This document shows, in pieces, positions 1 to 64,000 of a stretch of 64,000 bases of DNA (position 1 is its first letter; each line of letters begins with the position of its first letter). The translations under genes and the position numbers were made by a program. Source of the DNA: Stackebrandtia nassauensis DSM 44728 (GTDB lineage: Bacteria > Actinomycetota > Actinomycetes > Mycobacteriales > Micromonosporaceae); assembly GCF_000024545.1 (NCBI RefSeq), contig NC_013947.1, forward strand, positions 5,456,001 through 5,520,000, read 5' to 3'. The notes under the pieces were generated by a model. The model was given only the letters and a program-made list of their open reading frames with translations. It had not been told where the DNA came from and searched no databases.

Positions 1-16
1 GATTGTTACTCCTTGA

Positions 17-66
17 CGGGGCTCGTCATACTGATGCTTGTCGTCGCCTAGACGACACGAGCCCCG
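17..66. repeat. Nested inverted repeat, probable terminator
   Basis: Ten bases at 17-26 are the exact reverse complement of 57-66. Inside them a second perfect stem (39-45 with 51-57) has a five-base loop. It lies just before the first gene and could terminate a gene to the left of the window. No T-run follows, so an operator role is not excluded. Confidence 0.5.
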
Positions 67-94
67 GCATTAATAGTACTCAATGGAGTCAGCG

Positions 95-745
95 ATGCGT
101 AACCTGTCTGCCCCGGCCAAGGCTGTAATCGCGCTGGTGGGGCTGATCCTCGGCTTCGCCGTCGTCAAGTACGTATTCGCGTGGATCGCCGCGAACTGGT
201 TCACCCTGGTGGTGGGACTCACCCTGCTTGTGGGCCTTACCGTCGGGGCGGTCCTGTTCCGCCGGCACCAGACCCAGGCCGACCGGCTCGAGAACCGGGA
301 ACTGGAACGGCATCTGGAGAGCATCGACGACATGGACCTGCCGCAGTTCGAGTCCTGGATCGGGCAGCAACTGCTCAGCCACGGCTTCCGCAAGGTGCGT
401 TACGTGGGCCGTTCCGGGGACTTCGGCAGCAACTTCGTGGCCACCGCCCCCGCCCCCGACACACGGCGGGTCATGGTGCGCGCCAAGCCCGACGACGGCA
501 CGCTCAGCCGCCGGGGCGCCAGGCACATCCAGGCGCTGGGCGCCGACGCCCACGCCCGGTGGAAGGCCGACACGGCGATCCTGGTGACCAACGCCGACCT
601 GCACCCCCTCAAGACCGCAGCCCGCCACGACGCCCTGGCCCAGCAGCTCGGCGTCGTGCTGGTCGACCGCCTGGAGCTGGCCGCCTGGGTGGCCGACCGC
701 AAACCGCCAGCCGCGCTGACCGCCGCGCCAGCGGCGGCCGGATAG
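95..745 (+). CDS. Membrane-anchored Mrr-like restriction-endonuclease-domain protein
   Basis: The start is the ATG at 95, which has GGAG six bases upstream; an ATG at 83 has no such site. Two hydrophobic segments (about residues 8-30 and 33-53) are followed by a short charged linker and a C-terminal domain of the Mrr/type IV restriction type (PD-(D/E)XK fold). The domain reads LPQFESWIGQQLLSHGF, then SGDFGSN (the usual catalytic Asp), then VMVRAK, where the family normally has Q-x-K, then ILVTNADLH and a final LVDRLEL. The lysine is kept but the usual glutamine is arginine, so cleavage activity is uncertain. No methylase lies nearby, so it is not an ordinary restriction-modification gene. Membrane-bound Mrr-like proteins are common in actinobacteria and their role is unknown. 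The last codons lie inside a duplicated 26-base repeat. Confidence 0.7.
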   Translation: MRNLSAPAKAVIALVGLILGFAVVKYVFAWIAANWFTLVVGLTLLVGLTVGAVLFRRHQTQADRLENRELERHLESIDDMDLPQFESWIGQQLLSHGFRKVRYVGRSGDFGSNFVATAPAPDTRRVMVRAKPDDGTLSRRGARHIQALGADAHARWKADTAILVTNADLHPLKTAARHDALAQQLGVVLVDRLELAAWVADRKPPAALTAAPAAAG

Positions 746-776
746 CACTGCGCCGCGCCAGCGGCGGCCGGATAGC
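721..776. repeat. 26-bp direct repeat across the stop codon
   Basis: Bases 721-746 and 751-776 are identical, so the period is 30. The first copy encodes the last residues and TAG stop of the Mrr-like gene; the second repeats them just downstream. A looser relative of the motif follows at 825-839. Confidence 0.8.
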
Positions 777-824
777 CGCGCGGCCTCGGCGGCGGCTGGA
801 CAGCGTGACCTGATACCCCACCAA

Positions 825-856
825 CGCCGCCGGATAGCGATTGCCGTCCGGCGGCG
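825..856. terminator. Perfect 10-bp GC stem-loop
   Basis: 825-834 pairs exactly with 847-856 around a 12-base loop. It lies between the Mrr-like gene and the next start codon at 871. It may terminate the first gene, though it lacks a T-run and may also sit in the leader of the next gene. Confidence 0.5.
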
Positions 857-870
857 CTAGCCTTCGCCAG

Positions 871-2073
871 GTGACTGATCTTCGAATTGGCGTGGCCGGT
901 CTCGGCCTGCGCAAGACCCTGGCCGTCGAAGCCCACCGCCCCGGCTCCGGAGCCCGCGTCACCACCGTGTGCGACCCGGACCCGGCCGTCTACGACTGGG
1001 CCCGCGCCAACTTCGGCGACGACGTGCGCACCGTCGCCGACTTCGACGAACTGCTGGACGCCGACCTCGACGCCGTCCTGGTGCTCACCCCCGACCACAC
1101 CCACATCGACCTGGGTGTGCGGGCGCTGACCGCCGGGGTGCCCACGTTCATGGAGAAGCCGCTGGCCACCACGATCGGCGACTGCGACACGCTGCTGGAC
1201 ACCGCGCACCGCACCGGCACCCGGCTGTACGTCGGCCACAACATGCGCCACATGCCGGTGATCCGCACGATGCGCGAGGTCATCGCCTCCGGCGCGATCG
1301 GCGAGGTCGAGGCGGTCTGGTGCCGCCACTTCGTCGGCCACGGCGGCGACTTCTACTACAAGGACTGGCACGCCGACCGCCGCAACACCACCGGGCTGCT
1401 GCTGCAGAAGGGCGCCCACGACATCGACGTCATTCACTGGCTCGCGGGCGCGTCGACCCGGCAGGTCACCGCCATGGGCAAGCTCAGCGTCTACAACCGC
1501 GTCACCGACCGGCAATCGGCTCCCGGCCAACGCCCCGACGACTGGTACGCCCCGGACAGCAACTGGCCGCCGCTGTCGCAGACCGGGCTGCACCCGGTCG
1601 TCGACGTGGAGGACCTGTCGATGATGCTGATGCGCCTCGACAACGGCGTGCAGGCCAGTTACCAGCAGTGCCACTACACCCCCGACTACTGGCGCAACTA
1701 CACCGTCATCGGCACCGCCGGACGGCTGGAGAACTTCGGCGACACCGGCGGCAACGCCGTGGTGCGGGTGTGGAACTCCGGCCGCCGCGGCTACGACGCC
1801 GAGGGCGACCGGACCATCGAGATCCCCACGGCCACCGGCGGGCACGGAGGTGCCGACACGGCGCTCATCGACGAGTTCCTGCGGTTCGTCCGCGACGGCG
1901 GCGCCACCGACACCTCGCCGGTCGCGGCCCGCGACTCGGTCGCCGCCGGGGTAGCCGCGACGGAATCGCTGCGCGCGGGCGGGACCGCGCGCGAGGTGGC
2001 GCCGGTATCGGAGCCGCTGACCTCGTACTTCAACTCGGGGCAACCATCCCGTACCCAAAACCCGTCCGTTTAG
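871..2073 (+). CDS. Gfo/Idh/MocA family oxidoreductase
   Basis: A predicted NAD(P)-dependent dehydrogenase of 400 residues, usual for the family. The start chosen is GTG 871, because the Rossmann motif GVAGLG (residues 7-12) then sits at the expected N-terminus. A TAGCCT-like -10 box lies about 8 bases before it and no ribosome site is visible, so the message may be leaderless. The family EKP motif is at residues 95-97 and KGAHDIDVIHWLAG carries the likely catalytic Lys/His region. The substrate, probably a sugar, inositol or related polyol, cannot be read from the sequence. It is a single-gene unit, and no sugar transporter lies beside it. Confidence 0.85.
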   Translation: MTDLRIGVAGLGLRKTLAVEAHRPGSGARVTTVCDPDPAVYDWARANFGDDVRTVADFDELLDADLDAVLVLTPDHTHIDLGVRALTAGVPTFMEKPLATTIGDCDTLLDTAHRTGTRLYVGHNMRHMPVIRTMREVIASGAIGEVEAVWCRHFVGHGGDFYYKDWHADRRNTTGLLLQKGAHDIDVIHWLAGASTRQVTAMGKLSVYNRVTDRQSAPGQRPDDWYAPDSNWPPLSQTGLHPVVDVEDLSMMLMRLDNGVQASYQQCHYTPDYWRNYTVIGTAGRLENFGDTGGNAVVRVWNSGRRGYDAEGDRTIEIPTATGGHGGADTALIDEFLRFVRDGGATDTSPVAARDSVAAGVAATESLRAGGTAREVAPVSEPLTSYFNSGQPSRTQNPSV

Positions 2074-2240
2074 AGAGAACAGCGGAATCGTTTCGTTACC
2101 GCGGCGTGTAATGCTCGAGGTTCGTGCCCCAGGTGGCACAAACTTGGGATGTTTGCCCACCGCACAGCCTTTAGATTCGTATCAGTAACGAACACCGGCC
2201 ATCGGGGCCGCAGAGTTCTTTCACATGGAGAGGCATCACA

Positions 2241-2813
2241 ATGAACGACTTCGCTGACGACACCTCGATGGACGACGCGGGAACTGAAGACAACCTGGAC
2301 TACGACGACGTGGACCTCAACGGTGACGGCATCGCCGACCACACCATGGAGACCGACGACGGCACCTCGGTTGACGTCAACAACGACGGCACCGTGGACG
2401 GCGTCATCACCGACGACGGTTCGGCCTACTACGACAGCGACGGCAACGGGACCTTTGACCAGCACCTGGTCGACTCCAACGCCGACGGCTACGTCGACGT
2501 CGTCGAGTCCGACCTGAACGAGGACGGCCAGGTCGACCAGACCTCGTCCGACACCAACTACGACGGATTCGTCGACCAGGTTGACACCGACACCACCGGC
2601 GACGGCGTCGCCGACACCTCGACCGCCGACACCAACGGTGACGGCTTCGCGGACACCACCGCCTCCGACGCGGACCAGGACGGTGCCACCGACTCGACCT
2701 TCACCGACAACAACGGTGACGGCGTCGCCGACGACGTGACCTACACCGACTCGGAGATCGACGAGGGCGCTGGCCTGGGCAACGAGTCCGCCAACCCGTA
2801 CGCGGCCAGCTAA
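2241..2813 (+). CDS. Acidic protein with ten DxNxDGxxD calcium-loop-like repeats
   Basis: A strong ribosome site (GGAGAGG at 2227) precedes ATG 2241. The 190-residue product is extremely rich in Asp and almost free of basic residues. It contains ten DxNxDGxxD motifs beginning at residues 25, 45, 65, 78, 91, 104, 117, 130, 143 and 156. From residue 65 the spacing is an exact 13 residues (39 bases) eight times over. The motif resembles the Ca2+-binding loops of thrombospondin type 3, dockerin and EF-hand proteins. There is no signal peptide, membrane segment or sorting signal, so the protein looks cytoplasmic or exported in an unknown way. It stands alone between a 167-base upstream region and a strong terminator. 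Calcium binding is inference; the repeat structure is directly visible. Confidence 0.8.
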   Translation: MNDFADDTSMDDAGTEDNLDYDDVDLNGDGIADHTMETDDGTSVDVNNDGTVDGVITDDGSAYYDSDGNGTFDQHLVDSNADGYVDVVESDLNEDGQVDQTSSDTNYDGFVDQVDTDTTGDGVADTSTADTNGDGFADTTASDADQDGATDSTFTDNNGDGVADDVTYTDSEIDEGAGLGNESANPYAAS

Positions 2814-2846
2814 ACCACACGGACCACAACTCACCTGCCATAAAAG

Positions 2847-2889
2847 CTTGAGGCTCCCCCCACTGCACGGTCGCGGGGGGAGCCTCAAG
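2847..2889. terminator. Strong bidirectional terminator
   Basis: A perfect 15-bp stem (2847-2861 with 2875-2889) with a 13-base loop lies between the acidic-protein gene and the convergent GNAT gene. Four A residues precede it on the left (2842-2845), giving a T-run for the leftward transcript. Confidence 0.9.
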
Positions 2890-2895
2890 TGCGTC

Positions 2896-3474
2896 TCAGG
2901 CGGGCGGGCAGCCGGGACAGCGCGACGCCGTGGGGCCCAGCGGGGCGTGGCACAGGATGGTGCCGGGGCCGTCGGAGACGTCGCCGGGGAAGACGAACTC
3001 GCGGGTGGCCTCGTGGAAGCCGTGTTCGAGGTGCAGATCGATGGACGCCTCGTTGCTGGAGTTGACGATGTACCAGGCCTCGTCGGCCAGCCGGGACAGC
3101 AGCTTCATCCGGTGGACGGTGAGCTGGCGGCCGACACCGCGGCGCCGGTATTCGGCGGCCACGGCCATACCGCCGAGGTAGAAACCGGGGGGCGCGACGT
3201 TGTCGGGGGCCTTGGGGGGCACTCCCACCCAGGTGACCCGGGCGTAGCCGACGATCTCGCCGTCGGGCAGGCAGGCGATCAGGACCGAGTTGCCCCGTCC
3301 GGCGGCGTGGCGCTGGGTGTCCTCGCGGGAGCTCTCCAGATCCGCTTCCCGGATGTACCGGTTCGACAGCACCGCGCAGGCCTCGAAATCCGCCTCGGAT
3401 TCGGCCACCCGTATCGATATCTCCGCCGTGCTTTGTTTGTCCTTTGGGGACGGGTCGTATTCCACGTACCGCAT
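2896..3474 (-). CDS. GNAT family N-acetyltransferase
   Basis: A 192-residue protein with the GNAT acetyl-CoA loop YRRRGVGRQL after the strand FYLGGMAVAAE, and a C-terminal NSSNEASIDLHLEHGFHEA that matches the family's last strand-helix unit. It should transfer an acyl group from acyl-CoA to an amine; the substrate is unknown. The start was placed at ATG 3474, where the fold begins (MRYVEYDPSP). ATG 3507 would add eleven residues, and neither has a clear ribosome site. It is transcribed divergently from the operon starting at 3543, and about 70 bases must hold both promoters. Confidence 0.8.
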   Translation of the reverse strand: MRYVEYDPSPKDKQSTAEISIRVAESEADFEACAVLSNRYIREADLESSREDTQRHAAGRGNSVLIACLPDGEIVGYARVTWVGVPPKAPDNVAPPGFYLGGMAVAAEYRRRGVGRQLTVHRMKLLSRLADEAWYIVNSSNEASIDLHLEHGFHEATREFVFPGDVSDGPGTILCHAPLGPTASRCPGCPPA

Positions 3475-3542
3475 GGGATAACACTTTAGAAGCTTCGATA
3501 TCGTCATGCGTGCCAGGGAGTTGGCCGGAGAGGACTTTCGGC

Positions 3543-4445
3543 GTGAAGGTTCGCAAGGAATTCGATGAGGCCACGGCCGCGCACCGTGCGGCGGCCGGGC
3601 ACCTGGAGCGGGCCCGCGCCCTGCTTCCCAAGCACGGCAAAGCACCGGTGACCGACCGGCAGCGCGCGCTGGTGACCCGGTTGGCCCAGGCGGCGTTGGC
3701 CGCGACGCCCGGTTGGCTGGGGCATCGGCTGACCGGTGCCATGCCCGGGGTGCCGTTGGGTGAGGCCGACGCGGCGCAGCCGTTGTCGGTGCGGGTCGGC
3801 GAGTGCCGTCTCGACGACGACCACCGGTTCCCCGCCGTGGTCAACCTGCTCGGTACCGGGCATCTGGCCGTGGACGCCGACGCCACCGATCCCCGGGCGA
3901 TGTCGCTGCTGCGGTCGGTGCCGCTGCGGCTGTTGGCCGCCCGGCCGTCGGAGACCCTCAACGTCTCGTTCGTGGACTGCTGTCTGGACGGCGAGGTGTT
4001 CGCGCCGTTCGGGCCGCTGGTCGAGGCGGGGCTGGCTCCGGAGGTCGCCACCGGCGAGATCGGGCTGGCCGGGGTACTCGACACCGCCGAGGCGCACCTG
4101 GACCACGCCCGCCGACGCGGGGGCGCCGCCGCCGACCTGCCGGAACGGCTGGTCGTGATCGCGGGGCTGCCGCCGGAACCGGGCGCGGTGACGGCGCGGC
4201 TGGCGAACCTGATCGCGTCCGGCCCCGAGGCGCGACTGCACCTGGTCCTCGCCGACGCGCGCGTCCGGCCGAACCGCTCGGGCACCCGCACCACGCATGT
4301 CAGCCTGTCCGGCGACCGCGCCACCGTCGCGGGGATTCCGCTGCCGGTGCGCGTCGACGCCGAACCCGAGCCTGAACTCATCACCGAACTGTGCGGCAGG
4401 CTCGCCGCCAACCGGCAGTGGGTCATTGAGGACGATCTGACGTGA
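3543..4445 (+). CDS. FtsK/SpoIIIE-like domain protein without a P-loop
   Basis: First gene of a four-gene operon. GTG 3543 is preceded by GGAGAGG (3527-3533). The 300-residue protein starts with a helical region, and residues 85-260 then follow the secondary-structure order of an FtsK/SpoIIIE motor domain. This is a strand ending FPAVVNLLGTGHLAV where Walker A should be, LLRSVPLRLLAARPSETLNVSFVD, a helix with LDHARRR, and LPERLVVIAGLPP where Walker B should be. The Walker A lysine and Thr/Ser are absent (LLGTGHLA) and no acidic Walker B residue is evident, so it is unlikely to hydrolyse ATP. As I recall, similar inactive domains occur at the start of very large actinobacterial FtsK-like proteins; here the domain stands alone. 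The assignment is by pattern, not by search. Confidence 0.5.
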   Translation: MKVRKEFDEATAAHRAAAGHLERARALLPKHGKAPVTDRQRALVTRLAQAALAATPGWLGHRLTGAMPGVPLGEADAAQPLSVRVGECRLDDDHRFPAVVNLLGTGHLAVDADATDPRAMSLLRSVPLRLLAARPSETLNVSFVDCCLDGEVFAPFGPLVEAGLAPEVATGEIGLAGVLDTAEAHLDHARRRGGAAADLPERLVVIAGLPPEPGAVTARLANLIASGPEARLHLVLADARVRPNRSGTRTTHVSLSGDRATVAGIPLPVRVDAEPEPELITELCGRLAANRQWVIEDDLT

Positions 4446-5068
4446 GCACCATCGACTACGAGCGGCTGCTGACCGAGCTGACCGAGGCCCGCGCCGAGAC
4501 GGCCGGGACGGTGGACACCGCCTGGAAGGAGACCGCCGATCGCATCGAGCGGCTGGAGGACCGGCTGCTGGTGCAGCAGGCGGAGTTGCTGAAGCTGGCG
4601 ACGACCCTGCACTTCAAGGCGCCGCCGCTGCGTCCCACGCCCGAGGACATCGGCACCGCCCGCGAGCCTGAGTCCGCGTGCCGCTCCTGCGAACGCGAGG
4701 CCGACTCCGCCGACGCGGCGGCGCAGCGGGCGCTGTCGCTGGCGCGGATGCCGTCCTTCCTGCCGAACCAGCGGCCCCTGGTGCGGCACCTGACGATCTA
4801 CCTGCTGTGCGCGCTGGGCGCGGTGGCGGTGGAGTGCCTGGCGGTGGCCTCGCAGGGGTTCGTGAAGGCGTCGTGGATCTTCGCCGCCGCGCCGCTGGCG
4901 GCCTTCGCGGTCGGGTACGTCGTCATCGGCAGCGTCGGACGGCCCCGGGTGCTGCCGGAGTCCAAGCGGGCCCGGCGCGCGCTGCTGCCCACCCGCGATC
5001 CGAAGCCCGGGCTCATGCTGTGCCTGATCGCCAGCGTGGTGACAGCGGCGGCGTTCCTCCTGTCTTAA
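4442..5068 (+). CDS. Coiled-coil membrane protein with a CxxC pair, function unknown
   Basis: GTG 4442 overlaps the previous stop by four bases (GTGA), so translation is probably coupled. The 208-residue product has a charged helical N-terminus (residues 5-55, likely coiled coil: ADRIERLEDRLLVQQAELLKL), then a C80-x-x-C83 pair in an acidic stretch. Three hydrophobic segments follow (about 119-137, 147-165 and 190-207). The topology suggests a membrane anchor with a cytoplasmic coiled coil that could hold the partner proteins of the operon. I recognise no family. Confidence 0.75.
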   Translation: MSTIDYERLLTELTEARAETAGTVDTAWKETADRIERLEDRLLVQQAELLKLATTLHFKAPPLRPTPEDIGTAREPESACRSCEREADSADAAAQRALSLARMPSFLPNQRPLVRHLTIYLLCALGAVAVECLAVASQGFVKASWIFAAAPLAAFAVGYVVIGSVGRPRVLPESKRARRALLPTRDPKPGLMLCLIASVVTAAAFLLS

Positions 5069-5118
5069 CCTCTGCGCATACACTTGCGCCGTTCGGCGGC
5101 GGAAAGAGGTGGACGACG

Positions 5119-7692
5119 ATGAGAGCTTCCGGGCCGCGTAGCGCCCGCGCCAAGCGGCGTTCCCAGTCCCGTCATCACGTGGCCGAGCACGCGCCCAGGC
5201 CGGACGGCTGGCCCGACGGCGAGCTCCTCGCCGAGACCCTCGACCTCAACCCGCTGGCCCGCACCCTCCTGGAGGAGATGAAGCCGGAGGTGATGCGGAC
5301 GATCCTGCAGCGTCTGGACGTGCAGGTTCGCAAGGCGATGCTGGAGCCGCACAACATCCCGGTCACGAAGGTGAGCCTGCGGGCGGCCAGCCAGGTGCTG
5401 ACGCTGCTGCGAGCCGAGGACAAGCCCGCCGAGTCGATGCTGCTGGGCGGGTTGCTGGCACCGGCGGCCGACCTGTTCAACGACGCGACCGTCGGGCGGA
5501 CGCAGTGGACCGGGCTGCGGTTGAAGCTGGTGGACCTGGCGCTGCCGCTGATCGTCAACAGCGAGTCGACGTTTCGGGGACTGCGGACCTGGCACCGCTG
5601 GTGCGAGGACTCCTTTGAGGACATCACCCTGGTGGCGGTGATCGGGCAGCACTGTTCGCACGCCGGACTGGCCGCCGCCTATCTGGCGCACAGCTATCCC
5701 GAGATCAAGCAGCGGTACGAGAGCCTGCGGGCCCAGTACCCGCGACTGCCGGAGGTCTTCGACTCCCGGCTCACCTCCTCCAACCCGCTGAGCCGGTACC
5801 TGGCGGCGCGTCCGGACCGCAAACTGCCCAACACCGCCGCCGAACTGCGGATGCTGCTGCGCGAGGACAACCGGGTCCGGCAGGCCGAGATCGAGCAGAT
5901 GCGGCGGCAGCGCGCCAAGGCCGCCGCGGAGCGGGAACGGCTGGTGCGGCAGCGCGAGGACGCGCTGACCCGCCACGTCGAGGTGACCGAGGAGCCGCGC
6001 CCCACGGTGGCCCGGCCCGATCCATTGACCACCCCCAGTGATCCGGGCCTGGCGGCGCTGCCGAGTGTCGCCGAGTGGGCGGCGGCCGTCACCGACAGCC
6101 GAGCGCTGACGCAGCGGATCATCAACGGCGAACCCCCGAGCATCACCGAGCTGCGCTCCATCGTCGACCTGAGTCTGCGGTTGCGCAACATGGCCACCGT
6201 CGCGGCCCGGGTACTGGGCGAGGAGGTCAAACCCAACCGCAGCGACATCGACCGGGCCCTGACGGTGATCCTGTCGGATGCGGAACTGTCGGCGAAGCTG
6301 GGGACGGTGCCGCAGACCGTCGCGGACGTGACGGCGGCGCTGGAACGGCTGGAGCCGGTGCCGGGTGAGCGGGCCGAGGCGCCGCGCACCGGGTCGGTCC
6401 CGGCTGAGGCGCCGGAAACGGCCAGCCCGTCGGCGGAGCTGGCGGCGGCGAGGTCGGCCGCCGCGACCGGGCGCCCCGAGACCGTCGTGACGACCGAACC
6501 GGACAAGGCCGCCTCCGACCCGTCCGATCTGTCCGATCTGGACTCGATTCTGCACGGCGAGGCCGGTGCCCGGCTGGTCGCGCTGGCCGGGACGGCCAAG
6601 CACGCGCCCGTCCGGGAGTCGTCGGCCTCGCGCGCCGAGGACGACGAACCCGACCCGACGGACGACGAGGACGACGAACAGCCCGCGATCCCATCGCGGC
6701 AAGCCGGAACCGCCACGGCGGCAACGGTTTCCGCCGAAGCGCCGCCCGAGGACCCCGAGGCCGCCGAACTGGAACATCGGCTGGTCACCGCCGCCAGCTG
6801 GGCCCGGCACCCCGGCGGCGCGATGAGCGAGGACTACGCCGCCACCCTGTCCCGTTTGGACGTCGCCGCGCACCTCGACCCCGATCCGCGTCGCCGTCTG
6901 GTCGTGGCCGCCAGCGCGCTGCCCATGGCGCTGCTCGACCCCGCCAGCGGCGCGACCAAGCTGCTGGACATCGAGGTCCCCGAGTTGGCCGACTGGCCGC
7001 ACCTGGTGTCGCTGCGCCGCCTCATCGGCGAGTTCACCCGCAACGGCGGTTCGCTGTACGCCCCGGACCTGCAGTTGCAGGCACTGCTGTCGTACCGGTT
7101 GTCGAAGATCCGCTACCGCGCCCGGCAGATCCGCGAGACCGCCGGAACCCGCACCCTCAAGTACGACAAGGCGACCAAGGTCTACCGCGCCTGGTTCACA
7201 CCCGGCGGCCGGTTGCGTCCGCTGCTGGACTGCCTGGAGAGCACCGAGTTCAGCAAACTCCAGGTGCTCGTGGACGACGCGGCGAAGGTCGGGGCGGTGC
7301 GCTCCATCAACGAGACGCTGTCGGAACTGTTCGACAAGGGCAAGCCCCGCATCGTGGCCGGGGCCCGGCAGAGCCTGGTCGACTCCTACGACGAGGTGGT
7401 CAACCTCGGCACCAGCACGCTGGCCGTCCACCGCACCATCGTCGACCGCGCCAACGCCCAGCACGACGCCCACCGCCGGTTCCAGCGCGCCACCGACTTC
7501 GGCGACCAGGTCGAGAAGCTGCGCGAGGGCGTCAGCGCGGAACTGGAGGGCCCGCACCCGCCGCCGCGTGCGGTGTGGCTGCTGGTGAACCGGGCGCTGG
7601 GTTTCCAGCACCACATCCACCCGCTGACCGGCCCGGAACCGTCGATCGAGTGGGTGCTCGACCACGCCGACTCACCGGACGACGCGGCATGA
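5119..7692 (+). CDS. Large helical protein of unknown function, operon partner
   Basis: The start is ATG 5119 with an AAAGAGGTGG ribosome site, 50 bases after the previous gene. The 857-residue product begins with a basic tail. An ordered helical domain follows (about residues 35-245) with repeated leucine-rich helices. A strongly charged helix (around residues 248-290, RQAEIEQMRRQRAKAAAERE) leads to an acidic, Pro/Glu/Ala-rich, probably disordered region (about 295-545, broken by a helical stretch near 315-420). A second helical domain fills the C-terminal 300 residues. There is no P-loop, nuclease, zinc or membrane motif. It could be a scaffold or substrate-recognition subunit for the nuclease encoded next, whose start codon overlaps this stop. 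No function can be assigned. Confidence 0.75.
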   Translation: MRASGPRSARAKRRSQSRHHVAEHAPRPDGWPDGELLAETLDLNPLARTLLEEMKPEVMRTILQRLDVQVRKAMLEPHNIPVTKVSLRAASQVLTLLRAEDKPAESMLLGGLLAPAADLFNDATVGRTQWTGLRLKLVDLALPLIVNSESTFRGLRTWHRWCEDSFEDITLVAVIGQHCSHAGLAAAYLAHSYPEIKQRYESLRAQYPRLPEVFDSRLTSSNPLSRYLAARPDRKLPNTAAELRMLLREDNRVRQAEIEQMRRQRAKAAAERERLVRQREDALTRHVEVTEEPRPTVARPDPLTTPSDPGLAALPSVAEWAAAVTDSRALTQRIINGEPPSITELRSIVDLSLRLRNMATVAARVLGEEVKPNRSDIDRALTVILSDAELSAKLGTVPQTVADVTAALERLEPVPGERAEAPRTGSVPAEAPETASPSAELAAARSAAATGRPETVVTTEPDKAASDPSDLSDLDSILHGEAGARLVALAGTAKHAPVRESSASRAEDDEPDPTDDEDDEQPAIPSRQAGTATAATVSAEAPPEDPEAAELEHRLVTAASWARHPGGAMSEDYAATLSRLDVAAHLDPDPRRRLVVAASALPMALLDPASGATKLLDIEVPELADWPHLVSLRRLIGEFTRNGGSLYAPDLQLQALLSYRLSKIRYRARQIRETAGTRTLKYDKATKVYRAWFTPGGRLRPLLDCLESTEFSKLQVLVDDAAKVGAVRSINETLSELFDKGKPRIVAGARQSLVDSYDEVVNLGTSTLAVHRTIVDRANAQHDAHRRFQRATDFGDQVEKLREGVSAELEGPHPPPRAVWLLVNRALGFQHHIHPLTGPEPSIEWVLDHADSPDDAA

Positions 7693-9635
7693 ACGAGGCC
7701 GACGACCTGGGACTGCCCGCCGGGGTGCGGCTGGTTCTGGCCGCCACCGCCAGGATCGCGACGGCCAGAATGGACGATGAGGTCGATCCGGCGCGGCTCG
7801 CGGCCAGCATCGACGGTGCCCGCAGTCTGTTGCCGCTGCTGAGCGGTTCGGCGGGACTGCGGCGGCTGCTGCGCGACCAGCTGGGCGGCGGGCGGGAACC
7901 GTTGGCCGCCGAACTGCTGTCGCCCGACGCCGAGGTGTCCGAGCGGGCCTGCGCGGCGGTGGGCAAGCTGCTGGACGCGGCCCGGCGGGCGAACCGCCGC
8001 GCGCTGCGGGCACAGCGCCGGGCGGCGAGGCCCGACGCCGACACCAAACGCACCGCGCGACTGGAGCAGCGCATCACCCAGCTGCGGGCGGTGCGGGACC
8101 GGCTCGACGGCCAGGTGTCCACACTGTCGGCCGAGAACGCCGAACTACGGTCCACCATCGACAATCTGGACGGCGAACTCGAACAGCTGCGGCGGCACCT
8201 CGACGTGGCCTACGCCCGGATGGACCGGGTCCAGACCGAACGCGACGAGGCGCTGCGGCAGGCCGAGCGCGCCGCGCCGCGGGTCAGCGTGGGCGCCGAC
8301 CTGTCGGTGTCGGTGCGGGTGCTGGGCGGCGGCACCGAGATCGGCGGTTCCTGCGTGCTGATCACCGGCGGCGGCACCCGGCTGCTCGTCGACGCCGGAA
8401 CCCGTCCCTCCGGTGTGGACGAGGACTCGCTGGCCCCCGCCGACATCGCCGAGGTGTACGCCGAACCCCCGGACGCCATTGTGGTCACCCATGCGCACAA
8501 CGACCACGCGGGCTGGGTTCCGGCGCTGGTCAACCGGTTCCCGAACCTGCCGGTGTTCGCCTCCACGGCCACCTGCGACCTGCTGGGCACCATGTGGGCG
8601 GACTCGGCGAAGGTGCTGGCGTTCAAGGCCGACACCGACGAGTCCTGGGCGGGCGGACCGCTGCCGCCCTACAAGCAGTCCGACGTGGACGCGGCGGTGG
8701 CGGCGCTGATCGACGTGCCGGTGGGGCATCCGCGCCGGGTCGGGGCGCTGTCCTTCGAGCTGTTCGACGCTGGGCACATCATCGGCGCCACCGGCGTGGT
8801 CGTGACCGCCGGGGACCAGCGCGTCGTCGTGTCGGGCGACGTGTCCGGTCCGGGCCAGCTGAGCGTCGGTGGCCTGCACCTGCCGGACGCAGGCGTAGGC
8901 GCCGACCTGCTGCTACTGGAATCGACCTACGCCGGGGCCGGGAAACTGCCGCCCCGCGAGGCGGTCATCGACCAGTTCGTCTCCGATGTGGACCGGATCC
9001 TGGGTGCCGGTGGCCGGGTGCTGGTGCCCGCGTTCGCGCTCGGCCGGGCCCAGGAGATCGCGCTGATCTGCGGCCGTCACCTGCCCGACGCCGAGGTCCT
9101 GGTCGACGGTATGGCCCGCGACCTCAGCCACGCGTACCGCCGCCACGACGGCCCGGACGGCGAACGCGTGCAGGTGTTCTCGGGCCGGGTCCGCCCGGTG
9201 GAGCCGGGCCGCACCCGCCGCGAGATCGCCGACAAACGGCCCTGCGTCGTGGTGGCCACTTCGGGGATGCTCTCCGGCGGCCCCGCCGTCGGTTGGGCCC
9301 GCGAGATCCTCACCGAACCCGAGTCGGGCCTGATGGTGGTCGGTTACCAGGACGCCGACAGTCCGGGCTCCCGGCTGCTGGGTCTGGCCGCCGCCGGTGG
9401 CGGCCGGTTCGACCTGCCCGGCATGAACGAACCGATCGAGGTCTCGGCCCACATCGGCAACTACCGGCTGGGGGCGCACGCCTCCGAGGACGATCTGGTC
9501 AAGATCGCCGCCGAGGCCCGGCCGCAGACCCTGATGCTGGTGCACGGCCGTCTGGCGGCCCAGCGCCGCTTCGCCGACCGGCTGCGACTGCGGCAGCAGA
9601 AGGTCATCCTCGCCGACCGCCCCTGGTCGTCCTGA
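7689..9635 (+). CDS. Beta-CASP metallo-beta-lactamase nuclease with coiled-coil N-terminus
   Basis: ATG 7689 overlaps the previous stop (ATGA). Residues 1-120 are helical, and 118-200 form a likely coiled coil (RLEQRITQLRAVRDRLDGQV and onward). Residues 210-648 are a complete beta-CASP metallo-nuclease of the CPSF73/RNase J type. It has HAHNDH (H268, H270, D272, H273), GHIIGATG (H363), SGDVSG (D384), ESTYAG, FALGRAQEI, ATSGMLSGGPAV, the dimerisation-type AHIGNYRLGAH and the terminal LVHG histidine. All metal ligands are present, so an active RNase or RNA 3'-processing enzyme is expected. The N-terminal coiled coil is not a usual part of these enzymes and probably docks it to the operon's other products. 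This is the only catalytic protein in the operon. Confidence 0.85.
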   Translation: MNEADDLGLPAGVRLVLAATARIATARMDDEVDPARLAASIDGARSLLPLLSGSAGLRRLLRDQLGGGREPLAAELLSPDAEVSERACAAVGKLLDAARRANRRALRAQRRAARPDADTKRTARLEQRITQLRAVRDRLDGQVSTLSAENAELRSTIDNLDGELEQLRRHLDVAYARMDRVQTERDEALRQAERAAPRVSVGADLSVSVRVLGGGTEIGGSCVLITGGGTRLLVDAGTRPSGVDEDSLAPADIAEVYAEPPDAIVVTHAHNDHAGWVPALVNRFPNLPVFASTATCDLLGTMWADSAKVLAFKADTDESWAGGPLPPYKQSDVDAAVAALIDVPVGHPRRVGALSFELFDAGHIIGATGVVVTAGDQRVVVSGDVSGPGQLSVGGLHLPDAGVGADLLLLESTYAGAGKLPPREAVIDQFVSDVDRILGAGGRVLVPAFALGRAQEIALICGRHLPDAEVLVDGMARDLSHAYRRHDGPDGERVQVFSGRVRPVEPGRTRREIADKRPCVVVATSGMLSGGPAVGWAREILTEPESGLMVVGYQDADSPGSRLLGLAAAGGGRFDLPGMNEPIEVSAHIGNYRLGAHASEDDLVKIAAEARPQTLMLVHGRLAAQRRFADRLRLRQQKVILADRPWSS

Positions 9636-9661
9636 CCGCGAAACCCGTACACAAAAATACG

Positions 9662-9699
9662 GTGGGGTGGACCGGTTTGCCCGAACCGGTCCACCCCAC
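9662..9699. terminator. Terminator between convergent genes
   Basis: A 17-bp stem (9662-9678 with 9683-9699, one G-U pair) with a four-base loop lies between the nuclease operon and the convergent htrA-like gene. It probably serves both. Confidence 0.9.
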
Positions 9700-9729
9700 A
9701 CCCCTTGTGGAGAGAACTAGAGAAAAGTC

Positions 9730-11574
9730 TCAGTCACCCGATGTCGAACCGAGTTCCGCCGATGTGGAGTCACTCTTGCCGCTGCGGGTGTATTCGATGT
9801 CTACTTTGGTGCCCGGCTTGGCGCCCTGGACGACGGCGCCCACATCGGACGCCCCGCCGACCTTCTCACCGTCGATGGAGGTGATGACGTCGCCGCGCTT
9901 CAGGCCCGCCTTGTCGGCGGGGCTGCCGTCCTCGACCTTGTTGACGACGGCGCCCTCGGAGCCCTCGACGTTGTCGACGACGCTCACGCCCAGGTAGCCG
10001 TGTTCGATGTCGCCGCCGTCGATGAGCTGGTCCACCGTGGAGGAGACCGTGTCGGACGGGATCGCGAACCCAAGACCGACGCTCCCCTCCGATGAGCCGG
10101 TCGTGGCGATCACGGTGTTGATGCCGATCAGTTCGCCCTTGCCGTTGACCAGCGCGCCGCCGGAGTTACCCGGGTTGATGGCCGCGTCGGTCTGGATCAG
10201 GCCGTTGAGTGTGGTGGCGTTGCCGCCCTGCTCGCCGCCCCCGGCTTGCACGGTGCGGTTCAGCGCCGAGACGATGCCCGAGGTCACCGAGCCGTCCAGG
10301 CCCAGCGGCGAGCCGATCGCCAGCACGGTGTCGCCGACGTCCAGCGCCCCGGAGTCGCCCAGTTTGATCGGGGTCAGGTTGTCGACGTCGTCGACCTTGA
10401 TGACCGCGAGGTCACCGGCCGGGTCGGTGCCCACGACGCTGGCCTGCGAGGTGGTGCCGTCGGCGAAGGTCACCTCGAGCTTGCCGCCCGAGGCGGTCTC
10501 GGCGACGTGGTTGTTGGTGATGATGTGGCCCTTGTCGTCGTAGACGACGCCCGAGCCGCCGGCGTTCTCGGTGGCGATGGACACCACCGACGGCTGCACC
10601 TTCTTGGCGATGTCGGAGATGGTGTCGCCGTTGGCGACCTGCTCCGAGGGCGAGGACGAGTCGCCGCCCCCGCCGAGTCCCGCCAGCGCGAACCCGGCCA
10701 CACCGCCCGCCGTCCCCGCGCCCAGCGCGAGCACCAGGGCGGCGGCGACCAGCGCGGGCGCCTTGCTCTTCTTCTTCGGCGGCGCCATCGCGGGGCCCCC
10801 GAAGGGTTGCCCGGCGGGGCCTCCCACCGGGATCGGGCCCGTCGGCGGTCCCGCGGGCGGCGGCGCGCCCGGCGCGGCGAACGAGCTGGTCGGCGGCGCT
10901 CCCGGCGGCGGTGGCGTCAGGCCCGGCGGCATCGGCGGCCGCTGCCCGGGTCCCTGCGGCGGTCGCGGCCCGGCGGCGGGACCGGACGCGGCGGCCAGTG
11001 TGGCGGGTTCGGTGCCGGTCGGGGTCTGCGGTGGCTTGTTCTCGGCCGTGCCCAGCGACGGCTCGACGGCCCCCGACCGCGGCGTCAGCCCCGGCGGCGG
11101 CGCGGACGGCTGGCCGTCGCCCGCGCCGGGCTCGGCAGGTGCCGATGCCGCCCCGGCATCGAACCCGGCCGGAGACGGCGTGGCCAGTGTGGCCGGTTCA
11201 GGCGCGGCGGCCTGGGACGGCTCGGGCCAGTGCGGCGCCAGGCTCTCGCCCGCGCCCGGCTCGGCCGAGGAGTCGCTTGTGGCCCCCGCCTGCGGCTCAG
11301 CCGAAGCGGCAGCCGAGCGGTCGGCGTCGGCTCCGGCCCCCACGTGCGGCTCGCCGGCGGTGGCCGACGGGCTCACGTCGCCGCCAGCGGCGGCCAGCGC
11401 CGAGTCGGCCTCAGTGGACGTTTGGTGCGCGTCGGCCGTGGCAGCGGCGGACGGCTGTTGCGGCGTCGGCTCAGCGCCGGACGCGGCCGACTCGGAGTCG
11501 GACAGTGGCGGCACCGGCCGGGACGAGGCGTCGTCCGGCTTCGATGCGGAGGGATCACTGTGATGATCGTTCAT
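9730..11574 (-). CDS. HtrA/DegP-type membrane serine protease with PDZ domain
   Basis: A 614-residue envelope protease. Residues 1-265 are Pro/Ala/Gly-rich and probably a disordered cytoplasmic tail. One membrane segment (about 272-300, ALVAAALVLALGAG) leads to an extracytoplasmic trypsin-like domain. The catalytic triad is His356 (NNHVAE), Asp388 (GDLAVIK) and Ser471 (GNSGGALV). A PDZ domain follows near residue 520 (GYLGVSVVD to GDVITSIDG). It degrades or refolds damaged exported proteins. It lies downstream of the kinase and regulator at 11749-13955 on the same strand, an arrangement like mprA-mprB-pepD of mycobacteria. The 174-base gap suggests its own promoter, perhaps controlled by that regulator. 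Confidence 0.9.
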   Translation of the reverse strand: MNDHHSDPSASKPDDASSRPVPPLSDSESAASGAEPTPQQPSAAATADAHQTSTEADSALAAAGGDVSPSATAGEPHVGAGADADRSAAASAEPQAGATSDSSAEPGAGESLAPHWPEPSQAAAPEPATLATPSPAGFDAGAASAPAEPGAGDGQPSAPPPGLTPRSGAVEPSLGTAENKPPQTPTGTEPATLAAASGPAAGPRPPQGPGQRPPMPPGLTPPPPGAPPTSSFAAPGAPPPAGPPTGPIPVGGPAGQPFGGPAMAPPKKKSKAPALVAAALVLALGAGTAGGVAGFALAGLGGGGDSSSPSEQVANGDTISDIAKKVQPSVVSIATENAGGSGVVYDDKGHIITNNHVAETASGGKLEVTFADGTTSQASVVGTDPAGDLAVIKVDDVDNLTPIKLGDSGALDVGDTVLAIGSPLGLDGSVTSGIVSALNRTVQAGGGEQGGNATTLNGLIQTDAAINPGNSGGALVNGKGELIGINTVIATTGSSEGSVGLGFAIPSDTVSSTVDQLIDGGDIEHGYLGVSVVDNVEGSEGAVVNKVEDGSPADKAGLKRGDVITSIDGEKVGGASDVGAVVQGAKPGTKVDIEYTRSGKSDSTSAELGSTSGD

Positions 11575-11748
11575 GTGTTACAGGATGGGCCGCCAGACTT
11601 CGGGGCCGCTGGGGAATGGCTAAGAGTTTCCTGTGCGTTTGGGCGGTCAACCCGGCGTCACGCAGCGAGTTCGCGCCCGTGTTCGACGGGCAGGAACATG
11701 CCGGGAAGTGTCCCGAATGGTGGGACGAACGCGGAGGTCGCGAGCCGT

Positions 11749-13248
11749 CTAGACGGTCTCGGAGCTGTCGGCGTCGGGGATCTCGTGCTCGGCGCTCACG
11801 TCTGGATCCAGCGCCAGCCGGACGGTGAACTTCGCGCCCTCGCCAGGTTTCGACCACACGGACACCTCGCCGTTGTGGGCGTCGACCAGCGCCGCCACGA
11901 TGGCCAGCCCCAGTCCGGTGCCACCGGCGTTGCGCGAGCGCGCCTTGTCGGCCCGGTAGAACCGCTCGAAGACCCGCTCCACCTGTTCCTCGGTCATGCC
12001 GGGACCGTCGTCGACGACCTCCAGCTCGACGTGGGTGTCGTCGGACCGCAGCCGCACCTCGATCTGCGACTCCGGCGGGGTGTAGCGCAACGCGTTGGAG
12101 ACCAGATTGGACAGCACCTGCCGCAGGCTCAGTTCGTCACCGCGCACCAGGAACGGACCACCCTGTGTGGACAGTTCGATATGGCGACCGTGCGCGGTCA
12201 CCTCGGCGGCGGTGACGGTGTCCACCGAGATCGTCAGCAGATCCACCTGGGCGTCCCGGAACGGACGCTCGGCGTCCAGCCGGGCCAGCAGCAACAGGTC
12301 CTCCACCAGCAGGCCCATCCGGGTGGCCTCGTCCTCGATGCGCCGCATCAGACCGGCGACCTCGACGGGGTCGACGTCGGCGCGCTGCCGGTACAGCTCG
12401 GCGAAGCCCCGCACCGTCGTCAGTGGAGTCCGCAGTTCGTGGCTGGCGTCGGCGACGAAACGCCGCATCCGTTCCTCGGACTCCAGCGCCCGCTTCTCGG
12501 ATTTCTCGCGCGCCTCCAAGGCCGTCTCGATGCGGCTCAGCATCTGGTTGAAGACCCGCCCGAGCCGTCCGGCCTCGGTGCGGGGATCCCGTTCGGGAAC
12601 CCGCTGGCTGAGATCACCTCCCGCGATCGCGGTGGCGGTGTGCTCCATCTCCTTGAGCGGGTAGAGACTGGCCCGCACCAGCGCGACCCCCACGGCCGCC
12701 AGCGCCGCCAGCACCCCGGCACCTACGAGCAGGTCGATCCACAGTAGCCGGGCGACGGTGTTGTCGACGTCCACAAGGGGCGTGCCGACGACGACGTAGC
12801 CCTTCTCGTTGGTGGTCTCGATCGTGGCCTCGCGCACCAGCAGTCGCCAGCGCTTCTTGTCGTCCTGCGCGGTGACGGTGTGCGAACCCTCCCCCAGCTT
12901 CACGACGTCGTCGTAGTCCAGTTTGGGCGCGTTGAGGTCCTGCCGCCCCATGAACTCCTCGATGCTGCGGAACGAGAAGTAGAAGACGTAGTTGGTGGTC
13001 TTGGAGTCCGGGGGCACCGCGTTCATCTTCGACGCGACCACCTCGTCCAGCCCCTCGCGGCTGAACTGCTTGTTCAGGTTCTCGTCGACCTGCGTCGTCA
13101 TGTAGCTCTGCAACGCGGTCACGTTCGCGAAACTCACGAGCACCAGCGCACCGGTCACCAGCAGCAGGACGGCGGCGACCAGCCGCACCCGCAGCGGTGT
13201 GCGCTCCCACCACTGGTGGTACCTGGTGGCGATGCTCATCCGGCTCAC
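11749..13248 (-). CDS. Two-component sensor histidine kinase
   Basis: A 499-residue kinase with two membrane segments (about 22-44 and 176-200) enclosing an extracytoplasmic sensor of some 130 residues. These are followed by HAMP (SLYPLKEMEHTATAIAGGDL), HisKA with ASHELRTPL and an HATPase domain (NLVSNALRYT, DDGPGMT, GTGLGLAI). It should phosphorylate the regulator encoded just upstream, whose stop it overlaps by four bases. The type is that of mycobacterial MprB/TrcS. Together with the adjacent HtrA-like protease, an envelope-stress role is the reasonable inference; the signal is not evident. Confidence 0.9.
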   Translation of the reverse strand: MSRMSIATRYHQWWERTPLRVRLVAAVLLLVTGALVLVSFANVTALQSYMTTQVDENLNKQFSREGLDEVVASKMNAVPPDSKTTNYVFYFSFRSIEEFMGRQDLNAPKLDYDDVVKLGEGSHTVTAQDDKKRWRLLVREATIETTNEKGYVVVGTPLVDVDNTVARLLWIDLLVGAGVLAALAAVGVALVRASLYPLKEMEHTATAIAGGDLSQRVPERDPRTEAGRLGRVFNQMLSRIETALEAREKSEKRALESEERMRRFVADASHELRTPLTTVRGFAELYRQRADVDPVEVAGLMRRIEDEATRMGLLVEDLLLLARLDAERPFRDAQVDLLTISVDTVTAAEVTAHGRHIELSTQGGPFLVRGDELSLRQVLSNLVSNALRYTPPESQIEVRLRSDDTHVELEVVDDGPGMTEEQVERVFERFYRADKARSRNAGGTGLGLAIVAALVDAHNGEVSVWSKPGEGAKFTVRLALDPDVSAEHEIPDADSSETV

Positions 13249-13955
13249 GACGGTGTTCTCAGCACGTAGCCGATGCCGCGCAGCGTCTGGATCAGCCGCG
13301 GCTCGGTGTTGTCGATCTTGCGCCTCAAATACGACACATAGGACTCCACAATGCCGTCATCTCCCCGAAAGTCGTAGCGCCACACGTGGTCCAGGATCTG
13401 TGCCTTGGACAGCACCCGGCCCGCGTTGACCATGAAGTACCGCAGCAGCTTGAACTCCGTGGGCGACAGCTGCACCGAGTTGCCGCCCCGCCAGACCTCG
13501 TGGGTCTCCTCGTCCAGCTCCAGGTCGGCGTACTGCAACCGCGGTGGTGGCGGCGCGTCCCCCTTGCTGCGCCGCAGCACCGCGCGGATCCGCGCGATCA
13601 CCTCTTCGAGACTGAACGGCTTGGTCACGTAGTCGTCCCCGCCCAGCGTCAGGCCGCGCACCTTGTCCTCGAGGGCGTCCCGCGCCGTCAAGTACACAAT
13701 GGGCGTCCGATCCGAGCCGGACCGGATCCGGCGCGCCACCTCGAAACCGTCGAAGTCGGGCAGCATCACATCCAGCACGACCAGGTCCGGGCGGTGCCGC
13801 GCCACCGCGCGCACCGCCTCCTCGCCGCCCTCGGCCCGGTGAACGGTGAACCCCGCGTACCCCAGGCTCGTGGCCAGCAGCTCACAGATGTTCGGATCAT
13901 CCTCGACGACCAGCAGCGTCGCCTCGCCCTCCCGATCTTCTTCCGTTACCGCCAT
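13245..13955 (-). CDS. OmpR/PhoB-family response regulator
   Basis: A 236-residue regulator with a receiver domain (acidic pair at 19-20, phospho-acceptor Asp62 in LDVMLPD, Lys in VTKPF) and a C-terminal winged helix (LSPTEFKLLRYFMVNAGRV, YVSYLRRKIDN, GIGYVL). The start ATG 13955 has GGAGG eight bases upstream. It is the first gene of the regulator-kinase pair and probably binds upstream of the pair and perhaps of the htrA-like gene. The sequence from the receiver end through LQYADLELDEETHEVW reminds me of TrcR-type regulators (memory, unchecked). Confidence 0.92.
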   Translation of the reverse strand: MAVTEEDREGEATLLVVEDDPNICELLATSLGYAGFTVHRAEGGEEAVRAVARHRPDLVVLDVMLPDFDGFEVARRIRSGSDRTPIVYLTARDALEDKVRGLTLGGDDYVTKPFSLEEVIARIRAVLRRSKGDAPPPPRLQYADLELDEETHEVWRGGNSVQLSPTEFKLLRYFMVNAGRVLSKAQILDHVWRYDFRGDDGIVESYVSYLRRKIDNTEPRLIQTLRGIGYVLRTPS

Positions 13956-14219
13956 GGGTCCATCCTCCGTCGTGAGCCTTGCGTTCGCACTGAGTATCTC
14001 CTGGGAAGATCCTGGGAATTTTCCGCTCCCATACCGACGTCACCTGCAATTCCTTTGATCGGAAGGGTGTGATCCGCGCGTTTGTGTTCATCGCGCTACC
14101 CGCCGCCGGTTTCGATCGGATAGGCTGAAACTCCCCGCCCGGGTGCCTCCCGCATCCGTGTCGCGTGGGCCACCAGGCCCGATCAAGGGCACCGACTACC
14201 GACCTCAATGAGGGCGCAG

Positions 14220-14567
14220 ATGACGCTGTCGATCAAGACCGGTCCGACTGCGGACGGCGGTATGGTTCTGACGCTGGATGGTGAGGTGGACTACGCCACC
14301 GCACCACAGATCCGGGAAAAGATCTCCCAGGTGCTTCGCGCCGACGATGTCGCCTACATCAAGGTGGATGTCGCCAAGGTCACCGTCCTGGATTCAACCG
14401 GCATCGGAACCCTCGTTGTCGCATACCGCATCGCGCGGGACGTTGACGTACCCGTCTTCGTCACCAACCCCACCAAGTTCATCAAACGATTGTTCGCGGT
14501 CGTGGGTGCTCAAGAGCTTCTTGAGGAGCCCACGGACGCGTTCGCTGCTACCACCGGCAACGTCTGA
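14220..14567 (+). CDS. STAS-domain anti-sigma factor antagonist
   Basis: A 115-residue single STAS domain of the SpoIIAA/RsbV type, with the phosphorylatable serine in VLDSTGIGTLV. Such proteins bind and neutralise an anti-sigma kinase when dephosphorylated. The start is ATG 14220, which has GAGGG five bases upstream; ATG 14208 would add four residues. No partner kinase or sigma factor is adjacent; the anti-sigma-type ATPase at 28795 is a possible but unproven partner. Confidence 0.9.
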   Translation: MTLSIKTGPTADGGMVLTLDGEVDYATAPQIREKISQVLRADDVAYIKVDVAKVTVLDSTGIGTLVVAYRIARDVDVPVFVTNPTKFIKRLFAVVGAQELLEEPTDAFAATTGNV

Positions 14568-14624
14568 ACACGAACTTCTGGGTTAACAATCGGGCCAACG
14601 CCCATTTGAGAATCATCAACGCAT

Positions 14625-14670
14625 AGGCGACGTCCGGCAGTGGTGTCCACATCACTTCCGGGCGTCGCCT
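14625..14670 (+). terminator. Probable terminator after the STAS gene
   Basis: A 13-bp stem (14625-14637 with 14658-14670, one G-U pair) with a 20-base loop lies 57 bases after the stop. The rest of the gap up to kgd at 14841 shows no recognisable gene. Confidence 0.6.
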
Positions 14671-14840
14671 CGTGTCGTGTGCCCACCGTGTGGCGAACCA
14701 CCCGATGATGTTCCACACGCGTACCACCACCCGCGCAGGTAGGCATGGTGGTCGGGTGTGCCAACCAGCGTGCCGACGCGTAGTCTTAGCGATCGGGAAA
14801 TTACGTTCATCCGGTGCCACAGAAGAGGCGATCAAAGGCC

Positions 14841-17800
14841 GTGTCGACTCAAGACCGCAACGCGACCAGTAAGTCCAACCCACTCTCGGAGTTCGGGCCG
14901 AACGAGTGGATCGTCGAAGACATGTATCAGCGATATCTCGCCGATCCGTCCAGTGTCGAGTCCACCTGGCACGAGTTCTTCGACGGTTATCAACCGCACT
15001 CGGCCGATACCGCGGCCGCCGCCGAGACCAAGACCGAGGCCAAGCCGCAGTCCGCCCCAAAGACCGCGGAAACCGCCGACGCCAAGCCAGCGGCCAAACC
15101 CGCCGCGCAGGCCAGCCCCTCCAAGCCCGCCGCCAAGGCCGACACCCCGCTGGCCGCCGACGCACAGAGCAAGCCGCTGCGCGGCGTCGCCGCCAAGGTC
15201 GCCGAGAACATGGACGTCTCGCTGGAGATCCCCACCGCGACAAGTGTTCGCGCGATCCCCGCGAAGCTGCTGTCCGACAACCGCATCGTCATCAACAACC
15301 ACCTGCGTCGCGGTCGCGGCGGCAAGGTCAGCTTCACCCACATGATCGGCTACGCGCTGGTCAAGGCGCTGGCCAGCCACCCGGAGATGAACAACTCCTA
15401 CGGCGTCGTCAACGGCAAGCCGACCATGGTCAGCCCCGCCGCGGTCAACCTGGGCCTGGCCATCGACCTGAAGAAGGACGACGGCTCGCGCACCCTCGTG
15501 GTGCCCAGCATCAAGGGCTGCCAGGACATGGACTTCCGGCAGTTCTGGCAGGCCTATGAGGACATCGTCCGCAAGGCCCGCAACAACAAACTGACCATGG
15601 AGGACTACGGCGGCACCACGCTGACGCTGACCAACCCCGGCGGCATCGGCACCGTCCACTCGATACCGCGGCTGATGCGCGGCCAGGGCACCATCATCGG
15701 TGTCGGCGCCATGGAGTACCCGGCCGAGTACTCCGGCGCCTCGGACGAGACCATCGCCCGGCTCGGTGTCTCCAAGGCGATCACCGTCACCTCCACCTAC
15801 GACCACCGCGTCATCCAGGGCGCGCAGTCCGGCGAGTTCCTCAAGCGGGTGCACGAACTGCTGCTGGGCGCCGACGGCTTCTTCGACGACGTCTTCACCT
15901 CGCTGCGGGTCCCCTACGAGCCGGTGCGCTGGGTGCGCGACGTCGCCCACACCTCCGAGGGCCAGATCGACAAGGCCGCCCGGGTCATCGAACTGATCCA
16001 CGCCTACCGGGTGCGCGGCCACCTCATGGCCGACACCGACCCGCTGGAGTTCAAGATCCGGCGCCACCCCGACCTGGACATCCTCGAACACGGCCTGACC
16101 CTGTGGGACCTGGACCGGGCGTTCCCGGTCGGCGGTTTCGCGGGCAAGTCCACGATGAAGCTGCGCGACATCCTCGGGGTGCTGCGCGAGTCGTACTGTC
16201 GCCGCGTCGGCATCGAGTACATGCACATCCAGGAACCCGAGGAGCGGGCCTGGATCCAGCAGCGGGTGGAACGGCCCTACGAGAAGCCCGACATCGAGGA
16301 ACAGAAGCACATCCTGGGACGGCTCAATGTCTCCGAGGCCTTCGAGACCTTCCTGGGCACCAAGTACGTCGGCCAGAAGCGGTTCTCGCTGGAGGGCGGC
16401 GAATCGCTGATCCCGCTGCTGGACGAGGTGCTGTCCAACGCGGCGCGCGACAGCCTCGACGAGGTCGTCATCGGCATGGCCCACCGCGGCCGCCTCAACG
16501 TGCTGTCCAACATCGTCGGCAAGCCGCCGGAGAAGATCTTCAGCGAGTTCGAGGGCGCCATGGACCCCAAGTCGGTCCAGGGTTCCGGCGACGTCAAGTA
16601 CCACCTGGGCATGACCGGCAAGTTCACCACCTCCGACGGCGAACACGCCACGACGGTGTCGGTGGCGGCCAACCCGTCCCACCTGGAGGCCGTGGACCCG
16701 GTGCTGGAGGGCATCGTCCGCGCCAAGCAGGACCGCCTCGACCTGGGCCTTGAGGGCTACACCGTGCTGCCGCTGATGGTGCACGGTGACGCGGCCTTCG
16801 CCGGTCAGGGCGTCGTCGCCGAGACGCTGAACCTGTCGCAGCTGCGCGGGTACCGCACCGGTGGCACCGTCCACGTCATCATCAACAACCAGGTCGGCTT
16901 CACCACCGCGCCGGAGTACTCGCGTTCCTCGCTGTACTCCACCGACGTGGCCCGGATGATCCAGGCGCCGATCTTCCACGTCAACGGCGACGACCCCGAA
17001 GCCGTCGTGCGGGTCGCCAAACTGGCCTTCGAGTACCGGCAGGCGTTCAACAAGGACGTCGTCGTCGACATGATCTGCTACCGCCGCCGGGGCCACAACG
17101 AGGGCGACGACCCCTCGATGACCAACCCGCTGATGTACCAGATCATCGACGCCAAGCGCTCGGTCCGCAAGCTGTACACCGAGGCCCTCATCGGCCGCGG
17201 CGACATCTCGCTGGCCGACGCCGAAGAGGCGCTGAAGGACTACCACGACCAGCTGGAGCGGGTCTTCAAGGCCACCAAGGAATCGGTGTCGGCCAGTGGC
17301 CAGCCGGTCCGCCAGCGCGCCGCCGAGCCCGAGGCCACCGTCGACACCACCGTCAGCGCCGAGCTGATCGCGCGCATCGGCAAGGCCCACACCGACGTCC
17401 CCGAGGGCTTCACCCCGCACAAGCGGGTGCGGCAGCTCCTCGAACGCCGCGAACAGATGTCCACCCAGGGCGGCATCGACTGGGCCTTCGGTGAACTGCT
17501 GGCCGTCGGCTCGCTGCTCAACCAGGGCGTATCGGTCCGGATGTCCGGTCAGGACACCCGACGCGGCACCTTCGTGCAGCGCCACTCGGTGGTCGTCGAC
17601 CACAACAACGAGCGCGAGTACACCCCGGTCGCCCAGGTCGCCGACAACGGCGCCCGCTTCTGGGTCTACGACTCCCTGCTCAGCGAGTACGCCGCGATGG
17701 GCTTCGAGTACGGCTACTCGGTCGAGAACCCCGACGCGCTGGTGATGTGGGAGGCCCAGTTCGGCGACTTCGCCAACGGCGCCCAGTCGGTCGTCGACGA

Positions 17801-18518
17801 GTTCATCTCCTCGGGCGAAGCCAAGTGGGGCCAGCGTTCCGGCGTGACCCTGCTGCTGCCGCACGGCCACGAGGGCGCGGGCCCGGACCACACCTCCGGC
17901 CGCCCGGAGCGGTACCTGCAGCTGTGCGCCGAGGACAACATGCGCATCGCCAACGTCACGACCCCGGCGAACTACTTCCACCTGCTGCGGCGCCAAGCGC
18001 TGTCGCCCAAGAAGAAGCCGCTGGTCGTCTTCACGCCGAAGTTCCTGCTGCGCTACAAGCACTGCGTGTCGGGCATCGAGGAGTTCACCTCGGGCGGCTT
18101 CCGTCCGGTGCTGACCGACCCGCTGGTCGACTCCGGGCAGCTTCCCGCCGCGAACGTGCGCCGCGTCCTGCTGTGCTCGGGCAAGATGTACTACCACCTG
18201 GCCGACGCCCGGGAGCTGAACGGCAACACCGACACGGCGATCATCCGCCTGGAGCAGCTCTTCCCGCTCCCGGTGGACGAGCTCAAGGCGGCGCTGGCAC
18301 CGTTCACGGGCGCCTCCGAGCACGCCTGGGTCCAGGAGGAACCGGCCAACCAGGGTGCCTGGTCGTTCATCGCCCTGAACCTGCTCGAGCACCTGGACGG
18401 CATCAGCCTGCGTCGCCTCTCGCGTCCGGCCGCCGCCGCCCCCTCGGTGGGTGTCAAGAAGGTCCACGACGTCGAGCAGCAGGCCCTGCTGGACGTCGCG
18501 ATCCCGCCGAAGAAGTAG
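14841..18518 (+). CDS. kgd: Multifunctional 2-oxoglutarate decarboxylase/dehydrogenase (Kgd)
   Basis: A 1225-residue fusion typical of actinobacteria. It supplies the E1 and E2 activities for 2-oxoglutarate oxidation in the TCA cycle, with lipoyl groups provided in trans. The N-terminus reads [22 protein letters not shown] Lys/Ala/Pro linker (about 55-110) leads to an E2-type acyltransferase core (about 115-340, ending [13 protein letters not shown]), then the ThDP-dependent E1 (about 375-1225) with [16 protein letters not shown] and [12 protein letters not shown]. There is no lipoyl domain, as expected. GTG 14841 is chosen because [15 protein letters not shown] matches the usual family start; weak AGAGG and AAAGG sites precede it. 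The DUF6104-type gene follows after seven bases. Confidence 0.97.
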
Positions 18519-18524
18519 CGTCCG

Positions 18525-18710
18525 ATGTACTACACCGACCGAGGCATCGAGGAACTCGAGAAACGACGCGGCGAAGAAGAGGTCACCCTGGAATGGGTGG
18601 CCGCCCGGCTGCGCGAGTTCGTCGACGACAACCCCGAGTTCGAAACGCCGATCGAGCGGCTGGCCACCTGGCTGGCCCGGCTCGACGACGAGTCGGACGA
18701 GGACGAGTAG
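18525..18710 (+). CDS. Small conserved protein, DUF6104-like
   Basis: A 61-residue acidic protein (MYYTDRGIEELEKRRGEE, WLARLDDE) that I recall as a conserved actinobacterial family found next to kgd. It starts six bases after the kgd stop and ends just before a strong terminator, so it is co-transcribed with kgd. There is no known function or recognisable motif. Confidence 0.85.
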   Translation: MYYTDRGIEELEKRRGEEEVTLEWVAARLREFVDDNPEFETPIERLATWLARLDDESDEDE

Positions 18711-18724
18711 CCGTTTGAGTGAAC

Positions 18725-18769
18725 GTAAGCCCCACCCCGAGGCAAAACTAAGGGGTGGGGCTTACTTTT
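18725..18769. terminator. Strong terminator of the kgd operon
   Basis: A perfect 14-bp stem (18725-18738 with 18752-18765) followed directly by TTTT. The next start codon is only ten bases after the stem, which is unusually close. Confidence 0.92.
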
Positions 18770-18774
18770 GCGCC

Positions 18775-19380
18775 ATGGACGTGAACCTCAAGTTCGACAA
18801 CATGGAAGAAGCCACCGCGGCGGTTCGGGCGGCACACCCGACCGCGCACAAGTTGGGAGCCATGAGCCAGGACTGGCGTGGGGATGTCTACTTCGACCCC
18901 GACGAACGCGTTGTCGTCATCGTCGACGACTGCTCGGACGACGACATCGACCCCGAGAACGTCCGGCTGCGCCAGTACGAGGGCCTTGACTGGCTGGGGT
19001 CCGCCGACCTGGTCGACGAGTACGAATACGAACTGAGCAAACTGGAGGAATGCGACGACGATGTCGACAGCGGTCGCGCGCAGGAGTTGATCCGAGAGGC
19101 TCTCACCGTCGTCGCGACCTGCGGCATAGCTGAACGGGAGTCGGGCGACGACGAGAAAGCCAACCTGATCAACCTTGATCTGACCTTGCGCATCGAACGG
19201 CTGAAAGTCCAGATGAGCCTGCTCTCCAGCATGCGGGCGGAGAACATCCTGGGCCGTCTCGAAGCAAGGAACCACCGCCACGGCGCCAAGCGCGAGGTCG
19301 CCGCGGCACTGGGCATAAAGCCGCAGAACGTCCAGGACAATCTCGCCGCCTATTACCGGCGGCTCAACAGGATCGACTGA
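18775..19380 (+). CDS. Unknown acidic protein with HTH-like C-terminus
   Basis: A 201-residue protein with no recognised family. The N-terminal 100 residues are rich in Asp/Glu (VVVIVDDCSDDDIDPENVRL). The C-terminus, AKREVAAALGIKPQNVQDNL, resembles a helix-turn-helix. ATG 18775 gives the longest sensible product but leaves almost no leader after the kgd terminator. ATG 18802 or an ATG near 18862 is an alternative, or the message is leaderless. It converges on the oxidoreductase at 19387 with a six-base gap. Confidence 0.65.
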   Translation: MDVNLKFDNMEEATAAVRAAHPTAHKLGAMSQDWRGDVYFDPDERVVVIVDDCSDDDIDPENVRLRQYEGLDWLGSADLVDEYEYELSKLEECDDDVDSGRAQELIREALTVVATCGIAERESGDDEKANLINLDLTLRIERLKVQMSLLSSMRAENILGRLEARNHRHGAKREVAAALGIKPQNVQDNLAAYYRRLNRID

Positions 19381-19386
19381 TCGCCG

Positions 19387-20376
19387 CTATTCCCCCGGGT
19401 ACGTCACACCCAGCTGCGAACGGGCCTCGTCCATCACCGCCATGACGTCGAGTGTGGACTGCCACGGCACCAGCGGCGACTCGGTCAGCCCCTCCCGCAG
19501 GCACCGCATCGCCTCGATCGCCTGGTGCACATAGCCGAGACCGTCGTGCGGCACCTCGACGATCTCCAGCTCGGCCTCGCCGCCGCCCCGGCCCAACAGG
19601 TAGCGGCTGGGTCGGAAGAACGGCGCGGGCAGTGTGACGTGACCGGTGGTGCCGTTGACGGACGCGACGATCGGCATGTCCGAGGTGATCGAGCAGGCCA
19701 GCGTCGCCACCGCACCGGAGTCGTAACCCAGCACCAGTCCCGCGGTGGCGTCGACGCCTTCGGGGGTGAGGCTGCCGGTCGCGTGGATGCTCGCGGGCCG
19801 TCCGAGGATGAGTTGGGCCAGCGAGATCGGGTAGACGCCGAGGTCGAGCAGCGCGCCACCGGCCTGGTTCGGGTCGCGCAGTCGGTGTCCCGGCGGGAAC
19901 GGCCCGCCGAGTCCGAAGGTCGCGTTCAGGGTGGTCACATCGCCGATGAGGCCGTCGGTCAGCGCTTTTCGCATGTGGCGGATCGCGGGGTTGAGGCGCA
20001 TCCACATGGCCTCCATGAGGAACAGGCCGCGTTCGCCAGCGAGGTCCACAAGGGTCTTGGCTTGGACGTGGTTGACCGTGAACGCTTTTTCGCACAGCAC
20101 CGCCTTGCCGCCTTCGAGGCAACGTTTGGCGGCCTCGTAGTGGGCGTTGTGGGTGTTGGCGATGTAGACGATGTCGACGTCCGGGTCGGCGATCAGGTCG
20201 TCCCAGCTGCCGTGGGCGGCCGGGATGTCGAAGCGCTCGGCGAAGGCCCGAGCGGTTTCGGGTGAGCGGGATCCCACGGCGGCGACGTGTGCGTCCGGCA
20301 GCCGCTTGAGGTCTTCGGTGAAGGTCGCGGCGATACCGCCGGTGGCCAGGATCCCCCAGCCGATGGAGTCGGTCAT
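19387..20376 (-). CDS. Gfo/Idh/MocA family oxidoreductase (dihydrodiol-dehydrogenase-like)
   Basis: A 329-residue NAD(P)-dependent dehydrogenase with the N-terminal Rossmann motif GWGILATGGIA, the CEKAFTVN motif around residue 95 and GGALLDLGVYPISLA, which is typical of the trans-1,2-dihydrodiol dehydrogenase branch. It differs clearly from the family member at 871-2073. The substrate is unknown. It appears to be monocistronic, separated from the upstream serine hydrolase by a terminator. Confidence 0.88.
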   Translation of the reverse strand: MTDSIGWGILATGGIAATFTEDLKRLPDAHVAAVGSRSPETARAFAERFDIPAAHGSWDDLIADPDVDIVYIANTHNAHYEAAKRCLEGGKAVLCEKAFTVNHVQAKTLVDLAGERGLFLMEAMWMRLNPAIRHMRKALTDGLIGDVTTLNATFGLGGPFPPGHRLRDPNQAGGALLDLGVYPISLAQLILGRPASIHATGSLTPEGVDATAGLVLGYDSGAVATLACSITSDMPIVASVNGTTGHVTLPAPFFRPSRYLLGRGGGEAELEIVEVPHDGLGYVHQAIEAMRCLREGLTESPLVPWQSTLDVMAVMDEARSQLGVTYPGE

Positions 20377-20402
20377 CCCGACATCTCAGCACAGCGCGGC
20401 CG

Positions 20403-20456
20403 GGCCACAAGCCGAGGTCGGCGGCAAGGTGTTGTCGGCGACCTCGGCTTGTGGCC
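20403..20456 (-). terminator. Terminator of the sigma/serine-hydrolase operon
   Basis: A perfect 18-bp stem (20403-20420 with 20439-20456) with an 18-base loop lies three bases after the serine hydrolase stop. Confidence 0.85.
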
Positions 20457-20458
20457 GG

Positions 20459-21574
20459 TCATGCGTCGAGCAACGGCAGGATGTCGACGGCCAGGGTCTG
20501 CATGTCGCCGCCCCAGTCGGCCGCGTTGCTCGCGAGGAACAGCATCGTCTCGGCTTCGGGACAGCGGACGATCATCGCCGAGGACCATTCGTTGCCGCCG
20601 TCGTGCCACACGACCTTGCGGCCCGCCTCATCGGTGGAGATCGTCCAGCCGTAGCCGTAGTGGGACTCGCCGGTCTCGTCCTCGGGGACGTGGGGTTTGA
20701 ACAGTTTCCGTTTGGCCTTGGCCGACAGGACCTCGTCGCCGTCCAGTGCCCGGTGCCACGCGGTCATGTCGCGCGCGGTGGACAGGATGCCGCCGTTGCC
20801 GCGCAGGATCCAGTAGGGACCGTCGTCGTCCCACGGGAGTTCGTGGGGTTTGCCCATCACGCGGCCCTTGTCGTCGTACTGCTGCGCGACGGTCGCGGGA
20901 TCCCAGTCGGGCAACAGGTACCCGGTGTGACGCATCCCGGCGGGGTGGAACAGGTTGTCGGCGAGGTATTCCTCGTAGTTTCCGGAGGTCACGATCTCGA
21001 TGACGGCGGCCAGCACGCTGTAGCCGAGGTTGGAGTATTCGTAACGGGTGCCGGGTTTCCACTTCAGTTCCCGATCGCCGAATTCGCTCAGCAGTCGGGA
21101 ACGGTCGACCTCGTCGTAGTCGCTGAGGTCGGGGAGGTCGGTGAAGCCGCCGGTGTGGGTGAGCAGTTGGTGCAGCGTGATCTTTCGCTTGTCGGCGGGC
21201 AGTCCGGGAAGGTGCCGCGACAGCGGATCGGAGACCTTCAGCGCACCGTCCATGTCGAGCCGCAGGATCGCCGCGCCGGTGAACTGCTTCGTCACCGAGC
21301 CGATGTCGAAGACGGTCCGGTGGCCGCAGCGGATGTCGGCCTTGCGATCGGCGAGTCCGAAACCCTTGCGGTACAGGGTTTTCCCACCCCGGACGGCGAC
21401 GATCGCGAGGCTGGCGTCGTCGGGGAGGTTGTCGCGCAGGTACTCGTCGATGGTCTCGTGTCCGGACGTGGCCCACGCCCAGGCGCCGCCACCCACGGCG
21501 AGAGCCGAGGCGGCTCCCACCGTGGTGGCCACGAGTCCGCGCCGAGACAGCCGGGTTCGTGTATTCATCGTCAT
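20459..21574 (-). CDS. Tat-exported serine hydrolase (class C beta-lactamase/DD-peptidase family)
   Basis: A 371-residue exported enzyme. The N-terminus has a twin-arginine signal (LSRRGLVATT followed by a hydrophobic stretch to about residue 37). The catalytic SxxK is S93-V-T-K96, followed by YSN in YEYSNLGY and a C-terminal HDGGNEW in the KTG position. Members are D-alanyl-D-alanine carboxypeptidases, esterases or lactamases acting in the cell wall; the specific substrate is unclear. It starts three bases after the upstream membrane-protein gene and is the last gene of the sigma-factor operon. It is therefore probably controlled with it and may be an effector of that envelope response. Confidence 0.9.
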   Translation of the reverse strand: MTMNTRTRLSRRGLVATTVGAASALAVGGGAWAWATSGHETIDEYLRDNLPDDASLAIVAVRGGKTLYRKGFGLADRKADIRCGHRTVFDIGSVTKQFTGAAILRLDMDGALKVSDPLSRHLPGLPADKRKITLHQLLTHTGGFTDLPDLSDYDEVDRSRLLSEFGDRELKWKPGTRYEYSNLGYSVLAAVIEIVTSGNYEEYLADNLFHPAGMRHTGYLLPDWDPATVAQQYDDKGRVMGKPHELPWDDDGPYWILRGNGGILSTARDMTAWHRALDGDEVLSAKAKRKLFKPHVPEDETGESHYGYGWTISTDEAGRKVVWHDGGNEWSSAMIVRCPEAETMLFLASNAADWGGDMQTLAVDILPLLDA

Positions 21575-21577
21575 CGC

Positions 21578-22234
21578 CTATGAGTCGCAGTGCGGTTCGT
21601 TGATGTAGACGGAGATCGCCTCGATCCAGGTCAGCAGCTCCGCGTCGCTGGGGTCGCCTTCGACGACCGTGACGACGAGGGAGACGTCGACGCCGTTGAC
21701 CGACTCCCCGGAATCGAAGGCGACGACCCGCTCGCCGGTTTCGGCATCGGTGCCGATGCGGGCGGAGTCGAAATGCAGCTCGGCTTCCTCGGAAGCCTGG
21801 ATCGGCAGCTTCTCCACCGGGGTGTCCTCCGCTTTGACCGCGACCCGGTAGTCCCCGAAGTTCACCGGGTGCTCGATGCTGCCGGATTCGCCGCCGGTCC
21901 ATTCCGCGGCCTCGAGTTCGTCCACGCCGTCTTCGCCGGTCTCGACGAGCAGCAGTCGCTGCGGGACATCGTCCTTCACGTCGAAGCAGACGCTCACGTC
22001 GCGGTCGTGCGGAGGCACGCCGCCGTGGCTCGCCGGTTGCAGCAGCTGGCCGGTCAGCAGCGCGGCCGCACCGGTCACGGCGAGTGCCGAGGCCCCCGCC
22101 GTGACCCGGCGCCAGATGCCGCGCCTGCGGCTGCGTGCCTTCACGGTCTCCAGCAACCCGGCCGAGTCGGGCGCGTTGCGTGCCTGCCGCTCGAACATGC
22201 CGCCGATGGCCGTGGCGAAGTCGTTGTCGTTCAT
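21578..22234 (-). CDS. Single-pass membrane protein, probable anti-sigma partner
   Basis: A 218-residue protein. ATG 22234 has GGAG six bases upstream and overlaps the sigma gene stop by four bases. Residues 1-45 form a short cytoplasmic region, residues 46-68 a membrane helix (VTAGASALAVTGAAALL), and about 150 residues an acidic extracytoplasmic domain. There is no ZAS zinc motif. The position immediately after an ECF sigma gene, with coupled translation, suggests it regulates that sigma factor. This is inference from context. Confidence 0.75.
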   Translation of the reverse strand: MNDNDFATAIGGMFERQARNAPDSAGLLETVKARSRRRGIWRRVTAGASALAVTGAAALLTGQLLQPASHGGVPPHDRDVSVCFDVKDDVPQRLLLVETGEDGVDELEAAEWTGGESGSIEHPVNFGDYRVAVKAEDTPVEKLPIQASEEAELHFDSARIGTDAETGERVVAFDSGESVNGVDVSLVVTVVEGDPSDAELLTWIEAISVYINEPHCDS

Positions 22235-22737
22235 ACCCGCTCCTCGGTCTTGATGGTGAAGTTCGGCAGCCCGGGGTGCTCCCGCAGTTTCGCCAGCGCC
22301 CGGCTGACGTGCACCCGTACCGTCGCGGCCGAACAGCCCAGCAGTTCGGCGACCTGCGCGTCGGGCAGGTCCTCGTAGTAGCGCAGCACCAGTACGGCGC
22401 GCTGCCGTCGCGGCAGCGTGGCCAGCACGCGCCACATCGCGTCGCGTTCGGCGATGGCCTGTGCCGTGTCGGTTCCGGACGCGGTCTTGGCCATCTCGTC
22501 GGCGACGTGTTCGCTGGCGACCTTGCGGCGGCGCCAGGACAGGAACTGCCGCAGCACGGCCTTGCGGACGTAGGGTTCGGGATCGCCGTCGCGTTCGATG
22601 GCGCGCCATCGGCGGTGGCAGCGGATCAGAGCCTCCTGGACGAAGTCCTCGGCTCGGTGCCTGTCACCGCACAGCAGATAGGCGAATCTCATGAGGGCGT
22701 CGCCGCGCGCCCGTACGTAGTCGTCGAAGTTCTCCAT
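22231..22737 (-). CDS. ECF sigma factor, SigE-family type
   Basis: A 168-residue ECF sigma factor. Region 2 (DALMRFAYLLCGDRHRAEDFVQEALIRC) and region 4 (LPRRQRAVLVLRYYEDLPDAQVAELLGCSAATVRVHVSRAL) are both complete. The short length and sequence style match the actinobacterial SigE-family group (TIGR02983, from memory). It is the first gene of an operon with a membrane protein and a serine hydrolase, suggesting cell-envelope control. Confidence 0.92.
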   Translation of the reverse strand: MENFDDYVRARGDALMRFAYLLCGDRHRAEDFVQEALIRCHRRWRAIERDGDPEPYVRKAVLRQFLSWRRRKVASEHVADEMAKTASGTDTAQAIAERDAMWRVLATLPRRQRAVLVLRYYEDLPDAQVAELLGCSAATVRVHVSRALAKLREHPGLPNFTIKTEERV

Positions 22738-22853
22738 GCCACCTCACTGGTGTGCTTGCTCGTACCAGTGTTGACGACCTGGGGGGCCACGGACATTTAC
22801 CTGGCCGCCCGGTTTTTCACGAGCGTGCCCGACACCACCCATAGCCGAGGGCT

Positions 22854-24221
22854 ATGAGTACGTCCGTACCGCGTACCTACCGGTTGACCGAACGGCGACG
22901 AAGGCTGGAAAGCGTGAAGGACTCCGCGCCACCTCGACACCGGGCCCCCGACGATTCGCCGCTGGCCAACATCGGGCCCAACTGGTTCGCCTCGGTGATG
23001 GGCACCGGCATCGTCGCCAACGCCGCGATCGCGCTGCCGTACCAGTTCCCGGGGCAGCGCGTGGCGGCGACCGTCGTGTGGCTGCTGGCCTCGGCCTGGC
23101 TGACCACGGTCACGATCTGCTTCGCGGCGCACTGGCTGCGGCACCGCGACCGGGCCCGCAAGCACCACACCAACCCGGTGATGGCGCAGTTCTACGGCGC
23201 GCCGCCGATGGCGTTCCTGACCATCGGCGCCGGGGCCCTGAACTTCGCGCCCCCGTACATCGGCGTCGACGCGGCCTACACCGTCGCGCTCGGACTGTGG
23301 TTCCTCGGCACCGCCACCGGGCTGTTGACGGCCGTGGCGATCCCGTACCTCATGTTCACCAAACACGAGGTGGCCGCGGACGCGCCGTTCGCGGGCTGGC
23401 TGATGCCGGTGGTGCCGCCGATGGTCTCGGCCGCGACGGGTGCCGCGCTCATCCCCCACATCGCCGCCGGGCAACCGCGCGAGACGATGCTGTTGGCCTG
23501 CTACGCGATGTTCGGCATCAGCCTGCTGGCCACGATGGTGATCCTGCCGCAGGTGTGGTCCAAACTGGTGCATCACGGGGTCGGCGCCGCCGCGGCCGTC
23601 CCCACGCTGTGGATCTGCCTGGGTCCGCTGGGCCAGTCGGTGACGGCGGCGGGCAACCTCGGCAAGGTGGCGCCGCTGGCGCTGGGCGCGCCGGTGAGCA
23701 CCGCCCTGGACAGTTTCGGCCTCATCTACGGGGTGCCGGTGCTGGGTTTCGCGCTGCTGTGGATCGCCATCGCCTCGGCCGTCACCATCCGAACCGTCCG
23801 CAATGGAATGCCGTTCGCGTTGACCTGGTGGAGCTTCACCTTCCCCGTCGGCACCTGCGTCACCGGCGCGGCGGGGCTGGCCACCCGCACCGAACTGCCG
23901 GGCCTGGAAGTCCTCACCATGGCGATGTACGGACTGCTGCTGTCGGCCTGGCTGCTGGTGGGCGTGCGCACCGCGCGCGGCATCGTCACGGGGAAGCTGC
24001 TCGCCGCGCCGCCTGCACCGCCTGCGCCACCCGCAGCAGGTCCGCAGCCGGTCCCGACGGCCGTCGGCCGCGCGGCCATACCGCGCGTAGGCGACGGTGA
24101 AAGTCTGCTCCCGATACCGGGACTGACACCAGTCTTCCGGATGTCAGCTCCTCCACAACAGACAGAGAGCTGGTCACCGCCGCCCCCGCTCCCGCGGCGA
24201 CCGACGCCTTCACAGCGGTAG
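22854..24221 (+). CDS. TDT/SLAC1-family membrane transporter with antisense-encoded tail
   Basis: A roughly ten-helix transporter of the tellurite-resistance/dicarboxylate (TDT) family, opening with PNWFASVMGTGIVANAA, the family's usual first helix. Members export sulfite, C4-dicarboxylates or other anions. The conserved core ends near residue 380 (LLVGVRTARGIV). The last 75 residues or so are Pro-rich low complexity and are read from the strand opposite the end of the LysR gene. The two genes overlap convergently by 236 bases. The start may be GTG 22914 (VKDSAPPRHR) instead of ATG 22854. The neighbouring LysR protein is the obvious candidate regulator. Confidence 0.85.
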   Translation: MSTSVPRTYRLTERRRRLESVKDSAPPRHRAPDDSPLANIGPNWFASVMGTGIVANAAIALPYQFPGQRVAATVVWLLASAWLTTVTICFAAHWLRHRDRARKHHTNPVMAQFYGAPPMAFLTIGAGALNFAPPYIGVDAAYTVALGLWFLGTATGLLTAVAIPYLMFTKHEVAADAPFAGWLMPVVPPMVSAATGAALIPHIAAGQPRETMLLACYAMFGISLLATMVILPQVWSKLVHHGVGAAAAVPTLWICLGPLGQSVTAAGNLGKVAPLALGAPVSTALDSFGLIYGVPVLGFALLWIAIASAVTIRTVRNGMPFALTWWSFTFPVGTCVTGAAGLATRTELPGLEVLTMAMYGLLLSAWLLVGVRTARGIVTGKLLAAPPAPPAPPAAGPQPVPTAVGRAAIPRVGDGESLLPIPGLTPVFRMSAPPQQTESWSPPPPLPRRPTPSQR

Positions 24222-24915
24222 TCGAGGCCAACTCCAGCAACGGCGCCACCTGGGTCCCGTACTCGCGCAACGCCTCGGCCACCGCCGCCCGGGTGCCCGA
24301 ACCCTGCTCCCGGCAGATCAGCGGTGTGTCGCGCAGCTCCGGCGCGGCCACCGGCGCCCCGCGCCGAGCCCAGCGGTGCCCGGGCGCCACCACCAGCACC
24401 AGCTCGTCGTCGGCCACCGTCACCGACTGCAGACCGTTTTGGACATACGGGCCCTCGACGAAACCCAGGTCCGCCTCGCCCTCGATCAGCGCCCGCGCCA
24501 CCTCGGTGGAGTTCGCGACCGTCAGCGCCACCGAGGTCTCCGGACGCTCGGTGCGCAGCCGCGCCAACCAGCCCGGCAGCAGGTACTCCGCGATCGTCAA
24601 GCTCGCCGACACCCGCAGCCGCGACTCGCGCCGCCTGCGCAACGCGTCGATCCCGCCGTCCAGCACCCGCGCCGCGTCCACCACGGCCCCGGCCCACTCC
24701 ACCAGCAGCTGCCCCGACTCGGTCAGCTGCGAACCGCGCGGGCTGCGCTCCAGCAGCGTCACCCCGACCAGCCGCTCCATCGTCCGGATCCGGTTGCTGG
24801 CCGAGGGTTGGGAGATGCCGTGCTCGGCCGCCGCCGCGCCGATACTGCCCAGCCGGGCCACACTGACCAGCAACTCGAGGCTGGGCAGATCCGGCACGCG
24901 CGGCGACAGGGACAT
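23986..24915 (-). CDS. LysR-family transcriptional regulator
   Basis: A 309-residue LysR protein with an N-terminal HTH (LPSLELLVSVARLGSIGAAA, then SQPSASNRIRTMERLVGVTL) and a periplasmic-binding-type effector domain (ADLGFVEGP, ICREQGSGTRAAVAEAL). It converges on the TDT transporter and its last 78 codons overlap that gene's 3' end. In related genomes such LysR genes often sit beside TDT transporters; the effector is unknown. Confidence 0.92.
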   Translation of the reverse strand: MSLSPRVPDLPSLELLVSVARLGSIGAAAAEHGISQPSASNRIRTMERLVGVTLLERSPRGSQLTESGQLLVEWAGAVVDAARVLDGGIDALRRRRESRLRVSASLTIAEYLLPGWLARLRTERPETSVALTVANSTEVARALIEGEADLGFVEGPYVQNGLQSVTVADDELVLVVAPGHRWARRGAPVAAPELRDTPLICREQGSGTRAAVAEALREYGTQVAPLLELASTTAVKASVAAGAGAAVTSSLSVVEELTSGRLVSVPVSGADFHRRLRAVWPRGRRPSGPAADLLRVAQAVQAARRAASP

Positions 24916-24950
24916 AGCCCCAGACTATGCCCCGCGGCGGCCACAGTGGC

Positions 24951-25916
24951 CTACGTCGTCAGGACGATCTTTCCGAAGGCCGCGCCCGACTCCAGCCGCG
25001 CGAACGCCTCGGCCGCGTCCGTCAGCTGGTAGACCGAGTCGATGAGCGGCCGCAGTTCCCGCTCGGCGCACAGCCCGACCAGGGCCTCCAGTTCCCCACG
25101 GGTGCCCATGGTGGAGCCCAGCAGTTCCAGTTGCAGGAAGAACAGCCGCCGCAGGTCGACGTTCGCCAGATGCCCCGAGGTGGTTCCGCACACGACGATC
25201 CGGCCACCGGGTTTGGCGCACTTCAGCGAGTGCTCGATGGTCGCGGCGCCGACGCTCTCGATGACGACGTCGACGCGCTCGGGCAACCGGCCACCCGGCT
25301 CGATCGCGATGGCGCCCAACGCTTCCGCGCTGTCGCGACGGTCCGCGTCCCGGCTGCTGGCGTACACCCGCGCCCCCAGCGCCTTGGCCAGCAGGATCGC
25401 CGCCGTCGACACGCCGCCACCGGCGCCCTGCACCAGCACCGCGTCGCCCGATGCCAGCCGCCCCTTGGTGGTGAGCATCCGGTACGCGGTCAGGTAGGCG
25501 GTGGGCAGGCACGCGGCCTCGGCGAAGCTCAGGCCCGCCGGTTTGGGGATCAGGTTGCCGCTGGGCACCGTCACGTACTCGGCCAGCGTGCCGTCGTACT
25601 TCTCCGACAGCAGGGTCCGCTTCGGGTCCAGGGTCTCGTCCCCGGCTCCGGCGGCCGCGTCGGCGACGACGGCGTGCACGATCACGTCGTTGCCGTCCTC
25701 GTCCACCCCGGCCGCGTCACAGCCCAGGATCATCGGGCACTGCTCGGCCGACAGCCCGACGCCGCGCAGCGACCACAGGTCGTGGTGGTTGAGCGCGGCG
25801 GCCTCGACCCGCACCCGGGTCCAGCCCTCGCGGCGGTCCGGCTCGGGCCGTTCGCCGGTGGCCAGCGCCGACAGCGGCGCCTTCGAATCGGTCGTGGACG
25901 CGTACGCGGCAAACAT
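24951..25916 (-). CDS. MDR-superfamily quinone-oxidoreductase-like dehydrogenase
   Basis: A 321-residue NADPH-dependent oxidoreductase. It has the N-terminal GroES-like domain (LNHHDLWSLRGVGLS, ILGCDAAGVDEDGN) and the nucleotide-binding motif QGAGGGVSTAA in a Rossmann domain. Catalytic zinc ligands of classical alcohol dehydrogenases are not evident, so the quinone-oxidoreductase branch is more likely. It lies 34 bases after the LysR start on the same strand, and 10 bases downstream of the small gene at 25927. Confidence 0.9.
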   Translation of the reverse strand: MFAAYASTTDSKAPLSALATGERPEPDRREGWTRVRVEAAALNHHDLWSLRGVGLSAEQCPMILGCDAAGVDEDGNDVIVHAVVADAAAGAGDETLDPKRTLLSEKYDGTLAEYVTVPSGNLIPKPAGLSFAEAACLPTAYLTAYRMLTTKGRLASGDAVLVQGAGGGVSTAAILLAKALGARVYASSRDADRRDSAEALGAIAIEPGGRLPERVDVVIESVGAATIEHSLKCAKPGGRIVVCGTTSGHLANVDLRRLFFLQLELLGSTMGTRGELEALVGLCAERELRPLIDSVYQLTDAAEAFARLESGAAFGKIVLTT

Positions 25917-25926
25917 GTCGCCGAGG

Positions 25927-26196
25927 CTACCGTCCCGTGCCCGAGTGCCGATCGATCAGGTTGAAATCCCAGGCGTGCGGCGGCCGGGCCACCAGGTCGG
26001 GCGGCGCCTCGGGCAGGTCCACGGCCGCGTCCCGCCAGGACGAGATCACCACGACCCGGTCCTCCGACGCGTACACCTCACTGCGGACGTATCCCGGTTC
26101 GTCCTCGATCCGCGGCACGGCGGTGGCGCAAACCCAGTCCACCAGTTCGTCGATGCGTTCCGGCAGTCCCCGGACCTCCCACATGCGAGCGATCAT
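25927..26196 (-). CDS. Small dimeric alpha/beta-barrel (ABM-like) protein
   Basis: An 89-residue protein. ATG 26196 is preceded by GGAGGAG. The pattern MIARMWEV, then WVCATAVPRIEDEPGYVRSEVY, then VVISSW resembles antibiotic-biosynthesis-monooxygenase-like ferredoxin folds. Such domains are heme-degrading or small-molecule oxidases, but no catalytic residue can be named. It is probably co-transcribed with the dehydrogenase 10 bases downstream. Confidence 0.7.
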   Translation of the reverse strand: MIARMWEVRGLPERIDELVDWVCATAVPRIEDEPGYVRSEVYASEDRVVVISSWRDAAVDLPEAPPDLVARPPHAWDFNLIDRHSGTGR

Positions 26197-26259
26197 TCCC
26201 GGCTCCTCCTCGTCTCCCCCATTGTCAATCATGTCCCCGGATGTCACGATATGTGCACC

Positions 26260-26904
26260 ATGTCAGAGCCACGGTTCGAAGCCGCGTCCGATATCGATCT
26301 GGACCGGGATTCCGCGCCCGCCAAGCGGAACCGCAAACGCACCCTCATCATCGCCGTCATCGCGGTGGTCGTGGTGAGCCTGGCCGGGCTCGGGCTGTAC
26401 CTGACCCATGACTCCCCCGCGAGCGAGCAGCCCGAGGACAAGCCGGTGCTCGCCGAGGACCCGCCGCCAACCGGCAAGTACGCGCTCCGGGCCGTCCACT
26501 CGAAACTGTGCCTGGGCGTGGGCCCCGAGATCAAGGACGGCGAGGTCAACAAACGCAAGGAGGTCTTCGTGCAGCAGAAGTGCGAGGACCGGTTCCCGCC
26601 CACCGGGCTGCGCGCGCAGGGCAACGGCCTGTACCGCCTCAGCGTCGACCACCCCGACCAGGGCCCCGGCTGCGGCAAGGTCGACGGTGTCACCGCCGGA
26701 AGCCTCGTGCAGCCCACGAAATGCGCCAAGGTCGACGAACAGTTCTTCCTGTTCGAGCGCACCAAGGACACCTACGTGATCCGGCTCAGCGCCGACCCCG
26801 AGTTGTGCCTCGGCATCATCGACGGCAGCCGCAAGGCCGGAGCCCAGGTCCTGACCGAGGCGTGCGGCAGCCCCGGCCAGAAGTGGTACGTCGAGAAACC
26901 CTAA
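26260..26904 (+). CDS. Membrane-anchored protein with ricin-type lectin domain
   Basis: A 214-residue protein. A short cytoplasmic N-terminus precedes a membrane helix (about residues 26-49, TLIIAVIAVVVVSLAGLGLYL). The extracytoplasmic part is beta-trefoil-like, with repeats KYALRAVHSKLCLGVG, YRLSVDHP and RLSADPELCLGI, and ends in the QxW-type GQKWYV. It may bind carbohydrate on the cell surface. ATG 26260 is preferred over ATG 26251, although neither has a strong ribosome site. Its stop overlaps the convergent malic enzyme stop. Confidence 0.75.
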   Translation: MSEPRFEAASDIDLDRDSAPAKRNRKRTLIIAVIAVVVVSLAGLGLYLTHDSPASEQPEDKPVLAEDPPPTGKYALRAVHSKLCLGVGPEIKDGEVNKRKEVFVQQKCEDRFPPTGLRAQGNGLYRLSVDHPDQGPGCGKVDGVTAGSLVQPTKCAKVDEQFFLFERTKDTYVIRLSADPELCLGIIDGSRKAGAQVLTEACGSPGQKWYVEKP

Positions 26905-28061
26905 GAGGCACCGGATTCCGCGTCGGCCCGCGCCGCCGCCGCGACCGCCACCGACACGGCGGGGGCGACCCGCGGGTCCAGCGGGGACGGGACGATGTAC
27001 TCGGGGCCCAGCTCGTCGCCGATGCAGTCGGCGATCGCCTCGGAGGCGGCCAGCTTCATCGACGGGGTGATGTTGCGCGCCCCGGCGTCGAAGGCCCCGG
27101 CGAAGATGCCCGGGAAGGCCAGCACGTTGTTGATCTGGTTCGGCATGTCGCTGCGGCCGGTCGCCACCACCGAGGCGTACTTCGACGCGATCGTCGGCGA
27201 CACCTCCGGGTCCGGGTTGGACAGCGCGAAGATGATCGCGTCGGAGGCCATCGTGGCGATCTGGGACTCGGTCAGCCGGGCGCCCGACAGGCCCACCAGG
27301 ACGTTGGCGCCGCGCAGCGCGTGCTCGACGTCGCCGCGCAGGCCGCTGGCGTTGGTGATCTCGGCCAGTTCCTCCTTGGCCGGGTTCAGACCGTCGCGTC
27401 CGGAGTGGATGATGCCCCGCGAGTCGCAGACCGTGACCTCGCCGATGCCCGCCGAGATCAGCATCTTGGACACCGCGACGCCCGCGGCGCCCGCGCCCAT
27501 CACCACGACCCGGGAGTCGGCGAGTTTGGTGTCGGTCAGCCGCATGGCGTTGCGCAGCGCCGCCAGCACCACCACGGCGGTGCCGTGCTGGTCGTCGTGC
27601 ATGACCGGGATGTCGAGCTCGGCCTCCAGCCGCGCCTCGATCTCGAAGCAGCGGGGGGCGGAGATGTCCTCCAGGTTGATGCCACCGAAGGACGGCGCCA
27701 GGTTCTTGACCGTGGCGATGATCTCCTCGGGATCGGTGGTGTCCAGGCAGATCGGGATCGCGTCCACATTGGCGAACTTCCGGAACAGGACGGCCTTGCC
27801 CTCCATCACCGGCATCGCGGCGGCCGGTCCGATGTCGCCCAGCCCCAGCACCGAGGTGCCGTCCGAGACCACGGCGACAAGCCGGGACGTCCAGGTGTAC
27901 TTCTTGGCCAGGGCGGGCTCGGCGTGGATCGCGCGGCACACCTCCGCGACCCCGGGAGTGTAGGCAATGGACAGATCCTCACGGGTCCGCAGCGGCCGGG
28001 TGGGCTCCATCCGGAGCTTGCCGCCCTCGTGGTCACGCATGATCTGGCTGTTGTCGGTCAT
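26901..28061 (-). CDS. NAD(P)-dependent malic enzyme
   Basis: A 386-residue short-form malic enzyme that converts malate to pyruvate and CO2, linking the TCA cycle to pyruvate. The motifs present are AYTPGVAEVC, SDGTSVLGLGDIGPAAAMPV, GKAVLFRKFANVDAIP, DDQHGTAVV (metal ligands) and the Rossmann motif GAGAAGVAVSK. It lacks the C-terminal phosphotransacetylase-like domain of long forms. The start chosen is ATG 28061 (MTDNSQIM) with GAGG about twelve bases upstream. It appears monocistronic. Confidence 0.93.
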   Translation of the reverse strand: MTDNSQIMRDHEGGKLRMEPTRPLRTREDLSIAYTPGVAEVCRAIHAEPALAKKYTWTSRLVAVVSDGTSVLGLGDIGPAAAMPVMEGKAVLFRKFANVDAIPICLDTTDPEEIIATVKNLAPSFGGINLEDISAPRCFEIEARLEAELDIPVMHDDQHGTAVVVLAALRNAMRLTDTKLADSRVVVMGAGAAGVAVSKMLISAGIGEVTVCDSRGIIHSGRDGLNPAKEELAEITNASGLRGDVEHALRGANVLVGLSGARLTESQIATMASDAIIFALSNPDPEVSPTIASKYASVVATGRSDMPNQINNVLAFPGIFAGAFDAGARNITPSMKLAASEAIADCIGDELGPEYIVPSPLDPRVAPAVSVAVAAAARADAESGAS

Positions 28062-28307
28062 AGATTCGAAATTCCTCGGCTCCACAGGTGTCAACGACTC
28101 GTCGAACGCGCTCCGCGCTGGTGGGTGATTGTCGGAGTTCTTGAGGGGATGGCACGAGAGGTTCGCTTCCGCGCGTGCCCGCCAGTGTATCTCCACCGCA
28201 CGAGGCGAATCGCGCACGTGTTTGGCGGGTCGGTCCACGCCATGTCGGGTGCGGGAGTAGCCTCTGGCGGGGAAGATCAGTTCGTCCATGGATCACTGGA
28301 GGATTTG

Positions 28308-28724
28308 ATGCGCCTATCTCGGCTGCTGACATCTCGCTTTTTCGTCCCGCAAACCACGGCCTCGGCACACTGTGACCTGCCCTGTGGTGTCTACGACCCC
28401 GCTCAGGCCCGCATCGAGGCCGAGTCGGTCAAGGCGATCTGCGAGAAGTACCAGGCCAATGAGGACCCGGAGTTCCGCACTCGCGCGCTGCTCATCAAGG
28501 AGCAGCGGTCCGAGCTGGTCAAGCACCACCTGTGGGTACTGTGGACGGATTACTTCAAGCCGCCGCACTTCGAGGCGTACCCGCAGCTGCACGTTCTCGT
28601 GAACGAGGCCACCAAGCTCGCCGGTGCCTCGGGCGCGAAGGGATCGGCCGACCCGGAAGTGGCCGACAAGCTGCTCGGCAAGATCGACGAGATCGCCAAG
28701 ATCTTCTGGGAGACCAAGAAGTAG
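28308..28724 (+). CDS. sodN: Nickel superoxide dismutase precursor
   Basis: A 138-residue precursor. GGAGG precedes ATG 28308. After a 20-residue leader (MRLSRLLTSRF...TTASA) comes the nickel hook HCDLPCGVYDP. After cleavage His1, Cys2 and Cys6 bind nickel in the mature hexamer, which dismutates superoxide in the cytoplasm. The remaining 118 residues match the full-length four-helix SodN. The leader is a few residues longer than the one I recall for Streptomyces. The processing protease gene sodX, often next door, is not adjacent here. Confidence 0.96.
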   Translation: MRLSRLLTSRFFVPQTTASAHCDLPCGVYDPAQARIEAESVKAICEKYQANEDPEFRTRALLIKEQRSELVKHHLWVLWTDYFKPPHFEAYPQLHVLVNEATKLAGASGAKGSADPEVADKLLGKIDEIAKIFWETKK

Positions 28725-28740
28725 GCATTCGTGCGTGGGG

Positions 28741-28757
28741 CGCGCCGACTCGGCGCG
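28741..28757 (+). terminator. Short GC hairpin after sodN
   Basis: A seven-base perfect stem (28741-28747 with 28751-28757) and a three-base loop, 16 bases after the sodN stop. It could attenuate transcription into the downstream ATPase gene. Confidence 0.45.
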
Positions 28758-28794
28758 TTCCACCCACCGGCCACCTACCCCTAGGAGCCTGCCG

Positions 28795-29187
28795 ATGACA
28801 CACGGCGTCGACGGGGACGTACTGTTGCTCGACCTGCCCGCCGCCCCGGCCTTCCTGCCGGTGTTGCGCACCGCCACGGCCGGGCTGGCCACCCGGTTGA
28901 GTTTCGGCCTGGACGCGATCGAGGATCTGCGGCTGGCCGTCGACGAGGCCGCCGGACTGATGATGGCGGCCGTCGACAATCACGACGCCTCGGCCATCCT
29001 GAACTGCCGGTTCGACGTCACCGAGACCGAACTGCTCATCAGCATCGGCGCCGCCGGAATCGGGTCGCTGCCACCCCGGCAGTCCTTCGACTGGCGGGTT
29101 CTGGACGCGCTGACGGGTTCGGTGAGCACCGAGTTGCACAACGGTGTCACCACCGTGCGCTTGGCTCAGCCCCGCCCCCGGGTTTGA
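28795..29187 (+). CDS. Anti-sigma-factor-type HATPase (RsbW/SpoIIAB-like)
   Basis: A 130-residue single-domain GHKL ATPase with AGGAG before ATG 28795. AIEDLRLAVDEAAGLMM carries the N-box helix typical of RsbW-type kinases (usual residues E/D-x-x-x-N, here DEAAG, so the Asn is missing). The C-terminal DALTGSVSTELHNG replaces the normal G-boxes. Such proteins bind sigma factors or phosphorylate STAS antagonists. The degenerate ATP site makes kinase activity uncertain. There is no adjacent sigma or STAS gene. Confidence 0.75.
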   Translation: MTHGVDGDVLLLDLPAAPAFLPVLRTATAGLATRLSFGLDAIEDLRLAVDEAAGLMMAAVDNHDASAILNCRFDVTETELLISIGAAGIGSLPPRQSFDWRVLDALTGSVSTELHNGVTTVRLAQPRPRV

Positions 29188-29255
29188 AGAAAGGTCCCTG
29201 AGGCCGCAATGGCCTTCGGCCCCGATTAATAAATTGAATAGGCTTTAACGAACGA

Positions 29256-29288
29256 AGGAGAGGCGCGAAATGCACTCGCGCCTCTCCT
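29256..29288. terminator. Terminator between convergent genes
   Basis: A 13-bp perfect stem (29256-29268 with 29276-29288) lies between the anti-sigma-type ATPase and the convergent whiB1 gene. Confidence 0.85.
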
Positions 29289-29299
29289 CTCTACGCTTC

Positions 29300-29566
29300 T
29301 TAAGCGGCCGTGCGAGCGGCGACGGACAAAGTCCGTATTCCGCCACGGCGTTTGAGAGCGCGCCGTTCGTCTTCGCTCATTCCGCCCCAAATTCCGGCGT
29401 CCTGTCCGGATTCAAGTGCCCATTTCAGGCACTCTTCGGTTACGGGGCAGCGCCGGCAGACTCCCTTGGCCTGCTCGATCTGCACCAAGGCGGGACCACT
29501 GTCTCCAATGGGGAAGAACAGCTCCGGGTCCTCGTCCCGGCAGATGGCGATGTGGCGCCAGTCCAT
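29300..29566 (-). CDS. whiB1: WhiB1-type Fe-S transcription factor
   Basis: An 88-residue WhiB protein. Four cysteines, C9, C37, C40 and C46, bind a 4Fe-4S cluster; GIWGG and the basic tail RRALKRRGG contact DNA and the sigma factor. The start MDWRHIAICRDEDPELFFP is nearly that of mycobacterial WhiB1, an essential nitric-oxide-sensitive regulator. GGAG precedes ATG 29566. The upstream region carries two CRP-like palindromes, as described for M. tuberculosis whiB1. Confidence 0.93.
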   Translation of the reverse strand: MDWRHIAICRDEDPELFFPIGDSGPALVQIEQAKGVCRRCPVTEECLKWALESGQDAGIWGGMSEDERRALKRRGGIRTLSVAARTAA

Positions 29567-29631
29567 TAGTGCGACACTCCTTGATCGGATCGTTTAGTCA
29601 GTTGGCGGGCCTCAATACCAGCAACCTCGCT

Positions 29632-29647
29632 TGTGAATGCTTTCACG
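29632..29647 (-). promoter_or_regulatory. CRP-like site, proximal
   Basis: TGTGA-N6-TCACG, a near-consensus cAMP-receptor-protein half-site pair, 66-81 bases upstream of the whiB1 start codon. Confidence 0.7.
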
Positions 29648-29690
29648 AACTGGCGCGATGTCAAGGGGAAAGTTACGAAAATCTTGGGCT

Positions 29691-29706
29691 CGTGAGGAAA
29701 CTCACG
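29691..29706 (-). promoter_or_regulatory. CRP-like site, distal
   Basis: CGTGA-N6-TCACG inside a perfect eight-base inverted repeat (29689-29696 with 29701-29708), centred 59 bases upstream of the proximal site. As RNA it could also form a GAAA-capped hairpin. Confidence 0.65.
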
Positions 29707-29844
29707 AGGCTTATGCCCTGATTTGTCGGGTAACTCCCGCTCAACACGCAGAGACCTGTAGCGAATCTAGTACGCGCGCCTGCGGTGTTGTGGTCTTTCA
29801 GCAAGTTTTTTTGCGCGGTGTCGTGAAGACGGAATCCCGGTGAC

Positions 29845-30771
29845 TCAGCACAACACGCGCAAAGCCTCGGGTGCGGATTCCAACTCCACCGCATCGCACT
29901 CACCAAGATAGTCGCCATCGAGCTGAAATGCTTGAGGTCGGGCCGAAGACAACTTAAATTTCTTCAAATCGTGGTACGCCACAACGTGTTTGCCATGTGG
30001 TGGTTTACGCCCAGTGAGCAACTGTGACGCTGTGCGAATTGTTGTGGCCAGATTCATCTCATTGAGCGACAACACATCCAGGCCCGTGTCGAATGACGCG
30101 CGCGGATTCGGGCTCACCTCGCGGGTGCCCAGATACGTCCACGGCCTGGTGTTCTGCACGATGGCCAGACCGAGCCGCTCATGGGTGACCTGTCCCGGGA
30201 TCTCCATCCGGATGGCCGGATGCCGCCGATCGGCCCCCGAGAAGTACTGCGCGACAGTGGAACGCAGATACAGCGCCGGGGTGGCCGAGATGCCCTTCAC
30301 CCGGGCCCGCTCGACCCGTCGGATGGCGGCGGCGTCCAGACCGAAGCCCGCGCAAAAAGTGAAATATCTACCATTGGCTCTGCCTAGCCCGATGGTCCGT
30401 GACCTGTTGTCACGCAAAGCATCCAGAATCACACCGGTACCGTCCACCCAGTCCACCGGCATCCCCAACGCCCGCGCGAACACATTGGTCGAGCCGCCCG
30501 GCACCACGGCCAGCCGCGGTGTCTCGTCGGGACCCTTGCCGGCCTCCAGCAGCCCGTTGACCACCTCGTTGACGGTGCCGTCGCCCCCGAGGGTCACCAC
30601 CAGGTCCATGCCCTCGGCCACCGCCTGACGCGCCAGCGAGGTGGCGTGCCCCCGCCGCCGGGTGTACCCGACGTTGAGGTCCACGGCGGTGCCTAGCGCC
30701 CGGACCAGGATGTCGCGGGCCCGTTCACTGGTGGTGGTCGCCTTCGGGTTGACGATCAACAGTGCTGTCAC
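29845..30771 (-). CDS. Diacylglycerol-kinase-family lipid kinase
   Basis: A 308-residue kinase with the catalytic domain at the N-terminus: NPKATTTSERARDI, the nucleotide loop GGDGT (residues 62-66), and VVPGGSTNVFARALG. The beta-rich C-terminal domain ends QLDGDYLGE. It likely phosphorylates diacylglycerol or a related membrane lipid. M. tuberculosis also has a gene of different type before whiB1, so this neighbour is not part of the shared block. It is transcribed divergently from the gene at 30806. Confidence 0.9.
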   Translation of the reverse strand: MTALLIVNPKATTTSERARDILVRALGTAVDLNVGYTRRRGHATSLARQAVAEGMDLVVTLGGDGTVNEVVNGLLEAGKGPDETPRLAVVPGGSTNVFARALGMPVDWVDGTGVILDALRDNRSRTIGLGRANGRYFTFCAGFGLDAAAIRRVERARVKGISATPALYLRSTVAQYFSGADRRHPAIRMEIPGQVTHERLGLAIVQNTRPWTYLGTREVSPNPRASFDTGLDVLSLNEMNLATTIRTASQLLTGRKPPHGKHVVAYHDLKKFKLSSARPQAFQLDGDYLGECDAVELESAPEALRVLC

Positions 30772-30791
30772 GAGTGGCTACGGTACCCATG

Positions 30792-30797
30792 TATAGA
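30792..30797 (+). promoter_or_regulatory. -10 box of a probably leaderless transcript
   Basis: TATAGA ends nine bases before GTG 30806 and no ribosome site is present, so transcription would begin at or just before the start codon. No good -35 is visible. Confidence 0.5.
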
Positions 30798-30805
30798 TTG
30801 ACGTC

Positions 30806-31210
30806 GTGGACGATTCTCCGACTGCCGTGCCATCCGTCACGCGAGCCCCCGCTTTGACGATCGCCACCGTAGTGCTGTTCGCCCAAGCGATCGGGCTGCT
30901 GGGCCTGTCGGTGTGGCTGGTCGTGTTGGCCCTCACCCAGCAGGAGACCTCGGTGGGGGCGGGCTTCGCCGAGGCCGTCATCGCGCTGGGTGTGGGGGTG
31001 CTGTTGGGAGCGGCGGCCCGGTCGATGCGCCAGGGCCGTTCGGGTCTGCGGGGCGCGGCGATCTTCATCCAGCTGATGTTCCTGCCGCTGGGCTACTACC
31101 TGGCCAAGGCGGACCTGTGGGCCTTCGCGATCCCCGCCTGGCTCGTGGGAGCGGGTACGGCGGTGCTGTTGCTGTTGCCGTCGACGCGCCAATCCGTCGG
31201 GGTCGACTAG
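30806..31210 (+). CDS. Four-helix membrane protein, function unknown
   Basis: A 134-residue hydrophobic protein with four predicted helices (about 18-42, 52-70, 84-102 and 105-125). There are no charged residues within the helices and no motif. GTG 30806 was chosen from the codon frame and the close -10 box. It is similar in size and style to many unassigned actinobacterial membrane proteins. Confidence 0.75.
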   Translation: MDDSPTAVPSVTRAPALTIATVVLFAQAIGLLGLSVWLVVLALTQQETSVGAGFAEAVIALGVGVLLGAAARSMRQGRSGLRGAAIFIQLMFLPLGYYLAKADLWAFAIPAWLVGAGTAVLLLLPSTRQSVGVD

Positions 31211-31232
31211 CGGCTCGCGGCAACGCTTCCGG

Positions 31233-32228
31233 CTACACCGGACGGAACGCCAGCAGCAGCTCGCCGCAGCGGCCCGGGGCCGGTTCGGCTGTCGCTTGTG
31301 TCACGGCCGCGGCGCGGCGCGCGATGGCCGCGACGAGCTCGGGGCAGGCCCCCAGCGGCGGCGTCACCGCGAACGCGCCAGCTTCGGCGGCGGCCGAGGC
31401 CACCCGGTCGTGCAGTACACCGGGGGCGATGAAGTAGGACGCGACGGCGACGCGTCGGGCGCCACGACCGCGCAGTTCGGCGACGGCCTCGGCCACGGTC
31501 GGCTTGGCGGCCGAAGCATAGGCCGCGGCGGCCGGAAGGCCAAGCTCGCGCCCCAGCTCGGCGGCCAACTTCCCAAGGCTGTCAAGGGTTGCCACGTCAC
31601 GGGTACCCGCCGAGGCGAGCACCACGGCGTCGGCGGCTTCGCGGCCGCTGCCCGAGGTGACGGCGAACGGTGCATTGGCGGCAAGCCGCTCGCGGCCGGA
31701 AACACCGACCGACGAGCCTCGGCCCACAGCACCCTCGCGGCCGACGGCGTCGACCGTCCGCAGGCCCAGATCGGCGGCCCCGATCACCGACGGGTCACGG
31801 CCGTGCCCGAAAGCCTCGGCTTCCGGCAGGCCCCGCCGCAAGGCGGGCAGCAGGTGCGGCCCGCCCACCGGGGGTGTGACCTCCACCGACAGGTGCGGAC
31901 GCTGCGCCATCGCCTCGAAGGCGATGCGGGGAACGTCGACGCGACCGTGATAGGCGTGGGTCAGCAGCAACGGCACCAGGATCGCGCGCCGGTGCCCCGC
32001 GTCGGCCAGTCCTTTGAGGACGGCGACCGGGTGCGGCGCGTCGAAGTCGAGGAACGCCGCGGTCGCGTTCGCCGCGGCGGCGATGTCGCGCACGACGGCC
32101 CGCGACCGATGGTCGGGACTGCCGTGCGCGACGAGCACGACCGGCGGTCCTGCCCAAACGGACCGCTGGTCGCGCCCGGCAGACGGCCTTGCCCGGGGCC
32201 GCCCGTCGTGAGAGAAGGGTGGGCTCAT
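31233..32228 (-). CDS. CbiX-like sirohydrochlorin chelatase family protein
   Basis: A 331-residue protein with two CbiX/CbiK-type halves. The N-terminal half has VVLVAHGSPDHRSR and VPLLLTHAYHGRVDVP (catalytic His residues). The second half has VVLASAGTRD and VASYFIAPGVLHDRV. It probably inserts iron into sirohydrochlorin to make siroheme for the sulfite reductase of this operon, like Rv2393 next to M. tuberculosis cysH. ATG 32228 overlaps the cysH stop by four bases, so it is the operon's last gene. Confidence 0.88.
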   Translation of the reverse strand: MSPPFSHDGRPRARPSAGRDQRSVWAGPPVVLVAHGSPDHRSRAVVRDIAAAANATAAFLDFDAPHPVAVLKGLADAGHRRAILVPLLLTHAYHGRVDVPRIAFEAMAQRPHLSVEVTPPVGGPHLLPALRRGLPEAEAFGHGRDPSVIGAADLGLRTVDAVGREGAVGRGSSVGVSGRERLAANAPFAVTSGSGREAADAVVLASAGTRDVATLDSLGKLAAELGRELGLPAAAAYASAAKPTVAEAVAELRGRGARRVAVASYFIAPGVLHDRVASAAAEAGAFAVTPPLGACPELVAAIARRAAAVTQATAEPAPGRCGELLLAFRPV

Positions 32229-32920
32229 ACGTGCAGGCCGCATTCGGTCTTGTCGAACATGGCCCAGCGTCCGGCGCGGGGGTCCTCGCCGGGCGCGGTG
32301 CGCCTGGTGCACGGCCAGCAGCCCACCGACATGTAACCGTCGTCGAGCAGTTCGTTGGTCGGCAGGTTGTTGTCCTTGATGTAGGCCTCGACCTCGGCCT
32401 GCGTCCAGCGGGCGATCGGCGAGATCTTGACCTTCTTACGACCGGCGTCGAAGTCCACGACCTTGGTGTTGGCCCGGGTGGGGCCCTCGTCGCGGCGCAG
32501 CCCGGCGGCCCAGGCGTCGTAGTCGGCCAGCGCGTTGTCCAGCGGCGCCACCTTGCGCATGTGGCAGCACTCGTTGGGCGCGCGCTCCCACAGCCGGGTG
32601 CCGTACTCGCCGTCCTGGCGTCCGACACTCAGCTCCGGGTTGATGGACCTGACGTGGACCGGCAGCTGTTTGACCACCCGTTCCCGGACGTCCAGGGTCT
32701 CCTGGAAGTGGAGCCCGGTGTCGAGGAACACCACGTCGACGCCCGGCGCCACCTTCGACGCCAGGTGGGTGAGCACCGTGTCCTGGAAGGACGAGGTGAC
32801 ACAGAACTTGTCGCCGAACTCTTGGATCGCCCACTCGATGATGCGTTCGGCGGTGGCGTCCTCCAGGTCTCGACCGGCCTGGATCGCCATGTCACGTAGT
32901 TCGAAGGGATCACGAGTCAT
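32225..32920 (-). CDS. cysH: Adenylyl-sulfate/PAPS reductase
   Basis: A 231-residue reductase that converts activated sulfate to sulfite. Cys118-Cys119 and Cys201-x-x-Cys204 are the 4Fe-4S ligands of the APS-reductase type, and Cys227 in KTECGLH is the catalytic cysteine. The PP-loop region is VTSSFQD and FLDTGLHF. The cluster ligands indicate APS, not PAPS, as the substrate. Its start overlaps the small zinc-ribbon gene, and the sulfite reductase lies upstream. Confidence 0.95.
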   Translation of the reverse strand: MTRDPFELRDMAIQAGRDLEDATAERIIEWAIQEFGDKFCVTSSFQDTVLTHLASKVAPGVDVVFLDTGLHFQETLDVRERVVKQLPVHVRSINPELSVGRQDGEYGTRLWERAPNECCHMRKVAPLDNALADYDAWAAGLRRDEGPTRANTKVVDFDAGRKKVKISPIARWTQAEVEAYIKDNNLPTNELLDDGYMSVGCWPCTRRTAPGEDPRAGRWAMFDKTECGLHV

Positions 32921-33059
32921 CGTGGATTACCAATCCTTTGATTGTGACGGTGAAGACGCGTGTGCACGATCGGCAGTGCCAGCCGCCGTCTTCGTGGGGG
33001 CGAAGGTCTTCGTCTCCACAGTAAGGACAGAAATACGGAACAGCGCGTGAGTTGCTCAT
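32910..33059 (-). CDS. 49-residue zinc-ribbon protein between sulfite reductase and cysH
   Basis: This small gene was found by reading the gap. ATG 33059 overlaps the sulfite reductase stop (ATGA), and its TGA lies 11 bases inside cysH. The product begins MSNSRAVPYFCPYCGDEDL and contains a CPYC pair, then CRSC, spaced as a zinc ribbon or rubredoxin-like knuckle, ending VFTVTIKGLVIHDD. Double translational coupling and placement inside a sulfur operon indicate a real gene. I recall a similar small protein between the same two genes in Streptomyces. A structural or electron-transfer role with sulfite reductase is possible but unproven. Confidence 0.88.
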   Translation of the reverse strand: MSNSRAVPYFCPYCGDEDLRPHEDGGWHCRSCTRVFTVTIKGLVIHDDS

Positions 33060-34708
33060 CGAAGGTCCGTTTCGTCAACGCGCACAACCCATTCGGCGAA
33101 GGTCTCATCGGACAGTCGACCGGACAGGTATCGGCGGGCCAGGTTCGTTATGTAGTCGCCCAGCTCGTCGGAGGAGACTTTCAGGCCGCGAAGTTTGCGC
33201 CCGAAGCCAGCGTGCACGCCGTGTCCGCCACCAAGATGCACCTGAAAACCCGGCACCTGTTTGCCGTCCACGGTCATCAGCTGCCCCTTGAGGCCGATGT
33301 CGGCCGTCTGGGTTCGTGCACACGCGTTGGGGCAGCCGTTGACGTGAACGGAGATCGGTACGTCCAGTTCGGGCACTCGCCGTTCCAGTTCGGAGACGAG
33401 TGCTGTGGCGCGGTCCTTGGTGTCGACAATGGCCAGCTTGCAGAACTCGATGCCGGTGCAGGCCATGGTGGCCCGGCGCCAGCCCGACGGGTTCGCGGAC
33501 AGTCCGATGTCGTCCAGCGCCCGCACGGCGTCGTCGACGTCGGCCTCGTCGACGTCGAGCAGCAGCAGTTTCTGCATCGGCGTGGTCCGGATTCGCCCGG
33601 AACCGTAGCGTTCGGCGATGTCGGCCAGCTGCGACAGCAGCGTGCCGCTGACCCGGCCGACCGTGGGGGCCGCGCCGATGTAGAACTTGCCGTCGGCCTG
33701 CTTGTGGACGCCGATGTGGTCCAGGAGCCGCTCGGGAACCGGTGGCGGCGCGAGGTCGTCGAGCCGGTAACCCAGGTACTCCTCCTCCACGACGCGGCGG
33801 AACTCGTCCACGCCCCAGTCGTTGACCAGGAACTTCAGCCGGGCCCGGTGCCGCAGGCGTCGGTAGCCGTAGTCGCGGAACAACCGCACCACCGCGGCCC
33901 ACACCTCGGCGACCTTCTCGGCCGGGATCCAGGTGCCCAGCCGCTTGGCCAGCATCGGGTTGGTGGACAGGCCACCGCCGACCCACAGGTCGAAGCCGGG
34001 TCCGTGCTCGGGGTGCTCCGCGCCCAGAAACGAGATGTCGTTGCACTCGTAGGGGATGTCGGGCAGCCACGAGATCGCGGACTTGAACTTGCGCGGCAGG
34101 TTCGACAGCGACTTGTCCCCCACGAACTCCGAGGTGATCTCCTCGATCAGCGGGGTGGGGTCGATGCGTTCGTCGGCCGAGATTCCGGCGACCGGGCTGC
34201 CCAGGATGACGCGCGGGCAGTCGCCGCACGCTTCCTGCGTGGTCAGGCCGACGGCCTCCAGCGCGTTCCAGATCGCCGGGACGTCCTCGACCTCGATCCA
34301 GTGCAGCTGGATGTTCTGGCGGTCGGTGACGTCGGCGGTGTCGCGGCCGTAGCGCTTGGAGATCTCGGCGACGGCGCGCAGCTGTTCGAGGCTGAGCTGG
34401 CCGCCGTCCATGCGCACCCGCATCATGAAGTACCGGTCGTCGAGGTCCTCGTCCTCGAGGATGGCGGTCTTGCCGCCGTCGATACCGGCCTTGCGCTGGG
34501 TGTACAAACCCCACCAGCGGAACCGTCCCCGCAGGTCGGCCGGGTCGATGGAGTCGAAACCGCCGTGGGCGTAGATGTTCTCGATCCGGGCGCGGACGTT
34601 GAGCGGGTTGTCGTCCTTCTTGGACTGTTCGTTCTTGTTCAACGGTTCACGATGGCCGAGGGCCCACTGGCCCTGCCCCTTCGCGCGACCGCGGGTAGCG
34701 GTGGGCAC
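33056..34708 (-). CDS. Ferredoxin-dependent sulfite (nitrite/sulfite) reductase
   Basis: A 550-residue siroheme enzyme that reduces sulfite to sulfide. The C-terminal cluster motif TGIEFCK, then NGCPNACA, provides the four cysteines of the 4Fe-4S/siroheme centre. Upstream are QNIQLHWIEVEDVP and GDCPRVILG. The start is GTG 34708, with AAGGAG six bases upstream; the longer reading frame lacks this. It is the NirA/Sir type found beside cysH in mycobacteria. First structural gene of the operon, 129 bases after a leader peptide. Confidence 0.93.
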   Translation of the reverse strand: MPTATRGRAKGQGQWALGHREPLNKNEQSKKDDNPLNVRARIENIYAHGGFDSIDPADLRGRFRWWGLYTQRKAGIDGGKTAILEDEDLDDRYFMMRVRMDGGQLSLEQLRAVAEISKRYGRDTADVTDRQNIQLHWIEVEDVPAIWNALEAVGLTTQEACGDCPRVILGSPVAGISADERIDPTPLIEEITSEFVGDKSLSNLPRKFKSAISWLPDIPYECNDISFLGAEHPEHGPGFDLWVGGGLSTNPMLAKRLGTWIPAEKVAEVWAAVVRLFRDYGYRRLRHRARLKFLVNDWGVDEFRRVVEEEYLGYRLDDLAPPPVPERLLDHIGVHKQADGKFYIGAAPTVGRVSGTLLSQLADIAERYGSGRIRTTPMQKLLLLDVDEADVDDAVRALDDIGLSANPSGWRRATMACTGIEFCKLAIVDTKDRATALVSELERRVPELDVPISVHVNGCPNACARTQTADIGLKGQLMTVDGKQVPGFQVHLGGGHGVHAGFGRKLRGLKVSSDELGDYITNLARRYLSGRLSDETFAEWVVRVDETDLR

Positions 34709-34740
34709 GATTCGCTCCTTGCGGTGAATGGTGTGGGGAT

Positions 34741-34780
34741 GCGCACGAAGCGTGGGCGGCATCGGCCAGACTCCGTGCGC
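34741..34780 (-). other. Possible attenuator stem upstream of sulfite reductase
   Basis: Seven bases (34741-34747) pair exactly with 34774-34780 between the leader peptide and the sulfite reductase ribosome site. It could form part of a leader-controlled switch. The stem is weak on its own. Confidence 0.35.
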
Positions 34781-34837
34781 CCGGAAGGCTGAATGACTCA
34801 GCTATGTGAAGACAGGCGCGGATTCACTGATCGACGC

Positions 34838-34915
34838 CTAACAGATAGCGCTGCGCGTACGTCCAAAGTCGACGTGGCGGCGGGCCACCAGACGAAGACG
34901 AAGCGCGGCTGACAT
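34838..34915 (-). CDS. Short leader peptide of the sulfur operon
   Basis: A 25-codon reading frame ends in ...RRHVDFGRTRSAIC and a TAG stop. The R-x-HVDL/F-x-R-x-x-SA-x-C signature matches the 'putative leader peptide' annotated upstream of many sulfur-assimilation and transport genes in Streptomyces and relatives (from memory). The terminal Cys fits control by cysteinyl-tRNA supply or cysteine attenuation. It lies 129 bases before the sulfite reductase start; no strong ribosome site is seen. Confidence 0.75.
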   Translation of the reverse strand: MSAALRLRLVARRHVDFGRTRSAIC

Positions 34916-35010
34916 GGGGCCAAGCATGCCACAGATGCCCGACATACGCCACCCATCGTGATCCGGTCATCCGTCGTTCACTGACTTGTCGGTGGGTGAA
35001 GTTACGGTTG

Positions 35011-35033
35011 CGCGGTTCGAACCCGCGTATGCT
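35011..35033 (+). promoter_or_regulatory. Palindrome next to a -10 box before egtA
   Basis: GGTTCGAACC (35014-35023) is a perfect palindrome, extended by CGCG/CGCG arms, and is followed directly by TATGCT (35028-35033), a good -10 box 20 bases before GTG 35054. The palindrome would lie in the promoter spacer, a typical repressor position. Confidence 0.5.
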
Positions 35034-35053
35034 GTTCACGTTTATGTAGGTGG

Positions 35054-36286
35054 GTGATTACCATCGAAGACTCCGCACCGGCCACCACCCCGGTGACGGC
35101 GCGACTCCTCCAATCCCGGGACGAGGCCGCGCACTATGTCGCCAGGGTCTGTTTCAAGACCGGACCTCCCGCACTGACCGGCGTCGAACTGGAGCACACG
35201 GTTCACCGCCTCGACGACCCGGCCGAACCCGTCGGCCTGACCGAGCTGCGCACGGCGCTCGGCCCCTTCGCCCCCATCACCATCGATCCCCGCAGTCCCT
35301 CCCGCAGGCTTCCCGGCGGCGGTAGCGTCACCGTCGAACCCGGCGGCCAGGTTGAGATCTCCTCCCTCCCCCATTCCGGTTTCCCGGCCCTCCACGCGTC
35401 GGTCGAGACGGATCTGCGCGCACTGGAAGACCTGTTGCGCGTCCACCGGCTCGGCATCGGCGACAGTGGTTTCGATCCCCGTTCCCGTCCCGGACGGCTG
35501 CTGCGCACGCCCCGGTACGACGCGATGGCGCGCGCCTTCGACCAGCACGGCACCCCGCATGGTTCGTCCATGATGGTCGCCACCGCCGGGTTGCAGGTGT
35601 GCGTCGACTCCGGCCGCGACACCGAACTGCCGAGCCGCTGGGCGGCACTGCACGCGATGGGGCCGGTGCTGTTGGCGCTGTTCTCGACCTCGCGGCGGCC
35701 GGACGCCGCGTGCGTGCGGATGCGCACCTGGCTGGGCATGGAACCCGGCCGCACCCACGCGGTGGCCACCGACACCGGCGATCCGGTCTCGGCGTGGGTG
35801 GACTACGTGCTGCGGGCGCCGGTGCTGTGCGTTCGGCGCGACGGAAGGCCCTGGTTCACGCCCCGCGACGTCAGTTTCGAGGCGTGGCTGGGCGGGGCGC
35901 TGCCGGATCCGCCGAGCCTGGACGACCTGGAACTGCACCTGTCGATGCTGTTCCCGCCGGTGCGGCCGCGCGGCTACCTGGAGGTCCGTTACCTGGACAC
36001 CCAGCCGCGGCGGCAGTGGTTCGCGCCGGTGGCGGTCATCGGCGCGCTGTTGGCCTCGGCGTCGTCGATCGACAAGGTCCGGGACCTGTGCGCCCCGGTC
36101 GAGGGTCGGTGGCTGGACGCCGCCACCCGGGGGCTCGCCGATCCGGACCTGCGCCAGGCCGCCGCGGCCGTCGCCGCGCTGGCCTGCGACGGGTTGGCCG
36201 CGACCGACGTCCCCGAACCCGTCCGCCACGCCGTCGCCACCATTGTGGACCAACGCTTGGCGGCGCTTCACACCCAGGAGGCTTGA
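35054..36286 (+). CDS. egtA: Ergothioneine EgtA, glutamate-cysteine ligase
   Basis: A 410-residue ATP-dependent ligase of the GCS2/GshA type. It makes gamma-glutamylcysteine, the sulfur donor for EgtB. Its order before egtB and the motifs LEHTVHRL, SVETDLRALEDLLRVHRLGIGDSGF and MMVATAGLQVCVDSG (the GCS2 active-site strand) support the call. Start GTG 35054 has AGG close upstream. It is the first gene of egtABCD, and its stop precedes the egtB start by one base. Confidence 0.9.
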   Translation: MITIEDSAPATTPVTARLLQSRDEAAHYVARVCFKTGPPALTGVELEHTVHRLDDPAEPVGLTELRTALGPFAPITIDPRSPSRRLPGGGSVTVEPGGQVEISSLPHSGFPALHASVETDLRALEDLLRVHRLGIGDSGFDPRSRPGRLLRTPRYDAMARAFDQHGTPHGSSMMVATAGLQVCVDSGRDTELPSRWAALHAMGPVLLALFSTSRRPDAACVRMRTWLGMEPGRTHAVATDTGDPVSAWVDYVLRAPVLCVRRDGRPWFTPRDVSFEAWLGGALPDPPSLDDLELHLSMLFPPVRPRGYLEVRYLDTQPRRQWFAPVAVIGALLASASSIDKVRDLCAPVEGRWLDAATRGLADPDLRQAAAAVAALACDGLAATDVPEPVRHAVATIVDQRLAALHTQEA

Positions 36287-36287
36287 C

Positions 36288-37601
36288 ATGACCGACACCG
36301 AAACGCTTCGAGCCCACATCGCCACCGTGCTGGCCCGGGCCCGCGACCGCACCCACACCCTGACCGACGCGGTGGACGAGACCGACCTCATCGCACAGCA
36401 CTCGCCGCTGATGTCCCCGCTGGTGTGGGATTTCGCACACATCGGCAATCAGGAGGAGCTGTGGCTGGTGCGCGACGTCGGCGGCCGGGAACCGGTGCGG
36501 GCCGATATCGACGGCATGTACGACGCGTTCCAGAACCCGCGCCGCGACCGGCCGCAACTGCCGCTGCTGCGACCGGACGAGGCCCGCGACTACACCCGGG
36601 TGGTGCGCGACAAGGTCTTCGACGTCCTGGAAGCCAACGCGCTCAAGGGACACCGACTGGTCGACGAGGGCTTCGCCTTCGGGATGATCGCGCAGCACGA
36701 ACAACAGCACGACGAGACGATGCTGGCCACCCACCAGCTGCGCGCCGGTGCGGCGGTGCTGACCGCGCCACCCCCGCCCGCGTCGCGCGCCCCGGTCGCG
36801 GCCGAGGTGCTGATCCCCGGCGGGCCGTTCACGATGGGCACCTCCACCGAACCGTGGGCGCTGGACAACGAGCGCCCCGCGCACGCCGTCCACGTGGACG
36901 CGTTCGTCATCGACGCCGCGCCGGTCACCAACGGCCAGTACCTCGGATTCATTGAGGACGGCGGCTACGACGACCCGCGCTGGTGGAGCGACGCGGGCTG
37001 GCGGCACCGGCGCACGGAGAACCTGACCGCCCCGGCGCACTGGCACCCCGACCCCGGCGGCTGGCTCTACACCCGCTTCGGGGTCACCCGGCCGCTCATC
37101 CCGGACGAACCGGTGGTGCACGTGTGCTTCCATGAGGCCCGCGCCTACGCGCGCTGGGCGGGCAAGCGACTGCCCACCGAGGCCGAGTGGGAGAAGTCCG
37201 CCCGCTTCGACCCGGCCACCGGCCGCTCCCGCCGGTTCCCCTGGGGCGACGACGAACCCGACGAGACCCGCGCCAATCTCGGCCAGCGACACCTGGCCCC
37301 GGCACCCGTGGGCGCCTACCCGCGCGGCGCGTCGGCGCTCGGCGTCCACCAGCTCATCGGTGACGTTTGGGAATGGACCGACACCGACTTCCACGGCTAC
37401 CCGGGTTTCACGGCCTTCCCGTACCGCGAGTACTCGGAGGTGTTCTTCGGCGACAAGTACAAGGTGCTGCGCGGCGGCTCCTTCGGCACCGACGCCGTCG
37501 CCTGCCGGGGCAGCTTCCGCAACTGGGACCTGCCGGTGCGGCGCCAGATCTTCGCCGGACTGCGTTGCGCCCGCGACCCCCGCCCCGGCGAGGCGGGCTG
37601 A
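36288..37601 (+). CDS. egtB: Ergothioneine EgtB, sulfoxide synthase
   Basis: A 437-residue non-heme iron enzyme joining gamma-Glu-Cys to hercynine with oxygen. Residues 10-155 form the DinB-like domain, with the iron ligands His51, His137 and His141 (HIGNQE and QHEQQHDE). Residues 170-437 form the FGE-sulfatase-like domain (PGGPFTMGTST, GGWLY, GDVWEWT, VLRGGSF). AGGAGG precedes ATG 36288. Confidence 0.96.
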   Translation: MTDTETLRAHIATVLARARDRTHTLTDAVDETDLIAQHSPLMSPLVWDFAHIGNQEELWLVRDVGGREPVRADIDGMYDAFQNPRRDRPQLPLLRPDEARDYTRVVRDKVFDVLEANALKGHRLVDEGFAFGMIAQHEQQHDETMLATHQLRAGAAVLTAPPPPASRAPVAAEVLIPGGPFTMGTSTEPWALDNERPAHAVHVDAFVIDAAPVTNGQYLGFIEDGGYDDPRWWSDAGWRHRRTENLTAPAHWHPDPGGWLYTRFGVTRPLIPDEPVVHVCFHEARAYARWAGKRLPTEAEWEKSARFDPATGRSRRFPWGDDEPDETRANLGQRHLAPAPVGAYPRGASALGVHQLIGDVWEWTDTDFHGYPGFTAFPYREYSEVFFGDKYKVLRGGSFGTDAVACRGSFRNWDLPVRRQIFAGLRCARDPRPGEAG

Positions 37602-37603
37602 CC

Positions 37604-38341
37604 ATGTGCCGACACCTTCTCTACCTGGGTGAGCCGCAACGGCTGTCGCGGCCGTTGTTCGAGTCGCCGCATTCGCTGTGCCACCAGGCATACCAGCCCA
37701 CCGACATGCGCAAGGGCGGCACCATCAACGCCGACGGTTTCGGCGTCGGCTGGTACGCGGGCGACACCGCGCTGCGGTATCGGCGGTCCACGCCGATCTG
37801 GAGCGACACCGACCTGCGGCACCTGGCCGACAACACCGTCGCGTCCGCGTTTTTGGCCGCGATCCGCTCGGCCACCGTCGGCATGCCGGTCACCCAGGGC
37901 GCCTCGGCGCCGTTCACCGACGGCCGCTGGCTGTTCAGCCTCAACGGCCGCATCGAAGGCTGGCCGCACTCGGTCGCGAAACAGGCGAGCGCGCTGCCGG
38001 TCACCGAGCTCATGACCGCCGACGCGCCCACCGACGCCGCGTTCCTGTGGACGCTGCTGCGGCATCGGCTGCGCGACAACGATCCCGTCGAGACCGTCCG
38101 CGACCTGGTCGGCGAACTGGCCGCCGACGCTCCCGGTTCCCGGCTCAACCTGCTGTTGACCGACGGCACCCGCGCCATCGCCACCACCTGGTGGCACGCG
38201 CTGTCGGTGCGCCGCGACCCGTCCGGCGTCACGATCGCCTCCGAACCGCTCGACGCCGACGCGGCCTGGCAGCCGATCGGCGACCGCCAACTCGTCACCG
38301 CGACAGCATCCGAAGTAGACATTTCCGACCTGCACATCTGA
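37604..38341 (+). CDS. egtC: Ergothioneine EgtC, gamma-glutamyl amidohydrolase
   Basis: A 245-residue class II glutamine-amidotransferase-type hydrolase that removes the glutamyl group from the hercynyl conjugate. The nucleophile is Cys2 (MCRHLLYLGEP, exposed after Met removal). ADGFGVGWY and FSLNGRIEGW match the Ntn active-site strands. It starts two bases after the egtB stop. Confidence 0.94.
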   Translation: MCRHLLYLGEPQRLSRPLFESPHSLCHQAYQPTDMRKGGTINADGFGVGWYAGDTALRYRRSTPIWSDTDLRHLADNTVASAFLAAIRSATVGMPVTQGASAPFTDGRWLFSLNGRIEGWPHSVAKQASALPVTELMTADAPTDAAFLWTLLRHRLRDNDPVETVRDLVGELAADAPGSRLNLLLTDGTRAIATTWWHALSVRRDPSGVTIASEPLDADAAWQPIGDRQLVTATASEVDISDLHI

Positions 38342-38356
38342 ATGAGGGGCAAGACA

Positions 38357-39316
38357 ATGCTGGAAAGCCACATCTCGGAAGGGGACCTCGACGCGGCGCT
38401 TCGCGCCGACGTCGTCGCCGGACTGACCGCCACCCCGAAACGCCTGCCGCCCAAGTGGTTCTACGACGCGCACGGCAGCGACCTGTTCGAGGAGATCACC
38501 CGGCTGCCCGAGTACTACCCCACCCGCGCCGAGGCCGCCGCGCTGGAATCCGGGGCCGACCGGGTCGCCGAACGCACCGGCGCCACCTCACTGGTCGAGC
38601 TGGGCTCGGGTTCCTCCCGCAAGACGCTGCTGTTGATAGACGCCTTGCGACGCAAGGGAACCCTGGACTCCTTCGTCGGCTTCGACGTCTCCTCCGACGC
38701 CCTGGCGGCCGCGACGGCCGCGCTGTCGCTGCGGTACCCGGAGCTGTCGGTGTCGGGCATCGTCGGCGACTTCACCGAACACCTGCGCCACTTGCCGTCC
38801 GGTACCTCCCGGCTGGTGGCCTTCCTGGGCGGCACGATCGGCAACCTGCTGCCCGCCGCGCGCGCCGACTTCCTGGCCTCGCTGCGAACGCAGCTTGCCC
38901 CGGGCGAGTGGCTGCTGCTGGGCACCGACCTCGTCAAGGACCCCGCCACCCTGGTCGCCGCCTACGACGACGCCGCCGGGGTCACGGCCCGGTTCAACCG
39001 CAACGTCCTCACCGTCCTCAACCGACGGCTGGACGCGAACTTCGACGTCGAGGCGTTCACCCACGTCGCGCTGTGGGACGCGGAGGCGGAGTGGATCGAG
39101 ATGCGACTGCGCGCCGACCGCCCCATGCGGGTCGAGCTCCCCGCGGTCGGCCTGAGCGTCGACTTCGCGGCGGGCGAGGAGCTGCGCACCGAGATCTCGG
39201 CGAAGTTCCACCTGTCGGGGCTGGCGGCGGAACTCGGCACCGCCGGGTTCGCCGTCAGCGACTGGTGGACCGACCCGAAAGGCCGATTCGGGCTGAGCCT
39301 GGCCGAAGCCGTGTGA
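38357..39316 (+). CDS. egtD: Ergothioneine EgtD, histidine N-alpha-methyltransferase
   Basis: A 319-residue SAM-dependent enzyme that trimethylates histidine to hercynine, the first committed step. The motifs are PPKWFYDAHGSDLFEEIT, VELGSGSSRKT (SAM loop), GGTIGNL and VKDPATLVAAYDD. ATG 38357 is chosen because GAGGGG lies seven bases upstream; ATG 38342 would add five residues. The C-S lyase gene egtE does not follow. Confidence 0.95.
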   Translation: MLESHISEGDLDAALRADVVAGLTATPKRLPPKWFYDAHGSDLFEEITRLPEYYPTRAEAAALESGADRVAERTGATSLVELGSGSSRKTLLLIDALRRKGTLDSFVGFDVSSDALAAATAALSLRYPELSVSGIVGDFTEHLRHLPSGTSRLVAFLGGTIGNLLPAARADFLASLRTQLAPGEWLLLGTDLVKDPATLVAAYDDAAGVTARFNRNVLTVLNRRLDANFDVEAFTHVALWDAEAEWIEMRLRADRPMRVELPAVGLSVDFAAGEELRTEISAKFHLSGLAAELGTAGFAVSDWWTDPKGRFGLSLAEAV

Positions 39317-39327
39317 GACTGTCGGGC

Positions 39328-39903
39328 ATGGGCAGTATCGTCCTGGTCCGACACGGCCAGACCGAGTGGAGCCGCAGCGGACGCCACACCTCGGTGACCG
39401 ACCTCGACCTCACCGACGACGGCGAACGCCAGGCCCGCAACCTGGCCCCGGCGCTGACCCCGTACCGCTTCACCGCGGTGTGGTGCAGCCCGATGCGCCG
39501 AGCCCGCCACACCGCCGCACTGGCGGGCCTGACCGTCACGACGACCAGCGCCGACCTCGCCGAGTGGAACTACGGCCGCTACGAGGGCGTCACGACCGCG
39601 ACCATCCGCGAAACCGTCCCGGACTGGTCGATCTGGCGCGACGGTTGCCCTGACGGCGAGTCCCCGTCCGCCATCGGCGCCCGCCTCGACCGGGCCCTGA
39701 CAGCGATCCGCCCGCTCCTGACCGACGGCGACGTCGCCGTCGTGGGCCACGGCCACGCCCTCCGCGTGGCGGCGGCCCGCTGGATCGGCCTACCCCCGTC
39801 CGGCGGAGCGCTGCTGGGCCTCGACACGGCCAGCATCTCGGTACTGGGCCACGAACGCGAGCAACCGGTACTGCGCCACTGGAACCTCACCCCGACTCCG
39901 TGA
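39328..39903 (+). CDS. Histidine phosphatase family protein
   Basis: A 191-residue phosphatase of the phosphoglycerate-mutase branch: LVRHGQTEWS (catalytic His), EWNYGRYEGVT, and VVGHGHALRV (second His). It starts eleven bases after egtD and may be co-transcribed, but has no known role in ergothioneine synthesis. The substrate is unknown. Confidence 0.9.
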   Translation: MGSIVLVRHGQTEWSRSGRHTSVTDLDLTDDGERQARNLAPALTPYRFTAVWCSPMRRARHTAALAGLTVTTTSADLAEWNYGRYEGVTTATIRETVPDWSIWRDGCPDGESPSAIGARLDRALTAIRPLLTDGDVAVVGHGHALRVAAARWIGLPPSGGALLGLDTASISVLGHEREQPVLRHWNLTPTP

Positions 39904-40174
39904 CCAGCGACGCGACGAAGCCGTCCTCGCGCCGCCCGCAACCGAACTCGACCCAAGCCCCGACCTCGTAGCCAGCGACACGGCGAAGCCGTCCTCGCGC
40001 CGCCCGCAACCGAACCCGACCCAAGCCCCGACCTCGTAGCCAGCGACACGGCGAAGCCGTCGCCGCGAAGCGTGCCTCGAACCAGCTGAGCCACACGCCA
40101 TCGTGCCCGGCGACGCGGCGAAGCCGTCGTCGCACCTCGGCTGAGCCGCGCGGCATCGCGGCCCGCCCCACCCC
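39904..40174. repeat. 68-bp tandem repeat, about four units
   Basis: Units begin near 39904, 39972, 40040 and 40107. The first two are nearly identical over all 68 bases; the last two share about 25 bases and then diverge. Each has a core CGGCGAAGCCG with an ACGGC/GCCGT-type stem. The gap 39904-40258 holds no credible gene, and the repeat length, not a multiple of three, argues against coding. Confidence 0.85.
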
Positions 40175-40258
40175 CCCTTCCCGCTTCTCAGCGGGCAGCA
40201 CCCGGATGCCGCCTGGCCGCCACGCGACGTTCACAATGGGCGGCTAGCTTGTGCGCTC

Positions 40259-41719
40259 ATGTCGCCATTCGTCCGCAAACCGTGGCTGCTGCCGTTCCTC
40301 GCGATGCTGGCCATCGGTGGCCTCGGCATGTGGCTGCCCGGCCTGTGGGCCGACGAGCTGGCGACCTGGGGTGCCATCGAGGAGTCCTGGTCGCAGCTGT
40401 GGGCGCTGCTGTCCAACACCGACGCCGTCAACGGCGGCTACTACGTCGTGATGAAGCTGTGGGCCACCGTGTTCGGCACCAGCGAGGTCGCGCTGCGGCT
40501 GCCGAGCCTCGTCGCGATGGCCATCGCCGCCGGGCTCACCGCCGCCATCGGCGCCCGGCTGTGGACCCCCCGCTGGGGGATCCTCGCGGGGGTGCTGTTC
40601 GCGTTGCTGCCCATGACGAGCCGCTACGCCGCCGAGGCCCGCGGCTACGCGTTCTCGATGGCCTTCGCCGTACTGGCCAGCTACCTGCTGGTCCGGCTGT
40701 GCCAGCGCCCGACGACCCCACCCGAGCCCACCGACGACCAAGCGCCCCAGCCCCGGCAAGCCCCCGTCTGGCGGCTGTGGCTCTACTACGGCCTGTCCAT
40801 CGCCGCCGCCAGCGTCTTCCATCTCATGGCCATCCTCGTCCTATGTGGCCACGGCTTGATGCTGCTCGCGCTCAACCGCCACCGCTGGCGCGGCTGGCTG
40901 CTCGCCGCCACCGCCTCCGTCGCCGCGCTGGCCCCGCTGGCCCTGCTCGGCGCCACCCAGATCAGCCAGACCTCGTGGGTGCTGCCGCTGTCATTCCGCG
41001 CCCTCGCCCACACCCCCAAGGACCTGTTCGAATCCCGCTGGACCGCCGCCGCCCTGGCGATCCTCATCGTCATCGCGTTGTGGCGCAGCCGCTCCCGCCC
41101 CACGATCGCCGTCGCCGCCTGGGCCCTGGCCCCCGTCCTCGCGCTCATGCTGGCCGCGACCGTCGTCGACGTCTGGGTGCCCCGCTACCTGCTCTTCCTC
41201 GTCCCCGCCTGGGCCGTGCTCGGCGTGCGCGCCGTCGCCGGAATCCGCTGGAAACCCACCGCCATGGTCATGCTCGCCGTCGCGTTCGTCTCCGGAGCCG
41301 GTGCCCAGTACGACATCCGCCGCTCCAGCGGCCACGCCCACGACACCCTCGGCGCCGCCGCCCTGATCGAGACCGGCTACCGCGACGGCGACGGGCTCGC
41401 CGTGGCCCTCAACGAACCCGTCGTCCCCTGGGAGGCCCGCGACCTCGTCGCCCGCTACCTGCCACCCCCGCTCCAACCCGACGACACCTTTGCCACCACC
41501 GAACAGCGCACCGACGGCCAGCTCCTCGCCAGCGAATGCCCCGACCCCGCCCACTGCCTGGGTGACACCCCCCGCCTCTGGGTCGTCCGCTACGAGAACC
41601 ACACCGACCCGCTCACCGGCATCGGCGGCGCCAAGGAACAGCTGCTGCGCGACGAGTTCACCGTCGACCAGGTGTGGCCCCTGCGCGGCCTCACGGTCGC
41701 CCTGCTGATCCGCCGCTGA
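40259..41719 (+). CDS. GT39/ArnT-like membrane glycosyltransferase
   Basis: A 486-residue integral membrane protein with about ten helices. The first extracytoplasmic loop carries WADELATWGA, resembling the acidic DE motif of polyprenyl-phosphate-dependent GT-C enzymes (PMT/ArnT type). NGGYYVVMKLWA and EARGYAFSMAFA follow the family pattern, and the last 150 residues form an extracytoplasmic domain. It should transfer a sugar from a lipid carrier to an envelope acceptor; the acceptor is unknown. It stands apart from other glycan genes. Confidence 0.82.
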   Translation: MSPFVRKPWLLPFLAMLAIGGLGMWLPGLWADELATWGAIEESWSQLWALLSNTDAVNGGYYVVMKLWATVFGTSEVALRLPSLVAMAIAAGLTAAIGARLWTPRWGILAGVLFALLPMTSRYAAEARGYAFSMAFAVLASYLLVRLCQRPTTPPEPTDDQAPQPRQAPVWRLWLYYGLSIAAASVFHLMAILVLCGHGLMLLALNRHRWRGWLLAATASVAALAPLALLGATQISQTSWVLPLSFRALAHTPKDLFESRWTAAALAILIVIALWRSRSRPTIAVAAWALAPVLALMLAATVVDVWVPRYLLFLVPAWAVLGVRAVAGIRWKPTAMVMLAVAFVSGAGAQYDIRRSSGHAHDTLGAAALIETGYRDGDGLAVALNEPVVPWEARDLVARYLPPPLQPDDTFATTEQRTDGQLLASECPDPAHCLGDTPRLWVVRYENHTDPLTGIGGAKEQLLRDEFTVDQVWPLRGLTVALLIRR

Positions 41720-41722
41720 CGG

Positions 41723-41752
41723 TTGACGTATTACCGACCAGTAGGCAAGAAT
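41723..41752 (+). promoter_or_regulatory. Sigma-70-like promoter
   Basis: TTGACG (41723-41728), an 18-base spacer and AAGAAT (41747-41752), some 31 bases before the desaturase-like gene. Confidence 0.5.
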
Positions 41753-41783
41753 GCGAAGGTAACCCCCAGATCGGAATTCCGCC

Positions 41784-42659
41784 ATGGTCGACGCCGTCAT
41801 CTTCGCCGTCCCGTTCTTCGTGCTGTTCGTCGTCATCGAGGCGCTGTCGTTCCACTTCGCCCCCGACGACGACGAACGCGGCTACGAACTGCGCGACGCC
41901 GCCACCTCCATGACGATGGGTGCCGGCTCCCAGGTCGTCGGCTTCGTGTGGAAGTTCGCCTCGATCTTCGTCTACGCCGCCGCCTACAAGTTCCTCGCGC
42001 CCTTCGACCTCGACGTCGTCGAGAACGCCGCGATAGCGTCCAGCCCCTGGCTCATCGCCGCCGTCATCATCGGCCTGTTCTTCGCCGACGACCTGGCCTA
42101 CTACTGGTTCCACCGCGGCCACCACCGCATCCGGGTCCTGTGGGCCAGCCACGTGGTCCACCACTCCAGCCAGTACTACAACTTCACTACCGCACTGCGC
42201 CAGTCCTGGACCCCCATGACCACCCTCCCGTTCTGGCTCCCGTTGGCGCTCATCGGTTTCCCGCCGTGGCTGATCTTCCTGCAACAGTCCATCAGCCTCG
42301 GCTACCAGTTCTTCCTCCACACCGAACGGGTCGACAAACTCTGGCGCCCCGTCGAAGCGGTCATGAACACGCCCTCCCACCACCGCGTCCACCACGGCTC
42401 CGACGACCAGTACCTCGACAAGAACTACGGCGGCATCCTCATCATCTGGGACCGCGCCTTCCGCACCTTCGAACCCGAGGGCGCCCGCGTCACCTACGGC
42501 CTCACCAGGAACATCGAGACGTTCAACCCCCTCCGCGTCGCGTTCCACGAATACGCGGCCATCTGGCGCGACGTCATCCACGCCCGCTCCTGGCGGGCCC
42601 GCGCGGGCTACGTCTTCGGCCCACCCGGCTGGGGCGCCGAGCAGACGGGCAGCCGGTGA
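41784..42659 (+). CDS. Sterol desaturase/fatty acid hydroxylase family protein
   Basis: A 291-residue membrane di-iron enzyme. The histidine motifs FHRGHH, HVVHHSS and HHRVHH are all present between hydrophobic segments. Members hydroxylate or desaturate sterols, fatty acids, carotenoids or ether lipids. The overlap with a lysoplasmalogenase-like gene makes an ether- or membrane-lipid substrate attractive, but this is inference. Confidence 0.92.
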   Translation: MVDAVIFAVPFFVLFVVIEALSFHFAPDDDERGYELRDAATSMTMGAGSQVVGFVWKFASIFVYAAAYKFLAPFDLDVVENAAIASSPWLIAAVIIGLFFADDLAYYWFHRGHHRIRVLWASHVVHHSSQYYNFTTALRQSWTPMTTLPFWLPLALIGFPPWLIFLQQSISLGYQFFLHTERVDKLWRPVEAVMNTPSHHRVHHGSDDQYLDKNYGGILIIWDRAFRTFEPEGARVTYGLTRNIETFNPLRVAFHEYAAIWRDVIHARSWRARAGYVFGPPGWGAEQTGSR

Positions 42660-43333
42660 AGCGAAACGCCCCCGCGATCGTCTTCGCGATCCTCGTCGCG
42701 GCCAACCTCATCGGTACGGCCTTCGATATCCGCAACCTGCAACTGGTCTCGAAGCCCTTGCTCATGCCCGCCCTGATCTTCTGGCTGTACCGCGGCCACG
42801 CCCCCATGGGCACTCACCTGTGGATGCTGTTCGGCCTGTTGTTCGCGATCCCCGCCGACACCTTCCTGCTGTTCGAGGGCAGGACGGTATTCCTGTTCGG
42901 CATGTTCTTCTTCGCCCTCATGCAGCTGTGCTTCATCGGCGCGTACTTCTCCGCGACGAAGGTCTTCGCCCGATGGCGAGCCCTGCCCTGGCCGCCACTC
43001 GCCTACCTGGCGTTCTGGCTCGGCTTCAACGCTCTCATGTGGACGAGCTTCGGCGGCCTGGCCGCACCCATTGCCGTCTACAGCCTGCTGCTGGCGATCA
43101 TGGCCGCGGCGGCCTCGACGGTGTCCACCATGGTCGGCATCGGCGGCCTGCTGTTCATGGTCTCCGACCTCATGATCGGCCTGGGTGTCGTGAACATCGA
43201 CTTCACCGGCCGCGAGGTCGCGATCATGGCGACCTACACCCTGGCCCAGTTCCTCATCGTCACCGGCATCTCCCACCGGACGATCCCCCGCCCGCGCAAC
43301 CCCGCGGCCAAACCCGCCACAGTCAGAGCCTGA
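42656..43333 (+). CDS. YhhN/TMEM86-like lysoplasmalogenase family membrane protein
   Basis: A 225-residue protein with about eight helices. The motifs SKPLLMPAL, GLLFAIPADTFLL and VSDLMIGLG fit the YhhN/TMEM86 pattern, whose conserved Asp residues cleave vinyl-ether lysolipids. GTG 42656 overlaps the desaturase stop (GTGA). The pair may act together on ether lipids. Confidence 0.85.
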   Translation: MKRNAPAIVFAILVAANLIGTAFDIRNLQLVSKPLLMPALIFWLYRGHAPMGTHLWMLFGLLFAIPADTFLLFEGRTVFLFGMFFFALMQLCFIGAYFSATKVFARWRALPWPPLAYLAFWLGFNALMWTSFGGLAAPIAVYSLLLAIMAAAASTVSTMVGIGGLLFMVSDLMIGLGVVNIDFTGREVAIMATYTLAQFLIVTGISHRTIPRPRNPAAKPATVRA

Positions 43334-43342
43334 CCGGCGCTC

Positions 43343-44158
43343 TCACCCGAGAGTGACTCTTCGGGTCTCCGGCACCCGGCCGTCCAGGTGGTAGACCTCG
43401 CGCCTGATCCGGATGAGGAGCACGGTCGCGATGATGCCGCCAAGCAGCAGCGAGAACATCAGTATCGACATCGCCGGTTCCGGTGGAGGGCCAGTGTCGG
43501 CCGGCGGTGAAATGATCGAAAGTGACACACAGGATCCGAAGGTCATGGCGCCGAACAAGCAGGCCAGCCATCCCATTCGGCGGTTGCGCGACTTGACACT
43601 CGCGTGGATGAACGGCACAAATGCCAGGAACCCCCAGGTGAGGATCGGCAGATAGAAATACCAGCGTCCCTTTGCCACGGGAGCGAGCCACCATGGACTG
43701 CGCGACGCTGTCCTCGCCTCTGGCGCCATTCGTCGCACCTGCGCCGCCATATGACCGGCGTGGCCGTTCACGGGAGCCACCAGACCATCCACATTAAACT
43801 TGAATAGCGCGATTCCCGTCTCGTTCGCGAAGGTGATAGCGGGCGCGGAGAACCCGCTCAGGCTGTAGAAGATGCCATGGATGCCGCGCCGCTTGACTTC
43901 GCCGTACAAGCGTTGCACCGCAGGCTTTCCGGTTGTGCTCTTCTCAAACTTGACTTGGGCTGCGGCTTCGTCCGCCAGCACGTCGACTCCGCCGTCGGCG
44001 CCCGGTGGGGTGAGGTGTGGACGGGACAATCCCAGTTGCCGCATGTGGAGGCTGGCCAGGGCTTCGGCTTCCTGCCAGTCGGATATCGAAGGGGGCATAC
44101 CCCCAAATTGCCACACGGAACGTACACGAACGCCCACCGTTGCGACAATCACGTGCAT
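43343..44158 (-). CDS. Mrr-like restriction-endonuclease-domain membrane protein
   Basis: A 271-residue protein. The N-terminal domain is an Mrr/PD-(D/E)XK nuclease: ALASLHMRQLGLS, GADGGVDVLAD (catalytic Asp), AQVKFE (Q-x-K kept), LYGEVKRRGIHGIFYSLSGFS. Three hydrophobic segments follow in the C-terminal half. In contrast to the Mrr-like gene at 95-745, the nuclease comes first and its motifs are intact. The start may be ATG 44098 (MPPSISDWQEAE). No methylase is nearby. It follows pdtaS on the same strand by 35 bases. Confidence 0.8.
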   Translation of the reverse strand: MHVIVATVGVRVRSVWQFGGMPPSISDWQEAEALASLHMRQLGLSRPHLTPPGADGGVDVLADEAAAQVKFEKSTTGKPAVQRLYGEVKRRGIHGIFYSLSGFSAPAITFANETGIALFKFNVDGLVAPVNGHAGHMAAQVRRMAPEARTASRSPWWLAPVAKGRWYFYLPILTWGFLAFVPFIHASVKSRNRRMGWLACLFGAMTFGSCVSLSIISPPADTGPPPEPAMSILMFSLLLGGIIATVLLIRIRREVYHLDGRVPETRRVTLG

Positions 44159-44192
44159 GCATTGAGCCCCAAATCAACCAGGCCCTTCGGCC

Positions 44193-45671
44193 TCAGCCGA
44201 TCGTGAAGTCCAGCACCGCTTCGGCGCCGCCGTCCTCGCGGTTGCCGAGTTTGATGGTGCCGCGCAGTTCGCCGGTGGCGAGGGTGTGGACGATCTGGAG
44301 GCCGAGCCGGTGGGTGGCGTCGATGCGGAAGCCTTCCGGTAGGCCGCGGCCGTGGTCGTAGACGGTGACCTGGAGGCGGTCGCCCTCGCGTTGGACGTCG
44401 ACGACGACCTCGCCGCCCTGGCCGGGTGGGTAGGCGTGTTCGACGGCGTTTTGGACCAGTTCGTTGAGGATCATGACCAGGGGTGTGGCCACTTCGGATG
44501 GTAGGACGCCGAAGTTGCCGACCCGGCGGGGGCGGACCTGGGATTCGGGGGCGGCGACTTCGGCGGCCATGGAGGCGACCTTGTCGACGATGGCGTCGAA
44601 GGAGACGGCCTCGTCGCTGGAGCGCGAGAGGGTTTCGTGGACCAGGGCGATGGAGGTGACGCGGCGGACCGATTCCTCCAGGGCCGCTCGGGCCTGCGGG
44701 ACGCCGACGCGGCGGGCCTGGAGGCGGAGCAGGGCCGCGACGGTTTGCAGGTTGTTCTTGACCCGGTGGTGGATCTCGCGGATGGTGGCTTCCTTGGTGA
44801 CGAGTTCGCGGTCGAGTCGGCGGACCTCGGTCACGTCGCGGACCAGGACCAGGGCTCCGGCGCCCTGGCCGTCGGGGCGCAGCGGCAGGGCCCGGACCAG
44901 GACGACGGCGCCGCGGGCCTCGATCTCCTTGCGGCGCGGCGTTTCGCCGGACAGGGCGCGGTTGATGCGGCGGTGGACGTCCTTGGCCTTTTCGGGGTCG
45001 TCGACGAGGCCGCGGGTGAGTTCGGCGAGGTTCTCGCCGGACAGGACGCCGGTGACTCCCATGCGGCGGTAGGCCGACAGCGCGTTGGGGGACGCGTAGC
45101 GGACCAGGCCGTCGGCGCCGATGCGGACCAGGCCGTCGCCGACGCGGGGGGCGGTGGTGGGTTCGCCGGGCAGCAGGGGTGGTGGGAAGCCGCCGTCGGT
45201 GAGCATGCGGATCAGGTAGTCGGCGGTCTTGAGGTAGTTGAGTTCGAGGTGGCTGGGGCTGCGGGTGTCGGAGAGGTTGGTGTCGCGGGCGACGACGGCC
45301 ACGACCTGTTGCCGGTCGCGGCGGCGGACCGGGACGGCTTCGTGGCGGGCCGGGGTGGCGCCGTGCCACACCGGGTCGCCCTCGCGGAAGATGCGGCCCT
45401 CGCTGAAGGACGTGTGCAGGTGTTCGGCGTCCTTGCCGGACAGGACCCGGCCGACCTGGTCGTCGTCGTAGGCGGTGGGGCCGGTGGTGGGGCGTACCTG
45501 GGCCAGGCAGATGTAGCAGCCCTCGCGGTCGCGGACCGGCGCCCACAGCAGCAGGTCGGCGAAGGACAGGTCGGCCAGCAGTTGCCATTCGGCGGCGAGC
45601 CGGTGCAGGTGTTCGCTGGTGTTGGCCGACAGGTCGGTGTGGGCCGCGATCAGGTCTCCGAGTGTGGACAT
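44193..45671 (-). CDS. pdtaS: PdtaS-type soluble sensor histidine kinase
   Basis: A 492-residue cytosolic kinase. The N-terminus (MSTLGDLIAAHTDL, WQLLADLSFADLLLWAPV) matches the GAF-like sensor of M. tuberculosis PdtaS. A PAS domain lies near residues 190-290. A HisKA_2/HATPase module follows with EIHHRVKNNLQTVAALLRLQ (the phospho-His) and ILNELVQNAVEHAYP. In mycobacteria it phosphorylates PdtaR, an RNA-binding ANTAR antiterminator; no such gene is in the window. Its neighbourhood matches the mycobacterial whiB1-pdtaS-TB7.3 block. Confidence 0.92.
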   Translation of the reverse strand: MSTLGDLIAAHTDLSANTSEHLHRLAAEWQLLADLSFADLLLWAPVRDREGCYICLAQVRPTTGPTAYDDDQVGRVLSGKDAEHLHTSFSEGRIFREGDPVWHGATPARHEAVPVRRRDRQQVVAVVARDTNLSDTRSPSHLELNYLKTADYLIRMLTDGGFPPPLLPGEPTTAPRVGDGLVRIGADGLVRYASPNALSAYRRMGVTGVLSGENLAELTRGLVDDPEKAKDVHRRINRALSGETPRRKEIEARGAVVLVRALPLRPDGQGAGALVLVRDVTEVRRLDRELVTKEATIREIHHRVKNNLQTVAALLRLQARRVGVPQARAALEESVRRVTSIALVHETLSRSSDEAVSFDAIVDKVASMAAEVAAPESQVRPRRVGNFGVLPSEVATPLVMILNELVQNAVEHAYPPGQGGEVVVDVQREGDRLQVTVYDHGRGLPEGFRIDATHRLGLQIVHTLATGELRGTIKLGNREDGGAEAVLDFTIG

Positions 45672-45698
45672 CGCCCCCGACTCTAATCGGTGAAGATC

Positions 45699-45728
45699 GG
45701 TGGCCGGTCCCGTGCGGGACCGGCCACC
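45699..45728 (-). terminator. Terminator of the osmoprotectant operon
   Basis: A perfect 13-bp stem (45699-45711 with 45716-45728) with a four-base loop, 24 bases after the binding-protein gene. Confidence 0.9.
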
Positions 45729-45751
45729 TGGTGATTCGGTGTCGTCGGACG

Positions 45752-46765
45752 TTAGTTCTTCAGGAAACCCTCGTCGACGAGCCATTCGCGGGCGACGTCG
45801 AGCGGGTCGCGGCCGTCGACGTCGACCTCGGCGTTGAGCCGCCGCATGGTCTCGGTGGACAGCTTGGAACCGAGCTTGTTGAACATTTGGACTATCTGCG
45901 GGTGCTTCTTGTGGATCTCCTCGCGGATGGTCACCGCGGGTTCGTAGATCGGGAAGTAGCCCTTGTCGTCCTCGAGGGTGCGCAAGCCGTTGGCCGGGAT
46001 GCGGCCGTCGGTGTCGAACACCTCGCCCGCCAGGCAGGAGCCGCCGCCGATCCGGCTGTAGATCACGCCGGTGTCCATGATGGTGACATTGTCCTTCGGG
46101 ACGTCGATGTCGTAGGCCTGCTGCATGCCCGGCCAGCCGTCGGGACGGTTCTCGAACTCGTTCTCCAGACAGTAGGTCTGCTTGTCCGGCGGCAGCTTCG
46201 CCAGGTCCGAAAGGGACTTGACGTCGATGGTCTTGCCGTTGGCGTCCTTCTGCTTGGCCTGGTCCTCCTTGATGGCCATCGCGTAGGTGTTGTTGAACGG
46301 GGCCGGATCGCCCCACACCACGTCGTTGTCCTTCAGGTCGGCCTTCTTGACCGCCTCGTACAGCGCCTCGGGGTCGGAGATCTTGACGCCCCCGGCCTCA
46401 CTGGTCTTGGGGTCCACGTCGGAGTGGCCCATGTAGACCAGCCACGCGGTTCCGGTGTACTCCCAGGCGATGTCGGAGGATCCGTTGAGGATGGTCTCGC
46501 GGGCGTTGACGCTGCCCTTGGTGTTGGTGTGGTCGGCGACGTCGGCGCCCTTGGCCTTGAGCACAAGGGACAGCATCTTGCCGAGGATGAGCTGTTCGGT
46601 GAAGTCCTTCGAGGTCGTCACGATCGGCGCCTCGCCGAGGTTGTCGAACTCGGCGAGTTCGGGTCCACCCTGGACGTCGGGTACCGACTGGGACGCCGGT
46701 TCCAGGCCGCAGGCGGCCAGTACCGCCACCAGGGCGCCGGTCAACAGCAGTTTGGTCCTTCGCAT
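45752..46765 (-). CDS. Osmoprotectant ABC transporter, substrate-binding lipoprotein
   Basis: A 337-residue OpuAC/ProX-type lipoprotein with the lipobox LAAC at residues 16-19 after a hydrophobic signal. SKDFTEQLILGKM and WEYTGTAWLVYMG are characteristic of glycine-betaine/choline/carnitine-binding proteins. It is the last gene of the four-gene transporter operon and would be anchored outside the membrane. Confidence 0.93.
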   Translation of the reverse strand: MRRTKLLLTGALVAVLAACGLEPASQSVPDVQGGPELAEFDNLGEAPIVTTSKDFTEQLILGKMLSLVLKAKGADVADHTNTKGSVNARETILNGSSDIAWEYTGTAWLVYMGHSDVDPKTSEAGGVKISDPEALYEAVKKADLKDNDVVWGDPAPFNNTYAMAIKEDQAKQKDANGKTIDVKSLSDLAKLPPDKQTYCLENEFENRPDGWPGMQQAYDIDVPKDNVTIMDTGVIYSRIGGGSCLAGEVFDTDGRIPANGLRTLEDDKGYFPIYEPAVTIREEIHKKHPQIVQMFNKLGSKLSTETMRRLNAEVDVDGRDPLDVAREWLVDEGFLKN

Positions 46766-46772
46766 CGAACGA

Positions 46773-47567
46773 TCACACTCCCTTCGGGTGCAGGTAGCGT
46801 TCGGCGATCGCGGCCACCCAGTCGACGGCCAGCGCCAGGATCGCGATGAGGACGCTGCCGGTCACCAGGACCGGGATCTGGGCCAGTTTGACGCCGGTGA
46901 CGACGAGGTTGCCCAGGCCGCCGGCGCCGATGAGCGCGGCCAGCGCGGCCATGCCGACGTTGAGCACCAGCGTGGTGCGGATTCCGGCCAGGATCACCGG
47001 CACCGCCAGCGGCACTTCCACCCGGAACAGGACCGCGGGCGCGGACATGCCGATGCCGCGTCCGGCGTCGATGAGCGCCGGGTCGACCTGTTGCAGGCCC
47101 ACCAGCGTGTTCCGCAACGCTGGCAGAACACTGTAGACGGACATGGACAGGATGGCGACCCAGAACGACTGCGCCGACGAGTCGGGTTGGATGACGACCG
47201 CCAGCAGTACGATCACGCCGATGGCGGGCGCGCCCTGGCCGATGTTGGCCGCGGTGAGCACCACCGGCAGCGCGGACTTGGCGCCCTTGCGGGACAACGC
47301 GATGCCCAGCGGCACCGCGACGGCCAGCACGATCACCGTCGACACGGCCGACAGTTCCAGGTGCTGCCACAGCAGTCCCGAGATGGTCTCGGCGTTGAGC
47401 GAGGACTCCATCGACGGGTCGATGGTGGCGTTGCGCAGGTACAGCATCAGCGCGGCCGCCGCGATCAGGATGACCGCCGGGGTACCGATGAGCGCCCACG
47501 GTTTGCCCCTGGCCTCGGCCGGTGCCGCCCCGACCGCCTGTACCTCTTGTTCGGCGAGGGTACTCAT
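46773..47567 (-). CDS. Osmoprotectant ABC transporter, permease 2
   Basis: A 264-residue OpuCD/YehY-type permease with a cytoplasmic tail and about six helices. The coupling loop is DAGRGIGMSAPAVLFRVEVPLAVPVILAG's EAA-like region. ATG 47567 overlaps the ATPase stop by four bases. Confidence 0.9.
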   Translation of the reverse strand: MSTLAEQEVQAVGAAPAEARGKPWALIGTPAVILIAAAALMLYLRNATIDPSMESSLNAETISGLLWQHLELSAVSTVIVLAVAVPLGIALSRKGAKSALPVVLTAANIGQGAPAIGVIVLLAVVIQPDSSAQSFWVAILSMSVYSVLPALRNTLVGLQQVDPALIDAGRGIGMSAPAVLFRVEVPLAVPVILAGIRTTLVLNVGMAALAALIGAGGLGNLVVTGVKLAQIPVLVTGSVLIAILALAVDWVAAIAERYLHPKGV

Positions 47568-48742
47568 GAGCGGCTCCTGGCCTTGGACTTCTCGCGCAGA
47601 CCCGCGATGGCGTTCTGCACCGTCGACAGCGAGACCATGCCCACGTACTTGCGGCGCACCGTCACCGGAACGCTGGTGAAATCGGTCTTCAGCAGCGCCT
47701 CGAGGGCTTCCTGGACGTTGGCCCGGCCGCTGATGGTGGCGGTGACCTTGTCACCGGCGTTGCCGATCGCACCATCCATATCGGCCAGCGTGTCCTTCGA
47801 GATCCAGCGGACCGGTCGGTCGGCGTCGTCCAGAACGATCGCCCACGGAACGTCGCGGTCGCCGATGCGCTCTCTGACGTCGGCGGCCGAGTCGGTGGCC
47901 CGCGCCGTGACGAGTTCATCGAGTTCGATGTCGGCCACGCGGGTGACGTTGAGCAGCTTCATCGCGCCGCCCTCGCCGATGAACCCGCGCACGAAGTCGT
48001 CGGCCGGGTTGGCCAGGATCGCGGCGGGTTCGTCGTACTGGACGATCTTGGAGCCCTCGGCGAGGATCGCGATCCGGTCGCCGAGCTTGACCGCCTCGTC
48101 GAAGTCGTGGGTGACGAAGACGATGGTCTTGGACAGTTCGTCCTGAAGCGACAGCAGCTCGTCCTGAAGGTGGGCCCGGGTGATCGGGTCGACGGCGCCG
48201 AAGGGCTCGTCCATGAGCATCACCGGCGGGTCGGCGGCAAGCGCCCGGGCGACGCCGACACGCTGCTGCTGTCCGCCGGACAGCTGCCGGGGATAGCGGT
48301 CGGCGAACTGGCCCGGCTCCAGGCCGACCAGGTTCAGCATCTCCCGCACCCGTTCGGCGGCCTTGTCCTTGTCCCAGCCCAGCATGCGCGGCACGATCGC
48401 GATGTTCTCGGCGACGGTCATGTGCGGGAACAGTCCCCCGGCCTGGATCACGTAGCCGATGTGGCGGCGCAGCTCGTTGGCGTCCTTCTTGCGCACGTCC
48501 TCGCCACCGATGAGGATCTCACCGCTGGTGGGTTCGATCAGGCGGTTGATCATGCGCATCGTCGTGGTCTTGCCGCAGCCGGACGGCCCGACGAACACGA
48601 CGATCTCCCCGGCCGGAATCGTCAGGTTGACGTTGTCGACGGCGGCGATCTTCTGGCCCGAATAGCGTTTGGTGACACCGCAGAGCTTGATCTCGGCGCC
48701 ACGGGTCAATGCGGGTTTCGCGGTGGTTTTGGTGTCAGACAC
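47564..48742 (-). CDS. Osmoprotectant ABC transporter, ATPase with CBS domains
   Basis: A 392-residue ATPase. Walker A is GPSGCGKTTT, the signature LSGGQQQRVGVARALA, and Walker B VMLMDEPFG. Two C-terminal CBS domains (about 265-375) resemble the ionic-strength or nucleotide sensors of OpuA/OpuC. GTG 48742 is chosen because GAGGGG lies six bases upstream; it overlaps the upstream permease by eight bases. Confidence 0.93.
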   Translation of the reverse strand: MSDTKTTAKPALTRGAEIKLCGVTKRYSGQKIAAVDNVNLTIPAGEIVVFVGPSGCGKTTTMRMINRLIEPTSGEILIGGEDVRKKDANELRRHIGYVIQAGGLFPHMTVAENIAIVPRMLGWDKDKAAERVREMLNLVGLEPGQFADRYPRQLSGGQQQRVGVARALAADPPVMLMDEPFGAVDPITRAHLQDELLSLQDELSKTIVFVTHDFDEAVKLGDRIAILAEGSKIVQYDEPAAILANPADDFVRGFIGEGGAMKLLNVTRVADIELDELVTARATDSAADVRERIGDRDVPWAIVLDDADRPVRWISKDTLADMDGAIGNAGDKVTATISGRANVQEALEALLKTDFTSVPVTVRRKYVGMVSLSTVQNAIAGLREKSKARSRS

Positions 48743-49382
48743 GAAGGCCCCTCGAAGTGGTGAGTCGTCCAATGAGTACATAAGCGGCGTCGAACAGCAG
48801 GGCCAGAATGACGATGCCGAGCGTCCCGGCCACCACCTGGTTGATCGCGTTGGCTCCGCCCAGACGGGCGAGCCCGGAGAAGATCTGTTCGCCCAGACCG
48901 GGACCGGAGGCGTAGGCGGCGATGGCGCCGACGCCGACGGCCAGCTGGGTCGAGACGCGGATGCCGGTCAGCACCACCGGCCAGGCCAGCGGCAGCTCGA
49001 CCCGGAACAGGATGGCCATCCGGCCCATGCCCATGCCGCGGGCCGCGTCCACCATGTTCTTGTCGACGCCTTGCAGGCCGACGATCGCGTTGCGGACGAT
49101 GGGCAGCATCGCGTAGAGGGTCAGCGCGACCACCGAGGGCGCCACGCCGAGACCGAACAGCGGAATCATCAGTCCGAAAAGGGCAAGTGACGGAATCGTG
49201 AAGATGACGGACGCCGTACCGGTCGTGACACCCGCGAGCCACGGCTTGCGATAAGACGCGACCGCAAGGCCCAGACCGATTATGGAAGCCAACAGGACAC
49301 ATTGAAAGACCATGCTCGCGTGTTGGTAGAACTCGAAGGCGAGTTGCCCGGAGAATTCGTTGACGTACCCGAAAAAGTTCAA
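48735..49382 (-). CDS. Osmoprotectant ABC transporter, permease 1
   Basis: A 215-residue OpuCB-type permease with about five helices and the coupling loop NMVDAARGMGMGRMAILFRV. The start is an unusual TTG (49382), supported by AAGGAGG nine bases upstream. It is the first gene of the operon; with the partner permease it forms the heterodimeric channel. Confidence 0.9.
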   Translation of the reverse strand: MNFFGYVNEFSGQLAFEFYQHASMVFQCVLLASIIGLGLAVASYRKPWLAGVTTGTASVIFTIPSLALFGLMIPLFGLGVAPSVVALTLYAMLPIVRNAIVGLQGVDKNMVDAARGMGMGRMAILFRVELPLAWPVVLTGIRVSTQLAVGVGAIAAYASGPGLGEQIFSGLARLGGANAINQVVAGTLGIVILALLFDAAYVLIGRLTTSRGLRV

Positions 49383-49545
49383 TCCGTTCCGCCTCCTTCC
49401 TTTTGAGATGGATCGAGACAGTGGCTCGATTGGGCGTTTACGCAGCGCACTCGGCGCCTACAAGCCACAGACAATAGCGAGATCGGGCCCGCCTTGGGCG
49501 TATCCCTCGCGGCGCTTCGTTACCGAGTTGGAATAAAGACACGCG

Positions 49546-49680
49546 AAAGTCGACACCGCGTTGTCACGGTGTCGACTTTGCGTAGGAAAACCGGTCGACC
49601 GCACTGAATGATCGTTATGAAACAGAGATCAGCGCGGTCGACGGGCAGACGGTATGAAGCGCCGATTGTTGACAATCGGC
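49546..49680 (-). other. Three stem-loops in the 49383-49711 gap
   Basis: Leftward transcription from the SIS gene meets a perfect 9-bp stem at 49661-49680 (two-base loop), a 9-bp stem at 49594-49602/49634-49642 and a perfect 13-bp stem at 49546-49558/49567-49579. The first or last is probably the terminator. The rest of the gap holds the promoter of the transporter operon; no gene is seen. Confidence 0.7.
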
Positions 49681-49711
49681 AGCGGATATGCAGCCTCGCG
49701 GCCGCCTGCGG

Positions 49712-50821
49712 CTACAGCGTCTCGGTGACCTTGCGCAGGCCACGCGGCGCGTCGGGGTTTTCGCCCCGGTTCAACGCCAGCGCCAACGCGAGGCGTTGCA
49801 GCGGCAGGATGTCCAGCATCGGCGCCAGCCGCTCATCGACGGCGGGCACCGGGATCCGGATCGGCGCGCCCTCCACATCGGAGGCGCCAATCGACACGAC
49901 GTCGGCGCGCCGCTCCCCCAGCCGTCCGATGACGTCCCGCATCGCGTTGCCGCCCGGCCCGTCCCCGACGATGGCCAGCACCGGAATGTCGGGGTCGGCC
50001 ATGGCCAGCGGACCGTGCAGCAGATCGGCGCCCGAAAAGGACAGTGCCGACAGGTACGAGGTCTCCATGAGCTTCAGCGCGGTCTCGCGCGCCGTCGGGT
50101 ACGCGTATCCCCGCCCGGTGGTGACCAGCCGCTCGGCGAACCGGTACCGGGCCGCCAACTGCACCGGCGTCTCGTCGGCCAGCACGGTGCGGGCCAGCTC
50201 CGGCAACGCCGCCACCGCGGCGGCCTCGTCACCGGCGAGTTTCCCGTCCCCGGCGCGGATTCCCTCGATGAGCATGAACAGCGCCAACAGCTCGGCGGTG
50301 TAGGTCTTCGTGGCCGCGACGGCCTTCTCGTGCCCGGCCGACACGTCGATGTTGAGCCCGGCCTGCTTCGCCAGCGGCGATTCGGGGTTGTTGGTCACGG
50401 CGAGGGTGCGCGCCCCCGACTCGGACGCCACCCGCAACACCTCGGCGATGTCGGGCGAACCCCCGGACTGCGACACCCCCACGACGAGCGCCTCGGACAG
50501 ATCAGGGCGGGCCCCGTACACGGTGATGGCGCTGGGCGAGGCCAGCCCGGCCGGAATCCCCAAGCGGATCTCGGTGAGGTATGCGGCGTACAGCGCCGCG
50601 TGGTCGGAGGTACCCCGGGCGGTGAACATGACGAACCGGGGCCGCTCGCGCGCGATCTCGGCGGCGATGTCGGCGATCGCACCCGACTGGGTCTCGGCCA
50701 ACCGGGCGAACGCCTCGGGCTGGTCGGCGATGTCGGCGGCCATCCCGGCTCCGGGCGGCGTGGCCGCCGTGGCGTCCGTGGCCCCCGCCGTGGTTGACCT
50801 GGCGGCCTGCTGCTGGCTCAT
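49712..50821 (-). CDS. Double-SIS-domain sugar-phosphate isomerase/deaminase family protein
   Basis: A 369-residue protein resembling the isomerase half of GlmS without the glutaminase domain. It has TARGTSDHAALYAAY, VVGVSQSGGSPD, TNNPESPLA, HEKAVAATKTYTAEL and a second SIS region with ETALKLMETSYLSA. Members deaminate or isomerise amino-sugar phosphates such as glucosamine-6-phosphate. ATG 50821 has GAGGG nine bases upstream. No sugar transporter or nagA lies nearby. Confidence 0.88.
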   Translation of the reverse strand: MSQQQAARSTTAGATDATAATPPGAGMAADIADQPEAFARLAETQSGAIADIAAEIARERPRFVMFTARGTSDHAALYAAYLTEIRLGIPAGLASPSAITVYGARPDLSEALVVGVSQSGGSPDIAEVLRVASESGARTLAVTNNPESPLAKQAGLNIDVSAGHEKAVAATKTYTAELLALFMLIEGIRAGDGKLAGDEAAAVAALPELARTVLADETPVQLAARYRFAERLVTTGRGYAYPTARETALKLMETSYLSALSFSGADLLHGPLAMADPDIPVLAIVGDGPGGNAMRDVIGRLGERRADVVSIGASDVEGAPIRIPVPAVDERLAPMLDILPLQRLALALALNRGENPDAPRGLRKVTETL

Positions 50822-50935
50822 AACCGTTTCCCTCTGCGTAATTTTTGCGCGGTTCTGCTCATCGAGACTGTATTTCAATCATATCCGCGCGGGTATTGAG
50901 GGCATGCTGACGCGCGGCCCAGATCACACGAAAAA

Positions 50936-50969
50936 GCGGCCCAAGCAGGGCTCAGCCTGCTCAAGCCGC
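50936..50969 (-). terminator. Rho-independent terminator of the biotinyl-protein gene
   Basis: A 14-bp stem including G-U pairs, followed on the minus strand by TTTTT, 20 bases after the stop. Confidence 0.92.
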
Positions 50970-50988
50970 GGTTCGGGGCCGGTCGTTG

Positions 50989-51204
50989 CTACTCGATGAC
51001 GGCGATGAGGTCGCCTTCGGAGACGACGTCGCCCTCGGACACGGCGATCTCGGCCACGGTGCCCTCGTCCTCGGCGTGTACCGGGATCTCCATCTTCATG
51101 GACTCGAGGATGACGATCGGGTCGGCGTCGGTGACGGTGTCGCCCTTCTTCGCGACCACCTTCCACACGTTCGCCACCATCTCGGCGCGCACTTCTTCGG
51201 CCAT
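50989..51204 (-). CDS. Stand-alone biotin/lipoyl attachment protein (TB7.3-like)
   Basis: A 71-residue single biotinyl domain with the attachment motif ESMKMEIP (the modified Lys between two Met). MAEEVRAEMVANVWKVV and GDLIAVIE closely follow M. tuberculosis TB7.3 (Rv3221c), which is also 71 residues and next to pdtaS. It would carry biotin for an unlinked carboxylase or have another role; its function in mycobacteria is unclear. GAGGAGG precedes ATG 51204. Monocistronic. Confidence 0.94.
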   Translation of the reverse strand: MAEEVRAEMVANVWKVVAKKGDTVTDADPIVILESMKMEIPVHAEDEGTVAEIAVSEGDVVSEGDLIAVIE

Positions 51205-51336
51205 GGCCGCCTCCTCGTTTCTCTTCTCACGTCGACTGCGAACACAATATACGGCCACACCGCGCCCGGTCAGCCTCGCGGAGGACTCCGTAAGCTGGGC
51301 GACCGACATGTTCGCCGACGTTGAGGAGGGATCGCT

Positions 51337-51411
51337 ATGGCCAAACGCGCACGTAAGCGCAAGGCGCGCAAAAAGAAGGGCGCCAACCACGGGAAACGCC
51401 CCAACGCCTGA
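51337..51411 (+). CDS. Ribosomal protein bL37 (24 residues)
   Basis: A 24-codon gene with a strong GAGGAGG site before ATG 51337. The product starts MAKRARKRKARKKK and ends NHGKRPNA, very basic and matching the mini-protein bL37 seen in the Mycobacterium smegmatis 50S subunit near the peptidyl-transferase centre (family knowledge). It is followed directly by a terminator, so it is a complete single-gene unit. It is easily missed because of its size. Confidence 0.93.
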   Translation: MAKRARKRKARKKKGANHGKRPNA

Positions 51412-51418
51412 GCGCGAG

Positions 51419-51453
51419 CGAATGCCGGTTCCTCTTGCGGGGACCGGCATTCG
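51419..51453 (+). terminator. Terminator of the bL37 gene
   Basis: An 11-bp perfect stem (51419-51429 with 51443-51453), extendable by three pairs, eight bases after the stop. Confidence 0.88.
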
Positions 51454-51523
51454 TGTGTCCGGGGCCGGATTCGGGCCAGCCGCGACGCAACCTCCACCAC
51501 CGGTGTGCGCGTCCAGCAAGTAG

Positions 51524-52390
51524 AAGGCTTACCCGATATCCCCCACGGCGGCTCCGGCACACGCCGAGGACGGTTTCGAACTCGAACTCAACCTGCCCGA
51601 GATGAAGGACTCCGACGAGTACGTCGGGTTCACGCCGACGCTCACCAACTCCACCGGTGAGACCGTCGAGGACGTGGAGGTGGAGTTCACCATCTCGGCG
51701 CCCGACGGGGCCGCCCCGCCGGTGGCCATCCAGCAGGGCGACCCCGACGAGGGCGGCGAACACGACACCGTCGCCGTCAAGGGCGAGGCCATTCGTGGCG
51801 ACGCCACCGTGGACAGCTCCGAGGGGCAGTTCACGATCGAGCACGACCCGGCCCTGGACCGGGTGAAGTTCGACGGCGTCCCCGACTCGGTCCCCACCGA
51901 CAAGATCCGCCCCAACGGCGTCGACTGGTCGTTCACGATCACCAACGACACCGACACCGACATCACCGACGGGTTCATCGTCATCGGGCTGTACGCCGAC
52001 GACGGGCAGCGCGGACTGGAGCTCGGCACCGAGCAGAAGGGCTGCGAGGAGACCCACGACGAGGACGAGGTCACCCGCTGCGAGGGCGTTTCGCTGGCGG
52101 CGGGCGAGTCGCTCACCTACGACATGAAGCTGTTCACCGACGGCACCTCCGAAGATCTGTCCAAGAAGGTCAGTCTGACGGTGCGGATGTCCTACCCGAC
52201 CGACGCCGAGCAGGTGCGGTTCGCCAGCGGCGAGACCTACACCAAGGCCGACGCGGCGTCCAGCGACGAGATCCTGCCGGTCACCGGCTTCAGCCTCGGC
52301 GGTTATCTCGCCGTCGGTGCGGGTGTCATCGGGCTCGGTGCCGTGATGCTGCTGCTGGCGAGCCGCCGTGCGGCCCGCCAGCAGGTGTGA
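51524..52390 (+). pseudogene. LPXTG surface protein lacking its signal peptide
   Basis: From 51524 the frame is open and reads ...PTAAPAHAEDGFELELNL, which looks like the end of a signal peptide (AHA cleavage site) and the mature start. The frame is closed by TAG at 51521 and contains no ATG or GTG before ATG 51602. About 240 residues of acidic beta-rich domain follow. The C-terminus is a complete sorting signal: LPVTG, a hydrophobic helix and a basic SRRAARQQ tail. No promoter or ribosome site is seen, and the bL37 terminator lies just upstream. It is probably a 5'-truncated gene; a frameshift or sequencing error is the alternative. Confidence 0.7.
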
Positions 52391-52419
52391 CTCTTCAGTT
52401 AGCTGTTGTCGAAGGGGGT

Positions 52420-53997
52420 CTAGGCCGCGATGGTTGCGGGCTCGGCCTCCTTCGGCTCTTCCTTGGCGGGCTGTCCGCCGGTGCGCAGCGGGACCTCCTT
52501 GATGAACCAGGCCACCAGGAATCCCAAGGCCGCGAACGGGATCGTCCACACGAACACCGTGGTGATGGCGTCGGTGACCCCGCCGGAGACGACGTCCATG
52601 ATCTTGTCGGGCAGCTGGGCCAGCTTCGACGGCTCCAGACCGCCGGTGCCACCGCCGGAGAAGTTCTTCGCGATGTCCGGCGGCAGTTTGCCGCTCATGG
52701 ACTCGGTCAGCTGGTTGGCGAAGATCGAACCGAACGCCGCCACCCCGAAGGATCCGCCGATGTTGCGCAGGAACGTCGAGGTGCTGGAGGCGACGCCGAT
52801 GTCCCGCTGCGGGGCGCTGTTCTGCGCCACCAGCATGGTCACCTGCATCAGCAGGCCCAGCCCGATGCCGAACACGACCATGTAGATACTGGTGGTCAGC
52901 TCCGAAGTGGAGGTCGTCAGCTGGGTCAGCAGCAGCATTCCGGCGATCATGACGGCGCCACCCGCGATCGGAAAGATCTTGTACTTGCCGGTGCGGGTGA
53001 TGATCTGTCCGGCACCCAGCGAGAACACCATGGCGCCCAACATCATCGGGATGAAGAACACGCCCGATTCGGTGGGGGTCAGGCCCTGGACGATCTGCTG
53101 GTACATCGGGATGAAGGTCATCGCGCCGAACATGGCGAAGCCCTGCAGGAACCCGACGACGTTGATCAGGGTGAAGTTGCGGTCGGTGAACAGCCGCAGC
53201 GGCAGCACCGGCTCGGCAGCCTTGCGCTCCACCATGATGAACGCCACCAGGGCCACCAGTGAGAAGGCCGACAGGCCCAGGATCTGCGGGGAGTCCCATT
53301 CGTACTCGTTGCCGCCCCAGGTGGTGACGAGCACGAGGCTGGCGGCCACCGCGGACAACAGCGCGATTCCGGCGTAGTCGATCTTGGCCTTGTTGCGGTG
53401 TCGGGGCAAATGCAGGGTCGTGGCGATGATGATCAGCGCGATCGCGCCCAGCGGCAGGTTGATGTAGAAGGCCCAGCGCCAGTCGACGTGGTCGGTCAGC
53501 AGGCCACCGGCCAGCGGGCCGCCGATGGTGGCGACCATCATGACCGCGGCCATGAAGCCCTGGTACTTGCCGCGTTCGCGGGGCGGGACCAAGTCGCCGA
53601 GGATCGCCATGACGCCGACCATGAGGCCACCGGCGCCCAGGCCCTGCAGTGCGCGGAAGGCGATCAGCTGCTCCATGCTCTGGGCCGCACCGGAGGCGAC
53701 CGAACCGATGAGGAAGACACCGATCGCGAACATGAACAGCCGCTTGCGTCCATACAGGTCACCGAGCTTGCCGTACAGGGGAGTCGAAACCGTCGCGGCG
53801 AGGATGTATGCCGTCACCACCCAGGACATGTGTCCGTAGCCGCCGAACTCGCCCACAATGGTGGGAAGGGCGGTACCGACGATGGTGTTGTCCAACATGG
53901 CCAAGAGGATCGCGAGCATGAGGCCGGGAAGAACCACCAGCACCTCGCGTCGCAGTCCCTTGGCCGGCGCTTCGGCGACGGCTTCGCTTTCTGTCAT
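52420..53997 (-). CDS. MFS drug efflux pump, DHA2 (14-helix) family
   Basis: A 525-residue proton-driven exporter of the EmrB/QacA type. LDNTIVGTALPTIVGEFGG is motif D1; GKLGDLYGRKRLFM is motif A; GLGAGGLMVG and GGPLAGGLLTD cover motifs B and C. ATG 53997 is chosen, with GGAG nine bases upstream. It is divergent from the TetR gene, with paired palindromes between them, so it is very likely its target. Confidence 0.94.
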   Translation of the reverse strand: MTESEAVAEAPAKGLRREVLVVLPGLMLAILLAMLDNTIVGTALPTIVGEFGGYGHMSWVVTAYILAATVSTPLYGKLGDLYGRKRLFMFAIGVFLIGSVASGAAQSMEQLIAFRALQGLGAGGLMVGVMAILGDLVPPRERGKYQGFMAAVMMVATIGGPLAGGLLTDHVDWRWAFYINLPLGAIALIIIATTLHLPRHRNKAKIDYAGIALLSAVAASLVLVTTWGGNEYEWDSPQILGLSAFSLVALVAFIMVERKAAEPVLPLRLFTDRNFTLINVVGFLQGFAMFGAMTFIPMYQQIVQGLTPTESGVFFIPMMLGAMVFSLGAGQIITRTGKYKIFPIAGGAVMIAGMLLLTQLTTSTSELTTSIYMVVFGIGLGLLMQVTMLVAQNSAPQRDIGVASSTSTFLRNIGGSFGVAAFGSIFANQLTESMSGKLPPDIAKNFSGGGTGGLEPSKLAQLPDKIMDVVSGGVTDAITTVFVWTIPFAALGFLVAWFIKEVPLRTGGQPAKEEPKEAEPATIAA

Positions 53998-54020
53998 AAG
54001 GCATACTCCATCCGGAACAA

Positions 54021-54036
54021 CTAGCCGCTCGGCTAG
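54021..54036. promoter_or_regulatory. TetR operator, site 1
   Basis: CTAGCCG-CT-CGGCTAG is a perfect 16-base palindrome between the divergent pump and regulator genes. Confidence 0.8.
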
Positions 54037-54065
54037 TGGGGTCATGAGCTACGATAGAACGACAG

Positions 54066-54081
54066 CTAGCCGGTCGGCAAG
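54066..54081. promoter_or_regulatory. TetR operator, site 2
   Basis: CTAGCCG-GT-CGGCAAG repeats site 1 with two changes in the right arm and is centred 45 bases away. A TACGAT -10 box for the TetR gene (54050-54055) lies between the sites. Confidence 0.75.
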
Positions 54082-54098
54082 TAAGTTTGGAGAGGCGA

Positions 54099-54656
54099 AT
54101 GAGTGAACCGCGCAACACGCGCGAGCGCATTCAACAAATCGCGATGGAACTGTTCAGCGAACAGGGTTACGACCGCACCTCGCTGCGGGAGATCGCCGAA
54201 CGCCTCAACGTGACCAAGGCCGCCCTCTACTACCACTTCAAGACCAAAGAGGACATCGCGGCGAGCTACTTCGACGACTTCGCCGCCGACGTCGACAAGG
54301 TCCGCGAATGGGCCGAGACCCAACCGGCCGACCTCGACACCCGGCGCGAGATCCTGCGCCGCTACTCCGACGTCATGAACACCCACGGCCAGACCCTGCG
54401 GTTCATCCACCACAACCAGCCCGCCCTGCGCGAGATCAACAAGGGACGGACGTTCAAGGAACGGATGCAGCAGGTCAACAAACTGCTGGTCGACGCCGAG
54501 GCCCCCGCGATCGAACGGCTGCGCGGCGTCAACGCACTGTTCATCATGCACATGGCCTGGTTCGTCGAACTCGACGGCGACCCCGACCCCGCCGACCTAC
54601 AGGAACCGGCCCTGCAGATCGCGCTGGAACTGATCGAGACGAACGAGAAGAGCTAG
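54099..54656 (+). CDS. TetR-family repressor
   Basis: A 185-residue regulator with the classic N-terminal HTH (RIQQIAMELFSEQGYDRTSLREIAERLNVTKAALYYHF). GGAGAGG precedes ATG 54099. It likely represses the divergent MFS pump and itself through the two CTAGCCG palindromes; the inducing ligand is unknown. Its stop overlaps the convergent membrane gene by four bases. Confidence 0.95.
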   Translation: MSEPRNTRERIQQIAMELFSEQGYDRTSLREIAERLNVTKAALYYHFKTKEDIAASYFDDFAADVDKVREWAETQPADLDTRREILRRYSDVMNTHGQTLRFIHHNQPALREINKGRTFKERMQQVNKLLVDAEAPAIERLRGVNALFIMHMAWFVELDGDPDPADLQEPALQIALELIETNEKS

Positions 54657-55087
54657 CCCCCAACCCGGTCGCTTCCCTCCGAGGGCCGGTTCAGCGCTAC
54701 AAGGATGTAGATCCCGGGGACGATCGCCAGCGGCAACACGCCCACCGCGATGATCGGATTCATGAGCATCCCGATGGCCACGATGGCCACCACCGCGGCA
54801 AGCGATACGCAAAGGGTGTAGACAATGGTCGCGGCTTTCTTACTCGAAGCGCACCACAGCAGCAACGCGCCCGTCATCGCACCCACAAAGACGCCGGTGG
54901 ACCCGATGACCATCGGGAACCACGCCAACGCGTCCAGCCCCACGACTCCGGAATACTCCACCCATGCCAAGGCGGCGGCGATCCCGGTGATGACGGCATA
55001 TCCCAGCGCGACCCAGCGCACCGACGTCGGCGGCCGCCAGCGATCCCTTATGGCTGTTGGGGTTTCGTCACCTGATGGTTCATTCAT
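54653..55087 (-). CDS. Four-helix membrane protein, function unknown
   Basis: A 144-residue protein. After a 25-residue cytoplasmic tail come four hydrophobic segments in close order (WVALGYAVITGIAAALAWV, FPMVIGSTGVFVGAMTGALLL, TIVYTLCVSLAAVVAIVAIG, LPLAIVPGIYILVAL). There is no motif. ATG 55087 or ATG 55093 may be the start; no ribosome site is clear. It lies downstream of rsrA on the same strand after a 118-base gap. Confidence 0.7.
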   Translation of the reverse strand: MNEPSGDETPTAIRDRWRPPTSVRWVALGYAVITGIAAALAWVEYSGVVGLDALAWFPMVIGSTGVFVGAMTGALLLWCASSKKAATIVYTLCVSLAAVVAIVAIGMLMNPIIAVGVLPLAIVPGIYILVALNRPSEGSDRVGG

Positions 55088-55205
55088 CGACATCGATGAC
55101 AAGATATCGGACCCGACCGGGAGGCTCGGGGCCTCCAACCTCCTCCCCTACGTTGACCGTAGCCGGGAAGGGCTGAGCGTGGGCTTAACCGGCCTGAAGC
55201 TGGTT

Positions 55206-55469
55206 TCAGCCGCTGCCGAGGTCGAACTTGGCGAGCTTCTCGCGCAGGCGCGCCTTGACTTCCTGGGGCGCGGTGTCCTTGGAGCAGCAGCGGTGTACCA
55301 GGGCCCGGACGTCCTGTTCGATCCCGTATTCGGCCAGGCAGGGCGAGCACTCCGCCAGATGCTGCTTGATCAGGTCGCGGCGGGCGTCGCCGCATTCGGA
55401 GTCGAGATAGAAGTAAACCTCCGAGAGCACTTCCCGACAGTCCACCTCGTGCGGATCACCACAGCTCAC
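55206..55469 (-). CDS. rsrA: Thiol-responsive anti-sigma factor RsrA
   Basis: An 87-residue ZAS-type anti-sigma factor. Zinc ligands at Cys11, His37, Cys41 and Cys44 (HLAECSPC) are at the same positions as in Streptomyces RsrA; Cys61-Cys62 are additional thiols. Oxidation forms a disulfide, releases zinc and frees SigR. The start overlaps the sigR stop by four bases. Confidence 0.95.
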
Positions 55470-56077
55470 CGCGAAACCTCCTCATGATCATCCGAGGCAC
55501 TGAACCCCCGCTGTGCCGCGTACTCGGCAAGCATGTCACGCAACTGGCGCCGTCCCCGGTGCAGTCGCGACATCACTGTGCCAATGGGCGTCCCCATGAT
55601 CTCCGCGATTTCCTTGTAGGCGAAGCCTTCGACGTCGGCGAGATAGACCGCCAGCCGGAATTCCTCCGGCAGCCGGGCCAAAGCGTCCTTGACGTCGGAG
55701 TCGGGCAGCCGGTCCAGGGCCTCGGTCTCGGCCGAGCGCAGACCGGTGGAGGTGTGAGACTCCGCCGAGACAAGCTGCCAGTCGGTGATCTCCTCGGTGG
55801 GTGACTGCACCGGCTGCCGCTTGCGCTTGCGGTATGAGTTGATGTACGTGTTGGTCAGGATGCGGTACATCCAGGCGCGCAGGTTGGTTCCCGCTTTGAA
55901 CTGGTGGAAGGCGCTGAAGGCCTTGAGGTAGGTCTCCTGGACCAGGTCCTCGGCGTCCTGGGGGTTGCGGGTCATCCGCAACGCGCCACCGTAGAGCTGG
56001 TCGACGAGGGGCATGGCGTCCCGTTCGAACCGCGCGCGCTTCTCGGCGGCGGTCTCGGCCTGCTCCTCGTCGGTCAC
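55466..56077 (-). CDS. sigR: Thiol-stress ECF sigma factor SigR/SigH
   Basis: A 203-residue ECF sigma factor controlling disulfide-stress genes. Region 2 is [20 protein letters not shown] and onward to [15 protein letters not shown]; region 4 is [19 protein letters not shown] and onward to [14 protein letters not shown]. It is nearly identical in style to SigH of M. tuberculosis. GTG 56077 has a strong GAGGGGAG site. A second in-frame start, ATG 56254 with AAAGGAG twelve bases upstream, would add 59 residues, like the unstable SigR' of Streptomyces. RsrA follows. Confidence 0.96.
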
Positions 56078-56254
56078 CGGCTCCCCTCTCGTTGCCTGTT
56101 TGGCCGAGGGTACGGCACCGCTGTGACGCGCGGGAGCCGGAATGGGCGATGCCGCGGTCGTCTCACCGCCGTCGAGGGGCCACTCGGGGGCCGACAGCAG
56201 TCGGCGCAGCCGTTGGGTGTCCTCGTTCTCTACGCGTTCGCGGGTGGAGGCCAT
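56078..56254 (-). other. Upstream in-frame extension giving a long SigR' form
   Basis: The 59 codons between ATG 56254 and GTG 56077 are open ([20 protein letters not shown] and onward). They lie just downstream of a SigR-type promoter. In Streptomyces the equivalent 55-residue extension is made from the autoregulated promoter and marks the protein for ClpP degradation. Confidence 0.65.
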
Positions 56255-56308
56255 CACTGCTGGCCACTCCTTTCTCGGCGCCGTACGTATCGCCGTCACG
56301 GCGGATGC

Positions 56309-56334
56309 AACAGCGACGGGGGCCGGTGCATTCC
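56309..56334 (-). promoter_or_regulatory. SigR-dependent promoter
   Basis: On the minus strand GGAAT, exactly 18 bases, then GTT, the SigR/SigH consensus, 55 bases upstream of the long-form start codon. This predicts positive autoregulation of sigR-rsrA. Confidence 0.88.
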
Positions 56335-56491
56335 GGGGCCCGCCGAGCGCCGGGTCACAGCCGCGGTCACGCCCGCGGGCGAGGTCGGGTGGCGAATTGA
56401 TCACAGCCCGTAACCGATCGATGGCGGTCTCGTTGAGAACAATGGACCCATTCGGGATCTCCCATCACAGACTTCACGGTCTGTGCGCCAA

Positions 56492-56550
56492 CCTCCCAGG
56501 CCCTGCCCGGGCCCCGAGGCCGACACCGCCACGGGGCCCGGGATGGGAGG
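56492..56550 (-). terminator. Terminator after the WhiB gene
   Basis: An 11-bp GC stem (56506-56516 with 56532-56542), extended by an outer 7-bp stem (56492-56498 with 56544-56550), downstream of the leftward whiB gene. Confidence 0.85.
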
Positions 56551-56577
56551 GGTATCCGCGTCCACGATCGCGGAGCT

Positions 56578-56913
56578 TCAGCCGACCGGGACGAAGTCCC
56601 GCCACGCCACCACCATCGCCTTGCGCTCACCCGGAGTGGTGCCGCCCCAGACGCCGTTGCAGTCGCCCGCGTCCAGTGCCCAGGCCAGGCAGGTCGACTG
56701 GACGGCGCAGGCCGAGCACACCGCCAGCGCCGCGCGCGGGGACTGTTTCACCTGCGGGTCGGGAAAGAAGGTCTCGGGGTCGACGGCGACGCAACGTCCC
56801 CGCATTCGCCATTCCGGGTCACTGCGGCGGGTCTCGTGCGCGCGTCGCAGCCGGGGGTCGTGTCGTGCGGCCTCGATTTCCTCGGGCTTCGGTGCCTTCT
56901 TCGTGTGGCTCAT
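56578..56913 (-). CDS. WhiB-family Fe-S regulator
   Basis: A 111-residue WhiB protein. Cys41, Cys66, Cys69 and Cys75 are the cluster ligands; GVWGGTTPGERKAM is the conserved turn. An extra Cys85 and a 40-residue charged N-terminus distinguish it from WhiB1. The start is ATG 56913, with GGGAGG upstream. Placed next to sigR it may belong to the redox response, but I cannot assign it to a numbered subfamily. Confidence 0.9.
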   Translation of the reverse strand: MSHTKKAPKPEEIEAARHDPRLRRAHETRRSDPEWRMRGRCVAVDPETFFPDPQVKQSPRAALAVCSACAVQSTCLAWALDAGDCNGVWGGTTPGERKAMVVAWRDFVPVG

Positions 56914-57083
56914 GGGTGCTCGACCTCCCGCAACTGGTGGAGGCGGGGACCGCGGCTCGGCGCGGTCACCGCGCATGCATAGTGTTGTGTTTTACACCAC
57001 ACTGCGCGCTGATATCAAGACCTCACCGGGGAATCGATCCGAAAAGCCGGTTCGAAGTGGGCTGTTCAGAACCCGAATGCGGC

Positions 57084-57803
57084 TCAGAACAACGTCGCCT
57101 CGTCGTCCTTTGTGGGCTCTTCGGGTTCGGGCACCCGGTCGAGCAACTCCGGGGAGTCATTGCGGACGTTGCCGACCGCCCGGCCCACCGGACGGACCTC
57201 CAGACTGGACACCAGCTCGGTGTCGGGCGGCGCCAGCAGTTCGGCCGGATCGGACTCGGTCTCGCCCAGCCAGGCCGCGTGCCGGTCGGGGGTCAGCAGC
57301 AACGGCATCCGGTCGTGGATCCGGTCCAAGCCGCCCAGGGCGTCGGTGGTGAGGATCGTGCAGGTCAGCAGCGACTCCTCCCCCTTGCCCCAGTGCTCCC
57401 ACAGCCCCGCGAACACCAACGGGTCCTCGCCGGGCGCGGTCATGTAATAAGGCTGCTTGCCACCGGCGGGCAGCTTGCGCCACTCGTACCAGCCGTTGGC
57501 CGGGACCAGGCAGCGCTTGCGCGCGAACGGCGACCGGTAGGCCCGGGAGGTGGCGACGGTCTCGGAACGCGCGTTGATCATCCGCACCCCGATGCTCGGG
57601 TCCTTCGACCACGGCGGCACCAGACCCCAGCGGGCCGCCGAGACCACTCGCGACTCCTGGCTACGCGAGACACGCACCACCGGGATCGTCTGGGTGGGGG
57701 CCAGGTTGTAGCCCGCGCCCGCCTCGCCGTCGGAGTCGTCAACGGCCTCGAACAACGTGGCCAGATCGCTGCTGCTCAGCGTCGAAACATACCGTCCACA
57801 CAT
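57084..57803 (-). CDS. SRAP/YedK (HMCES-like) abasic-site-processing protein
   Basis: A 239-residue SRAP protein. Cys2 (MCGRYVS) forms the thiazolidine crosslink to abasic sites in single-stranded DNA; NGWYEW supplies the catalytic Glu and HDRMPLLL the His; LAPTQTIPVV and ARWGLVPPW complete the fold. It protects stalled forks from abasic sites. It is divergent from aroA, as in M. tuberculosis Rv3226c. Confidence 0.95.
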   Translation of the reverse strand: MCGRYVSTLSSSDLATLFEAVDDSDGEAGAGYNLAPTQTIPVVRVSRSQESRVVSAARWGLVPPWSKDPSIGVRMINARSETVATSRAYRSPFARKRCLVPANGWYEWRKLPAGGKQPYYMTAPGEDPLVFAGLWEHWGKGEESLLTCTILTTDALGGLDRIHDRMPLLLTPDRHAAWLGETESDPAELLAPPDTELVSSLEVRPVGRAVGNVRNDSPELLDRVPEPEEPTKDDEATLF

Positions 57804-57851
57804 GGCATCACACTACGTCCGGGGACTGACATCCCCAAGTATTGTGGGCGC

Positions 57852-59147
57852 GTGAACGATACGCGTGCGCCCGAGGAACTGCGCTGGCCCGCCCCGCAGG
57901 CTCCCGGGGCGGTGCGTGGCCGGGTGAGCATTCCCGGCTCCAAGTCCATGATGTCCAGGGTGCTGGTGCTGACCGCCGCCAGCCACGGCGCCAGCTCGGT
58001 GGCCGCGCCGCTGCTGGCCCGCGACAGCGCGCTGATGGTGGCGGGTCTACAGGCCATGGGCATCCGGGTCGTCACCACCGACGACGCGCTGTGGATGGTG
58101 CATCCCCGTGCGCCGCAGGGACCCGCGGCCGTTGACTGTGGACTGGCCGGGACGGTGATGCGGTTCCTGCCGCCGCTGGCTGCCGTCGCCCACGGACCCA
58201 TCACCTTCGACGGTGACCCGTACGCGCGCAAGCGTCCGATGGCTCCGCTGCTGCGGGCGCTGACGGCGCTGGGGGTCAGCGTCGACGCCGCGAGCGAGTC
58301 GCTGCCGTTCACGATCCAGGGCACCGGCCGGATCAGCGGCGGCGAGATCACCATCGACGCGTCCTCCTCCAGCCAGTTCCTGTCCGGGCTGTTGCTGTCG
58401 GCGCCGCGCTACGACCGCGGCATCGTGCTGCGGCACCAGGGACCGCCGGTGCCGTCGCGCCCGCACGTGCGCATGACCGTCGACATGCTGCGCGCCGCCG
58501 GCGCCGCCGTGGACGATTCGCGCCCCAACGTGTGGGAGGTGGAACCCGGGCAGCTCGGCGGCCGGGCCTGGCACGTCGAACCCGACCTGTCCAACGCCGC
58601 CCCGTTCCTGGCCGCCGCGCTGGTCACCGGCGGCGAGGTCACCGTCCCCGACTGGCCCGCCACCACCAGCCAGCCCGGCGACCTGCTGCGCGACCTGTTC
58701 ACCCAGCTGGGCGGCCGGGCGGTGCTCAGCCACGACGGCCTGACCATCACCGGGTCCGGCTCGGTCAGGGGCATCGACGCCGACCTGTCCGAGGCCGGGG
58801 AACTGACGCCGGTGGTCGCGGCGGTGTGCGCCCTGGCCGACTCCCCCTCGACGCTGCGCGGCATCGGGCACCTGCGCGGTCACGAGACCGACCGGCTGGC
58901 GGCGCTGACCGCCGAACTCAACCGGCTGGGCGGCGACGTCACCGAGACCGACGACGGGCTGCGCATCCGGCCGAGGCCACTGCACGGTTCGGTCGTCGAC
59001 ACCTACGACGACCACCGGATGGCACAGGCCGCCGCCGTCCTGGGACTCGCGGTCCCCGACGTCGTCCTGTCCGATGTGGCCTGTACTTCCAAGACGCTGC
59101 CGCAGTTCCCGCAACTGTGGACCGAGCTGGTGGGGGCCCGGCCCTGA
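57852..59147 (+). CDS. aroA: 3-phosphoshikimate 1-carboxyvinyltransferase (EPSP synthase)
   Basis: A 431-residue shikimate-pathway enzyme. The N-terminal IPGSKSMMSR carries the shikimate/phosphoenolpyruvate lysine; the paired domain has CGLAGTVMRFLPPLA, RKRPMAPLLRAL and DTYDDHRMAQAAAVLGL. GTG 57852 is chosen by alignment of the N-terminus; no strong ribosome site is present and the 48-base gap to the divergent SRAP gene suggests a leaderless message. rsgA follows with overlap. Confidence 0.96.
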   Translation: MNDTRAPEELRWPAPQAPGAVRGRVSIPGSKSMMSRVLVLTAASHGASSVAAPLLARDSALMVAGLQAMGIRVVTTDDALWMVHPRAPQGPAAVDCGLAGTVMRFLPPLAAVAHGPITFDGDPYARKRPMAPLLRALTALGVSVDAASESLPFTIQGTGRISGGEITIDASSSSQFLSGLLLSAPRYDRGIVLRHQGPPVPSRPHVRMTVDMLRAAGAAVDDSRPNVWEVEPGQLGGRAWHVEPDLSNAAPFLAAALVTGGEVTVPDWPATTSQPGDLLRDLFTQLGGRAVLSHDGLTITGSGSVRGIDADLSEAGELTPVVAAVCALADSPSTLRGIGHLRGHETDRLAALTAELNRLGGDVTETDDGLRIRPRPLHGSVVDTYDDHRMAQAAAVLGLAVPDVVLSDVACTSKTLPQFPQLWTELVGARP

Positions 59148-60136
59148 CCCGGCGGCGGCAGTACGACGAGGACGACGTCCGGGTTCGCCCCGGGCGTGGC
59201 TCCCGACCCCGTACCCGCACCCGCCCCAAGCACGCCGACGCCGTCGACGGCTTCGTCACCACCGTCGACAGAGGACGGTACACCTGCCGGGTCGGCGACA
59301 CCGACGTGACCGCCATGCGCGCCCGCGAACTGGGTCGCAAGGGCGTCGTGGTCGGCGACCGGGTCTCCCTCGTGGGCGACACCTCCGGACGCGACGGCAC
59401 CCTGGCGCGCATCGTCCGCATCGGCGAACGGCACGGCGAACTGCGCCGCACCGCCGACGACGACGAGGCGCTCATCGAACGCATCATCGTGGCCAATGTG
59501 GACCAGCTCGTGGTGGTGGCCTCGCTGGCCGATCCGCCGCCGCGCACCGGCTTCATCGACCGGTGTCTGGTGGCCGCCTTCGACGCCGACATCGCGCCAC
59601 TGCTGTGCCTGACCAAGGCCGACATCGACACCGAGGACGCCGCGCTGGCCGAGGTGCTGTCCTACTACGCCGACCTCGAGTTCGACCACATCACCTGCCA
59701 CCCCGACGAACCGCTGGACGAGCTGCTGGCGAAGCTGCACGGCAAACTGTCCGTCCTCATCGGCCACTCGGGCGTCGGAAAGTCCACTCTGGTCAACCGC
59801 CTGGTGCCCGACGCCGACCGCTCCGTCGGCGTCGTCAGCGCCATCGGCAAGGGCCGCCACACCTCGACCAACGCCGTGGCCCTGGAGCTGCCCGACAGCG
59901 GCTGGATCGTCGACACCCCGGGCGTGCGCTCCTTCGGGCTGGCCCACGTGTCCGCCGACTCGCTGCTGCTCGCCTTCGGCGACCTGGCCGAGGTCGCCAC
60001 CGGCTGCCCGCGCGGCTGCGACCACACCGGCAACTCCGGCGACTGCGCCCTGGACAGCCTGCGCGCCGCCGACGGTACCGCGCCACAACGGCTGCTGTCC
60101 TACCGGCGGCTCCTGGAAACCTCGTCGAGTCAATAG
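59117..60136 (+). CDS. rsgA: Ribosome small-subunit-dependent GTPase A
   Basis: A GTPase of about 330-339 residues that helps mature the 30S subunit. The OB fold (GFVTTVDRGRYTCRVG) precedes a circularly permuted GTPase: CLTKADI (G4), then GHSGVGKST (G1) and DTPG (G3). A zinc finger follows (CPRGCDHTGNSGDC). The start is uncertain. GTG 59117 overlaps aroA by 31 bases, but the conserved region begins at RRRQYDEDD, and CTG 59144, which overlaps the aroA TGA as CTGA, has a GGTGGGGG stretch upstream. Confidence 0.93.
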   Translation: MDRAGGGPALTRRRQYDEDDVRVRPGRGSRPRTRTRPKHADAVDGFVTTVDRGRYTCRVGDTDVTAMRARELGRKGVVVGDRVSLVGDTSGRDGTLARIVRIGERHGELRRTADDDEALIERIIVANVDQLVVVASLADPPPRTGFIDRCLVAAFDADIAPLLCLTKADIDTEDAALAEVLSYYADLEFDHITCHPDEPLDELLAKLHGKLSVLIGHSGVGKSTLVNRLVPDADRSVGVVSAIGKGRHTSTNAVALELPDSGWIVDTPGVRSFGLAHVSADSLLLAFGDLAEVATGCPRGCDHTGNSGDCALDSLRAADGTAPQRLLSYRRLLETSSSQ

Positions 60137-60146
60137 ACTGTCGCGC

Positions 60147-60947
60147 ATGTCCTCCTACGCCGATGACCTCGGACTCGCCCACATGCTCGCCGACTCGGCC
60201 GACTCGATCTCCGCCGAGCGGTTCCGGTCGCTGGACCTGCGGGTGGAGCACAAGCCGGACATGTCGCACGTGACCGACGCCGACACCGCCATCGAGAAGG
60301 CGCTGCGGTCCACTTTGGCGCGTGCCCGGCCCCGGGACGGTGTCGTCGGTGAGGAGTTCGGCGAGGAACACGGTTCCGGGGGCCGCCGGTGGGTCATCGA
60401 CCCGATCGACGGGACCGCGAACTTCGTGCGCGGCGTCCCGGTGTGGGCGACGCTCATCGCGCTGTTCGAGGGCAGCCAGCCCGTCGTCGGCGTCGTGTCG
60501 GCCCCGGTGGTGGGCCGTCGCTGGTGGGCCGCCAAGGGCACCGGGGCCTTCGCCGGACGGCACCGCAACCGCGCCCAGCGCATTCAGGTGTCCGGGGTGC
60601 GGCGGCTGGCCAACGCGTCGATCAGCTATTCGAGCCTGCCCAGCTGGTTCGAGTACGACCGCGGCCCGCAGATGGTGGACCTGCTGCGGGGCGCCTGGCG
60701 CTCACGCGCCTACGGCGACTTCTACAGCTACGTGCTGGTCGCCGAGGGCGCCGTGGACGTGGCGATGGAGCCCGAGGTGAACCTGTGGGACCTGGCGCCG
60801 CTGTCGGTCATCGTCACCGAGGCCGGGGGCACCTTCACCGATCTGGACGGCAATCCGGGCCCGTCCGGCGGCTCGGCGATCGCCAGCAACGGCCTGTTGC
60901 ACGACGCGGTACGCGAGGCCCTGCGCCCTACCTCGAACGAATGGTAG
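60147..60947 (+). CDS. hisN: Histidinol-phosphatase of the inositol-monophosphatase family
   Basis: A 266-residue magnesium-dependent phosphatase. GEEFGEE, WVIDPIDGTANF and NLWDLAPL are the metal-binding motifs. The closest remembered relative is HisN of mycobacteria and corynebacteria, which removes phosphate from histidinol phosphate in histidine synthesis. The start ATG 60147 lies ten bases after rsgA. An inositol-phosphatase role cannot be excluded. Confidence 0.88.
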   Translation: MSSYADDLGLAHMLADSADSISAERFRSLDLRVEHKPDMSHVTDADTAIEKALRSTLARARPRDGVVGEEFGEEHGSGGRRWVIDPIDGTANFVRGVPVWATLIALFEGSQPVVGVVSAPVVGRRWWAAKGTGAFAGRHRNRAQRIQVSGVRRLANASISYSSLPSWFEYDRGPQMVDLLRGAWRSRAYGDFYSYVLVAEGAVDVAMEPEVNLWDLAPLSVIVTEAGGTFTDLDGNPGPSGGSAIASNGLLHDAVREALRPTSNEW

Positions 60948-61051
60948 GCGCTGTCATACGTGTGAGGGTCGACTCCGTGTTTGCCGTCCCGCCTGTCTGA
61001 AGTAGCGAAAGCGGATTAGGCTCACAGGGTGAATGAGTATCCGTCCCCACT

Positions 61052-61072
61052 TCGCGGCGCCGGACGCCGCGA
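61052..61072 (+). other. Hairpin before the DMT transporter start
   Basis: An 8-bp perfect GC stem (61052-61059 with 61065-61072) with a five-base loop, ending 19 bases before ATG 61092. It may terminate hisN or shape the transporter leader. Confidence 0.4.
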
Positions 61073-61091
61073 CAGGGTGCGGTGAGCGGTT

Positions 61092-62060
61092 ATGGCACTG
61101 GCTTTGGGCTGGATCTTCCTCGGCACGATGGTGATCTCCTACGGGGTCGCCAACTTCCTTCAGGCGGTGGCGACCGGCCGGGAGCAGCGGCACGAATCCC
61201 TCAACCCCCGGCTGCTGTTGAAGCTGGCGTCGCAGAAGACCTACCTGACCGGCATCGCGTTCCAGATCCTCGGCTTCCTGCTGGCGATCGCCGCGCGTGC
61301 CGACCTGCCGCTGTTCCTGGTGCAGGCGGCGGTGGCCGCCGGGCTGGGTGTCACGGCCGTGCTCGGTGTGGTGCTGCTGAAGTGGCGGCTGCCCAAGGCC
61401 GAGATCGCGCTCCTCATCGGACTGAGCCTGGGCATCGTCATGCTCGTCATCTCGGCCAAGCCCTCGGCCTCCAAGGACCTCGACCTGGTCGCGATCCTGG
61501 CGCTGGCGGGCAGCTGGGTGCTCATCGCGGTCGCGGGCTGGTTCACCGCCCGCAAGCTGCACGGCGTCCCCGGTTCGGTGGCGCTGGGCGCGCTGGCGGG
61601 CCTGTCCTTCGGCGCCGCCGCCGTGGCCTCGCGGCCGCTGGCCAGCGCCGTGGGCGTCACCGGACTGCTGTCCGACCCGCTGCTCTACGTCATCATCGTG
61701 CAGTCGCTGACCGGTCAGCTGCTGCTGGCGCTGGCGATGCAGCGCGGCAGCGCCACCGCCGCGGTGGCCGCGATGGACGCCGCCTTCGCGGTACCGGCGG
61801 CGGCGGTGGGACTGCTGTTGCTGGGCGACCAGATCCGTCCGAACCTGGAGTGGCTGGCGGCCACCGGATTCCTCGTCACCCTGGGAACGGTGCTGGCCCT
61901 GACCCGCTACGCGCAGCCGCAGCAGCACACCGCGGCGATCGCGCGGTGGCGGAGCCGCCCGTCGGAGCTTGAGGCCTCAGTGGACGTTCACGCGTCGGAT
62001 CTGTTCCCGCCCACCGACGACGGCGCGCCGGATCCGATGCGCGAACCCAGCAACCGTTGA
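61092..62060 (+). CDS. DMT-superfamily membrane transporter
   Basis: A 322-residue protein with about nine to ten hydrophobic segments and a 45-residue cytoplasmic tail. The internal duplication and the final PAAAVGLLLLGDQIRPNLEWLAATGFLV match the end of the EamA-type domain of drug/metabolite transporters. The substrate is unknown. It converges on the DUF1876 gene with a four-base gap. Confidence 0.82.
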   Translation: MALALGWIFLGTMVISYGVANFLQAVATGREQRHESLNPRLLLKLASQKTYLTGIAFQILGFLLAIAARADLPLFLVQAAVAAGLGVTAVLGVVLLKWRLPKAEIALLIGLSLGIVMLVISAKPSASKDLDLVAILALAGSWVLIAVAGWFTARKLHGVPGSVALGALAGLSFGAAAVASRPLASAVGVTGLLSDPLLYVIIVQSLTGQLLLALAMQRGSATAAVAAMDAAFAVPAAAVGLLLLGDQIRPNLEWLAATGFLVTLGTVLALTRYAQPQQHTAAIARWRSRPSELEASVDVHASDLFPPTDDGAPDPMREPSNR

Positions 62061-62064
62061 GAAG

Positions 62065-62343
62065 TCACGGAACCGGGTCGCCCCGGCGCACGTTCATCTC
62101 GATCTCGGTGGCCGCGTAGTCCAGCAGCGAGTGCGTCAGTTGCGACAGCGCCCTCGCGCAGGCGACCTCCTCTCCGATCCGGGCCACCGGCCGGTCGCCG
62201 GGATTGCGGCGGGCGCGTCCGGTGCCCTTGAGTTCCCTGCCCGTCGGCGCGGTCAGGGTCGCGGTGGCGATGGTGGAGTCGGGATTCTCCTCGAAGTCGA
62301 TCGTCACGTTCCAGCTGGTCTTCAGCATGGGCATCGTGGTCAT
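62065..62343 (-). CDS. DUF1876 small protein
   Basis: A 92-residue protein matching the actinobacterial DUF1876 pattern (WNVTIDFEENPDSTIATATL, GRARRNPGDRPVARIGEEVA, ARALSQLTHSLL). The fold resembles dsRBD- or hibernation-factor-like alpha/beta domains, but no function is known. GAGGAGG precedes ATG 62343. Confidence 0.88.
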   Translation of the reverse strand: MTTMPMLKTSWNVTIDFEENPDSTIATATLTAPTGRELKGTGRARRNPGDRPVARIGEEVACARALSQLTHSLLDYAATEIEMNVRRGDPVP

Positions 62344-62553
62344 GACAGCCTCCTCACGTTGGGCGGTCCCCCTCATTGTGCGCCCTGGCGGGCGATCGAG
62401 TAAAGCTCCCCCGAAGATCCGATGCCGGACATGAAGACAACGAGAAAACTTTCGGCTGTGGCTTGTATCACGCGTGATTGCTGACTACGCTTGTGCAATA
62501 AGGAGACTGTTGTAACTCTCCCCCAACCAAATACAGAGCTATCCACATAGGAC

Positions 62554-63378
62554 GTGACGCTCGTGGCCGAATACGCACCAGAGGCCCTCAAGTGGCTCGC
62601 CAGAGAGATCATCAAGGCGATTCCGTCCGCTGAGTTGTCCGGAATTGTGGGGGATCCCGCCCACACTTACGGGTACCACCGGTGTCGTAACAAGCTCCCA
62701 TCCAGCGACTACAGTGTCCAGACGAAGCCCGACCGGGAAGGGGACGGCGACGCCGCTTCCGCCCTCGACATGAAGTTCAACGCCGAGTGGATGAAGAAGA
62801 TCACCCGGCGCCTACTCGACTCCGCCAAGGATCAGAACGACCCACGGCTGAACTACATGCGCGAGTTCTTTGGCACTTTGGACGGTAAGAAGGTCACCGG
62901 GTGGGATACCTATTACGGTAAACCGGTAACCAGCGACGACTCTCACTTGTGGCATATTCATATGTCCATATTGCGCAAGTACTGTACGTCCAAAGACAAA
63001 ATGGCGAACATTCTTTCCGTCATTAAAGGAGAAGACGACATGGATCTTGGAGATCGGGTAAAGGTCGCCGACTGGATCAACGACAGGTGGGACGATGTCG
63101 GCGATTCCATTTCCGTCCGCACCGCTCTGGGCTCCAGCTACGGCCACGCCCGCAGCGCCAAGGACGGCATCTACGACAAGGTCATCCCGATGCTGGAGAA
63201 GCTGACCGCGGCGCGGGAAGGCGGCGCGGCGGCACTCAGCAACGAGGACCTGAAGCAGAAGCTCACCGAGTCCCTCACCGACTCCCTGGGTGACAAGTTC
63301 GAGGACCTCGACGGCGACGACCTCGCCGAAGCCGTCGAGAAGGCCGTCGACAAGGCGCTGGACTCGCTCAACAGCTGA
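62554..63378 (+). CDS. Phage-type M15-like peptidase/endolysin-related protein
   Basis: A 274-residue protein. Residues 35-140 contain YGYHRCRNKLPSSDYSV, DGDAASALDMKF and SHLWHIHMS. This His...Asp...HxH set resembles zinc DD-peptidases of the M15/VanY type and proteins of actinophages. Residues 163-274 form a separate helical domain. GTG 62554 has a weak site; GTG 62563 is possible. An internal ATG at 63040 has a strong AAAGGAG eight bases upstream and would give the C-terminal domain alone. Base composition around 62900-63050 is lower in GC than its neighbours, suggesting transfer from phage. There is no signal peptide and no holin nearby. Confidence 0.7.
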   Translation: MTLVAEYAPEALKWLAREIIKAIPSAELSGIVGDPAHTYGYHRCRNKLPSSDYSVQTKPDREGDGDAASALDMKFNAEWMKKITRRLLDSAKDQNDPRLNYMREFFGTLDGKKVTGWDTYYGKPVTSDDSHLWHIHMSILRKYCTSKDKMANILSVIKGEDDMDLGDRVKVADWINDRWDDVGDSISVRTALGSSYGHARSAKDGIYDKVIPMLEKLTAAREGGAAALSNEDLKQKLTESLTDSLGDKFEDLDGDDLAEAVEKAVDKALDSLNS

Positions 63379-63391
63379 CCGCCTCCCGTAC

Positions 63392-63421
63392 AAGGCCCGT
63401 GATCCGTCCGCCACGGGCCTT
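63392..63421 (+). terminator. Terminator after the phage-like gene
   Basis: A perfect 10-bp stem (63392-63401 with 63412-63421) with a ten-base loop, 13 bases after the stop. Confidence 0.88.
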
Positions 63422-63465
63422 CAACCTTTCGCCACCACACTGCCCACCACGCCCCAGGAGTCCTG

Positions 63466-64000
63466 GTGAAACGCTTGTTGCCCACGCTGTTGCTGCTCGC
63501 CGCGTTCACGTTCACGGTTACCCCCGCGCAGGCCCACGACCGGCCGACGACGCTGCGGGTCGCCACCTACAACATCCACGCGGGTGCCGGAAGCGACAAC
63601 GTGTTCGACGTCGATCGCACCGCCGAGGCCATCGCGTCCCTCGACGCCTCGGTGATCTCGCTGCAGGAGGTCGACGTGCACTGGCACTCCCGCAGCCAGT
63701 GGCGCGACCTGGCCACCGAACTGGCCACCACACTGGACATGCACATCTTCTTCGGCCCGATCTACAGCCTGGACCCGACCACGCCGGGCGCCCCGCGGCG
63801 CGAGTTCGGCAACGCCATCCTGTCCAGTTACCCCATAGTGGACGCGAAGAACCACGAGATCACCCGGCTGTCCACACAGGTCCCCAACCCGGTGCCCGAG
63901 CCCATGCCCGGCTTCCCCGAGGTCGAGATCGACGTCAACGGCACCCCGGTGCACGTGTACTCCACCCACCTCGACTACCGCCCCGACCCGGCGGTGCGAC
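63466..64000 (+). CDS. Secreted endonuclease/exonuclease/phosphatase-family protein (partial)
   Basis: The gene runs off the right end after 178 codons. GTG 63466 has AGGAG six bases upstream. A signal peptide (MKRLLPTLLLLAAFTFT to PAQA, about residue 23) is followed by an EEP domain: VATYNIHAG, ISLQEVD (metal-binding Glu) and YSTHLDYR. Members are secreted DNases, sphingomyelinases or phosphatases; the catalytic C-terminal motifs are outside the window. Confidence 0.9.
   Translation, partial: MKRLLPTLLLLAAFTFTVTPAQAHDRPTTLRVATYNIHAGAGSDNVFDVDRTAEAIASLDASVISLQEVDVHWHSRSQWRDLATELATTLDMHIFFGPIYSLDPTTPGAPRREFGNAILSSYPIVDAKNHEITRLSTQVPNPVPEPMPGFPEVEIDVNGTPVHVYSTHLDYRPDPAVR

Follow-up and report, generated by a model that had tools for sequence, protein, structure and literature searches.

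An operon without ATPase in Stackebrandtia, related to an FtsK-like pair and a STAND-type ATPase/beta-CASP nuclease pair, as a candidate membrane-fixed RNase assembly

Four co-directional genes of Stackebrandtia nassauensis DSM 44728, here named A to D, combine the remains of two pairs that occur separately elsewhere. They lie in the window, the 64,000-nucleotide stretch of contig NC_013947.1 that was analysed as a whole. Genes A and B represent an actinobacterial pair of FtsK-like ATPase and membrane protein, copied without the motor domain, and genes C and D are the front end of a STAND-type ATPase/beta-CASP nuclease pair. We give roughly even chances to the reading of the operon as an RNase assembly without ATPase that was derived from these two older pairs, passed on vertically and fixed to the membrane via A and B. 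Its ancestry from two pairs is fairly well supported; its function as an RNase assembly, the physical complex of A-B with C-D, the membrane site and the biological role are inferred.

Gene A (3543..4445, plus strand, 300 aa), a stand-alone Walker-less FtsK-fold domain, and gene B (4442..5068, plus strand, 208 aa), a membrane protein and partner of A-type proteins, share a GTGA start/stop overlap of 4 nt (4442..4445, plus strand) found in all five Stackebrandtia species. The ATGA overlap (7689..7692, plus strand) between gene C (5119..7692, plus strand, 857 aa), a helical protein without ATPase part, and gene D (7689..9635, plus strand, 648 aa), an MBL/beta-CASP/RMMBL nuclease, is likewise kept in 5/5 species. 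The gap between B and C (5069..5118, plus strand, 50 nt) is the sole loose joint in the operon; its length varies from 50 to 234 nt among the five species, and a second promoter could be located there. A hairpin of 16–17 bp (9662..9699, not assigned to a strand) separates D from a convergent HtrA-type gene and carries a T-run on the minus strand only. The four-gene unit claimed by the earlier note is borne out by the other genomes, as A-B-C-D share strand and order in 5/5 Stackebrandtia genomes examined. Wherever it could be read, the chromosomal place is identical as well, with HtrA-type and histidine-kinase genes downstream in 4/4 relatives; the operon is inherited vertically within the genus.

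Gene D was assigned by its domains and motif residues. The nuclease part (about 207–640) matches the Pfam families PF00753 with 62.8 bits (cut-off 22.7), PF10996 with 46.1 bits (cut-off 27.7) and PF07521 with 29.3 bits (cut-off 21.6), and D235, H268, H270, D272, H273, H363, D384, E411, H597 and H619 are invariant in 10/10 alignment rows. With all metal ligands and motifs A, B and C present, the intact beta-CASP nuclease proposed earlier is confirmed, together with its coiled-coil N-terminus at about residues 100–200. A strict seven-motif pattern scan of 21 D-clade rows found motif 2, the SGD-type motif, motif B and motif C in every row and missed the first Asp in two, the motif-3 His in two and ESTY in three. 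A His at motif C is the mark of RNA-type beta-CASP enzymes. By Pfam domains and motif residues D belongs to the RNA type, with RNA as its putative substrate. RNase TTHA0252 is the best solved relative (E 5e-36), and overall similarity is highest to TTHA0252, archaeal CPSF/FttA and CPSF73.

Several closer assignments of D were rejected. It is neither an aCPSF1/FttA equivalog (TIGR03675, 183.6 bits against a cut-off of 580.2) nor Cas14 of Type VII CRISPR (NF045584, 163.6 bits against a cut-off of 800). Its better PADLOC matches (Lamassu LmuB, DruG, Jet) lie on the coiled-coil stretch and were set aside as composition; the MBL domain itself has one weak match, to RTasMBL (E 0.08).

The relatives of gene C point towards the origin of the second pair. 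STAND-type ATPase proteins of 2,000–2,400 aa have an N-terminal part homologous to gene C. Walker A and B are present in 17/17 of these long relatives, gene C has no Walker A motif, and the STAND ATPase part of C was found in 0/5 Stackebrandtia genomes. At 16 of the 18 D-clade loci read outside the genus, the gene immediately upstream of D encodes a STAND-type C of 2,000–2,400 aa, and in 16/16 such pairs an ATGA or GTGA at the stop of C overlaps the start of D. Searches with gene C itself gave nothing credible in the PDB and, for a fold search with the whole model only, no match under E 0.001; PADLOC models matched neither C nor two of its long relatives. The A and B profiles matched 0/19 C or D loci outside the genus. 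Independent scattering of homologues, named by the earlier note as an argument against a joint system, is therefore seen outside the genus, where A-B occur apart from C-D, and not within it, where the set is united in 5/5 genomes.

Whether the ATPase part was lost in Stackebrandtia or gained elsewhere was addressed with trees of both genes. The D tree was rooted with other beta-CASP proteins; the short L116 was left out, the rows of L088 and L089 were trimmed by hand to the nuclease part, and a later tree contains two added D rows, from L069 and L071. In the rooted tree the Stackebrandtia D genes cluster (100/100), and a larger clade (100/99) unites them with six D genes that are STAND-associated, separate from the remainder of the D genes. 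Within it they are placed beside L188 with 98/95, or 99/97 with the two added rows. A position as sister of the whole L188-type clade has p 0.077, or 0.053 with the added rows, so that its rejection by the D data is not clear. The C tree disagrees with the D tree; of its three builds, the first, with full and partial rows mixed, was not relied on. A sister relationship of Stackebrandtia C to L188 is rejected by the C data (AU p 0.007), and the L188-type clade of six members is monophyletic and excludes Stackebrandtia C (100/98), which sits on a long branch. Given this conflict between the two trees, loss of the ATPase, as opposed to gain elsewhere, rests on the rooted D tree.

The first pair likewise lacks a motor part. 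The predicted structure of gene A gave the EccC/FtsK fold in a fold search, and both Walker A and the FtsK_SpoIIIE Pfam domain are missing. In paralogues an FtsK_SpoIIIE motor domain comes after the region homologous to A; one of them, L073, has Walker A and the FtsK_SpoIIIE domain, unlike gene A. The dead FtsK-like protein of the earlier note thus holds in the form of a predicted FtsK-fold domain that is probably inactive as a motor. Operon A genes encode 305–455 aa, compared to 803–963 aa for other A-type frames in five genomes, and they are the only A-type open frames below 800 aa in the five Stackebrandtia genomes, each of which contains at least two full-length FtsK-like paralogues. Homologous A-B pairs with FtsK motor occur elsewhere and within the same Stackebrandtia genomes. 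Gene B starts with a coiled coil, as judged by eye, and contains about three hydrophobic stretches (about 112–141, 139–167 and 187–208); they agree with the membrane protein expected earlier, which is conserved. A sequence search of the PDB gave no match for gene A, and Pfam, NCBIfam, PADLOC and PHROGs returned nothing usable for A, B or C.

These parts, an RNA-type beta-CASP enzyme and the hydrophobic stretches in B, fit the membrane-tethered RNA machine suggested by the earlier note. In the proposed course of events, an actinobacterial FtsK-like ATPase and its membrane protein would have contributed the first pair, of which only the Walker-less N-terminal FtsK-fold domain was kept as A. The second pair would stem from a defence-like helical STAND-type ATPase protein directly upstream of a beta-CASP nuclease, with subsequent loss of the ATPase part of C. 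D would act as an RNase of the TTHA0252/CPSF73 type that depends on zinc and is attached through its coiled-coil N-terminal region to the scaffold C. C may dock on A, which B would fix to the membrane, and A may join mixed rings with full-length FtsK-like paralogues. With no ATPase of its own, the operon would leave control of the nuclease to docking or to paralogue motors acting in trans, in place of a STAND switch.

The suspicion of a defence role is supported for the relatives of C and D and not for the operon in the window. Besides the STAND-type partner, genes for DrmA plus DrmB and/or DrmE-like proteins were found at 4/18 D-clade loci, two of the four being close sisters, compared to DISARM genes at 0/71 control beta-CASP loci. 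A pattern scan, which is a weak test, found no PLD nuclease (DrmC) near these four loci. In the genus, the DrmA model matched 0/5 genomes and the DrmB model only G002, not the genome of the window. Around the operon lie an HtrA-type protease gene, a two-component pair and kgd, and it is no defence island. PADLOC found no dedicated defence gene among nine neighbours, neither DrmA nor DrmB is among them, and the weak matches of 3/9 were judged generic (protease, kinase and receiver domains).

A wider reading of these data, tentative and short of even chances, is an undescribed actinobacterial defence system in which a C-STAND protein, a STAND-type ATPase with a helical sensor domain, is translationally coupled to a beta-CASP RNase; this RNase would also fill the place of the nuclease that a DISARM variant lacks. 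Stackebrandtia would have domesticated it by deleting the STAND ATPase and the partner's FtsK motor, leaving a membrane-anchored core RNase without ATPase. In a literature search with subscription papers mostly outside its coverage, no paper was found on the four-gene set, on a STAND/beta-CASP pair or on DISARM with a beta-CASP nuclease.

That the operon is a still-working anti-phage system, in which A-B or C senses infection and frees D, which then cuts RNA of the phage or the host, appears rather unlikely. The partners of its C and D relatives would agree with it, as would the predicted-inactive FtsK domains that the available part of one source reports from other conflict systems (PMC7159879); the fixed place among housekeeping neighbours, the missing ATPase and the lack of DrmA in the genus and of DrmB in the window's genome argue against it. 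We also consider it unlikely, and slightly more so, that the operon encodes a housekeeping complex for RNA processing or RNA decay in the genus, a bacterial analogue of CPSF73/FttA machines with the defence-like relatives as a side branch. The RNA-type features of D with its RMMBL domain and nearest relatives match this proposal, as does vertical inheritance, but the D clade is patchy outside the genus (9/245 other genomes of the family, 5/5 in Stackebrandtia) and pairs elsewhere with a STAND-type ATPase. RNA decay would moreover have a second beta-CASP enzyme, since each Stackebrandtia genome contains one further weak D match (E 1e-4 to 4e-6) that is probably RNase J, judging from match position and frame length. 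Two adjoining operons without common function, which chance has left side by side from the ancestor of the genus onwards, would account for the separate occurrence of A-B and C-D outside the genus and the variable B-C gap, but are improbable given identical strand and order in five species, the uniquely short A frames and a C that lacks its ATPase in the same setting.

If the preferred reading of a derived RNase assembly is true, the operon makes it possible to trace how a defence-like ATPase/nuclease pair became a fixed core function by ATPase deletion. The STAND-type ATPase and beta-CASP RNase would be a candidate actinobacterial defence pair, and the D-clade enzyme the possible nuclease of some DISARM loci; an RNA-type enzyme within a DNA-acting system would be unexpected.

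Among known systems, the published DISARM nuclease is of the PLD type, DrmC, unlike beta-CASP, in the available parts of two sources (PMC12458937; PMC9142583), one of which describes the nuclease step as unclear (PMC9142583). D-clade genes adjoin DISARM genes at the loci described above; Stackebrandtia differs in having no DrmA. A trypsin-MBL proenzyme module, found with Hachiman, AVAST, Lamassu and DRT, also pairs an MBL-fold nuclease with defence genes; according to the part of the source available, this nuclease resembles ComEC, needs a protease and, in the reported test, cuts DNA and not RNA (PMC12799240). D differs from it as a beta-CASP enzyme that is not ComEC-like, and a corresponding pair with the HtrA-type protease was rejected, the two genes being convergent with the hairpin between them and the HtrA-type gene lying with the two-component pair. 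As in STAND-ATPase/nuclease defence pairs of the AVAST type, the C relatives carry a STAND-type ATPase and are followed directly by a nuclease gene; the D-clade nuclease differs in being beta-CASP and a separate protein, and the window operon in having no ATPase. With EccC/FtsK ATPases the model of gene A shares the fold, without Walker A and without a second, active motor domain. TTHA0252, aCPSF1/FttA and CPSF73 share with D the full set of catalytic motifs and the domains MBL, beta-CASP and RMMBL. aCPSF1 carries KH domains N-terminally, and in their place D, far under the equivalog cut-off, has its coiled-coil region.

The operon consists of two joined pairs, both without an ATPase of their own, and its nuclease is intact. 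On the forward strand of the genome (6.84 Mb, one contig), gene A (3543–4445; FtsK fold without Walker A) is followed by B (4442–5068; membrane protein), C (5119–7692; 857-aa helical protein) and D (7689–9635; beta-CASP nuclease). The gene coordinates confirm the arrangement described in the earlier note, with GTGA as the A-B overlap, a B-C spacing of 50 nt and ATGA as the C-D overlap. The strong terminator proposed to follow the operon corresponds to the hairpin at 9662–9699, 3' of D, which is much stronger than its shuffles (z −7.2), but its T-run lies on the minus strand.

The order A-B-C-D is identical in all five Stackebrandtia genomes. Identities to the window proteins within the genus are 45–52% for A, 36–40% for B, 44–45% for C and 58–67% for D. 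The 4-nt overlaps of A-B and C-D are kept in 5/5 genomes, and the B-C gap measures 50, 75, 131, 192 or 234 nt. HtrA-type and histidine-kinase genes lie 3' of the operon in all four relatives; a repeat-protein gene and, by eye, an acetyltransferase-like gene lie 5' in three of the four, the contig of the fourth beginning too close to the operon for upstream comparison. Because the same flanking genes recur in the relatives, the operon is vertically inherited at a fixed chromosomal place. Among the nine neighbouring genes are a two-component pair and the genes for an HtrA-type protease and for 2-oxoglutarate decarboxylase; three weak PADLOC matches within this set (protease, E 3e−11; kinase, 1e−9; regulator, 5e−6) were judged generic. 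The gene at 2241–2813 encodes a protein of repeated D-x-D-x-D-G motifs, by eye resembling calcium-binding repeats, and three relatives have kept it in the corresponding position. At 83–745 a small membrane protein is encoded whose C-terminal half resembles, by eye, an Mrr-type restriction-endonuclease fold; PADLOC and NCBIfam gave no match for it at the cut-offs used. In one species, Candidatus Stackebrandtia faecavium (G002), gene C (L011:2007–3443) encodes 478 aa and lacks the second helical domain, with the overlap to D kept.

The intact beta-CASP nuclease was correctly recognized in the earlier note: the domain set of D is MBL, Beta-Casp and RMMBL, and its ten catalytic positions are invariant in 10/10 aligned rows. 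The best matching solved structure is RNase TTHA0252 (E 5e−36), followed by archaeal CPSF/FttA, CPSF73, Cas14 and INTS11. D belongs to a distinct clade, assembled from a contig scan (best 80 matches listed), a family-level search and the C search, which occurs in 5/5 genus genomes compared to 9/245 remaining family genomes. Outside the genus 18 loci of this clade were examined (L033, L034, L067–L071, L085–L089, L186–L191; L189 and L190 are syntenic and from one genus). At 16 of these a long, STAND-type C precedes D, the C stop overlapping as ATGA or GTGA in 16/16 pairs, and no C gene was found beside D at L033 and L089. Co-occurrence of the four genes holds within the genus (5/5); outside it, profiles of A and B matched none of the 19 C/D loci. 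At L077, L080 and L081 an FtsK-like ATPase gene is followed, directly or via a membrane protein gene, by a gene for an 87-aa helical-looking protein, perhaps a conserved actinobacterial module.

A plain search with C gave matches confined to the genus (5/41 genomes), and a profile search added six genomes among 296, with matches inside open frames of 2,024–2,442 aa. The N-terminal and middle regions of C are common to these long proteins to a varying extent, several aligning only from about profile position 300 on. All 17 long proteins examined carry an additional ATPase with the Walker A motif GGR[QG]LGKS and a Walker B motif, which we take to be of STAND type from these motifs; of two tested against Pfam, one matched AAA_22, and that weakly. 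None of the 5 genus genomes contains the 996-aa ATPase part of the L188 protein, which was recovered from its own genome as a positive control. The predicted model of C is confident for the all-helical region 34–230 and the following long helix, nowhere else, and a fold search with it gave no significant match. In the disordered linker, near residues 470–490 (P0003 numbering), Stackebrandtia C has a short motif, D-L-S-D-L-D-x-x-L ... G-A/K-G-x-x-L, that recurs in three C proteins of STAND type and is a possible docking site. At L072, where a long C protein occurs with no D in the fetched stretch, it sits behind a DinG/DpdF-like helicase gene; the row (L072:21–13989) encodes a 1770-aa helicase protein of this kind, an 812-aa protein matched by neither Pfam nor PADLOC, and STAND-type C, and is possibly a separate defence operon.

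Rooted with other beta-CASP proteins, the D tree unites the five Stackebrandtia genes (100/100) and places them next to L188 (98/95; 99/97 after adding two rows), inside an 11-member group (100/99) whose other members are exclusively STAND-associated. Since Stackebrandtia D groups with STAND-associated genes and ten more of these branch outside the 11-member group, the simplest history, which depends on the D tree, is that the Stackebrandtia lineage lost the ATPase. By an AU test on the D data, a position of Stackebrandtia as sister to the remaining six members is not clearly rejected (p 0.077; 0.053 with two more rows). The C tree, in which Stackebrandtia C is a long branch, is at odds with the D tree in detail: the grouping of Stackebrandtia C with the six-member clade is unsupported (33/52), and a sister position to L188 is rejected on the C data (AU, p 0.007).

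The defence module suggested earlier finds support, for the C-D half, among the relatives and less in the genus itself. A STAND partner is present at 16/18 loci and DISARM-type genes at 4/18, the latter compared to 0/71 other beta-CASP loci (among the best 80 listed; many phyla, some loci short), but the operon has a fixed place and the genus lacks DrmA. The gene orders are C-STAND, D, DrmE-like, DrmA, DrmB at L085; DrmE-like, C-STAND, D, DrmA, DrmB at L191; D, DrmE-like, DrmA, DrmB at L089; and D, DrmE-like, DrmA and, by eye, a DrmB-like frame at L033. PADLOC supports four DrmA (E 9e−116 to 2e−87) and three DrmB proteins (3e−47 to 1e−22). Pfam DrmE_C matches the DrmE-like proteins of L033 (below cut-off) and L085, on whose similarity the calls at L089 and L191 are based. 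L033 and L089 are close sisters, both by eye with a methylase-like gene convergent with DrmB. The remaining 14 loci showed no DISARM-type genes within the stretches examined. Each of these four DISARM-type loci (with L194 and L197) has a beta-CASP nuclease gene, and two carry STAND-type C as well; a pattern scan, a weak test, showed no PLD nuclease nearby. That DISARM acts in trans with the window operon is unlikely because the DrmA model matched 0/5 genus genomes and the DrmB model none in the window's genome, one DrmB-type match occurring in a single relative (G002).

Regarding complex, substrate and role, we infer as the most likely working model a scaffolded RNase assembly anchored in the membrane. 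It may have descended from a defence-like ATPase/nuclease pair, would nowadays serve a fixed function of the genus, and could be controlled via full-length FtsK-like paralogues.

To our knowledge no system of this A-B-C-D composition has been described, and a literature search returned none. A 2025 survey of DISARM-related helicases names PLD, PD-(D/E)xK and other nucleases, and its main text contains no word beginning with 'lactamase' or 'CASP' (PMC12458937). The DISARM structure paper describes the nuclease step as unresolved (PMC9142583). The trypsin-MBL module has a ComEC-like nuclease activated by a protease (PMC12799240), and predicted-inactive FtsK domains are already known from other conflict systems (PMC7159879).
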